Positions 1-30,775 of a DNA stretch of 30,775 bases are shown here, piece by piece. A program made the position numbers and the translations under genes. The stretch is from a virus. The notes below the pieces were generated by a model, which saw only the letters and a program-made list of their open reading frames with translations, searched no databases and was not told the DNA's origin. Location of the stretch: positions 1 through 30,775 of IMG/VR virus record IMGVR_UViG_3300023435_000072, one strand, 5' to 3'. Position 1 is the stretch's first letter, and every line of letters starts with the position of its first letter.

Positions 1-34
1 AGCCTTGGCGTGGAGTAGCCCTTGGCGTTGATAA

Positions 35-59
35 ACACCTCTATACCATATAAAGGTGT
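35..59. repeat. Inverted repeat related to the 16-bp tandem array
   Basis: ACACCTCTATA (35-45) is followed by CCA and then TATAAAGGTGT (49-59). The arms pair over 11 positions with one mismatch. The left arm contains CACCTCTATA, which is the first ten bases of the 16-bp unit repeated at 129-320. The array can therefore be read as many half-sites of this one palindrome, and a common DNA-binding protein is a reasonable inference. Confidence 0.7.
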
Positions 60-62
60 GAC

Positions 63-128
63 CATCATCCATCATCCGTCATCCATCATCCATCATCCAT
101 CATCCATCATCCATCATCCATCATCCGT
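63..128. repeat. Short tandem repeat, 7-bp unit CATCATC
   Basis: About nine copies of CATCATC run head to tail, with a CGTCATC variant in the third copy (77-83) and a partial CGT at the end. The tract abuts the 16-bp array at 129. It has no coding potential on either strand that looks real. Its copy number could be affected by assembly or replication slippage. Confidence 0.9.
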
Positions 129-320
129 CACCTCTATAAGCCGCCACCTCTATAAGCCGCCACCTCTATAAGCCGCCACCTCTATAAGCCGCCACCTCTA
201 TAAGCCGCCACCTCTATAAGACGCCACCTCTATAAGCCGCCACCTCTATAAGCCGCCACCTCTATAAGCCGCCACCTCTATAAGCCGCCACCTCTATAAG
301 CCACCACCTCTATACGTCAC
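129..320. repeat. Tandem array of twelve 16-bp units (CACCTCTATAAGCCGC)
   Basis: Twelve directly repeated 16-bp units without spacers. Unit 6 (209-224) has one change, unit 11 (289-304) one change, and unit 12 (305-320) is degenerate (CACCTCTATACGTCAC). Absence of spacers rules out a CRISPR array. Iterated sites just upstream of a terS-like gene are what would be expected of a packaging site bound by the small terminase; an iteron-type origin or a ParB-type partition site are alternatives. The function is inferred from position only. Confidence 0.9.
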
Positions 321-342
321 AGCTACCAGAGGCCGAGACAAT

Positions 343-396
343 GGACGCGAGATCTAGTTACTAGACGCGCCGTCCACCCCTCCGTTTATCTGGAGG
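343..396. other. Hairpin-rich non-coding segment beside the repeat array
   Basis: GGACG (343-347) can pair with CGTCC (371-375), and the tip TCTAG-TTA-CTAGA (353-365) is a perfect 5-bp hairpin. A second stem CCTCC/GGAGG spans 379-396. No convincing gene lies between 1 and 591, so with the upstream repeats this is a roughly 590-bp cis-acting region. A packaging (cos/pac), partition or replication role is possible and cannot be chosen from sequence alone. Confidence 0.45.
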
Positions 397-538
397 CATC
401 CCGCCCCTTGAGCCAGTGCGGGGTACTCGTCTCGATTTTAGTTCGCCAAAAACCGTGCCAGAACTTCGCCCAAAGCACAAATATCCTGGGTATATCCTCC
501 AGGAATCCAAGCGCCTTTTATGTCGAATTCTTTTCACC

Positions 539-567
539 TTGCATTTCTATCCATATATAGATATAAG
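539..567 (+). promoter_or_regulatory. Promoter of the terS-like gene with overlapping operator-like palindrome
   Basis: TTGCAT (539-544), 17-nt spacer, TATAAG (562-567), with predicted initiation near 574, just upstream of the ribosome site for the gene at 592. The spacer holds TATCCATATATAGATA (548-563). This matches the 26287-26302 palindrome at 12 of 16 positions and ends at the same place relative to the -10. Confidence 0.5.
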
Positions 568-591
568 GATCAACGAAAGGAGACCAATAAA

Positions 592-1260
592 ATGGGCGTA
601 GCAAGACAAAACCAACTGTACCCGAGGATAGGACTTTTAGACGGAAAACCCCTGCAAAGGTGGGACCCGGTAACGATTTGCAAGGAACATTGCCCAGTTT
701 ACGATGATTGTCCATACGTCAGGAAGGGTCGATGCGCCTTAGAAATAACCTATATGAACACGGTTTATGACAACCTGATTTCCCCCAACCCCGAAAGAGG
801 CATAGCCGACCAATTAAGCGACATTGAACTCCAGCGCGTAGGAATTCACCTAATCCCGCTGTACCACCAGCTGATTCGGATGAAAAAGGAAGCGTACGCT
901 GTGAAGCAGATGGTTCATGAGAATAAACAGGGAACCTTGAAGGTGCATCCGATCTTCGCAGAAATACGGGACGTTATTAAATGTATAAGCAAGGAGATGC
1001 ACGATCTGAAGATCAACGAGAAATTTGAGCGGAAGTACGGAAGAATGGGAGGAGCGCCGAGTCTGGGCGGTGCGCAATCTATCGAGGAACTGCTGGAGCA
1101 GGGAGACCCGGGGTTCTACGACAAGCTGAGTGAAGTGGATGGTTCGGACAAGCCAGCTACCCCGGACAAGCCGGCAGAAGTGGTCAACCCGAAGAAGCGT
1201 GGCCGTCCACCAGGAACGAAGAACAAACCTAAAGCATCAGAAAACCCTACATCAAAATGA
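592..1260 (+). CDS. Probable terminase small subunit (P27-like) with Cys cluster and AT-hook
   Basis: A 222-aa protein. The ATG at 592 is chosen because AAAGGAG lies just upstream; an in-frame ATG at 520 lacks a ribosome site. Residues 30-48 carry C-x3-C-x5-C-x7-C, likely a metal or Fe-S site. The middle (about 85-150) is helical and resembles P27-type small terminase subunits, with a segment of the form HPIFAEIRDVIKCISKEM. The C-terminal tail is basic and holds an AT-hook core (KKRGRPPGTKNK), fitting a packaging-site DNA-binding role. TerL lies 3.9 kb downstream and the repeat array lies immediately upstream. The small-terminase call is by architecture and position; another DNA-binding regulator is possible. 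Confidence 0.55.
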   Translation: MGVARQNQLYPRIGLLDGKPLQRWDPVTICKEHCPVYDDCPYVRKGRCALEITYMNTVYDNLISPNPERGIADQLSDIELQRVGIHLIPLYHQLIRMKKEAYAVKQMVHENKQGTLKVHPIFAEIRDVIKCISKEMHDLKINEKFERKYGRMGGAPSLGGAQSIEELLEQGDPGFYDKLSEVDGSDKPATPDKPAEVVNPKKRGRPPGTKNKPKASENPTSK

Positions 1261-1552
1261 GGAGCAGCATGATGAAAGCGGCGATAAGCCCGCAGATGGT
1301 GGCAGCCGGAGGAGTTTTGGTTTTAATCCTGGAGGCATCCGGTTGCTGAAAGGCTTGAGTGGCGAATTCAATCAGCCCTCGGCCTAATGCCCCGTCCGGA
1401 TTTATTGTCTTACCTCCGATTTGTTTCCCCATATGATATGATATTTGATGAGTGTCCAGGTCGAGATAACGGTGAAGAGACCCAGATTTGTTATCATTCA
1501 TCTGGTAAGTCCGTTTTTCTCCGCCTTTGGTAACGTGCAGGATACTGCCCAT
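1247..1552 (-). CDS. Small tail-anchored membrane protein, unknown function
   Basis: A 101-aa protein on the opposite strand to everything else. It has a strong ribosome site (AAAGGAGAAACC before the ATG at 1552) and its own sigma-70-type promoter at 1570-1598. The first roughly 80 residues are soluble and polar. The last 20 residues (AATICGLIAAFIMLLLILM) form one hydrophobic helix, so the protein is predicted to be anchored by its C-terminus. Its 3' end overlaps the end of the terS-like gene by 14 bp, convergently. A lone divergently regulated membrane protein in a phage suggests lysogenic expression or superinfection exclusion, but that is inference; the family is not recognised. Confidence 0.7.
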   Translation of the reverse strand: MGSILHVTKGGEKRTYQMNDNKSGSLHRYLDLDTHQISYHMGKQIGGKTINPDGALGRGLIEFATQAFQQPDASRIKTKTPPAATICGLIAAFIMLLLILM

Positions 1553-1569
1553 GGTTTCTCCTTTCTTTA

Positions 1570-1598
1570 AAATTAACTCCCACCAGCTTGGATGTCAA
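1570..1598 (-). promoter_or_regulatory. Minus-strand sigma-70-type promoter
   Basis: On the minus strand: TTGACA (complement of 1593-1598), 17-nt spacer, TAATTT (complement of 1570-1575). It reads into the membrane-protein gene starting at 1552. It lacks the TATCCGTAAACGGATA-type element seen in four plus-strand promoters, so it is likely regulated separately. Confidence 0.65.
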
Positions 1599-1671
1599 GA
1601 AAAACCAAAACCAGAAAAAACGCCCTAGAGGACAGCAAATAGCTTTTTTTTGAGCCACCCTCTTTTTTACC

Positions 1672-1700
1672 TTGACTTTTTATTCATAAACGGATAATAT
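1672..1700 (+). promoter_or_regulatory. Strong promoter with operator-like palindrome in the spacer
   Basis: TTGACT (1672-1677), 17-nt spacer, TAATAT (1695-1700). The spacer holds TATTCATAAACGGATA (1681-1696), 14 of 16 identical to the perfect palindrome at 26287-26302. It drives the zinc-protein gene at 1737. Confidence 0.75.
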
Positions 1701-1736
1701 CAACGACCATATCCAAAAGGAACTTGATAATTATCC

Positions 1737-2351
1737 ATGCCGAAATCATCCAAGCCGAACAAACCTATATTCAATACATCACATTGCATAATCTGCGGCG
1801 GGGGTCTCACCGGGTATGCGAAAAAATACTGCCAAAGAAAGCGCTGCCAGAACGCCAGGGTGAAGAATGACCTTCTCCGAAAGCGCAAGGCAGGCAAGGC
1901 GCTGAGCGAGAAGCTGAGGGCATCTTTAAAGGAGAACCCGAGGTATTGCGAAAACTGCGGTAAGGCGTTTGGAATCATGGACAACCTCAAGATTCCGGTA
2001 TGCAGTCGGGAGGAATGCCTAATCTGGTGGGCTGGTGCGAAGAAGGCCCGCGCGAAGGAGCTTCGGAAGAAATACCGAAAAGAGCATCGGTACGCTGACA
2101 GGAGCCACGGGCAGAAGCGTGAGTCGTCTCTCGGATACCCGAGTGGCACGTGGAATCACGCCAGCTACGTGGCTGAGCAGAAGGAAGCGAAGAAGCCTAA
2201 TGGCAGGGGGTTGTGTACTGTTTGCCACAAAGTTGAGCTGATTGGTGATGAGAAATTCAGGTGCCAGACATGCCTGCACCGGGCGGATGATTGGATGAAT
2301 GAAGCGGGTGTAAGCGGCATGACCAGGCATTTCAGGCCAAACGAGGGATGA
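1737..2351 (+). CDS. Multi-zinc-ribbon protein, unknown function
   Basis: A 204-aa basic protein with three Cys clusters. The first is C-x2-C followed by C-x4-C (residues about 17-38), the second CENCG with C-x4-C (about 71-94), and the third CTVC with CQTC (about 160-178). Lys/Arg-rich stretches join them. This layout suggests nucleic-acid binding through several zinc ribbons, resembling phage HNH-less zinc proteins, but no His-Asn-His nuclease motif was found. It is the first gene after the promoter at 1672. The start is the ATG at 1737; the upstream AAAAGG is 14 nt away, so the ribosome site is weak. Confidence 0.75.
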   Translation: MPKSSKPNKPIFNTSHCIICGGGLTGYAKKYCQRKRCQNARVKNDLLRKRKAGKALSEKLRASLKENPRYCENCGKAFGIMDNLKIPVCSREECLIWWAGAKKARAKELRKKYRKEHRYADRSHGQKRESSLGYPSGTWNHASYVAEQKEAKKPNGRGLCTVCHKVELIGDEKFRCQTCLHRADDWMNEAGVSGMTRHFRPNEG

Positions 2352-2352
2352 G

Positions 2353-2667
2353 ATGAAAATATCTGATTTACTGGGACTTATCCAGACGTATGCGAAAGAT
2401 AATAAGCGATGCTGCATGTACATTTCTTTCAATAACAATTTGAATTTCAGGGAAACGCTGAAGGCGGCGCCTTATTTGACGGAGGACCAGGCGATACTGG
2501 ATAGCGAATACGTCCTGAGCTTTGATTCGAAAGCGGAGATGTACATGTATTTTGATAAAACGGTAGGGGACGATGGTCCGACGGGTTCTAACCATTACGA
2601 TGGGAAAGCACGGGTTTACGCGGTGACGATTAACGATAAAGGGGATTTGGAGACGGAGAATACGTAG
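2353..2667 (+). CDS. Hypothetical protein, 104 aa
   Basis: Begins one base after the stop of the preceding gene, with GAGGGATGAG as a probable ribosome site inside the upstream coding end. The protein is mixed alpha/beta, soluble and slightly acidic, with a Cys pair near residue 20 and no recognised motif. Its placement in a tight pair with the zinc-ribbon gene suggests translational coupling. Function unknown. Confidence 0.65.
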   Translation: MKISDLLGLIQTYAKDNKRCCMYISFNNNLNFRETLKAAPYLTEDQAILDSEYVLSFDSKAEMYMYFDKTVGDDGPTGSNHYDGKARVYAVTINDKGDLETENT

Positions 2668-2672
2668 GGTGT

Positions 2673-2748
2673 CGCGGGATAGCCAAGTGGTAAGGCACCA
2701 GGCTTCATACGCCAGGTCGTGGGGGTTCGATTCCCCCTCCCGCATCCA
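2673..2748 (+). tRNA. tRNA with CAU anticodon (Met, fMet or Ile2 type)
   Basis: A 76-nt cloverleaf with encoded CCA. The acceptor is CGCGGGA/TCCCGCA with C1-A72 unpaired. The D-stem is GCC/GGC. The anticodon stem CAGGC/GCCAG has an A28-A42 mismatch and a 7-nt loop with CAT at 2706-2708. The variable loop has 5 nt, and the T-arm is GGGGG-TTCGATT-CCCCC. C1-A72 and a GC-only upper anticodon stem are initiator hallmarks, while C11-G24 in the D-stem is elongator-like. CAU could also be a lysidine-modified Ile2. It lies in a gap between two phage genes on the same strand. Confidence 0.85.
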
Positions 2749-2771
2749 CACAATCTCAAAGGAGAACCAGA

Positions 2772-2960
2772 ATGGCAAAAACAGACATGACGGTAATCAC
2801 GGGCGAGTTGAAGCATGAGACGGGCAAAGCGTGGCTGGTGAACGATGGTGACAAGGAGTATTGGCTCCCGAAGAGCCAGTGCGAGGCTGAGCTTATCAGT
2901 GGTGACACCTATGAGTTCAGTATTCCGGAGTGGTTGGCTGAGGATAAGGGGATAACCTAA
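2772..2960 (+). CDS. Small hypothetical phage protein, 62 aa
   Basis: A 62-aa acidic protein with a clear ribosome site (AAAGGAG, 2758-2764). The N-terminal half looks like a small beta-barrel (MTVITGELKHETGKAWLV then KEYWLPKSQCE), a pattern seen in many small phage proteins of unknown role. It directly follows the tRNA and precedes the promoter at 2970. No catalytic motif is visible. Confidence 0.7.
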   Translation: MAKTDMTVITGELKHETGKAWLVNDGDKEYWLPKSQCEAELISGDTYEFSIPEWLAEDKGIT

Positions 2961-2969
2961 TAAAAAGTC

Positions 2970-2998
2970 TTGACAGGCGATTCCTGACACGTTATGCT
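2970..2998 (+). promoter_or_regulatory. Strong sigma-70-type promoter before the methyltransferase operon
   Basis: TTGACA (2970-2975), 17-nt spacer, TATGCT (2993-2998), with predicted initiation near 3005. Unlike the promoters at 539, 1672, 9537 and 26278, its spacer lacks the shared palindrome. Control may instead act on the structured leader that follows. Confidence 0.75.
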
Positions 2999-3002
2999 TT
3001 TA

Positions 3003-3117
3003 TTGCCATGTATAAGAATGATAACGAAATGAATTCAATAATAAATAAAGCTCGCAGAGCCTTGGGTGTACGGTTATCGTTCGTACATGGCAACCCTTGG
3101 TTCTGGGGGCTTTTTTT
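3003..3117 (+). promoter_or_regulatory. Structured 5' leader with alternative hairpins and T-tract (attenuator-like)
   Basis: Two competing folds are visible. Fold A pairs 3003-3026 with 3071-3093 (near-perfect, TTGCCATGTA against TACATGGCAA, then the GATAAC/GTTATC segments). Fold B pairs AGAGCC-TT-GGG (3056-3066) with CCC-TT-GGTTCT (3094-3104) around an inner TGTACG/CGTACA hairpin (3067-3087). GGGGGC and seven Ts (3111-3117) follow at once. The leader starts at the predicted transcription start and ends before the ribosome site of the gene at 3142, so premature termination control is plausible. Confidence 0.55.
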
Positions 3118-3141
3118 GTTATTGCATTAGGAGGGTATTTG

Positions 3142-4584
3142 ATGGATGTATCGAAGCTTATTCCAGACGAGAGTAACAGCGAGTTTTTTCCGGACGTTGT
3201 TGGTCCTGAATTTGAAGAGTTCAAACAGTCCATTTATGAGAGTGGCGGCGTTATTGCACCGATTGTCATAGACCAGGACAACATTATTATAGCGGGGCAT
3301 CAACGGCGGAGGGCTTGTATTGCGCTGGGGATAAAGGATGTTCCGGTAGTTGTTAAGGTCGTGAAGGACGCCTTAGAGCGCGAGAAGTACAGGATTGAGG
3401 ATAATATCCGAAAGCGTACCAACTCGACTTCAGCGTTGGCCGGGGCGATTAAGCGGCTTTATGAGATTAAGGGGATTAAGCCAGGGCCGACAGATGAAAA
3501 CTCTTTCACCGTGAAAGAGTTAGCCAAAGAAACCGGAAAGTCAGAAGCCACAATATCACGCCTACGCACAATAGCCGACCTGATACCGGAATTATCCAAA
3601 ATGCTGGATGCGAAAGGTATCACTCAGAAGGTGGCCTATCAACTGGCGCAAATGGATGATGAAGGCCAGGCGCTTGTATTCAAACATCTTGAGTCGCAAT
3701 CAGAAGGCGCCACGATACAGGAAGCGGCTGCCAAGGATTTTAAAGATAAGTACAAGACTCAGCAGGCGTTGACGATATCTTTGAAAGATAACATCGAGAT
3801 GCTGAAAGATAAATTGCCGACGACCGAGGTGTTGGCGAAAATAGCGGAATTAAAGAGTCAACTGAAGGCAGAGAAAGCGAAGCCTGCTGAGAAGGTCGAG
3901 GTAATCCCGGAAGATTACGAGGCGGTTAAAAGTGATTTAGAGAAGACGAAGGAAACCCTGAAGGTGCAGACCAATTTATCTAGGCGACTGTCGAAGAGGT
4001 CTAAACAGTTGACATCCGACTATGAAGCGCTGATGAAGAAGTTCGTAATGCCGGAAGAAATACCGCAAGATAAATATAACGTAATTGTTATTGACCCCCC
4101 GTGGCCTGTAAAGAAGATACAGAGAGATGAACGGCCAAACCAGGATGTTCTTGATTACCCCACTATGACGGTTGAGGAAATAATGGACTTCCCGGTGGAC
4201 CAATTTTCCGCCGATGATAGTTTTTTGTTTATGTGGACGACTCAAAAGTACCTTCCGCATGGGTTGCGAATTCTGAAAGCATGGGGTTTTAATTACTTGT
4301 TGACGATGGTGTGGCACAAGCCCGGTGGTTTTCAGCCTTTCGGATTGCCGCAATACAACTGCGAGTTCGTTTTGCTGGGGAAGCGTGGCACTGCCGAGTT
4401 CACGGACACGAAAGCCCTTCCATGCTGTTTTGAAGCTCCGAGAGGCGAACACTCTGAAAAGCCCGAGGCTTTCTATGATCTATTAAACAGGGTAACGAGT
4501 GGTGACAAGATAGACGTATTTGCGCGTAAGAACCGAGAGGGGTGGAAACCCTTTGGCAATGAAAAGGATAAATTCAATGGCTAA
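3142..4584 (+). CDS. ParB-like domain fused to MT-A70 N6-adenine methyltransferase
   Basis: A 480-aa fusion. The N-terminal ParB/sulfiredoxin-type domain has AGHQRRRA at residues 51-58. A helix-turn-helix follows (about 122-145, KELAKETGKSEATISRL), then a long charged coiled coil (about 215-310). The C-terminal MT-A70 methyltransferase has the catalytic DPPW at 318-321 and a late segment ending FARKNREGW. It probably transfers a methyl group from SAM to adenine N6 in DNA, perhaps with site choice by the ParB/HTH half. The start is the ATG at 3142 after AGGAGGG; a TTG at 3097 would lie inside the leader T-tract. The last 8 bp overlap the next gene. Protection from host restriction, or marking of the packaging or partition site, are possible roles. 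Confidence 0.9.
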   Translation: MDVSKLIPDESNSEFFPDVVGPEFEEFKQSIYESGGVIAPIVIDQDNIIIAGHQRRRACIALGIKDVPVVVKVVKDALEREKYRIEDNIRKRTNSTSALAGAIKRLYEIKGIKPGPTDENSFTVKELAKETGKSEATISRLRTIADLIPELSKMLDAKGITQKVAYQLAQMDDEGQALVFKHLESQSEGATIQEAAAKDFKDKYKTQQALTISLKDNIEMLKDKLPTTEVLAKIAELKSQLKAEKAKPAEKVEVIPEDYEAVKSDLEKTKETLKVQTNLSRRLSKRSKQLTSDYEALMKKFVMPEEIPQDKYNVIVIDPPWPVKKIQRDERPNQDVLDYPTMTVEEIMDFPVDQFSADDSFLFMWTTQKYLPHGLRILKAWGFNYLLTMVWHKPGGFQPFGLPQYNCEFVLLGKRGTAEFTDTKALPCCFEAPRGEHSEKPEAFYDLLNRVTSGDKIDVFARKNREGWKPFGNEKDKFNG

Positions 4585-5197
4585 GAACTGGGAAACGGAC
4601 AAGGGGTGGTCTGACAAGTTTTTGCCTGAAATAAAGCAGATACTTGGATTGTACCTGATTGGGGAGCCGCCGGTCGAGGAGGACAGGTATCGTAATACTG
4701 ACCTGATGGTTTTGAAAATGGACGCAGTCAGGATTGGATGCAGGGTAAGGCGTTCCGTTACCGAGCGAGGGTATCAAACGCTTAAAAGGCACAACGATGA
4801 ATTCACGATAAGGGCCGGTCGTCCTTCGGGGGCAAAAACGGAGCTTGCAAAGGTTGTTGAGGGTTGGGGAGATTATTTCTTTTATGGCTTTGCAAGTGCT
4901 GATACGCTGTGTCATTGGACGTTATGCAATCTTAACGAATTCAGGGGGTGGTTTACCCGTTATATCGCAACTCACAAAGGCGAAGTCCCCGGTATTGGCA
5001 AGGTTAATAAAGATGGTTCATCTGACTTCAAAGCATTCAAGTTTTCTGCTTTGCCCCGGCCGTTTATTGTGGCAAAAGAGTGGGGTGATATGTACGAGGA
5101 CATAGTCCCGCCCCGAGACGATACCTGGATGAAACCCAAAGCGCCAAAGTTTGAGCAAATGAGCATGTTTCAGGCGCCCGGGGACTCTTATGTCTGA
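4577..5197 (+). CDS. Phage protein, possible PD-(D/E)XK-type nuclease
   Basis: A 206-aa protein. The ATG at 4577 is preferred because AAGGA sits 8 nt upstream and the gene overlaps the methyltransferase stop by 8 bp. Residues 34-59 (EEDRYRNTDLMVLKMD then RIGCRVRR) resemble the acidic/lysine core of small restriction-like nucleases. A conserved-looking GWGDYFFYGF lies near residue 96. The nuclease idea rests on that pattern only. Coupled genes on both sides (methyltransferase, then TerL with an 8-bp overlap) suggest a DNA-processing role during packaging, for example resolving or protecting ends. Confidence 0.7.
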   Translation: MAKNWETDKGWSDKFLPEIKQILGLYLIGEPPVEEDRYRNTDLMVLKMDAVRIGCRVRRSVTERGYQTLKRHNDEFTIRAGRPSGAKTELAKVVEGWGDYFFYGFASADTLCHWTLCNLNEFRGWFTRYIATHKGEVPGIGKVNKDGSSDFKAFKFSALPRPFIVAKEWGDMYEDIVPPRDDTWMKPKAPKFEQMSMFQAPGDSYV

Positions 5198-7061
5198 CAA
5201 AGACTACAGAAACGGTGGAGAGGGGTTCATCAGGTGGTGCAACGAGTGCGTGAGGGTAAGCATTTACCCGATTGGTTTGAGCGTGCCGGTTTGGACGCTT
5301 ATGGGAGAACTGCCGGACACGCTGCATCCTGACACGGGCCGGTCCTATTTGGATATGTGGGAAGGGCAGCAGGAGGTTTTGCGGGACGCACTGCGGATGG
5401 AGAACAATCGGTTCGTGTACAAGCTGATTGTTTTGTGCTGGCAGCGTGGGGACGGCAAGAGCCTGCTGGTGTGCCTGATCATATTGTGGAAGTTTTTCAA
5501 CTGGCCGAGGCAGCAGATTATGCTGGGGGCGAACTCGGTTAGCCAGATTCGTTTTGTGCATTACGACATCATCAGGGACATTATTTTAAATAGCCCGAAG
5601 CTCCTGGCCCAGATTGGAAGGAAGAATATCCGGGAAAAAGAGATCAGAATTAAGGATAGAACCCAAAAGACCCAGAGCATGATCAGGGCCATATCGAGCT
5701 TCAGCGGTATTGTGAGTAACATTACGGCGTATTCTTTTTCTGAAATGTTTGACATGAAGAACCCGAAGTTCTTTGTGCAGATTGATGGCTCGACAAGAAA
5801 CGTCCCGAACGCGCTGGGGCTGATCGATTCGACGGTATCCGAGAAGAGCCACGTGCTGTACCGGCTGTACGAGACGTTTAAGAAGGATAAGGACCCGAAG
5901 CTGTTCTTTTCTTATCGGAGTAGCGCGAAGGGGTCGTATAAGGACTTTTTTAATCCGAACATGACCCAGCAGCAGCTTGATTCTTATAAGGAGAAGTTTC
6001 CGTTTGGGGAGTTTGAGCGGTACTTCAAGAATTTATGGAGCGCCGGCAGCGAGCGGGTTTTTACGGATGAGATGATTGAGGCGACCAACTATGTGGGGAT
6101 TGATAAGCAGGTGAACGTCCACAAGGCGCTTATGGACATCCTGACGAACAAGAACCGGATGATTCAGCAGGAGCGGAAGATTATCAGCAGGCAGAGCGAT
6201 GATGAGATTCTTGAGGTCAAGAATCCCGAGATTATGCAGCAGCTGGAAGATCAGCACGGGCATTTGTTTGCTGACATGGACAAGAGGCTGTGGCCGATAA
6301 GCGACATCTACGAACTGAGGGACAAGGTGAGTGGAAGAGGCGCGATGGCCACCCAGGACGATCTGAAGAAACTTAGCAACATTTACGACACGAACTGGGC
6401 GATTTTAACGGGGATGGATAGGGCTGACCCGATGAAAACCAAAACGTCTGCGAGAACCATTGTGGTGGCGATTGCGAAAGGGCTGATGGGAAGTAGGACG
6501 AATCCGTACCCTGTGGACGAGTCTGAGGCGCCCCGGTATATTTACGTGTTGCTGCATTTGGCCGACATTGAGGATCATTCGGTTGAGGTGATTCAGGACA
6601 CGCTGATTGCCATTAAGGAGGAGTTTGACGGTATTGACGCCTTCGGGACGGAACGATGGGGCGCGGTGGACTTGGTGAACTGGTGCAATGAGAACAATAT
6701 CCTGGCCGACATTTATTACCCGACCTATTCGAGACAGAGGACAATGTTTACGGAATTGTTCCTGGCGTACAAGCATGGGCGGTTTAAGGCGGCGCCTGTG
6801 TGGGTAAGGGGGAATAAAGAGGACGACATTCTGAAGGAAGAGATTGGGGTGTTTGACCACAATCCGGCGGCGACCCAAGGGAAGTTCGGTAGCCCGGAGA
6901 AGAGTGAGAAGTACGGACGGCAGGATGATTGCGTGTTTGCGGTGGGCAGCGCTGTGTACGGTGGTCTGAGCTTGGGAGTTGAGAGCTTCAGGGAGCGTAA
7001 GGGTTTAAAGAGCTTTGGTTTCTTCTTCACGGACCGGAGCAACTTGATTGGGGATTATTAA
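5190..7061 (+). CDS. terL: Terminase large subunit
   Basis: A 623-aa packaging motor. The ATPase half has a Walker A-like WQRGDGKS at residues 84-91, after a beta-strand ending IVLCW. A Walker B-like strand with Ser-Glu (AYSFSEMF) lies near residue 187. The nuclease half has an Asp on a strand (LTGMDRAD, D410), a second acidic site near FGTERWGAVD, and a terminal GRQDDC pair (D579-D580), as expected for the RNase H-fold terminase nuclease. Length is slightly above the usual 450-600 aa, with a charged insert around residues 310-400 between ATPase and nuclease. It overlaps the preceding gene by 8 bp. It pumps DNA through the portal encoded at 9918. Confidence 0.93.
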   Translation: MSDKDYRNGGEGFIRWCNECVRVSIYPIGLSVPVWTLMGELPDTLHPDTGRSYLDMWEGQQEVLRDALRMENNRFVYKLIVLCWQRGDGKSLLVCLIILWKFFNWPRQQIMLGANSVSQIRFVHYDIIRDIILNSPKLLAQIGRKNIREKEIRIKDRTQKTQSMIRAISSFSGIVSNITAYSFSEMFDMKNPKFFVQIDGSTRNVPNALGLIDSTVSEKSHVLYRLYETFKKDKDPKLFFSYRSSAKGSYKDFFNPNMTQQQLDSYKEKFPFGEFERYFKNLWSAGSERVFTDEMIEATNYVGIDKQVNVHKALMDILTNKNRMIQQERKIISRQSDDEILEVKNPEIMQQLEDQHGHLFADMDKRLWPISDIYELRDKVSGRGAMATQDDLKKLSNIYDTNWAILTGMDRADPMKTKTSARTIVVAIAKGLMGSRTNPYPVDESEAPRYIYVLLHLADIEDHSVEVIQDTLIAIKEEFDGIDAFGTERWGAVDLVNWCNENNILADIYYPTYSRQRTMFTELFLAYKHGRFKAAPVWVRGNKEDDILKEEIGVFDHNPAATQGKFGSPEKSEKYGRQDDCVFAVGSAVYGGLSLGVESFRERKGLKSFGFFFTDRSNLIGDY

Positions 7062-7070
7062 GGAGGAAAG

Positions 7071-7286
7071 ATGCAAGTTACGATTTGTGATGTAAAAAAC
7101 TGCGGGAAGGTCATTGAAGGGAACGCGGAACCAGCTGACTTCAGACGAACATGGGATGAAGGGACAGTCTCCATATGCCTGACGGAATTAGACAGGTGCG
7201 ATGATTGCATCCGGAAAGCCAATGCTAAACTGGCTAAATTGACATGGGATTCGGAAAAAAGAGCTAAAAAGGAGAAAAAGCCATGA
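7071..7286 (+). CDS. Small Cys-rich hypothetical protein, 71 aa
   Basis: Starts 9 bp after terL with an excellent ribosome site (AAGGAGGAAAG). Four Cys (about residues 6, 11, 37 and 44) and DRCDDCIRKA suggest a small zinc site. The C-terminus is Lys-rich. Its stop overlaps the next start in an ATGA junction (7283-7286), implying translational coupling with the histone-like gene. Function unknown. Confidence 0.7.
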   Translation: MQVTICDVKNCGKVIEGNAEPADFRRTWDEGTVSICLTELDRCDDCIRKANAKLAKLTWDSEKRAKKEKKP

Positions 7287-7447
7287 AAGGTAAAGACACA
7301 TTCGAAGAGATTAAAAAGTGGATGGATATTGCCAGAATAGACGGTGATAAGTTTTACGATGGGAATAGTAGCGCCGGCCGTCGTGCCAGGAAAGCGCTTG
7401 ATAATATCGCTAAGCTGAAGGTCCAGTGGCGCAAAGAATCAGTTTGA
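7283..7447 (+). CDS. Histone H1-like (Hc1-type) small DNA-binding protein, 54 aa
   Basis: A 54-residue basic, helical protein. It starts at the ATGA overlap with the preceding gene, after a GGAG ribosome site (7271-7274). The core FYDGNSSAGRRARKALDNI near residues 24-42 matches my recollection of the signature of bacterial/chlamydial histone H1-like proteins (Hc1 family, FYxKGNxAAGTRxRKALQEI). Those proteins bind and compact DNA. The C-terminal Lys-rich tail typical of Hc1 is missing, so this is a minimal N-terminal domain. In a phage it could condense DNA for packaging or reshape host nucleoid expression. Its position directly after terL favours a packaging-linked role. A profile search is the deciding test. 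Confidence 0.65.
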   Translation: MKGKDTFEEIKKWMDIARIDGDKFYDGNSSAGRRARKALDNIAKLKVQWRKESV

Positions 7448-7602
7448 TGTAGCCTGACCGTTTTCGGGGGGCCTCCTGTCGGTCCCAGCGAACCAAACCT
7501 GCTCAGTTAGCTCAGGCTATAGCGCAAATGCCAGCGAATGGCAGCGCTTGTTTTCATAAGGGGAAAGCAGGGAAGGCAGGTTCTTTATATAAAGGAGAGC
7601 CA
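7448..7602. other. Intergenic segment with a G/C-rich hairpin
   Basis: GACCG (7456-7460) pairs with CGGTC (7480-7484) around a loop containing GGGGGGCCTCC. No T-tract follows, so it is not a standard terminator. A tRNA-like run (TTAGCTCAG near 7507) does not fold into a cloverleaf. No promoter was found. A ribosome site at 7590 serves the next gene. Confidence 0.4.
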
Positions 7603-7800
7603 ATGGAATGTTGTGAGAGTTGCGGATTACCGTTTATAGAGCATTTAGGTGTCCAGGGAACCTGTGCGGAATTGCAAAAGCTGAAGGTTGAGGCAGAGCA
7701 CAAAGATGAGCTAATCCGTTTTTTACGGAAAGAAAACAGGGAGTTGAAAGATGAAAGAGCTATCAGGAACAAACGTAGAAAAGCCAACCGCAGTAGCTGA
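7603..7800 (+). CDS. Small zinc-knuckle/coiled-coil protein, 65 aa
   Basis: The ATG at 7603 is chosen for the adjacent AAAGGAG (7592-7597); an earlier ATG at 7528 has none. The N-terminus has MECCESCG and a further Cys at about residue 20, a probable small metal site. Residues about 24-58 form a charged coiled coil (ELQKLKVEAEHKDELIRFL). The C-terminal tail is basic. Function unknown; dimerisation and nucleic-acid contact are plausible. Its 3' end overlaps the next gene by 50 bp in another frame. Confidence 0.65.
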   Translation: MECCESCGLPFIEHLGVQGTCAELQKLKVEAEHKDELIRFLRKENRELKDERAIRNKRRKANRSS

Positions 7801-7918
7801 GTTCTTTTGTGTGTGCCTGACCGCGATGGCGATGCCGCTTGTTTTGATGGGCTTCGGAGTTTGGAAAGTGACCGAGTTAATTCGTGAGATTGGGAGGAAA
7901 TCCTTTTGGGTGGATTAA
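7751..7918 (+). CDS. Small single-pass membrane protein, 55 aa
   Basis: A 55-aa reading frame with a good ribosome site (GGGAG, 6 nt before the ATG) inside the end of the upstream gene. Residues about 14-40 (VAEFFCVCLTAMAMPLVLMGF) form one transmembrane helix, with a basic cytoplasmic-type C-terminus. It overlaps the RNA ligase start at 7906. Size and topology would fit a holin-like or membrane-regulator protein, but no lysis gene is nearby, so no function is assigned. Confidence 0.55.
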   Translation: MKELSGTNVEKPTAVAEFFCVCLTAMAMPLVLMGFGVWKVTELIREIGRKSFWVD

Positions 7919-7925
7919 AGGTTGA
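7904..7925 (+). repeat. Direct repeat, left copy, flanking the RNA ligase gene
   Basis: A 22-bp sequence starting TTTTGGGTGG recurs at 8958-8979 with one change (21 of 22 identical). The copy carries the TTG start of the ligase gene and encodes its first residues (MGGLKVD). Confidence 0.85.
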
Positions 7926-8967
7926 TAATGCTCGGCATGTTTCATTTTCTAAAATTCCTCAATTCCGAGATGTAATTCGTAATGTAGTTCATCAAGCACA
8001 GTTTGAAGGGATAGATCAAGATAATGAACCTATATTTAACCCCAATGTAAAGAAGCCAACCATCACTTTTCATGGAACTGTGAAATTACATGGGTCGAAT
8101 GGCGGTTTTTGTGTTTCAAATAATGGAAAAACATGGACACAATCAAGGAAAAGGATCTTATCTATTGAAGCCGATAATAATGGTTTTTGGCAATTTTGCA
8201 ATGATAGAAAGGATAGTTTTCGAGATATGATAGCCCTCGTTTCCCATTTCTATTTTAATGAAGGAAATCCAGGAATAATTAGCATTTTTGGAGAATACTG
8301 TGGTGAAGGGATTAATCGAGGTTGCGCTATCCATCAACTACCAAAAATGTTTATTGTCTTCGCTGTTAAAATTGTACCAGCAGAAGGTGATTCATATTAT
8401 ATAGATTCTACTTATTTGAGAGATCCGGAAAATTTAATTTACAACATCAACGACTTTAAAACTTTTGAAGTAGCGGTAGATTTTGCTTACCCAGAGTTAG
8501 CGCAAAATGAATTTGTTGAGTTAGTTAACCAAGTTGAAAATGAATGTCCAGTTGGAAAAAAATTTAATGTTTCCGGCGTTGGCGAAGGAATCGTATGGAC
8601 AGCCGAATACGCTGGGACCAGGCACATATTCAAAACTAAGGGAGAAAAACATTCAGTATCGAAGGTCAAGAAAATAGCAGATGTTGACGTGGATAAAATT
8701 AATAATGTTAGAGAATTTGTTGAGTACGCTGTCACTGAAAACAGGTTGAATCAAGCAATAATTGAAATTTTTGAAGGGGAAGAACCGACGATCCAAAAAA
8801 TGGGTGATTTTCTAAGGTGGATTGTTAATGATATCGCAGCAGAAGAGGCAGACACATTAGGAAAAAATAATCTTATTTTGAAAGATGTAGGAAGGTCGAT
8901 TTCCAACAAAGCCAGACCATGGTTTCAAGAATTACTCAATAAAAATGTGGGGATGAATTTTGGGTGA
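7906..8967 (+). CDS. Rnl2-type RNA ligase
   Basis: A 353-aa ATP-dependent RNA ligase of the T4 Rnl2 (RnlB) type. Motif I KLHGSN is at residues 60-65, with K60 as the adenylated lysine. Motif III-like FGEYCGEG is at 128-135, motif IV GEGIVW at 226-231, and motif V FKTKGEK at 242-248. A C-terminal helical domain follows. It seals nicked or broken RNA, often to repair tRNAs cut by host anticodon nucleases, which fits the phage-encoded tRNA here. Start is the TTG at 7906 after GGGAGG. The gene is visibly AT-richer than its neighbours and is bounded by 22-bp direct repeats. Both ends overlap flanking genes, which suggests recent acquisition. Confidence 0.93.
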   Translation: MGGLKVDNARHVSFSKIPQFRDVIRNVVHQAQFEGIDQDNEPIFNPNVKKPTITFHGTVKLHGSNGGFCVSNNGKTWTQSRKRILSIEADNNGFWQFCNDRKDSFRDMIALVSHFYFNEGNPGIISIFGEYCGEGINRGCAIHQLPKMFIVFAVKIVPAEGDSYYIDSTYLRDPENLIYNINDFKTFEVAVDFAYPELAQNEFVELVNQVENECPVGKKFNVSGVGEGIVWTAEYAGTRHIFKTKGEKHSVSKVKKIADVDVDKINNVREFVEYAVTENRLNQAIIEIFEGEEPTIQKMGDFLRWIVNDIAAEEADTLGKNNLILKDVGRSISNKARPWFQELLNKNVGMNFG

Positions 8968-8979
8968 ATTAAAGGTTGA
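8958..8979 (+). repeat. Direct repeat, right copy
   Basis: Matches 7904-7925 at 21 of 22 bases. It overlaps the last bases of the ligase gene and carries the TTG start of the following gene, whose first residues (MGELKVD) mirror the ligase start (MGGLKVD). Confidence 0.85.
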
Positions 8980-9346
8980 CCCACTAAAGCACGATGCCGG
9001 TAAGATTCAGGCGGGGGTGCTTCTGGACTTCAGGCGGGCGCTCATGGAAGTGGCGAAGGTAGGGACATTCGGTACTGAGAAGTATTCCAGGAATAGCTGG
9101 CGGAACGTCGAGAACGCTGAAGAAAGGTACATGGACGCTCTGTGGCGGCATCTTCTGGCATCGGATGATTTGGATGAGGAGAGCGGCTTGCCTCACTTGG
9201 CGCACTTGGCCTGGAATATCCTGGCGCTTCTGGAGTTTAAGGAGTGCGGTAGGAGTTCAAGCGTTGAAGTGGCTTATCGAGGTTGTAGAAGCGATGTCCC
9301 AACCCAGGATGAGATTTCAGAAAATTGGCGGGAGTCCGGGCCATGA
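8960..9346 (+). CDS. DUF5664-like dATP/dGTP diphosphohydrolase (MazG superfamily)
   Basis: A 128-aa all-helical NTP pyrophosphohydrolase. KHDAGK (near residue 10), VGTFGTEKYSRNSWR (about 35-48), ERYMDALWRHLLA (about 54-66) and DEESGLPHLAHLAWN (about 72-86) match the DUF5664/MazZ pattern, with Glu/Asp residues binding metal. It would hydrolyse dATP or dGTP to the monophosphate plus PPi. MazZ removes competing dATP/dGTP precursors in phages with 2-aminoadenine DNA. No PurZ is in the window, so a simple pool-shaping role is equally likely. Start is the TTG at 8960 in the right direct repeat; the ATGA overlap at 9343-9346 couples it to the next gene. Confidence 0.82.
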   Translation: MGELKVDPLKHDAGKIQAGVLLDFRRALMEVAKVGTFGTEKYSRNSWRNVENAEERYMDALWRHLLASDDLDEESGLPHLAHLAWNILALLEFKECGRSSSVEVAYRGCRSDVPTQDEISENWRESGP

Positions 9347-9522
9347 AAGACGAAATCGTAATCTGTAGAAGATGCGGAGCAGCCTTAAGATGGGACATCG
9401 GCAGACACCTTTGCATTCCTCCCGTGAGATATGTGAATGACTGTGAGAAATGCACCTTCAGGGAGGTTACTAAAATCGAAGGCCCCATAAACTGGCCTGG
9501 TTGGGATAAGAAATATCCATAA
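9343..9522 (+). CDS. Small zinc-ribbon protein, 59 aa
   Basis: The ATG at 9343 overlaps the stop of the preceding gene (ATGA). Two Cys pairs, CRRC (about residues 8-11) and CEKC (about 34-37), plus a lone Cys and His near 22-24, give a probable zinc ribbon. The region around 9500-9580 ends this cluster and the promoter at 9537 follows. Function unknown; nucleic-acid binding is plausible. Confidence 0.6.
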   Translation: MKDEIVICRRCGAALRWDIGRHLCIPPVRYVNDCEKCTFREVTKIEGPINWPGWDKKYP

Positions 9523-9536
9523 CTGCATTTTTTTAC

Positions 9537-9566
9537 TTGACAAATGGATATTCATTTGGATAACAT
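9537..9566 (+). promoter_or_regulatory. Promoter with operator-like palindrome
   Basis: TTGACA (9537-9542), 18-nt spacer, TAACAT (9561-9566). The spacer holds TATTCATTTGGATA (9549-9562), a 14-bp version of the shared element, again ending on the first two bases of the -10. An additional AAATG/CATTT inverted repeat spans 9542-9557. It drives the Com-like gene and possibly the head operon. Confidence 0.65.
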
Positions 9567-9586
9567 AAAAACTGGATAGCTAAAGA

Positions 9587-9766
9587 ATGGTCGCAAGAAC
9601 GCAATCTCACGATGATTACATCAATAAAAAAGAGGATCAGCGGCCAAGAAAGGTGTGCTGTGTCAGATGTGACGGGGTCTTGTTTTTTGCGATAACATCA
9701 TTTTTAAATAAAAAGCACGGGTTCACAATTAAATGTAAGAAGTGCGGATGTAAGAACAGATTCTAG
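9587..9766 (+). CDS. Com-like zinc-ribbon regulator, 59 aa
   Basis: A 59-aa basic protein. C-x2-C (CVRC, about residues 25-28) is followed by VLFFA, then GFTIKCKKCGCKN (about 45-57). This resembles the zinc ribbon of phage Mu Com, which binds mRNA and activates translation of mom. Start is the ATG at 9587 with only a weak ribosome site (TAAAG). It is first after the 9537 promoter and directly precedes the hairpin leader of the portal gene. Control of that leader is an inference; no mom gene was recognised in this window. Confidence 0.65.
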   Translation: MVARTQSHDDYINKKEDQRPRKVCCVRCDGVLFFAITSFLNKKHGFTIKCKKCGCKNRF

Positions 9767-9850
9767 CCAGTTTAGAGCCAGAATCATCTTTAACAGGTAG
9801 TTTGAGCGCTTCAAGCGCCACATAAAACCCTCCACTAAGTGAGCTTCTCG

Positions 9851-9907
9851 AAAGCCTGGACCAGGAAGAGTATGTTCCCCTTCTCTCCCTGACCCGGGCT
9901 TTTTTTA
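9851..9907 (+). terminator. Intrinsic terminator-like hairpin before the portal gene
   Basis: AAAGCCTGGACCAGG (9851-9865) pairs with 9888-9902 over 15 positions with one wobble and two mismatches. A run of seven Ts ends at 9906. It lies 11 bp upstream of the portal start and downstream of the 9537 promoter, so head-gene expression would require readthrough, antitermination or an unseen promoter. Confidence 0.65.
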
Positions 9908-9917
9908 TGGTGACTAT

Positions 9918-11624
9918 GTGACTGAAGAAAAACAAATAGACCCAGAACTTACACTCGACGATATACCGGATAAATACCTCGAAGCAATGGCGCGGGAGTT
10001 CCCCTCCATCAGCATGAGCGCCCCGTGGCAGTATGACTCAAGCTCTGGGTCTTATCGCGGCGCCACTGATCCGGACGGTTTTTCAGCCTCTGGTTCGTCT
10101 GACAAGGACGATCCTGCTTATACCCGGGAACGGCTCCAGGAAGAAAGCTGGCTGAAGTTCCAGAGAACTCCCCAGGTCAATACGGCCATCCGTGGTCTTG
10201 GCGGCCGAATGGCCGGCTACGGGTTTGAAACCAGTTCGGACATTCAGCAAATACAGGACGCCATCGAAGAGATTGAGCTGGACCACCGGAACCGCCTTTA
10301 CAACTTCTGGCCGAAGTATGTGGTCAGGGCCAAGGTGGAAGGCGAGTTGCGGCTTTGCGCGACCGTCCACGACGATGGTTTCATCGAGATTGACTTCATA
10401 GACCCGACTTGTGTCCAGAGCGGAACCGTGGATAGCGGTATCATCTATCACCCCTCCAAAACGACTATGCCGTTGATCTATTGCATCAAGGACGATGCGA
10501 AAGGGATCGACGAACAAATCCCCTCCATATTTATAGCCAGATACCCCGAATTAATGTCCGTTGCCAAGAAGCAGAAGGGGTTTAACGCTGAAGCGCTGAA
10601 GAACAGCCGAAGGCGTAAGTTCAAGGAAATCGGCGGGTTTAAGCGGTTCATCATCGAGTGGGACCAGTCTTATATCACCAAACGAAACATCGGCCACGTC
10701 CGAACCATCCTGGAGTGGCTGAACTATTGGGAGAACCTCAAGAAGTACGAGATTGACCACAAGAAATCGGCTGGAGCGTATATGTGGGCGTTTCAGTTTA
10801 CGGATATCAGGAGCTGGATTGAATGGCTGAGGATGTCGGACGCCGACAAGGAGAAAACGGGTATTGCGGCACCAAAGACACCTGGCGGGTCTTTGGTGCT
10901 GGGTCCCAACATGGAAGCCAAAGTCTTAAATCCAAACCTCCCCAATATATCGGACAGCGATACGGACATCTTGCAACAGGTGACGAGCGGCCTGAATGAA
11001 CCGGCAGATGTTTCCAGTGGAACATCAAGCGGCACCTTTGCATCCGTTAAGGAATCCCGTGGCCCCATGAGCGACCGGATAAGCGATGAGGTCTGCTACT
11101 GGGAAAAGTTCCTCCGATTCGATTTCTGGAGTGGCGTGTTCTTCCTGAAAAGCAAGGTGAGCGACTTTCCGGACGTTTTTGAGGTGGAAGAGGCTGTTTC
11201 CTTTAAGAACCAGGAACCGACATTTAAGAAGGTCAAGAGAAAACCAGAGGCGCTAATCGACATCAACTTCCCAACGAGCGAGGTGAACGACGCCGAGGCG
11301 CGTTCCAGAGCGTTCTTTGGGAGCAAGCACGCTTCATTGCACGATACGGCCGGAATCCCCTTGAGCGAATTAACCAGGAAGATGGGCTTCGGGAACTTCA
11401 GAAAGCTCAGGCTCCAGTACGAAACGGAAAAGAAGCTGTATCCGGAATTACCGCTGGCCATGGACGCCGAGGGCATTCAGGAGAGGATGCAGGCTGAACC
11501 GGCGCAACCGAAACCAGGGGAACCCAAGAAGGATGGAAGTGGCCAGGGGGACAGACAGAATAAAGGTAGGGGCGGCACGGCGCCTGAAAAGCAGGAAAAA
11601 GAGGGAAAGGGTAAGGAGAAATAA
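9918..11624 (+). CDS. Portal protein
   Basis: A 568-aa protein forming the dodecameric channel at the capsid vertex, through which TerL pumps DNA. It is identified by position (after terL, before the S49 protease), by size, and by its acidic N-terminus, alpha/beta body with an ISDEVCYWEKFLRFDFWSGVFF-type segment near residues 390-410, and a low-complexity charged C-tail (about 520-568, rich in Lys, Gly, Glu). Start is GTG at 9918. No good ribosome site is visible, and a four-codon reading frame (9907-9921) overlaps the start, pointing to translational control. The protease gene follows after 2 bp. Confidence 0.85.
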   Translation: MTEEKQIDPELTLDDIPDKYLEAMAREFPSISMSAPWQYDSSSGSYRGATDPDGFSASGSSDKDDPAYTRERLQEESWLKFQRTPQVNTAIRGLGGRMAGYGFETSSDIQQIQDAIEEIELDHRNRLYNFWPKYVVRAKVEGELRLCATVHDDGFIEIDFIDPTCVQSGTVDSGIIYHPSKTTMPLIYCIKDDAKGIDEQIPSIFIARYPELMSVAKKQKGFNAEALKNSRRRKFKEIGGFKRFIIEWDQSYITKRNIGHVRTILEWLNYWENLKKYEIDHKKSAGAYMWAFQFTDIRSWIEWLRMSDADKEKTGIAAPKTPGGSLVLGPNMEAKVLNPNLPNISDSDTDILQQVTSGLNEPADVSSGTSSGTFASVKESRGPMSDRISDEVCYWEKFLRFDFWSGVFFLKSKVSDFPDVFEVEEAVSFKNQEPTFKKVKRKPEALIDINFPTSEVNDAEARSRAFFGSKHASLHDTAGIPLSELTRKMGFGNFRKLRLQYETEKKLYPELPLAMDAEGIQERMQAEPAQPKPGEPKKDGSGQGDRQNKGRGGTAPEKQEKEGKGKEK

Positions 11625-11626
11625 AA

Positions 11627-13081
11627 TTGGACAAGATAATCCTAAGCCGACTGGCAAGTAAGGTCATCAACACACCCTTAATGATTCTTCCGGATAAGCT
11701 GGACGTAATTCTGGGCGTGATCGGGAACCGGATTGGTTATGAGGCCGACTTGGAACAGGTCGAATATAAACAGACAAATCGTCGTAAAACCATTGATTCG
11801 AAAAACATCAGCGTAGTGCCGGTCCACGGGTCTTTGGTGAACAGGACTCACGGCCTGGATGCCATGAGCGGCCTTACGACCTACGATTCCATCCGAAACG
11901 ATTTTCGGGCGGCACTCGAATCGGACAGCGATGCCATCCTGCTGGATATCGATTCCCCGGGTGGTGAAGCGTCCGGCGTTATGGATTTGTCGGACGAAAT
12001 CTATGAGGCCCGGGGAGATAAGCCCATCTACGCCGTTGCCAACGAGAGCGCCTTCTCAGCGGCGTATGCCATTGCGTCTGCGGCCGATACCATCTTTCTT
12101 TCCAGAACTGGCCATGTAGGGTCCATCGGCGTGATTGCGGTTCACCGTGATCAGTCCGAAGCGGATGCCAAGGCCGGCATGAAATACACGACTATATATA
12201 AAGGAGACCGGAAAGCCGATCTCAGCCCGCATGGGCCTTTGTCAGATGAGGCCAAGGCCATGCTGGACGACGAAGTGACAGATCACTACGAGCTGTTCGT
12301 CAAAACCGTTGCACGTAACAGGGGTATCCCTGAAGCGCAGGTCATGGCTACGCAAGCGGCGATGTTCATGGGCGAGAAAGCAGTGTCTAAGAAACTTGCC
12401 GATGAGGTGCTTGCCTTCAGCGATGTCCCTTCCAGGATATTGGCTGATCTTAATGTAAACCTTTCACATGGTGATGCAGCCTTGCTGCAATCCCAAAACG
12501 AGGAGGGCATAGATATGTCAGCCGAAAAAGAAACCAAAAATCTTACAGAGGAGGAGGTGAAAATCATGAACGCACAGGAATTGAGGGAGAAGTACCCCGA
12601 ACTGGTGGCAGAGGTTGAAAGTTCTGTTGAGCAGAAGCTTTCCACTGATTTTGGCCAGAAAGAAGCCGCGATGAAAGCAGAGAATAGTTCTTTGCAGGAT
12701 TCCGTCTTAGGTCTGCAAAAATCGGAAGCCATTCGTCAGGAGCGTGAAATCAAGACTGAGGCCAACGCAATTTGGGCCGAAGCACTGGGTGGAAGCGATA
12801 TTCCGGAACGTCTTCACGACAAGGTGAAGGTTCAGGTATCCCACGAAAAGTTCGTCCAGGACGGAATTCTGGATCGAGCCGGGTTCACCGAGGCCGTTAA
12901 AGCCGAAGTGGAAGATTGGGAAACCAGGGGCGCTACGTCTCAGGTGATGGGAACCGGATTCTCCTCGAAGGATGTTGAGGACGAAGGAACCGTCAAAGCG
13001 AAACACGAAGCCAAGGCCGATGAAGATTTGGCCGACAGCCTGTTTGAACTCGCAGGTGGAAAAAGAAAGGAGGTGAAGTGA
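11627..13081 (+). CDS. S49-family capsid maturation protease with C-terminal scaffold region
   Basis: A 484-aa fusion of the lambda C type. The ClpP/SppA-like domain (about 60-275) contains VVPVHGS, LLDIDSPGGEASG, and AFSAAYAIASAAD with the predicted nucleophile S144, then GHVGSIGVI. The C-terminal part from residue 297 is charged and coiled, typical of scaffold protein (Glu/Lys/Ala-rich, no fold motif). Start is TTG at 11627 after GGAG. Two in-frame ATGs with strong ribosome sites lie inside. Expected role: assemble the prohead, then cleave scaffold and itself. It follows the portal and precedes the decoration and capsid genes, the lambda order. Confidence 0.9.
   Translation: MDKIILSRLASKVINTPLMILPDKLDVILGVIGNRIGYEADLEQVEYKQTNRRKTIDSKNISVVPVHGSLVNRTHGLDAMSGLTTYDSIRNDFRAALESDSDAILLDIDSPGGEASGVMDLSDEIYEARGDKPIYAVANESAFSAAYAIASAADTIFLSRTGHVGSIGVIAVHRDQSEADAKAGMKYTTIYKGDRKADLSPHGPLSDEAKAMLDDEVTDHYELFVKTVARNRGIPEAQVMATQAAMFMGEKAVSKKLADEVLAFSDVPSRILADLNVNLSHGDAALLQSQNEEGIDMSAEKETKNLTEEEVKIMNAQELREKYPELVAEVESSVEQKLSTDFGQKEAAMKAENSSLQDSVLGLQKSEAIRQEREIKTEANAIWAEALGGSDIPERLHDKVKVQVSHEKFVQDGILDRAGFTEAVKAEVEDWETRGATSQVMGTGFSSKDVEDEGTVKAKHEAKADEDLADSLFELAGGKRKEVK
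12515..13081 (+). CDS. Nested scaffold protein (internal in-frame start)
   Basis: The ATG at 12515 is preceded by AGGAGGG (12501-12507) with a 7-nt spacing, stronger than the TTG start of the full gene. It would yield a 188-aa scaffold (MSAEKETKNLTEEEV onward), as lambda Nu3 inside C. A second in-frame ATG at 12566 also has a strong site (GAGGAGGTGA) and would give a 171-aa form. Both would supply scaffold in excess over protease. Confidence 0.7.
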   Translation: MSAEKETKNLTEEEVKIMNAQELREKYPELVAEVESSVEQKLSTDFGQKEAAMKAENSSLQDSVLGLQKSEAIRQEREIKTEANAIWAEALGGSDIPERLHDKVKVQVSHEKFVQDGILDRAGFTEAVKAEVEDWETRGATSQVMGTGFSSKDVEDEGTVKAKHEAKADEDLADSLFELAGGKRKEVK

Positions 13082-13082
13082 T

Positions 13083-13772
13083 ATGCCGTTAGGACAAACT
13101 CCATATATTTTCAGGGGCGGGCAGGAGGATTTGCGAAAACTCTTCTACAGCGATCCTGACAAAGCGTTCGCGAGAGCGATTACGATCCCCGCAGGCTATG
13201 GCATTGTTAAAGCCGGAGCCATCATGGGTATCATCACGGAAAGTACCGACAGGGTTGGTCAGCATGTGCCTTATACCGGCCTTGATGCAGTGGGCAACGT
13301 TGCTGCGGGTATTGCCAACTTGTTTGGTGCTGCCTTTTTGGTGACTAATCCGGATACGGGAACTGATGGTTATGTAACCATGGACGACAGTTACAAGTTT
13401 GCTGTGGGCGATCATCTGGTTGCCGGTGACAGTGACCTGAGTAACACGGACCTGGGCGCCATTACCGCCATTGACCGTACCACTTACACCCATATGGCAA
13501 AGATTACGGTGACGAATGCTTTTGATTCGGAAACCGTTGCCAAGGGTGCTGTGATTGCGATCCAGAGCTATGCTACAGATCCATGGGTAGCTGCAACTGG
13601 TGTGCTGAAAGCCGCAGTGGATACCGGAACTGGCGAAAACGCCAAGGGCGGGCAGGGAGTGATAGTGATTAAAAACGCTATGCTCTATTCCTCAAGCCTT
13701 TACAACTATAACGCGGATGTTGTGACGGACCTTACAGGTTCTTCCGACAGCGATCCGTACTTCATCATATAA
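13083..13772 (+). CDS. Capsid decoration protein (lambda gpD-like)
   Basis: A 229-aa protein between the scaffold and the capsid gene. The motif ARAITIPAGYGIVKAGAIMG near residues 29-49 matches the decoration-protein family that trims the lattice after expansion. It is longer than lambda gpD (110 aa), with an extra repetitive beta-rich region (about 100-180) of Ig or beta-barrel type (GDHLVAGDSDLSN then KITVTNAFDSE). It has a full-length Shine-Dalgarno (AGAAAGGAGGTGA, 13064-13076) 6 nt before the ATG, so high expression is expected. Confidence 0.78.
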   Translation: MPLGQTPYIFRGGQEDLRKLFYSDPDKAFARAITIPAGYGIVKAGAIMGIITESTDRVGQHVPYTGLDAVGNVAAGIANLFGAAFLVTNPDTGTDGYVTMDDSYKFAVGDHLVAGDSDLSNTDLGAITAIDRTTYTHMAKITVTNAFDSETVAKGAVIAIQSYATDPWVAATGVLKAAVDTGTGENAKGGQGVIVIKNAMLYSSSLYNYNADVVTDLTGSSDSDPYFII

Positions 13773-13790
13773 GAAAGGAGGTGAATTGAT

Positions 13791-15017
13791 ATGCCTATAG
13801 GAATCAATGACATTTCGGCACTTCGATTAACCGTGCTGAACAAGCTGATCACGAAGTATATGATGCCGCCGAACCTGATTCTCAAGGGAATGTTTAAGAC
13901 TGTGAACTACGAGTCGGACAACATTGAATGGGAATCCCAAATCGGCAGTAGGGGGTTAACCCCATTTGCGGCTGAGGACGCTGAAGCGCCCGCCGTGGCC
14001 ATCCCGGGAGTTGGGGAAAACTCAGCTCATGCGGCATTCTGGAAAGAGCGTACCTTTTTTGGTTCGTCCTTCCTGAACAATATCCGCGAGGCCGGTACGG
14101 ATCGCAGGTATCAAAAATCAGCCAGGACCCTCGGGAACCAGGTGCGAAACCTTGGGAACCGGAGCTACCGCAGAGAAGAGTGGATGCTGGCTCAGATGCT
14201 TTGTAACGACGGGTTTACCTATAAGGACAAGAACGGGGTTTACATTACCCTGGACTACGGTATTCCTGATGACAACAAAGTGACCCTTGCGACCGACTAC
14301 AAGTGGGATGCAGGGACCAAGCGCAACATCCTGGAAGACATCTTCGATGCCAAGCAGGTGGTTAGCGATGCTAACGCCGGTGTGTTGAACAACGCGATTT
14401 TCACCAGCGAAGTTCTGCAAATGCTGCTGTTCGACGATACCATCCAGACCCTCATGCAGAAATCTTCATACGGCCAAGGCGACTTGTTCGCTAATCCGAC
14501 AGGCGTGATTGGAAGCTTGCTGGGAATTGGCAATATGTACCAGTATGACGAAGCGTACCAGATCAGGGCGTATTTGACGTCTGCCCTGGCAGCCGGTGCT
14601 GGGCCGCACACCGTTTCGGTTGATTCAACCGTGGACTTTGAGGTGGGTGGAACCCTGACTGTTTTGGACGTGTCTGCAAAAACCACTGAAACCATAACCA
14701 TTTCCGCTGTGAACACCAATGCCGGTACTCTTACGGCAACAGGTACTTTGGCGTCTGCTTATAAGGCGACCGAGGATTACGTTTACATGACCAAAAAGTT
14801 TATCCCCACGGATAAGTTTACCATGTGGGCGGACAACGTGGATGGCGAACCCATTGCCGAGTTTATGAAGGCTCCGCATGAGCTGGATCGTAGATGGGGG
14901 CAGCAGATTGACCGCTGGGTGGTTAGAGACCCGGACGGTATCTTCCTGCGAGTTGAAGATAAGGGACTTCCCGTGCTTTATCATGAGGACGCTGTTTATC
15001 AACTGACAGTGAATTAG
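13791..15017 (+). CDS. Major capsid protein (lambda gpE family)
   Basis: A 408-aa HK97-fold coat protein of the gpE type. It is recognised by MFKTVNYESDNIEWE near the N-terminus, the block around residues 95-130 (FLNNIREAGTDRRYQ), and the C-terminal segment with the Trp-rich QIDRWVVRDPDGIFLRVEDKG. Compared with lambda gpE (341 aa) it carries an inserted domain at about 258-340 (HTVSVDSTVDFEVGGTLTV, then ITISAVNTNAGTLTATGT) that looks Ig-like and surface-exposed. A near-perfect ribosome site (AGAAAGGAGGTGA, 13772-13784) almost duplicates that of the decoration gene. Confidence 0.9.
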   Translation: MPIGINDISALRLTVLNKLITKYMMPPNLILKGMFKTVNYESDNIEWESQIGSRGLTPFAAEDAEAPAVAIPGVGENSAHAAFWKERTFFGSSFLNNIREAGTDRRYQKSARTLGNQVRNLGNRSYRREEWMLAQMLCNDGFTYKDKNGVYITLDYGIPDDNKVTLATDYKWDAGTKRNILEDIFDAKQVVSDANAGVLNNAIFTSEVLQMLLFDDTIQTLMQKSSYGQGDLFANPTGVIGSLLGIGNMYQYDEAYQIRAYLTSALAAGAGPHTVSVDSTVDFEVGGTLTVLDVSAKTTETITISAVNTNAGTLTATGTLASAYKATEDYVYMTKKFIPTDKFTMWADNVDGEPIAEFMKAPHELDRRWGQQIDRWVVRDPDGIFLRVEDKGLPVLYHEDAVYQLTVN

Positions 15018-15028
15018 GGGGTGATCTG

Positions 15029-15499
15029 ATGGAACAGAGACGTGGACCATACCCCAGCATCGGAGCAAGGAAGCAGTGGGCGGCGAATGAAGTATCGCCC
15101 ATGATGGCGGTTATTTCAGGGGAGTTTTCGGCCAGTTCGCCCGGTAGAGCTTTGGGCGCCTGCAATATTGCCGGCAAAATCTCCGATGTTTGGCTGTCTG
15201 TTGGAGCGAGCGGGAAGGACGATTCGGATACGCTGTCCGTTACCGCTGATGTTAAAATTAACGGTACTTCGTGCCTGGACACAGCGCCTGTGATTGCTCA
15301 TGTGAGCGGTGAGGCCAGCACGAATAAAACCACAAAGGATGATGCTGATACCGGCGTCACCCAATGCGCCATGGACGGTGACAATAACGATGTGTCCTAC
15401 GGCGATGTATTGACTTATGACATGACTTTGACGAGGACCGCTTCTCCCACAACTGAGATGTGTACCTTCGCTATTGCCGTGGTGTTTGAACCCGCATAA
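15029..15499 (+). CDS. Structural protein of unknown role, 156 aa
   Basis: A 156-aa beta-rich protein (VWLSVGASGKDDSDTLSVTADVKING, read from about residue 54) directly after the capsid gene, with ribosome site GGGGGTGAT. Thr/Ser/Asp-rich strands and a periodic hydrophobic pattern suggest a jelly-roll or virion surface protein, perhaps a head fibre or second decoration protein. It has three Cys in the second half and no known motif. It is adjacent to the HTH-containing gene at 15520. Confidence 0.65.
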   Translation: MEQRRGPYPSIGARKQWAANEVSPMMAVISGEFSASSPGRALGACNIAGKISDVWLSVGASGKDDSDTLSVTADVKINGTSCLDTAPVIAHVSGEASTNKTTKDDADTGVTQCAMDGDNNDVSYGDVLTYDMTLTRTASPTTEMCTFAIAVVFEPA

Positions 15500-15519
15500 C
15501 CAATAGGAGCAATCGGCAG

Positions 15520-15984
15520 ATGAAAGTCGAAATTTTAGTTACGTTAAAAGGTGCTAAAATCTGGAGGAAGGGGACGGTGTTTGACGATGCCGTTTCCCCG
15601 ATTCCAGATAACATCTTAAGAGAAGTGCGTGACGGGTCGACCGTTGTGCGTGTCCTGGCAGAGAGTCCCTTTGCTGTGACTGAAACAAAAATCGAACAGG
15701 ATGTGGAAGAGACCCCGTGGCTCGATGATACCAATATCGCGCCTACCGGGTTTGAAGAACCCAAAGTGGAGCTTTTAGACGTTCCATTGCCTGAAACAAC
15801 CTACCTACCCAAGCTGGAAGCAATAATCCAAAAAAGTCCGTCCATTTCAGCCGCAGCGAAGAGACTTGGAGTTTCGTATCAGGCCGTATCCAGGTGGCGC
15901 TCTGGCAAAAGCACTCCCAACGATGAATCCATAGCTTTGATCATTAAAGAATTTGAGAAGGTGAAAGAAGATGACCAGGACTGA
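15520..15984 (+). CDS. Phage protein with C-terminal helix-turn-helix
   Basis: A 154-aa two-part protein. The N-terminal half (about 1-85) resembles short phage head-region proteins (MKVEILVTLKGAKIWRKGTV). The C-terminal 108-140 is an XRE/YdaS-type helix-turn-helix (SISAAAKRLGVSYQAVSRWR, then GKSTPNDES). A DNA-binding motif inside the head operon is unusual; it may be a regulator with autocontrol or a fusion of a head-completion fragment with a DNA-binding domain. Its end overlaps the next gene by 14 bp. Confidence 0.75.
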   Translation: MKVEILVTLKGAKIWRKGTVFDDAVSPIPDNILREVRDGSTVVRVLAESPFAVTETKIEQDVEETPWLDDTNIAPTGFEEPKVELLDVPLPETTYLPKLEAIIQKSPSISAAAKRLGVSYQAVSRWRSGKSTPNDESIALIIKEFEKVKEDDQD

Positions 15985-16420
15985 GATGATCACGCAGCTC
16001 CAGGCTGAGGTGAAGGGCTTAACGTCCAGCCTTGCCGACGCTGATTACGGAAACGCCATTGACGCTGCCGAGCGCGATACCGGATGGGACCTTCCGCAAA
16101 CTGGCGAGTTTAAGCTGAAGTGGTTGCTGGATCGTTCTAAACGACATTTGTTTTTCTTTCTGATGTCTGAGTCGGCGGCTAAATTTCGGTTCAAGGCCAT
16201 TTATCTTAACCATCGTTTCGAACATTACATGCGGATTATAGATGTGATGGATAAGAACTTCGAGAAGGCTCAGGAAGAGAACGCTTTTGAGTTTGCTGGT
16301 GTCTCAGCCTATGAGCTGGCTGGTTCGAAGATTGATGCCGGGTTTAAGACGGAGCCCCAGACTGGCCGGGATATGACTTACAGTGATTACAATGAAACCA
16401 TAATTACTCCGGGTTCTTAA
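15971..16420 (+). CDS. Probable head-tail connector/adaptor protein
   Basis: A 149-aa helical protein. It is similar in size, helical content and position to head-tail adaptors (gp6-like): MTRTEMITQLQAEVKGLTS then a long helix with YMRIIDVMDKNFEKAQEE. It would sit on the portal and recruit the next ring. The start overlaps the preceding gene, and the next gene begins at the base after its stop. It is assigned by context and fold pattern rather than a clear motif. Confidence 0.6.
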   Translation: MTRTEMITQLQAEVKGLTSSLADADYGNAIDAAERDTGWDLPQTGEFKLKWLLDRSKRHLFFFLMSESAAKFRFKAIYLNHRFEHYMRIIDVMDKNFEKAQEENAFEFAGVSAYELAGSKIDAGFKTEPQTGRDMTYSDYNETIITPGS

Positions 16421-17041
16421 ATGAGCGTTGGCAATGACATAAAAGGTGCCATTGAAGATGTTGGCGCTACGTTCACAATCCTCCAAGACGCTGGGAATAT
16501 TTCAGGAGAATACGGGATTCTTGAATTCTCAACGCAAGTAACCAAGCCCCTAACTATCGAAGCATTTCGCAAGCTTATGGCATCTTATGATACTCAGATG
16601 TCAACGGGCGATGTTATTGAGTTCGATGTCACCGATACCCGTTTCCTCGTAACGAATATGTTACCTGAGTTGTTCGAGAACGCTTCTGTTTATTACGATA
16701 CGGTTCTCTATAAATGCAACATTGCAAGTGGCGAATTGTCAAGGCCCAGCGGCGAATCCTGGGATAACAATTCATACCACAAAGAAACTGAGTGGGAAGT
16801 CATCAAGAGTGACTGTGACGCCATGCACGTGGCGGCGCTTTACGGGAATGACATGGCAACAGATGAAGAACTGGCGCTGATAGGGTTAAACAAGAACGAG
16901 GTTCTTATATCCCAATCAATAGGTGCCCAAGTCCTGGATAGATGGACACCGTATGCAGGCGAGTATTACATGGTCACGACCATTGACCCAAGGCGTTACC
17001 CGAACGTGGACGTGCTCATAGTCGAAGAAGACAGAAGATAA
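16421..17041 (+). CDS. Probable head closure/neck protein
   Basis: A 206-aa mixed-fold protein directly abutting the preceding stop. The middle (TGDVIEFDVTDTRFLVTNM) is beta-rich as in head-closure (stopper) proteins, and the C-terminus has YYMVTTIDPRRYPNVDVLIVEED. It ends the head-neck block and is immediately followed by the sugar cassette. Assigned by order and length; an alternative is a minor neck component. Confidence 0.55.
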   Translation: MSVGNDIKGAIEDVGATFTILQDAGNISGEYGILEFSTQVTKPLTIEAFRKLMASYDTQMSTGDVIEFDVTDTRFLVTNMLPELFENASVYYDTVLYKCNIASGELSRPSGESWDNNSYHKETEWEVIKSDCDAMHVAALYGNDMATDEELALIGLNKNEVLISQSIGAQVLDRWTPYAGEYYMVTTIDPRRYPNVDVLIVEEDRR

Positions 17042-17047
17042 CAACAA

Positions 17048-17060
17048 TCCTCCTGGAGGA
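17048..17060. promoter_or_regulatory. Palindromic ribosome site of the first sugar-cassette gene
   Basis: TCCTCC-T-GGAGGA forms a perfect inverted repeat whose right half is the Shine-Dalgarno sequence for the ATG at 17065. An mRNA hairpin here could hide the ribosome site; the loop is tight, so only part would pair. Confidence 0.4.
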
Positions 17061-17064
17061 AGAA

Positions 17065-19071
17065 ATGAAAAAACGAGTTCTCTTCGTGGGTGAAAACCCT
17101 CTCGGAACAACTGGAAATGCCAACATGCTGGCCGCGATTTTGTCGGACCTTGACCACGACAAATATCAGGCTGCCTGCTTTGTTGTGAACGAAACCAACC
17201 CCTCTGCGGTTCTGTTTGACCCGCTGCCCTACACTCTTGTGAACGGTACGACCTCCAATGATTACTGGGGAACTAATCGCCTTATCTCCCTTATTCAAGA
17301 AACGCAATTCGATTACCTGTGCATGGTCGGCATAGACTTCTGGCGATACCTATCGGCTTGGAACGCCATCCGGTCTTTACGGGACGCGAAGAAGTTCAAG
17401 TGGATTGCGATATTCCCTTACGATACCTGGGACCTCCAGAAAAGCTGGGTAGGACCTCTGAATGATCTTGACTTCCCGTGCGTTTATTCCCAGTACGGCT
17501 ACGATCAGCTGAAACCTCACGTGCCTAAAATCCAGTATTATCGGCCTAGATTAAACGGTTGGGAAACATTTGTCCCGTCCGATAAATTCACTGCAAGGAT
17601 GGAAGTATTCCCGAACATCCCGATAGGTAAAACGATATTCGGGTTTGTCGGAAAGAACCAGATTCGGAAATCCCCCGAGCGTCTTGTGAAGGCGTTTCTT
17701 GAAGCGAAGAAAACCAACCCTGAGATGGTCCTTTATCTCCATACTGACATGAACGGATACCATAACCTGAAGCAGATTGCTCAAGCCAACGGCGCTGTCA
17801 ATGGAGACCTGGTGGCCAAGCAACCAGACGTTTCTTACGACCGATCGAAAATGCCGGGTATTTACAATGCCATTGACTGCCTGGTGAATTGCAGTATGCA
17901 AGAGGGTTTATCATGGACACCTCTTGAGGCCATGCTTTGCGGAACGCCTGTGGTTGCATCTGATACCACGGCTCAGTCGGAACTGGTAAAAGATGCCGGG
18001 TTCATGGTTTTGTGCAAGGACCTTTCGTATATACCGATGGGTGGCATGGAAGGCCGGAACGATTCTGTGGAATCCAAGGCTTGCCGAGTGGAAGATATCC
18101 GAGACGCTATTTTGTCGGTTGCTGATTCGGATCGAAAAGACATGATTCAGAACGGGCTGGACGTTTCTAAAAACTGGGTGGCTGATGTGAGCAACATCAA
18201 CGACCTCCTGAACGAAGCTGGCAAGAAACGAAAATCTGAGAAGAAGATTGAAGCGGTGCTGTTCGCCCAGCATTCTTCTGCCGGGGATGTCCTCATGACG
18301 ACCCAGTGCTTTAAGGGAATCAAGGAACGGCATCCGGATATGCCCTTGGTTTATATGACCCAGAAGGTCTTTGCAGGGGTGGTCTTTGGGAACCCGTATC
18401 TTGACGAAATTATCGAGTGGGATGAACGGCACCTGAAGCGATATGAGGTCGTCTACAACCCCCATGGTGAACATATCATCAACGGCGGGTTTAACAATTT
18501 AGATGTGACTTTACACAGCATGTATCCGTATTTCACGAAGGTTGAATCGGACGATATCTTTATTGCCCCCGTTTGCCCCCAATGGTGGGAAACCCACTGG
18601 GGTTCTTACACCGATTACATCGTGGTGCATACAACGGGTGGAAGCAAAGAGTATCGATCTTACCCGCATATGGATCAAGTCATTAAAAGCCTGGGTGATA
18701 AGAAATTTATTCAGTTGGGAGGCCCGAGTGATTTGCGATGTGAGGGTGCGGTCGATCTTCGTGGAAAGACCACTTGGCAAGAATCAGCTTGGATCATGCA
18801 GCACGCAAAAGCGGCTGTTGTCGTGGACAGCTTCTTGTCTCACCTGGCCGGTGCTGTTGGAACGGATGCCGTGGTCGTTTATGGTCCGGCGCCGCCGAGG
18901 GTGGTCCAACCCAAAGTCCAAGGATGTAAAATCATTAACCTGAAGCCGGACATGCTGAAGGTGTGCAAAAGCATGACCCATTGCTGGGGGCGTAACGAGC
19001 AGTGTAATTCCCCGTGCATCAATACCATTTCACCGCTTATCGTTAAAAAGGCTTTGGAGAAATTAATATGA
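17065..19071 (+). CDS. Two-domain glycosyltransferase: GT4 plus GT9 (heptosyltransferase-like)
   Basis: A 668-aa fusion. The N-terminal GT-B domain (about 3-385) ends with an EGLSWTPLEAM block carrying the retaining-GT4 E-x7-E (E280, E288), followed by GTPVVASDTTAQSEL. From about 395 a GT9/heptosyltransferase-like domain begins (SAGDVLMTTQCF, D408), with the NPYLDEIIEWD, RGKTTWQESAWI and HLAGAVGTDAVVVYGP segments typical of ADP-heptose transferases. It could add two successive sugars. It opens a run of sugar genes inserted between neck and tail genes. The overlap of 19068-19071 couples it to the GT2 gene. Confidence 0.88.
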   Translation: MKKRVLFVGENPLGTTGNANMLAAILSDLDHDKYQAACFVVNETNPSAVLFDPLPYTLVNGTTSNDYWGTNRLISLIQETQFDYLCMVGIDFWRYLSAWNAIRSLRDAKKFKWIAIFPYDTWDLQKSWVGPLNDLDFPCVYSQYGYDQLKPHVPKIQYYRPRLNGWETFVPSDKFTARMEVFPNIPIGKTIFGFVGKNQIRKSPERLVKAFLEAKKTNPEMVLYLHTDMNGYHNLKQIAQANGAVNGDLVAKQPDVSYDRSKMPGIYNAIDCLVNCSMQEGLSWTPLEAMLCGTPVVASDTTAQSELVKDAGFMVLCKDLSYIPMGGMEGRNDSVESKACRVEDIRDAILSVADSDRKDMIQNGLDVSKNWVADVSNINDLLNEAGKKRKSEKKIEAVLFAQHSSAGDVLMTTQCFKGIKERHPDMPLVYMTQKVFAGVVFGNPYLDEIIEWDERHLKRYEVVYNPHGEHIINGGFNNLDVTLHSMYPYFTKVESDDIFIAPVCPQWWETHWGSYTDYIVVHTTGGSKEYRSYPHMDQVIKSLGDKKFIQLGGPSDLRCEGAVDLRGKTTWQESAWIMQHAKAAVVVDSFLSHLAGAVGTDAVVVYGPAPPRVVQPKVQGCKIINLKPDMLKVCKSMTHCWGRNEQCNSPCINTISPLIVKKALEKLI

Positions 19072-19781
19072 TCATCCTAATGCAATCGTTAAACGAAGAG
19101 AAGATGGTGGACCCGGTGATTAGCGACTTCCACGATCTTGACTGGGTGTCCAGGGTGATTGTTATCGACGGCGGCAGCCAGGACTTCACCGTTCATAAGC
19201 TGAACCAATGGCCGAAATGCGAAGTGTACCAGCATTTTTATGACCGTGGGTATCATGCGGCTCAGAGTATGCAGCGGAACATTTCTTTGACATACATTCC
19301 AACGGGTGAAGTTTGCTTCATCCTGGATTTTGATGAAAAGATGTCCGATGAGCTTAAAGACTTCCTTGAAAGCGTAGATAAGGATGGCATGCCCATGGAC
19401 GCCGACGTAGTTTGCGTGTCTCGGATATCGCATGAATCCATGCGCCATGACGATTCCCCCTTTGCGCTTCTGGATGAGCAAGGGTTCCCGGTGCCGTCAC
19501 ACACTATAGGGGAGTACCCCGATTGGCAGGCACGTTTAATCCGGAGAGACCCGAAGATGTTTTTCATCAATTCTCCACATCACGTCTTGATCGGTCCGGA
19601 AAAACAAATTACCCGGGAGCGGACGGACATCATTCACTACCACGGTAAGGCAGACGCTAGGGACCGAGAAAATATTGAAATCCTTTGGGCCACCACGCAG
19701 GCAAGGCGCAAGACGCTCGGCTTAGAGCCGGATGTTTTTGAGGCCAGGCTGGCACCTGAATTCGCGATGTACGGGGCTTGA
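19068..19781 (+). CDS. Glycosyltransferase family 2-like
   Basis: A 237-aa GT-A protein. The N-terminal QSLNEEKMVDP and VIVIDGGSQDFT (about 34-45) form the nucleotide-sugar site of family 2. FILDFDEKMSDEL (near residue 83-95) supplies the acidic metal-binding site, and a conserved RLIRRD follows with PHHVLIGP. It probably transfers a hexose. It is coupled by overlap to the fused transferase and followed after 1 bp by the aminotransferase gene. Confidence 0.8.
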   Translation: MIILMQSLNEEKMVDPVISDFHDLDWVSRVIVIDGGSQDFTVHKLNQWPKCEVYQHFYDRGYHAAQSMQRNISLTYIPTGEVCFILDFDEKMSDELKDFLESVDKDGMPMDADVVCVSRISHESMRHDDSPFALLDEQGFPVPSHTIGEYPDWQARLIRRDPKMFFINSPHHVLIGPEKQITRERTDIIHYHGKADARDRENIEILWATTQARRKTLGLEPDVFEARLAPEFAMYGA

Positions 19782-19782
19782 G

Positions 19783-20934
19783 ATGATTAGTCTATTTAAG
19801 CCATATATGGGAAATGAGGAGCTGGAGAGCTTGAGGAGCATCTTTGAATCTGGATGGATTGGCTTGGGTCCAAAGACGGAACAATTCGAAAAGCAATTCT
19901 CTGAATACATTGGGTGCCGTTATACGGTTGGACTCAATTCTGCAACTGCGGCTTTGGACTTGTCGTTAAAGCTATTGGGAATTAATCACGGGGACGAGGT
20001 GATTGTCCCCACAATGACGTTTGTTTCGACCGCTCACGTAGTGAAATATAATCTAGCAGAACCCATATTCGCGGATGTGGACGATAATTTATTAATTGAC
20101 CTGGAGGATGTTGCTCGAAAGATTACCAAAAGAACAAAGGCGATCATCCCTGTCCACTATTCTGGACGGCCTGTAGACATGGATCGGCTGAAAGAAATCG
20201 CCGGGGATATACCTATCATAGAAGATTCCGCCCATGCCGCTGGAGCTGTCTATAAAGGGGCCAGATGCGGGAGTCTCGGGACAATGGGGGCTTTCAGCTT
20301 CCATGCTGTAAAGAATTTGGCCATGGGGGATGGAGGGGCCATCACCACGGACGATGAAGAGATGTACGAGAGGGCCAAAAAGCTCAGGTGGTTAGGGATT
20401 GATAAATCCACATGGAACAGGAGCGATCAAAACAAGAGTTATTGGTGGGAATATTCAGTGGGCGAGATAGGATTAAAATGTCACATGAACGATATCGCGG
20501 CCTCTATCGGCCTGGTTCAGCTATCGAAGCTTGAAATGATGAATGCTCGAAGAAAAGAAATAGCCGAAAGATATACCAAGGGGCTGTTGGATGTTGAAAC
20601 CCCAATGATGGATACGGACGATTCTAAGTCCTCCTGGCATATCTATTGTATCAGGTGTCAAAGAAGAAACGATTTGAGCGTTTACCTGAAGGACCGAGGG
20701 ATTATGACCGGAGTCCATTATAAACCGATTCATTTATATGAATGTTACGGGAATATCCCAACCATTCCAAATGCCGAGAAATACTTTGAGGAAATCCTAT
20801 CGTTGCCGATGCATCCGGGGTTGACAGATGCTGAGGTGGATACAGTGATCGGAGCTATTAATTCATTTAGCAGGAGAAATCATAATGGTAAAGGCACGAG
20901 CGAAGAAACGTACTACCAAGGTGGAAGGCACTAA
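19783..20934 (+). CDS. DegT/DnrJ/EryC1-type PLP sugar aminotransferase
   Basis: A 383-aa protein. The TVGLNSATAALDLSLKLLGI opening, HGDEVIVPTMTFVSTAHVV, EDSAHAAGAVYKG and SFHAVKNLAMGDGGAI (K177 is the predicted PLP lysine) are diagnostic of sugar aminotransferases that install an amino group on a nucleotide-linked keto sugar (PseC/WecE type). Start is the ATG at 19783, just after the previous stop; an upstream in-frame ATG (19732) lies inside the GT2 gene. The end overlaps the next gene by 50 bp. Together with the GNAT gene it can make an N-acylated amino sugar. Confidence 0.93.
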   Translation: MISLFKPYMGNEELESLRSIFESGWIGLGPKTEQFEKQFSEYIGCRYTVGLNSATAALDLSLKLLGINHGDEVIVPTMTFVSTAHVVKYNLAEPIFADVDDNLLIDLEDVARKITKRTKAIIPVHYSGRPVDMDRLKEIAGDIPIIEDSAHAAGAVYKGARCGSLGTMGAFSFHAVKNLAMGDGGAITTDDEEMYERAKKLRWLGIDKSTWNRSDQNKSYWWEYSVGEIGLKCHMNDIAASIGLVQLSKLEMMNARRKEIAERYTKGLLDVETPMMDTDDSKSSWHIYCIRCQRRNDLSVYLKDRGIMTGVHYKPIHLYECYGNIPTIPNAEKYFEEILSLPMHPGLTDAEVDTVIGAINSFSRRNHNGKGTSEETYYQGGRH

Positions 20935-21847
20935 GAAGCGCACGCCTAAGAAGGCAGTGGCCCCGAAGGTAAACCCAAAAATACATTACAGGAACTTACA
21001 CGGTACTACAAATACCCCATGGCAAAACGCATTCCGTAGATATGGAGAATTGTCATTAGGGGATATAAGCGCTGGTGGGTTCCCGGATAAGATTGATCAT
21101 CTTCACTTAGGAGGAAGCTGCAAAGGGGCTTCTTCTATCAGGGACAACCCTATAACCGTGGCTGAGGTTAAAGCTGTTCAGGCGAAAACAGACTGTTCGG
21201 TTAGTGTTTTTTTTGGAGACGCATACCCGGAGAGATTTCAATTTCATCATGATTTGTTGGACGCTGGCATTCCTAAACTAAAGATTTACTCGGCTGCCTT
21301 ATATGGAACTCCTATGTGGAGATCAGAAGTTAATTGGGTGCTGCACCCCACAGACGAAGACATCTTTAAATTAGTTGAACATAAAAAGAACGATACTGTC
21401 TTATTTGTTGGTGCATTAACGCCATATAGAAAAGGCGTGATTGCTGCCCTGGGGCAGGCCGGGATAAAAGTTGACGTTGTTGGGAGCGGTGGGAATATCC
21501 CTGTAAAGTTTGGTAAAGAGCTTGTGGAGCTGTCAAAGGATTATACCTTAAGCATCGGCATGTTCTACAACGAAAAGCTTCCGCGAACCAGGTATTCTTC
21601 TACGAGACTGCCGAACACTCTTGCGACGGGGCTTATCTACATAGAGTCAGATTTTGATTTGTCCGGCGTGTTTAAATCCGATGAGATTATCCAGTGGCGT
21701 GACATCGATGATTTGGTTGCTAAGATCAAATACTATCAAAAACATATCATGGAAGGTCATGAGATTATCATGAAGGGGCGGGAGAAGGTTCTTGAGAACT
21801 GGACGTTCAATAAACTGGCTGAGAAGTTCATAAATGATAACGCTTAG
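20885..21847 (+). CDS. Glycosyltransferase, CgeB/GT1-like, with basic N-terminal tail
   Basis: A 320-aa protein with ribosome site CAGGAGA. Residues 1-30 are Lys/Arg-rich. The GT-B-like body ends with RLPNTLATGLIYIESDFDL and a final helix, matching CgeB-like (spore-coat-type) transferases. It is related in style to the gene at 22714. The basic tail is unusual for the family and could anchor the enzyme to nucleic acid or the virion. It overlaps both neighbours. Confidence 0.72.
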   Translation: MVKARAKKRTTKVEGTKKRTPKKAVAPKVNPKIHYRNLHGTTNTPWQNAFRRYGELSLGDISAGGFPDKIDHLHLGGSCKGASSIRDNPITVAEVKAVQAKTDCSVSVFFGDAYPERFQFHHDLLDAGIPKLKIYSAALYGTPMWRSEVNWVLHPTDEDIFKLVEHKKNDTVLFVGALTPYRKGVIAALGQAGIKVDVVGSGGNIPVKFGKELVELSKDYTLSIGMFYNEKLPRTRYSSTRLPNTLATGLIYIESDFDLSGVFKSDEIIQWRDIDDLVAKIKYYQKHIMEGHEIIMKGREKVLENWTFNKLAEKFINDNA

Positions 21848-22289
21848 AGACATTGAAGAGTCTGATTTGGAAAGAGTACGCCTATGGCGGATGTCACCCG
21901 AAGTGACGAAATACCTCCTTACAGACCCGGTCATCACGGAAGAAAGCCAAAAGCAATGGTATCAAGGCATGAGCAAAAGAGGTGATATCTACTGGATTGT
22001 TAATTTTAAAGGCGTAGATATCGGATATGCCTCTTTGAACGGAATCGATACTCAAAGCCTAAGTGCTGACCCCGGGGTGTATATTGGTGAAGCGGAATAC
22101 CGAGGGATTGGCCTGGGTGGAATGATACTGAAGAAAGTTGAGGAGCATGCTTTCGAACGTCTAAGTTTGCATAAACTATACGGCTATATCATATCTGAAA
22201 ATAGCAAAGCGATGAAGATGTATCGCAGAAATGGTTGGGTGCGTGAGTCTGTTTCGGAAGGGGTAATGTGTTTTTCAAAGGGCGGATAG
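21834..22289 (+). CDS. GNAT N-acetyltransferase (RimJ/PseH-like)
   Basis: A 151-aa protein. The MITLRDIEESDLERVRLWR start, the acetyl-CoA-binding loop EYRGIGLGGMILKKVEEHAF (about 90-110) and the final SENSKAMKMYRRNGWV are classical GNAT features. Next to a sugar aminotransferase it most likely acetylates an amino sugar as PseH does. It overlaps the preceding gene by 14 bp and the next by 22 bp. Confidence 0.88.
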   Translation: MITLRDIEESDLERVRLWRMSPEVTKYLLTDPVITEESQKQWYQGMSKRGDIYWIVNFKGVDIGYASLNGIDTQSLSADPGVYIGEAEYRGIGLGGMILKKVEEHAFERLSLHKLYGYIISENSKAMKMYRRNGWVRESVSEGVMCFSKGG

Positions 22290-22717
22290 CCGACTTGAAT
22301 CTGACGGAACCTATCCTCGCAAAAGGGTATAAGTCCATGTCTTTTGATGAGCCGGAGGTGCCTAACGCATTGGTTAAACAATGGGAATCGTTAACCGGGG
22401 TCAAATGGAATGTCCCAGGGAATGCACATATATTCTTCATTACGAAAAGACGAAAAGTTGTTTCTACTGTTTTCTTTATAGTTGATGACAAAATCAGTAC
22501 AGGGATATTTCATACAGGGATATGCAACCCAAAGCACAGAAAAAAAGGTTTTTATAAATATTCAATCTTAAAAGGCATCCCGATGATGGAAGAGAGAGGG
22601 ATACGGTTTTTGGAAGAGCACACAACTAAATCCTTCTTATGGCCATTTTGGGATTCTCTGGGGCTGAAGAGGGTTAGGAAAATCTCTTATTTAGCACACG
22701 CCGGTAGAGCATCATGA
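22268..22717 (+). CDS. GNAT-like small protein, putative second acyltransferase
   Basis: A 149-aa protein. GICNPKHRKKGFYKYSILKG (about 84-103) resembles the acetyl-CoA loop of GNAT enzymes, and the end FWDSLGLKRVRKISY resembles their final strand. Start is GTG at 22268; an ATG at 22334 (residue 23) with AAAAGGG upstream is an alternative. The full motif set is not clear, so it may be a degenerate relative. It overlaps the neighbours at both ends and is AT-richer than the head genes. Confidence 0.6.
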   Translation: MFFKGRIADLNLTEPILAKGYKSMSFDEPEVPNALVKQWESLTGVKWNVPGNAHIFFITKRRKVVSTVFFIVDDKISTGIFHTGICNPKHRKKGFYKYSILKGIPMMEERGIRFLEEHTTKSFLWPFWDSLGLKRVRKISYLAHAGRAS

Positions 22718-23568
22718 AAATACGGATAATATCGTTGTCGGACTGCATGAACAATATAAAAGATGGCGATTATTGGGTGAAACGAGACTTAGAAGCAGCG
22801 TTCATTATCCAGGGGTACGAAGTCGTAAAAGAAAATGCTGACTTGGATTTTTATCTATTTGGGTTGTATTCCTCGGGGCATCGTATGTCGGCGCCCCGAA
22901 GGTTTTGTTGGGTGTATTCCCACCCGGACTTAGTGGAGAGCAGCGAGTGGCCTGAATTCGCAAAACAGTTTGAACACATATTTGTTCTTTCAAATAGCTT
23001 TATGGCAGGCAGAGATAAAACCTCAGTCTTGCTGGGTGCATCGTCAAAAGGGTTCGGTCCTCGGAGAGAGATTAAGTATGACATAATCTTTGTAGGGGCG
23101 ATGAGGCATGGGAAAAGAATTGACGCGGTGAGGCGCCTTATAGAAGCTGGCAAATATAGGATTTGCCTCGTAGGTGTTGGATGGGATAAGGCTTTGGGCG
23201 ATCTGATAAATAAGGTCGATTATAAAGGTGATTACATCGACAACCGTTCTTTAGGTAGTCTTTTCAGCCAAGGGCGATTGTCCTTTTACTCAGCGCATGA
23301 GGACATGAGGTTAGCCGGGTTTGTAGCTGTTAGGATTTTGGACATTTTTAGGAGTAGCGAGTGCCTCTGCATATCAGACGAAAACGTAGGGCTTAAAGAC
23401 ATATCCAAGGCTATTCCAACATATAAAGACCTGGACGAATTAACAGCACAGGTAGACTATTTTTTGCGCTATCCTGATAAAAGAAATGAAATTGCGGCAC
23501 AATGCAGAATCGATGTTAAAGATTTCACTTTTCGTAAAACGGTAAAAGAAATAACGAGATGGATATAA
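22714..23568 (+). CDS. CgeB-like glycosyltransferase
   Basis: A 284-aa GT-B protein. The body contains YDIIFVGAMRHGKRIDAV (about 127-143), a nucleotide-binding start of the second Rossmann domain, then RLAGFVAVRILDIFRSSECL and a terminal DFTFRKTVKEIT. These match CgeB/GT1-like transferases. Start ATG at 22714 overlaps the previous stop by 4 bp. It is the second such transferase in the cassette, suggesting a chain of several sugars. Confidence 0.75.
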   Translation: MKIRIISLSDCMNNIKDGDYWVKRDLEAAFIIQGYEVVKENADLDFYLFGLYSSGHRMSAPRRFCWVYSHPDLVESSEWPEFAKQFEHIFVLSNSFMAGRDKTSVLLGASSKGFGPRREIKYDIIFVGAMRHGKRIDAVRRLIEAGKYRICLVGVGWDKALGDLINKVDYKGDYIDNRSLGSLFSQGRLSFYSAHEDMRLAGFVAVRILDIFRSSECLCISDENVGLKDISKAIPTYKDLDELTAQVDYFLRYPDKRNEIAAQCRIDVKDFTFRKTVKEITRWI

Positions 23569-24119
23569 TGCCCTATATCTTAGAGTTCGATGATTTTTGT
23601 GAAAATGGCATACTAGGGCTTAATTGCGATAGGCGAGATTTATTGTTTAAATTGAAAGAAAAGATACCGCAACTGAAAGTAAACCTTTTCACTATCGTTG
23701 GAAGGTGTTCCCCTGTTTGGCTTGAAGAAATAAAGGAAATCCCGTGGGTCGATATGATCCCGCATGGCTGGAGTCATGATGGGCCTGAATGTCAGAATTG
23801 GACCAAGCTTGAAGCACTGGATTGCCTTGATAGGGTTGAACGGTTAGGGCTTACCAAAGGATTTAAAGCCCCCGGATGGCGTATATCTGGAGGCACCTAT
23901 GAGGGGTTGATGGAAAAAGGGTATTGGGTAGCAGATGTGCCAAAGAATGACAATAAAAGACCTGCTGGCCTCCGTACATATTTAGCAAGTGATAATCCAG
24001 AAGAACGAATCCAAGGTCATATGACGGAATGCCTGGGAGACAGGGGCCTTGAGCATAGATTCGATTTCTATGCTTCTTTAAATGATAAAGAATATATGTT
24101 TATCAAGGAGATAATGTGA
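23568..24119 (+). CDS. Polysaccharide deacetylase-like (NodB fold)
   Basis: A 183-aa protein. LEFDDF near the N-terminus (D8-D9), HGWSH at 66-70 (H-x3-H) and KAPGWR, with GHMTE near the end, reproduce the metal-binding layout of NodB deacetylases. It would remove N-acetyl groups from a glycan. Start ATG at 23568 overlaps the stop of the preceding gene (TAATG); a start at 23559 is also possible. It ends in a GTGA overlap with the GT8 gene. Confidence 0.78.
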   Translation: MPYILEFDDFCENGILGLNCDRRDLLFKLKEKIPQLKVNLFTIVGRCSPVWLEEIKEIPWVDMIPHGWSHDGPECQNWTKLEALDCLDRVERLGLTKGFKAPGWRISGGTYEGLMEKGYWVADVPKNDNKRPAGLRTYLASDNPEERIQGHMTECLGDRGLEHRFDFYASLNDKEYMFIKEIM

Positions 24120-24811
24120 AAACCTGTTTTGCCATGGTTGTCACCAAGAACCAGCGTCACGCATGTAATTACTTTACTATGGCGCAAGTTGCTCTGCGGA
24201 GCTTGCAGATGAATAGCGGCCTCGATATCCCGTGTTATATATTTTGCACTGATATGGATGACCATCTATCAATAGACGGCAGCCTTGATGAGCTTCACGC
24301 ATTGTACGAAAACCTGATAATCCATAAGGTAGATACAGCGAAATACAAACAGCACAACAAAGAATGGCCCGGTTATTGGAGCCATGAAATGTTCAATATC
24401 AAAGGGTATGACAGGGTAATATTCAGCGATGCCGACGTTATCTGCCTGGGGAGCTTGGCTGATTTGCCGGCTACTGACCTCGGCATGGTATGGGAAAGTC
24501 CGAGAAAACAGTTCTTTGGTGGGTTCATATGTGTCGGGAAGAAGTATCTTAATACGGGAACATATGAAGCCGTATTGAAGCATCAAAAACAGCCTGGGAC
24601 ATGGGGGCGGGACCAGGCCGTTTATAACGAATACTTTAACAAAAGCGACATAACCGAGCTTCACGGGAAATACACGACAGTAACGAACAAGAAATGTGAT
24701 GACATCCGGATGCTGCATTACATTTTTAAACCGGGCCTTACGTCAAGATTATCTCAAGAATATCGGGACCTATGGGATGCTCACGCGTTGGCTGTAAATC
24801 AAGGAGTGTAA
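24116..24811 (+). CDS. Glycosyltransferase family 8-like
   Basis: A 231-aa GT-A enzyme. The Asp-x-Asp motif DAD is at 105-107 (FSDADVICLGSL), with the preceding YDRVI and following WESPRKQFFGGF segments typical of GT8 (galactosyl- or glucosyltransferase, retaining). The GTG start at 24116 overlaps the previous stop. It is one of at least five transferases in this cassette and is followed 1 bp later by a methyltransferase gene. Confidence 0.85.
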   Translation: MKTCFAMVVTKNQRHACNYFTMAQVALRSLQMNSGLDIPCYIFCTDMDDHLSIDGSLDELHALYENLIIHKVDTAKYKQHNKEWPGYWSHEMFNIKGYDRVIFSDADVICLGSLADLPATDLGMVWESPRKQFFGGFICVGKKYLNTGTYEAVLKHQKQPGTWGRDQAVYNEYFNKSDITELHGKYTTVTNKKCDDIRMLHYIFKPGLTSRLSQEYRDLWDAHALAVNQGV

Positions 24812-24812
24812 G

Positions 24813-25361
24813 ATGGGAATGACGGGATTGCAGACGGTACTCGATAACATTAGACCGAGTTTCGAATATAACATTTCGTTTGTGGAGAAACACTTAATCG
24901 GGAAAGGGCTTGATATGGGCTGTGGTAATTGTCCATTGTTGAAAGACGATTGCCTTCATGTTGATCAAGCACCTCAGCCAATAGCGGTTGAGCAGGTAGG
25001 TGAAGATGTCATCAAAGGTGATGCTGTCACGTTTGCCCCCGATGGCCTTGTGGATTACATATTCTCTTCTCATATGTTGGAGGACCTGCCCACGGAAGGA
25101 GCGATAATAGATTGTCTGCTGGGATGGGCCAAGCTGCTGAAAAAAGGTGGCGTGATTGTGCTGCTTTTGCCTGACATGCTTGGGGGACGCTATCCTACTG
25201 TCGAAGACGGTGGCAATCCCTCTCATCGTGTGAATGTCGGAGTTCCATTTATTGAGCGGATTACCCCAAGGTTGAAGGGGCTAGAACTTATTCAGGTGAA
25301 TACCATCCCTCTCAATAAAAGCTGCACCCTGGATGTAGTGTTCAGAAAAGGAACCAAATGA
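24813..25361 (+). CDS. SAM-dependent methyltransferase (class I)
   Basis: A 182-aa protein. GLDMGCGNC (residues 32-40) is motif I, and YIFSSHMLEDL (about 84-94) with LLKKGGVIVLLLPD supply motifs II-III. No catalytic signature for a specific acceptor is seen. In this cassette it probably O-methylates a sugar. It starts 1 bp after the GT8 gene and overlaps the next gene by 4 bp. Confidence 0.87.
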   Translation: MGMTGLQTVLDNIRPSFEYNISFVEKHLIGKGLDMGCGNCPLLKDDCLHVDQAPQPIAVEQVGEDVIKGDAVTFAPDGLVDYIFSSHMLEDLPTEGAIIDCLLGWAKLLKKGGVIVLLLPDMLGGRYPTVEDGGNPSHRVNVGVPFIERITPRLKGLELIQVNTIPLNKSCTLDVVFRKGTK

Positions 25362-25747
25362 TAACCCTGTTTGTCGTTCAATCATGTGCTGACGCGAAAG
25401 ACCCGAAAGCATCAATCGATTCTTTTGCAGGATTGGAGGGCGAAGTTCACCTTGTTAAATCGTTGGACGAAATCAATGGGACGGATTCCAAGCATGATTG
25501 GTACGGCGTAATTTACGATGATGAGCACATAGACGAACAGCTTCTTGAAGGGCTGAAGGTGTTTATAGAGCACACGGATGCTGATGTGTTGGTTCTGTAT
25601 AGGATGAAAGGCGGAGATAAGGCGTCTCGGTCTCCCAGGCTGTTCAGGGAAAATATCACGCTTGAGAAGGGTTCTTTGATGCCGGAAGGTGAGGTCAAGT
25701 TCGAAACGGTGTTGAACGGGTGGGTGATGTCAAATGATAAAAGTTGA
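25358..25747 (+). CDS. Last gene of sugar cassette, unknown (GT2-like fragment?)
   Basis: A 129-aa protein. DWYGVIYDDEHIDEQL (about 46-61) has an acidic DDE that recalls a GT-A metal site, and LVLYRMKGG with ETVLNGWV follows, but it is too short for a full transferase. The family is not recognised. The 4-bp overlap upstream and the 14-bp overlap with the tail-completion gene show it bridges cassette and tail module. Confidence 0.65.
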   Translation: MITLFVVQSCADAKDPKASIDSFAGLEGEVHLVKSLDEINGTDSKHDWYGVIYDDEHIDEQLLEGLKVFIEHTDADVLVLYRMKGGDKASRSPRLFRENITLEKGSLMPEGEVKFETVLNGWVMSNDKS

Positions 25748-26258
25748 AATAAACCAGAGCGATTTTGCGAGATTAAAGGCGGCCCTGGCCCGGCTTCAAA
25801 CAACGGTGAAGGTGCAGGGTATGGATACGCTTCAGTTTAACTGCGCCACTGATTATTATCAGCTTGTGACTGAAAAGATTATGAAGCTTCGTGCGCCCAG
25901 CCCTGGATATTCGAAGCGCTACCGAAACTGGAAATACGAATACGGATGGAGCGGATATCCGTCCCCGTGGCGATTAAGAGGTGACTTGGTGCGGTCTCTT
26001 GGGTCGTACCGATTCGGCGAAGGATACCTGGGTGGTGTGCATCCCGGCGCCATGGACTCAGGCGGAAAGTCCTGGCATGGCAAGGGCAAGAAAGGCCCTG
26101 AAGGTGATGCAAAATCCATCGAGATGTACGGCAGGGTGGTAGAGTACGGGAAGAAGAAGCGGCCTGTTTTTGAGCCTGCCATGGAAGAATATAAGAATGC
26201 GGGCTGGAAGAAGCGCATAGACGCATTCATGAAAAGGATGGAGGCCGATTGGCGGTAA
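25734..26258 (+). CDS. Tail completion/minor tail protein (HK97 gp10-like)
   Basis: A 174-aa protein. Length, position, and the late RPVFEPAMEEYKNAGW motif (about 141-156) with a preceding helical N-terminus resemble HK97 gp10-type tail completion proteins that cap the tail end attached to the head. The middle is Gly/Tyr/Trp-rich and basic (WKYEYGWSGYPSPWRLRGD). It shows that the tail module resumes immediately after the sugar cassette. Confidence 0.65.
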   Translation: MIKVEINQSDFARLKAALARLQTTVKVQGMDTLQFNCATDYYQLVTEKIMKLRAPSPGYSKRYRNWKYEYGWSGYPSPWRLRGDLVRSLGSYRFGEGYLGGVHPGAMDSGGKSWHGKGKKGPEGDAKSIEMYGRVVEYGKKKRPVFEPAMEEYKNAGWKKRIDAFMKRMEADWR

Positions 26259-26277
26259 TCTGACTTGCTTTTTAGCC

Positions 26278-26306
26278 TTGACAAAATATCCGTAAACGGA
26301 TATGCT
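26278..26306 (+). promoter_or_regulatory. Promoter with perfect 18-bp operator-like palindrome
   Basis: TTGACA (26278-26283), 17-nt spacer, TATGCT (26301-26306). The spacer and -10 contain ATATCCGTAAACGGATAT (26286-26303), perfect 7-bp arms around a 4-bp centre. It is the best copy of the element shared with the promoters at 539, 1672 and 9537. It starts an extra transcript in the middle of the tail operon. Confidence 0.8.
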
Positions 26307-26379
26307 AAAAACAGTAAGGGAGACAAGGGAATCGGTTCCTCATCACCTTCTACCACAGTCGAGACGCGAGGAGAAATAT

Positions 26380-27072
26380 ATGTTCAATGAGAATACAGAC
26401 AAAATAGCGATAGTCGTTGATGAGAAGCGCGCTGAAGGGTTCTCTGAGGCGCTGGCGGGACTGGAGCCAAGCATCGAGTCTTCGTTTAAAAACCCCGATG
26501 GCGCTTACATAGGGGTATATTTATCCTACGATTGGCACGATGACGATCCGATTGTCCAAGCTGTTGATGCGTTTTTAAATGAACTAGCTCTCGGTGATTT
26601 TGGGTTTATCCGGTTGGGGAGCGATTATGGTGATTACGAAGAGATTGGATCTCCCTTCGAGTTTGGGCTGACGGTTACACGGCGCATTGAAATTCCGTGG
26701 GAAGGATCTTGCCCGAAATTAAAAACGAACCGGGTAAGTGGGAATATCCCAACGCAGAGAGTCGTTAGAGTTTTTAGTGGGTACAAAGAAATAATAGATC
26801 ATGTGTTTGTCCTTGAAGATTATCAAATAAAGTGCTGCGGTGAATGGTGGGAAAACACAAAGGTTGTCATGCTTACAAAAATACCAGAAGGCGTTACATT
26901 AGAAAACGGAGCAATCAAACAGATAACCATAGGGAGGGAACGTTTTGAAGGGCTCATGGGTGTTATGATGAGAGGCCGCTGGTTTATATTGTTGAAAGCT
27001 GAAGATTATCCTGAAGCGATAGCGCAAGATGAAACATTAGAGTTTATGGAAGCATCTGGGATCTTAAAATGA
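26380..27072 (+). CDS. Accessory protein of unknown function, 230 aa
   Basis: Start at ATG 26380 with GAGGAGA upstream; the in-frame ATG at 26302 lies within the promoter. The protein is mixed alpha/beta and slightly acidic, with an early segment NENTDKIAIVVDEKRAEGF and later YDWHDDDP, a Cys pair in YQIKCCGEWWEN, and no recognised motif. Its own regulated promoter and position between tail completion and terminator suggest a moron-type accessory gene rather than a structural one. It overlaps the next gene by 4 bp. Confidence 0.7.
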   Translation: MFNENTDKIAIVVDEKRAEGFSEALAGLEPSIESSFKNPDGAYIGVYLSYDWHDDDPIVQAVDAFLNELALGDFGFIRLGSDYGDYEEIGSPFEFGLTVTRRIEIPWEGSCPKLKTNRVSGNIPTQRVVRVFSGYKEIIDHVFVLEDYQIKCCGEWWENTKVVMLTKIPEGVTLENGAIKQITIGRERFEGLMGVMMRGRWFILLKAEDYPEAIAQDETLEFMEASGILK

Positions 27073-27278
27073 AAATAATAAACGTGGAACCGAAGGACAT
27101 CCATGTAATTTTGGACATGAGCATTCGGGAGGTAAACTTGGTGCTGGACGCGCTTGATAACTCCGAGGTGAAGTTTGCCAGCGACGAGAAGCCAGAGCTT
27201 GCCGAGGCCGCCACCTATTTAAAGGATGTGTTTTTTAAGACGCTTTCTGATTTGTCGAGCGAAATAAAAGGAGGCTGA
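27069..27278 (+). CDS. Small hypothetical protein, 69 aa
   Basis: A 69-aa acidic, helical protein. It is coupled to the preceding gene (ATGA overlap). It has no motifs; DMSIREVNLVLDALDN and LKDVFFKTLSDLSSE suggest two helices. It is probably part of the accessory pair driven by the 26278 promoter. Confidence 0.6.
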   Translation: MKIINVEPKDIHVILDMSIREVNLVLDALDNSEVKFASDEKPELAEAATYLKDVFFKTLSDLSSEIKGG

Positions 27279-27280
27279 GC

Positions 27281-27460
27281 ATGGATTATATCAGTGTCAA
27301 GCAACGGGCTAATTGGTTGTCCGACATGATTACCCGGGAGATGAAACAGTTCGAGGCAGAGACCGGCGTTAAGGTGGACGACATTCGGATAAGCAGAATA
27401 TGCGGAAAAGTTACGAGTGTCGCAGTGGATATTTATAGGAGTGAGCCATGCCAGCATTAG
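27281..27460 (+). CDS. Small hypothetical protein, 59 aa
   Basis: Starts at 27281 with AAAGGAGG 6 nt upstream and ends overlapping the next gene by 13 bp. The sequence begins MDYISVKQRANWLSDMIT and is helical with a C-terminal beta-like strand (KVTSVAVDIYRS). It has no motif. A strong ribosome site and tight junctions support that it is real. Confidence 0.6.
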   Translation: MDYISVKQRANWLSDMITREMKQFEAETGVKVDDIRISRICGKVTSVAVDIYRSEPCQH

Positions 27461-27924
27461 ATTCAACTTCAAAAGAGTCAAATATCAGAGATTCCATTAA
27501 AAAGTATTGGGTTGATAATCTCTATACGACCGATGGTGTCCAACTAACCTTCGATAAATACTTGAGCACGCCCAACGTCCAAGGCCATGCGGTGGATAAA
27601 TGGGTATCCATTAATTTTGGGGATATGCAGCTGAGCGATATGTCCTACCATATCCTGAATATCTATTGCTGCACTCGCTCTGATGGCGAAGGGTTTAAGC
27701 TGGCGCAGTTGCGGGATAAAACCTTCAAGTACCTGGTTGACGGAGATAAAACGGACGGCATGGCCAGGATTGCGTTCTACCGCAGTCGGGCATCCGGGGC
27801 ATGGACGCTTTTAGACGGCGGCATGGTTGTTCAGGACGTTACAGAAAGCAGGCAGTTTGAAGCAGAGGATGGCACAAAATATAAGATATTGACTTGTAGA
27901 TTAAGATTTTCAGCGAAAGTGTGA
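27448..27924 (+). CDS. Probable tail terminator protein
   Basis: A 158-aa protein between tail completion and tube genes, the position of tail terminator (gpU-like) proteins. It combines an early helix (IRDSIKKYWVDNLY), a central beta-sheet region (WVSINFGDMQLSD, then YHILNIYCCT) and strands at the C-terminus (KILTCRLRFSAKV). This fits the terminator fold but without a signature motif. It ends in a GTGA overlap with the following gene. Confidence 0.5.
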   Translation: MPALDSTSKESNIRDSIKKYWVDNLYTTDGVQLTFDKYLSTPNVQGHAVDKWVSINFGDMQLSDMSYHILNIYCCTRSDGEGFKLAQLRDKTFKYLVDGDKTDGMARIAFYRSRASGAWTLLDGGMVVQDVTESRQFEAEDGTKYKILTCRLRFSAKV

Positions 27925-27929
27925 TCCAT

Positions 27930-28151
27930 ATGGATAAAAGAAGCTTTGTTATTTGCGAGAAGTGTGGTAAGAAGTTAATAGAAAGAACCCCAAACGGCTT
28001 ATATCATTTTGTTTTCGGACGGAATCCAAACGATCCTGGGAATCCACCTGTGGATATCTGGGTTCACGGCAACCTAAAGATTAAGTGTTTGAGGAGAAAC
28101 TGCAACCACATGAACATTTTAAACTACTTCCCTTTCGATGATGCCGCGTAA
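27930..28151 (+). CDS. Second Com-like zinc-ribbon protein, 73 aa
   Basis: A 73-aa protein with C-x2-C (VICEKCGKKL) near the start and IKCLRRNCNHMNIL near the end, spaced by a loop with NPNDPGNPPVD. The two half-sites resemble Mu Com and the protein at 9587. Start is taken as the ATG at 27930; GTG at 27921 overlapping the previous stop is an alternative. It directly precedes the hairpin-containing leader of the tail tube gene, as the first Com-like gene precedes the portal leader. Confidence 0.6.
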   Translation: MDKRSFVICEKCGKKLIERTPNGLYHFVFGRNPNDPGNPPVDIWVHGNLKIKCLRRNCNHMNILNYFPFDDAA

Positions 28152-28255
28152 GAAGTAGGCCCTTCAATCGGCTTCCTGCCGAAGCTCCACAATCAGCTTG
28201 CCTGAAATCATCCGGCTAAACAACTTTGTTAAATTAAGCTGAAAGGAGTTAAACC
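28152..28255 (+). promoter_or_regulatory. Leader of the tail tube gene, with hairpin
   Basis: TCGGC-TTCCT-GCCGA (around 28168-28182) is a 5-bp hairpin. The ribosome site AAAGGAG lies just before the ATG at 28256. No -35/-10 pair is convincing, so this is probably a leader within the operon. Confidence 0.4.
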
Positions 28256-28840
28256 ATGAGTAGACAAGGCCCCGTCACTAAAGATACTTCCACGATTGCC
28301 ATTGGATTGATGCAAATTAGGGTTGGCGTATCAGCAACTCACATTGCAGCACCCACTCCGGCCCTAAGCTCAAGCGATTCCATTGGAGCGCTTGCAAGTA
28401 CCAAGTTCGTTGGGAACACCGATTGGTACAAACTCGAATCCGGTTTTCCTCTGATTGAGGATTATACCGTCCCCATCCGTGAAGGCGCCGCACTTGAATG
28501 CGCTTTCAAAGAACTCACCCCTTACAACATGGCGCTCGCTAACGGGATTGACCCCTCTGGTAGTTACGCCGATGTCCATTCCGGAGAGATTGTCCTGGGT
28601 GGTCGTGTTGCGCCTGCTTACCTTCGGGTAGAGGGTGTTTACACCTACCCCAATGGTAGCAATACCATGACCTTCGTTTTTCCGAGAGCGCAGGTGTCGG
28701 CCAATGTTGAAACGGATTTCACTTCCGAGGATTCTGCGGCTGTAACCGTCATGTTCGAGTCCAAGAACGCCACCTCTGACGTATCTGGTGGAAACGCAAT
28801 TTGGGATGACAAGCCCCTTGGTGCGATTCAATGGGCGTAG
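28256..28840 (+). CDS. Probable major tail (tube) protein
   Basis: A 194-aa beta-rich protein. It occupies the tube position directly before the chaperone pair. Strands such as YLRVEGVYTYPNGSNTMTFVF and ADVHSGEIVLGGRV, and an N-terminal disordered segment rich in Ser/Ala, fit the tube-protein fold. A strong ribosome site (AAAGGAG) and a hairpin right after it suggest high expression. No sheath gene is found, favouring a non-contractile tail. Confidence 0.7.
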   Translation: MSRQGPVTKDTSTIAIGLMQIRVGVSATHIAAPTPALSSSDSIGALASTKFVGNTDWYKLESGFPLIEDYTVPIREGAALECAFKELTPYNMALANGIDPSGSYADVHSGEIVLGGRVAPAYLRVEGVYTYPNGSNTMTFVFPRAQVSANVETDFTSEDSAAVTVMFESKNATSDVSGGNAIWDDKPLGAIQWA

Positions 28841-28864
28841 CTTGATGTAAACCTAAAATAATCA

Positions 28865-28885
28865 GCCCGGGCATCGTGCCCGGGC
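28865..28885 (+). promoter_or_regulatory. Perfect intergenic hairpin after the tube gene
   Basis: GCCCGGGCA-TCG-TGCCCGGGC forms a 9-bp GC-rich stem with a 3-nt loop. No T-tract follows, so it probably acts as an mRNA stabiliser or pause that lets the abundant tube mRNA outlast the downstream chaperone mRNA. Confidence 0.7.
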
Positions 28886-28902
28886 CGAATAGGAGAAACA
28901 CC

Positions 28903-29364
28903 ATGCCGGAAGAACAAGAGAGATTAAATCCGCAGATTACGGATGTCGAGATTGGCATCCGTAATTTAAGGAAGATCACGGTGTATCCGCTGTCCATGTC
29001 GGATCAGTTGAAGTTGACGGATATGGTTACGAAATCAGCAACGGAGCAGATGGCGAAGGGGGATGGCGATATTGCTATCGTGCAGTTCGTGTTGCAGCTC
29101 ATCCAGGAAAACCTTGCCAAAATCATTACGATGGTCACGGACGAGAAGGCAGACGTTCTTGAGGATATGAGCAATTCCCAGGCGGTTGAATTCGCTGATG
29201 TGCTGTTCGATGTGAATTACGGAGCAGTTGTAAAAAACTTCAAGAGCCTCTCCGCGAAACTGACGGGTCTGTTTCAATCGGAGAGGCCGTCACCACCGTC
29301 TGTGAGCGATACGGCTACCGGCTCGACGACTTCTACCGAAAGTCCTATCAAGACGGAGGAGTAA
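28903..29364 (+). CDS. Tail assembly chaperone, short form (gpG-like)
   Basis: A 153-aa protein. The ATG at 28903 is chosen for ATAGGAGAAAC; an earlier in-frame ATG (28876) lies in the hairpin tail. The body (about 10-112) is helical with LDKSM-like and LKLTDMV-type segments, typical of gpG chaperones that coat the tape measure. From about residue 113 it becomes a Ser/Thr/Pro-rich tail, as expected where the -1 frame shift should occur. Position before the tape-measure gene is the standard one. Confidence 0.75.
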   Translation: MPEEQERLNPQITDVEIGIRNLRKITVYPLSMSDQLKLTDMVTKSATEQMAKGDGDIAIVQFVLQLIQENLAKIITMVTDEKADVLEDMSNSQAVEFADVLFDVNYGAVVKNFKSLSAKLTGLFQSERPSPPSVSDTATGSTTSTESPIKTEE

Positions 29365-29654
29365 CATTTAGCCAGATGCTGGTGCTGTTTGAGCACACTG
29401 AAAAAAGGATGGTGGATAGGCTGAAGCTGGAGGCAGGATTCCATGGGATTAAACTTGATGACGATGCACCTCAAAGCCAGGGTGAACCGAAGCGTGCTTC
29501 AAAGGCTAAAGGCGTCCCGGGCGATCCGGATTCATACAGTCACTTGTCCATGGAAGAGAGACAGCGATTGACGGAGCAGATGATGGGGAACCATAAGGCG
29601 TGGGCTGAGGTTGATCAGCCATTGGGTGGCAAAGAAGGGATTGATAAGAGGTAG
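29199..29654 (+). CDS. Tail assembly chaperone, T part (made only by -1 frameshift)
   Basis: The -1 frame is open from 29199 to 29654. After slippage at 29232-29238 it continues as LQEPLRETDGSVSIGEAVTT, RLDDFYRKSYQDGGVTF and MLVLFEHTEKR, then a charged C-terminus. The joined product (28903-29238 plus 29238-29654) would be 250 aa. The independent ATG at 29376 has no suitable ribosome site, so the fusion is the likely product (GT-like). It links the G domain to a tail-tube-binding region. Confidence 0.75.
   Translation, partial: CAVRCELRSSCKKLQEPLRETDGSVSIGEAVTTVCERYGYRLDDFYRKSYQDGGVTFSQMLVLFEHTEKRMVDRLKLEAGFHGIKLDDDAPQSQGEPKRASKAKGVPGDPDSYSHLSMEERQRLTEQMMGNHKAWAEVDQPLGGKEGIDKR
29232..29287 (+). 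promoter_or_regulatory. -1 ribosomal frameshift signal (slippery heptamer and stem-loop)
   Basis: A AAA AAC at 29232-29238 is in exact phase with the short-form frame (codons GTA AAA AAC TTC). After a 7-nt spacer, GCCTCTCCG (29246-29254) pairs perfectly with CGGAGAGGC (29279-29287), with a 24-nt loop. This is the classical layout for -1 frameshifting in tail chaperone pairs. Confidence 0.85.
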
Positions 29655-29659
29655 TTGTT

Positions 29660-30775
29660 ATGGCGGCCGGTAAGAGCTTAACATTAGGAGTTTTGTTTAA
29701 GGGTACACTTTCGCCTACGTTTAAGGCTGAAGTGCAGAAGCTTGAAATGCTCATAAATAAGCTTAATGGGTCGCTTGGAAAAACAACGAAGACCTTAAAC
29801 ACTGCAACGGCTGCTCAGAATAAATCTGCCAAAGCGCTAGGTGGGGTTTCCACTGCTACAAAAAAAACTACCGGCGCTCTCACCATCCTGGGCAAACAAA
29901 TAGGTTCCATTGACGGTGCCTACAACCGTTTCATGGGAGCCATGAAGGTGACGGTCTCTTATGGCCTCGCTGCTACCGCCATCTATTCCGTCATAAACGC
30001 CCTCAAAGCTGGTGGCCAAGCCATCATTGATTATGACCAGGGCCTGAAGAACCTTCAGGCCATTACCGGCGCAACGGATTTTGAAATTGAGGCCATGGGC
30101 GAAACCATTAAGCAGGTGGCCCGGGATACCAAGTTCTCCACATCTGAAGCCGCAGACGGGATGACGTTGTTAGGCCAAGCGGGTTTGAACGCTGGCGAAG
30201 CCATGAGCGCCATGCGGGATACGGCGTTGCTTGCCACAGGCACGCTGTCCGATATGCAGACGTCAACCGACTTGGTGAGTACGACAATCCGAGCCTTCGG
30301 GATGTCAGCCACGGAGTCCGGGCGTATCGTTGATGTTATGGCGAACGCCGTCAACAAATCTAAATTAACCATCGACAAATTAAGGACCGCCTTTAATTAT
30401 GTGGCGGCTACATCATCCCAGGCAGGGTTATCCATTGAGGAAACTGCCGCCACGATGATGACCCTTGCGAATAACGGGTTGCGGGCGTCCACCATTGGTA
30501 CTGGATTCCGGCAGGTCCTAAGCAAAATGGTGAAGCCGAGCGGCAAGCTGGCAGAAGCGCTGGCTTCGGTTGGCCTGAAGCTGAACGACATTAACCCCGC
30601 CATGGTCGGTTGGCAAGGCACTCTCAAGTCTCTTTCCACTATCCTCTACGACAATGAAACCAAAACCGTTAATATGTCTAAGGCGTTCAGCCTGTTTGGA
30701 CTCCGTGGTGCGCAGGCGGCCGCCGTAGTGGTGAAATCGTTTGTGTCTGGGGATTACCAAAAAGCTTTGAGCAAC
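29660..30775 (+). CDS. Tail tape measure protein, partial at the right edge
   Basis: An open reading frame from ATG at 29660 to the end of the window (372 codons, no stop). The sequence begins MAAGKSLTLGVLFKGTLSP and contains repeats of a TP901-type domain, with QAITGATDFEIEAMGETIKQVARDTKFSTSEAADGMTLL-like blocks of the kind ending in LGQAGLNA and TTIRAFGM. It is helical with hydrophobic segments and long Ala/Gly/Thr tracts, as expected for the ruler of tail length. It directly follows the chaperone pair. The true length is not visible here. Confidence 0.93.
   Translation, partial: MAAGKSLTLGVLFKGTLSPTFKAEVQKLEMLINKLNGSLGKTTKTLNTATAAQNKSAKALGGVSTATKKTTGALTILGKQIGSIDGAYNRFMGAMKVTVSYGLAATAIYSVINALKAGGQAIIDYDQGLKNLQAITGATDFEIEAMGETIKQVARDTKFSTSEAADGMTLLGQAGLNAGEAMSAMRDTALLATGTLSDMQTSTDLVSTTIRAFGMSATESGRIVDVMANAVNKSKLTIDKLRTAFNYVAATSSQAGLSIEETAATMMTLANNGLRASTIGTGFRQVLSKMVKPSGKLAEALASVGLKLNDINPAMVGWQGTLKSLSTILYDNETKTVNMSKAFSLFGLRGAQAAAVVVKSFVSGDYQKALSN

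Follow-up and report, generated by a model that had tools for sequence, protein, structure and literature searches.

A conserved, oriented DNA element flanked by hypervariable repeats and linked to the small-terminase gene in uncultured tailed phages: a candidate packaging-initiation site

Organisation of the locus

The window analysed here is a whole IMG/VR virus record of 30,775 bases, classed as linear. Repeats, a conserved element and a small-terminase-like gene (terS) follow one another at its left end, with the large-terminase gene (terL) further along the same strand:

3-31, no strand assigned: imperfect short direct repeat CCTTGGCGTGGA / CCTTGGCGTTGA with 17-bp spacing, at the contig end
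36-58, no strand assigned: palindrome CACCTCTATA-CCA-TATAAAGGTG; left arm equal to the first 10 bases of the 16-bp unit
62-130, + strand: 7-bp tandem array CCATCAT, 9.9 copies
129-320, + strand: 16-bp tandem array CACCTCTATAAGCCGC, 12 units (11 in contig L003); hypervariable flank
342-375, no strand assigned: inverted repeat GGACGCG...CGTCC, inner TCTAGTTACTAGA
373-453, + strand: conserved cis element, candidate packaging recognition/cleavage core; profile match in 48 loci
376-391, + strand: Box 2, ACCCCTCCGTTTATCT; family consensus CCCCCTCGATYTATCT; invariant CCCC at 377-380
420-441, + strand: Box 3, GGGGTACTCGTCTCGATTTTAG; family consensus GGGGTACYnACCACAATATTTT; dyad-like core, then A/T tract
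592-1260, + strand: small-terminase-like protein (TerS) with an invariant Cys4 cluster, a helical core weakly matching P27/Terminase_4 and an AT-hook tail
5190-7061, + strand: large terminase (TerL; phrog_9, phrog_2), used for collecting relatives

The palindrome and the 7-bp and 16-bp tandem repeats that an earlier note described beside terS are all present (36-58, 62-130 and 129-320). The 7-bp array has a 95% match between copies and is G-poor on the + strand. TRF places the 16-bp array at 125-314 with a score of 359, the maximum in the window; counted from the starts of CACCTCTATA, it covers 129-320 in 12 units. The earlier reading of the first ten bases of the 16-bp unit as a palindrome arm that is then repeated directly also holds, since the window contains 13 copies of CACCTCTATA against 0.06 expected, one forming the left arm of the palindrome and 12 being direct copies at 16-bp spacing. 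The two arms differ by one mismatch and about eight separate sites in the window have equally good palindromes, so the one at 36-58 is notable only because its left arm equals the array unit. No ORF of at least 60 aa overlaps positions 1-415, in agreement with the earlier description of the repeat region as free of genes. Hairpins had also been proposed; a hairpin-forming stretch does lie at 342-395 (DNA fold of 325-445, z -2.35), but the part of it that falls within the conserved element described below shows no conserved base pairing in relatives.

The window starts 35 bases 5' of the palindrome, within a short repeat (3-14 / 20-31), and as the contig begins inside this repeat the left edge of the locus is cut off. 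The array itself recurs in an independent assembly from another sample, L003 (IMG/VR contig 3300025736_000641), which is 99.9% identical to the window over 10.7 kb and carries 11 units instead of 12, with the variant unit at a different place. This confirms the array as real, with a copy number that varies, and the suspicion that it might be an assembly artefact at a contig end can be set aside. A further imperfect palindrome, ATCCATATATAGATATAAGGAT, lies at 549-570 directly before the terS ribosome-binding site.

The terminase genes and their surroundings

TerL has more than 100 uncultured relatives; neither TerS nor TerL matched anything in a collection of 50,697 cultured phage records, and the TerL profile found nothing in the PDB. 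The small terminases of the relatives have four invariant cysteines and a helical core in common. These cysteines lie near the N-terminus throughout the family, the window protein included, and may form a metal site; they gave no PDB match. The window TerS itself has no match to the Terminase_4 Pfam profile, and weak matches to this family were found for 3 of 30 TerS family members, the best with an E of 0.013. Its predicted fold recovered several top BFVD matches annotated as TerS, some of them P27, at E values of at least 1.4e-3, and nothing significant in the PDB, where no solved structure was matched by sequence or by fold. By position and predicted fold the protein is probably TerS-like, if distantly so, and stays below the Terminase_4/P27 cut-off. 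Its AT-hook, mentioned in the earlier note when it named this protein as a candidate binder, is not a conserved feature, being found in the window TerS and in one of the 29 other TerS proteins.

In the window, terS and terL are separated by a 3.9-kb insertion that includes a ParB-MT-A70 gene; close relatives, L012 among them, lack the insertion and have terS next to terL. The ParB-MT-A70 gene (3097-4584) encodes ParB_N and HTH_ParB domains fused to an MT-A70 methyltransferase, nearly the whole of which is spanned by phrog_21315, a family of unknown function. Two contigs from different samples, L018 and L019, are 99-100% identical to the window TerL, and both start at about TerL codon 245, which could be a strain break or a physical end. 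Elsewhere in the window, an RNA ligase gene (phrog_548; 7906-8967) is followed by a gene for a small protein (8960-9346) matching phage pyrophosphohydrolase and 'endolysin; inhibits RNA polymerase' families, and a cluster at 17065-25361, amid structural genes, resembles glycosyltransferase, aminotransferase, acetyltransferase and methyltransferase genes by sequence.

A conserved element directly 3' of the array

Among about 110 uncultured TerL relatives, a DNA element of ~75 nt was recognised that in the window lies at 373-453, directly 3' of the array, and consists of CCCCTCGATYTATCT, a variable spacer and GGGGTACYnACCACAATATTTT. Iterated nhmmer searches (E<0.05) matched it in 48 loci, with one element found per locus and all of them on the terS/terL strand; the element profile had no matches in reversed sequences. 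The window's own element is among the weaker profile matches. A profile lacking the window's clade still recovers window positions 376-429 (E 0.018), together with the elements of L012, L107 and L102. Information peaks over CCCC-T (about 1.5-1.8 bits per base), TATCT and the GGGGTAC-nnACCACAA-TATTTT box. The distance from element to terS is ~150 nt in the window and 120-520 nt in most relatives, with a minority at 0.8-7 kb.

A blind scan with a two-box DNA pattern returned one new contig, L169, in which a TerS of the window's family (E 1.8e-39) is encoded directly downstream, in an open frame that continues from the element; no TerL was detected in the examined part of this contig. Of two further element patterns run against viral_contigs, one found an already known contig and the other none. 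BLASTN of the element and the array against cultured phages gave no match.

The element does not behave as a structured RNA leader or RNA element: RNAalifold predicted no pairs across 41 element sequences, there was no covariation, and no Rfam family matched at its gathering score. A Box 2 hairpin that looked compensatory by eye had pair counts equal to those of shuffled sequences. The lack of an RNA pairing signal favours a site acting as DNA.

Rapid turnover of the flanking repeats

Tandem arrays occur within 800 bp before terS in 19 of 60 distinct lineages, compared with 36 of 729 control tiles (p 1e-9). Repeat-rich noncoding gaps (z>=5), for which a crude ORF-based definition was used, number 30 among the 68 gaps proximal to terS, against 15 among 219 others (p 1e-11). 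It is the element that the repeats accompany: flanks with z>=5 were found beside it in 20 of 33 cases upstream and 11 of 29 downstream, against 5 of 318 elsewhere. Seven lineages (L025, L026, L117, L123, L130, L155 and L162) have the element 1.6-7 kb away from terS, and there repeat content is raised at the element (z 3.9-28.7) but not before terS (z -1.0 to 2.7). In several of these distant-element lineages leftward genes separate terS from the element, an arrangement that counts against a late-gene promoter.

The repeat units are unrelated between lineages, being for instance of ACTACATT type in L048, CTTTCTACCCCTA in L028 and TTAACCATTACCAG in L044. In L102, TCTGTTTAC occurs 12 times across both strands, six on each, and L048 has palindromes made of array words. 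Slippage alone cannot give motifs on both strands, so that binding sites in multiple copies are suggested for these lineages at least. Replacement can be seen between near-identical phages: L028 and L067 are 99.2% identical and their elements are the same letter for letter where both cover it, yet the array is of CTTTCTACCCCTAT type in one and mostly CTAT in the other. This difference makes it unlikely that TerS reads the array base by base and weakens the array as a sequence-specific TerS site; given the same difference, the repeats may even be non-functional. As far as sequence comparison can establish it, the locus comprises a conserved, oriented DNA element that is flanked by fast-changing repeats and linked to terS.

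A probable site of packaging initiation

We consider it probable (roughly 0.6) that a group of uncultured tailed phages begins DNA packaging at this locus, a site of pac or cos type in which hypervariable repeats flank a conserved core. TerS would recognise the element on concatemeric DNA via Box 2 and/or the A/T tract after Box 3 and would recruit TerL for the initial cut, within the element or next to it, with the dyad-like Box 3 as candidate cut site. From the cut, packaging would enter terS and then the late genes. An accessory role would fall to the flanking arrays (palindrome, 7-mers and 16-mers), which would provide extra weak binding, bending or spacing; alternatively, they could be by-products of repeated breakage and slippage around the cut region. 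The earlier idea of a protein-binding locus gains support as far as a packaging-type locus by terS is concerned, but the evidence moves to the conserved 373-453, mostly 3' of the interval first noted, and the array, being hypervariable, is unlikely to be the sequence-specific determinant.

The ends of the assembled genomes bear on the type of packaging. Three records (G007, G008 and G009) are rotations of one 87.7-kb genome, two of them with end overlaps of 123-144 bp, and the ends of an 82.5-kb genome (G011) overlap by 99 bp. Contig starts cluster in the ~700 bp upstream of the element without sharing one position, and several long contigs pass unbroken through it; such a spread could arise if assemblies break in repeats or if the ends are imprecise, but does not suit a simple cos end. 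Headful (pac) packaging is preferred over cos on account of this scatter over hundreds of bases and of the circular genome maps of the two best-checked large relatives, with the qualification that circular maps are also compatible with terminally repeated genomes or with a cos phage sequenced as intracellular DNA.

The closest known architecture is that of the pac of the Bacillus phages SPP1 and SF6, which also has a region 5' of terS with variable repeats and a conserved box. The pac region of these phages spans the terS promoter and start and contains several sets of direct repeats; the boxA repeats differ between phages and boxB, over the cut, is 90% identical (PMC4737164). The likeness found is one of architecture, and cutting in the window's group is only inferred; unlike in SPP1/SF6, the repeats are far more numerous and completely replaced between lineages, and the locus is sometimes kilobases from terS. 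In P22, headful packaging is initiated at a short asymmetric site, the 13-nt GATTTATCTGAAG (PMC9611059). When this site was scored against the Box 2 profile, 11 of 5000 shuffles scored as high, a resemblance that was noticed post hoc; the P22 site, unlike the element described here, sits within the terS gene and has neither the CCCC block nor Box 3. The 20-mer of the PaP3 cos matched Box 2 no better than shuffles did (486/3000).

In T7, arrays of a short repeat (CCTAAAG) lie beside the terminal repeats. The 7-bp tandem array of the window would likewise adjoin a packaging or concatemer junction; a direct terminal repeat is, in this comparison, shown for T7 only.

Alternative explanations

One form that packaging could take is a cohesive-end cos as in HK97, with TerL cutting Box 3 at fixed positions and TerS binding just downstream over the A/T tract; this is possible but rather doubtful. 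In HK97, TerS binds positions 15-29 downstream of the cos cut and requires an A-tract (PMC11331095), an arrangement of cut site and A-tract that recalls the dyad-like Box 3 (GGGTACCC, CGAGACTCG) with its A/T tract within ~10 nt. The weak Terminase_4 match of TerS and an HNH endonuclease gene after terS in G001 point the same way. Such a site would, however, be expected to leave fixed ends, and in these metagenome assemblies the contig starts are spread over ~700 bp without a common position in the element, several long contigs run unbroken across it and two relatives have circular maps. The invariant Cys4 cluster of TerS is a further difference from HK97.

The main rival to a packaging site is a replication origin, which we regard as unlikely. 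On this view a lineage-specific initiator would bind the arrays as iterons, with the element and its A/T tract as the core for unwinding or loading. Repeats do lie beside a conserved core and A/T-rich DNA; at the divergence of leftward and rightward modules this arrangement could resemble an iteron origin, and sliding clamp, DNA-polymerase and ligase matches are found on the leftward side in G001. The GC-skew check proposed in the earlier note did place the cumulative minimum near the region in four large relatives, but the skew tracks gene direction. Its switch in G001, near 15 kb and about 2.7 kb from the element, coincides with a change in gene direction, and in L123 it is mostly negative over the leftward genes that separate the element from terS and becomes positive at terS; being confounded with gene direction, it speaks neither for nor against an origin. 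The orientation of the element and its linkage to terS are better explained by packaging, and replacement of iterons would be unexpected where the rest of the genome is ~99% unchanged, as in L028 and L067. Separately, G009 (IMGVR 3300017971_000243) has a very long repetitive ORF at 61.4-66.4 kb with a GC skew near -0.5, opposite to that of its neighbours.

An operator or promoter of the terS-late operon, in which the palindrome would be the full site and the array tandem half-sites for a transcription regulator, is improbable. The shared palindrome arm and array unit of the window suit it, as do the two-strand TCTGTTTAC copies of L102 and the palindromes built from array words in L048, but in several lineages terS has no repeats in front of it, the element and its repeats being 1.6-7 kb away and in some cases separated from it by leftward genes.

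A partition centromere bound by the ParB-MT-A70 protein has very little to commend it beyond the ParB_N and HTH_ParB domains encoded nearby: ParA (AAA_31) is absent from all 12 records examined, of which that of the window is partial, and present in 14 of 14 control genomes, which disfavours partition, ParB_N occurs in only 3 of the 12, and repeats are present in relatives without ParB. The fusion protein, named earlier as a candidate binder, is a poor one, since tblastn found it in no relative's terminase region except that of the near-identical L003.

Implications

The core of the proposed packaging site is kept across a group whose TerS proteins are only ~25% identical, while the repeats are replaced so fast that near-identical phages differ. 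Speculatively, it may be the physical properties or the number of the repeats that count, and not their sequence, and recurrent cutting and repair where packaging begins may create them anew, an idea that we hold as less likely than otherwise. A review calls the way in which TerS recognises pac unclear and controversial (PMC9611059). Packaging sites are usually mapped phage by phage and are hard to predict from sequence. If the locus is a packaging site, the profile predicts such sites in many uncultured phages, the conserved core can be separated from fast-evolving accessory repeats, and DNA recognition by a TerS family with a Cys4 cluster could be studied in dozens of natural variants.
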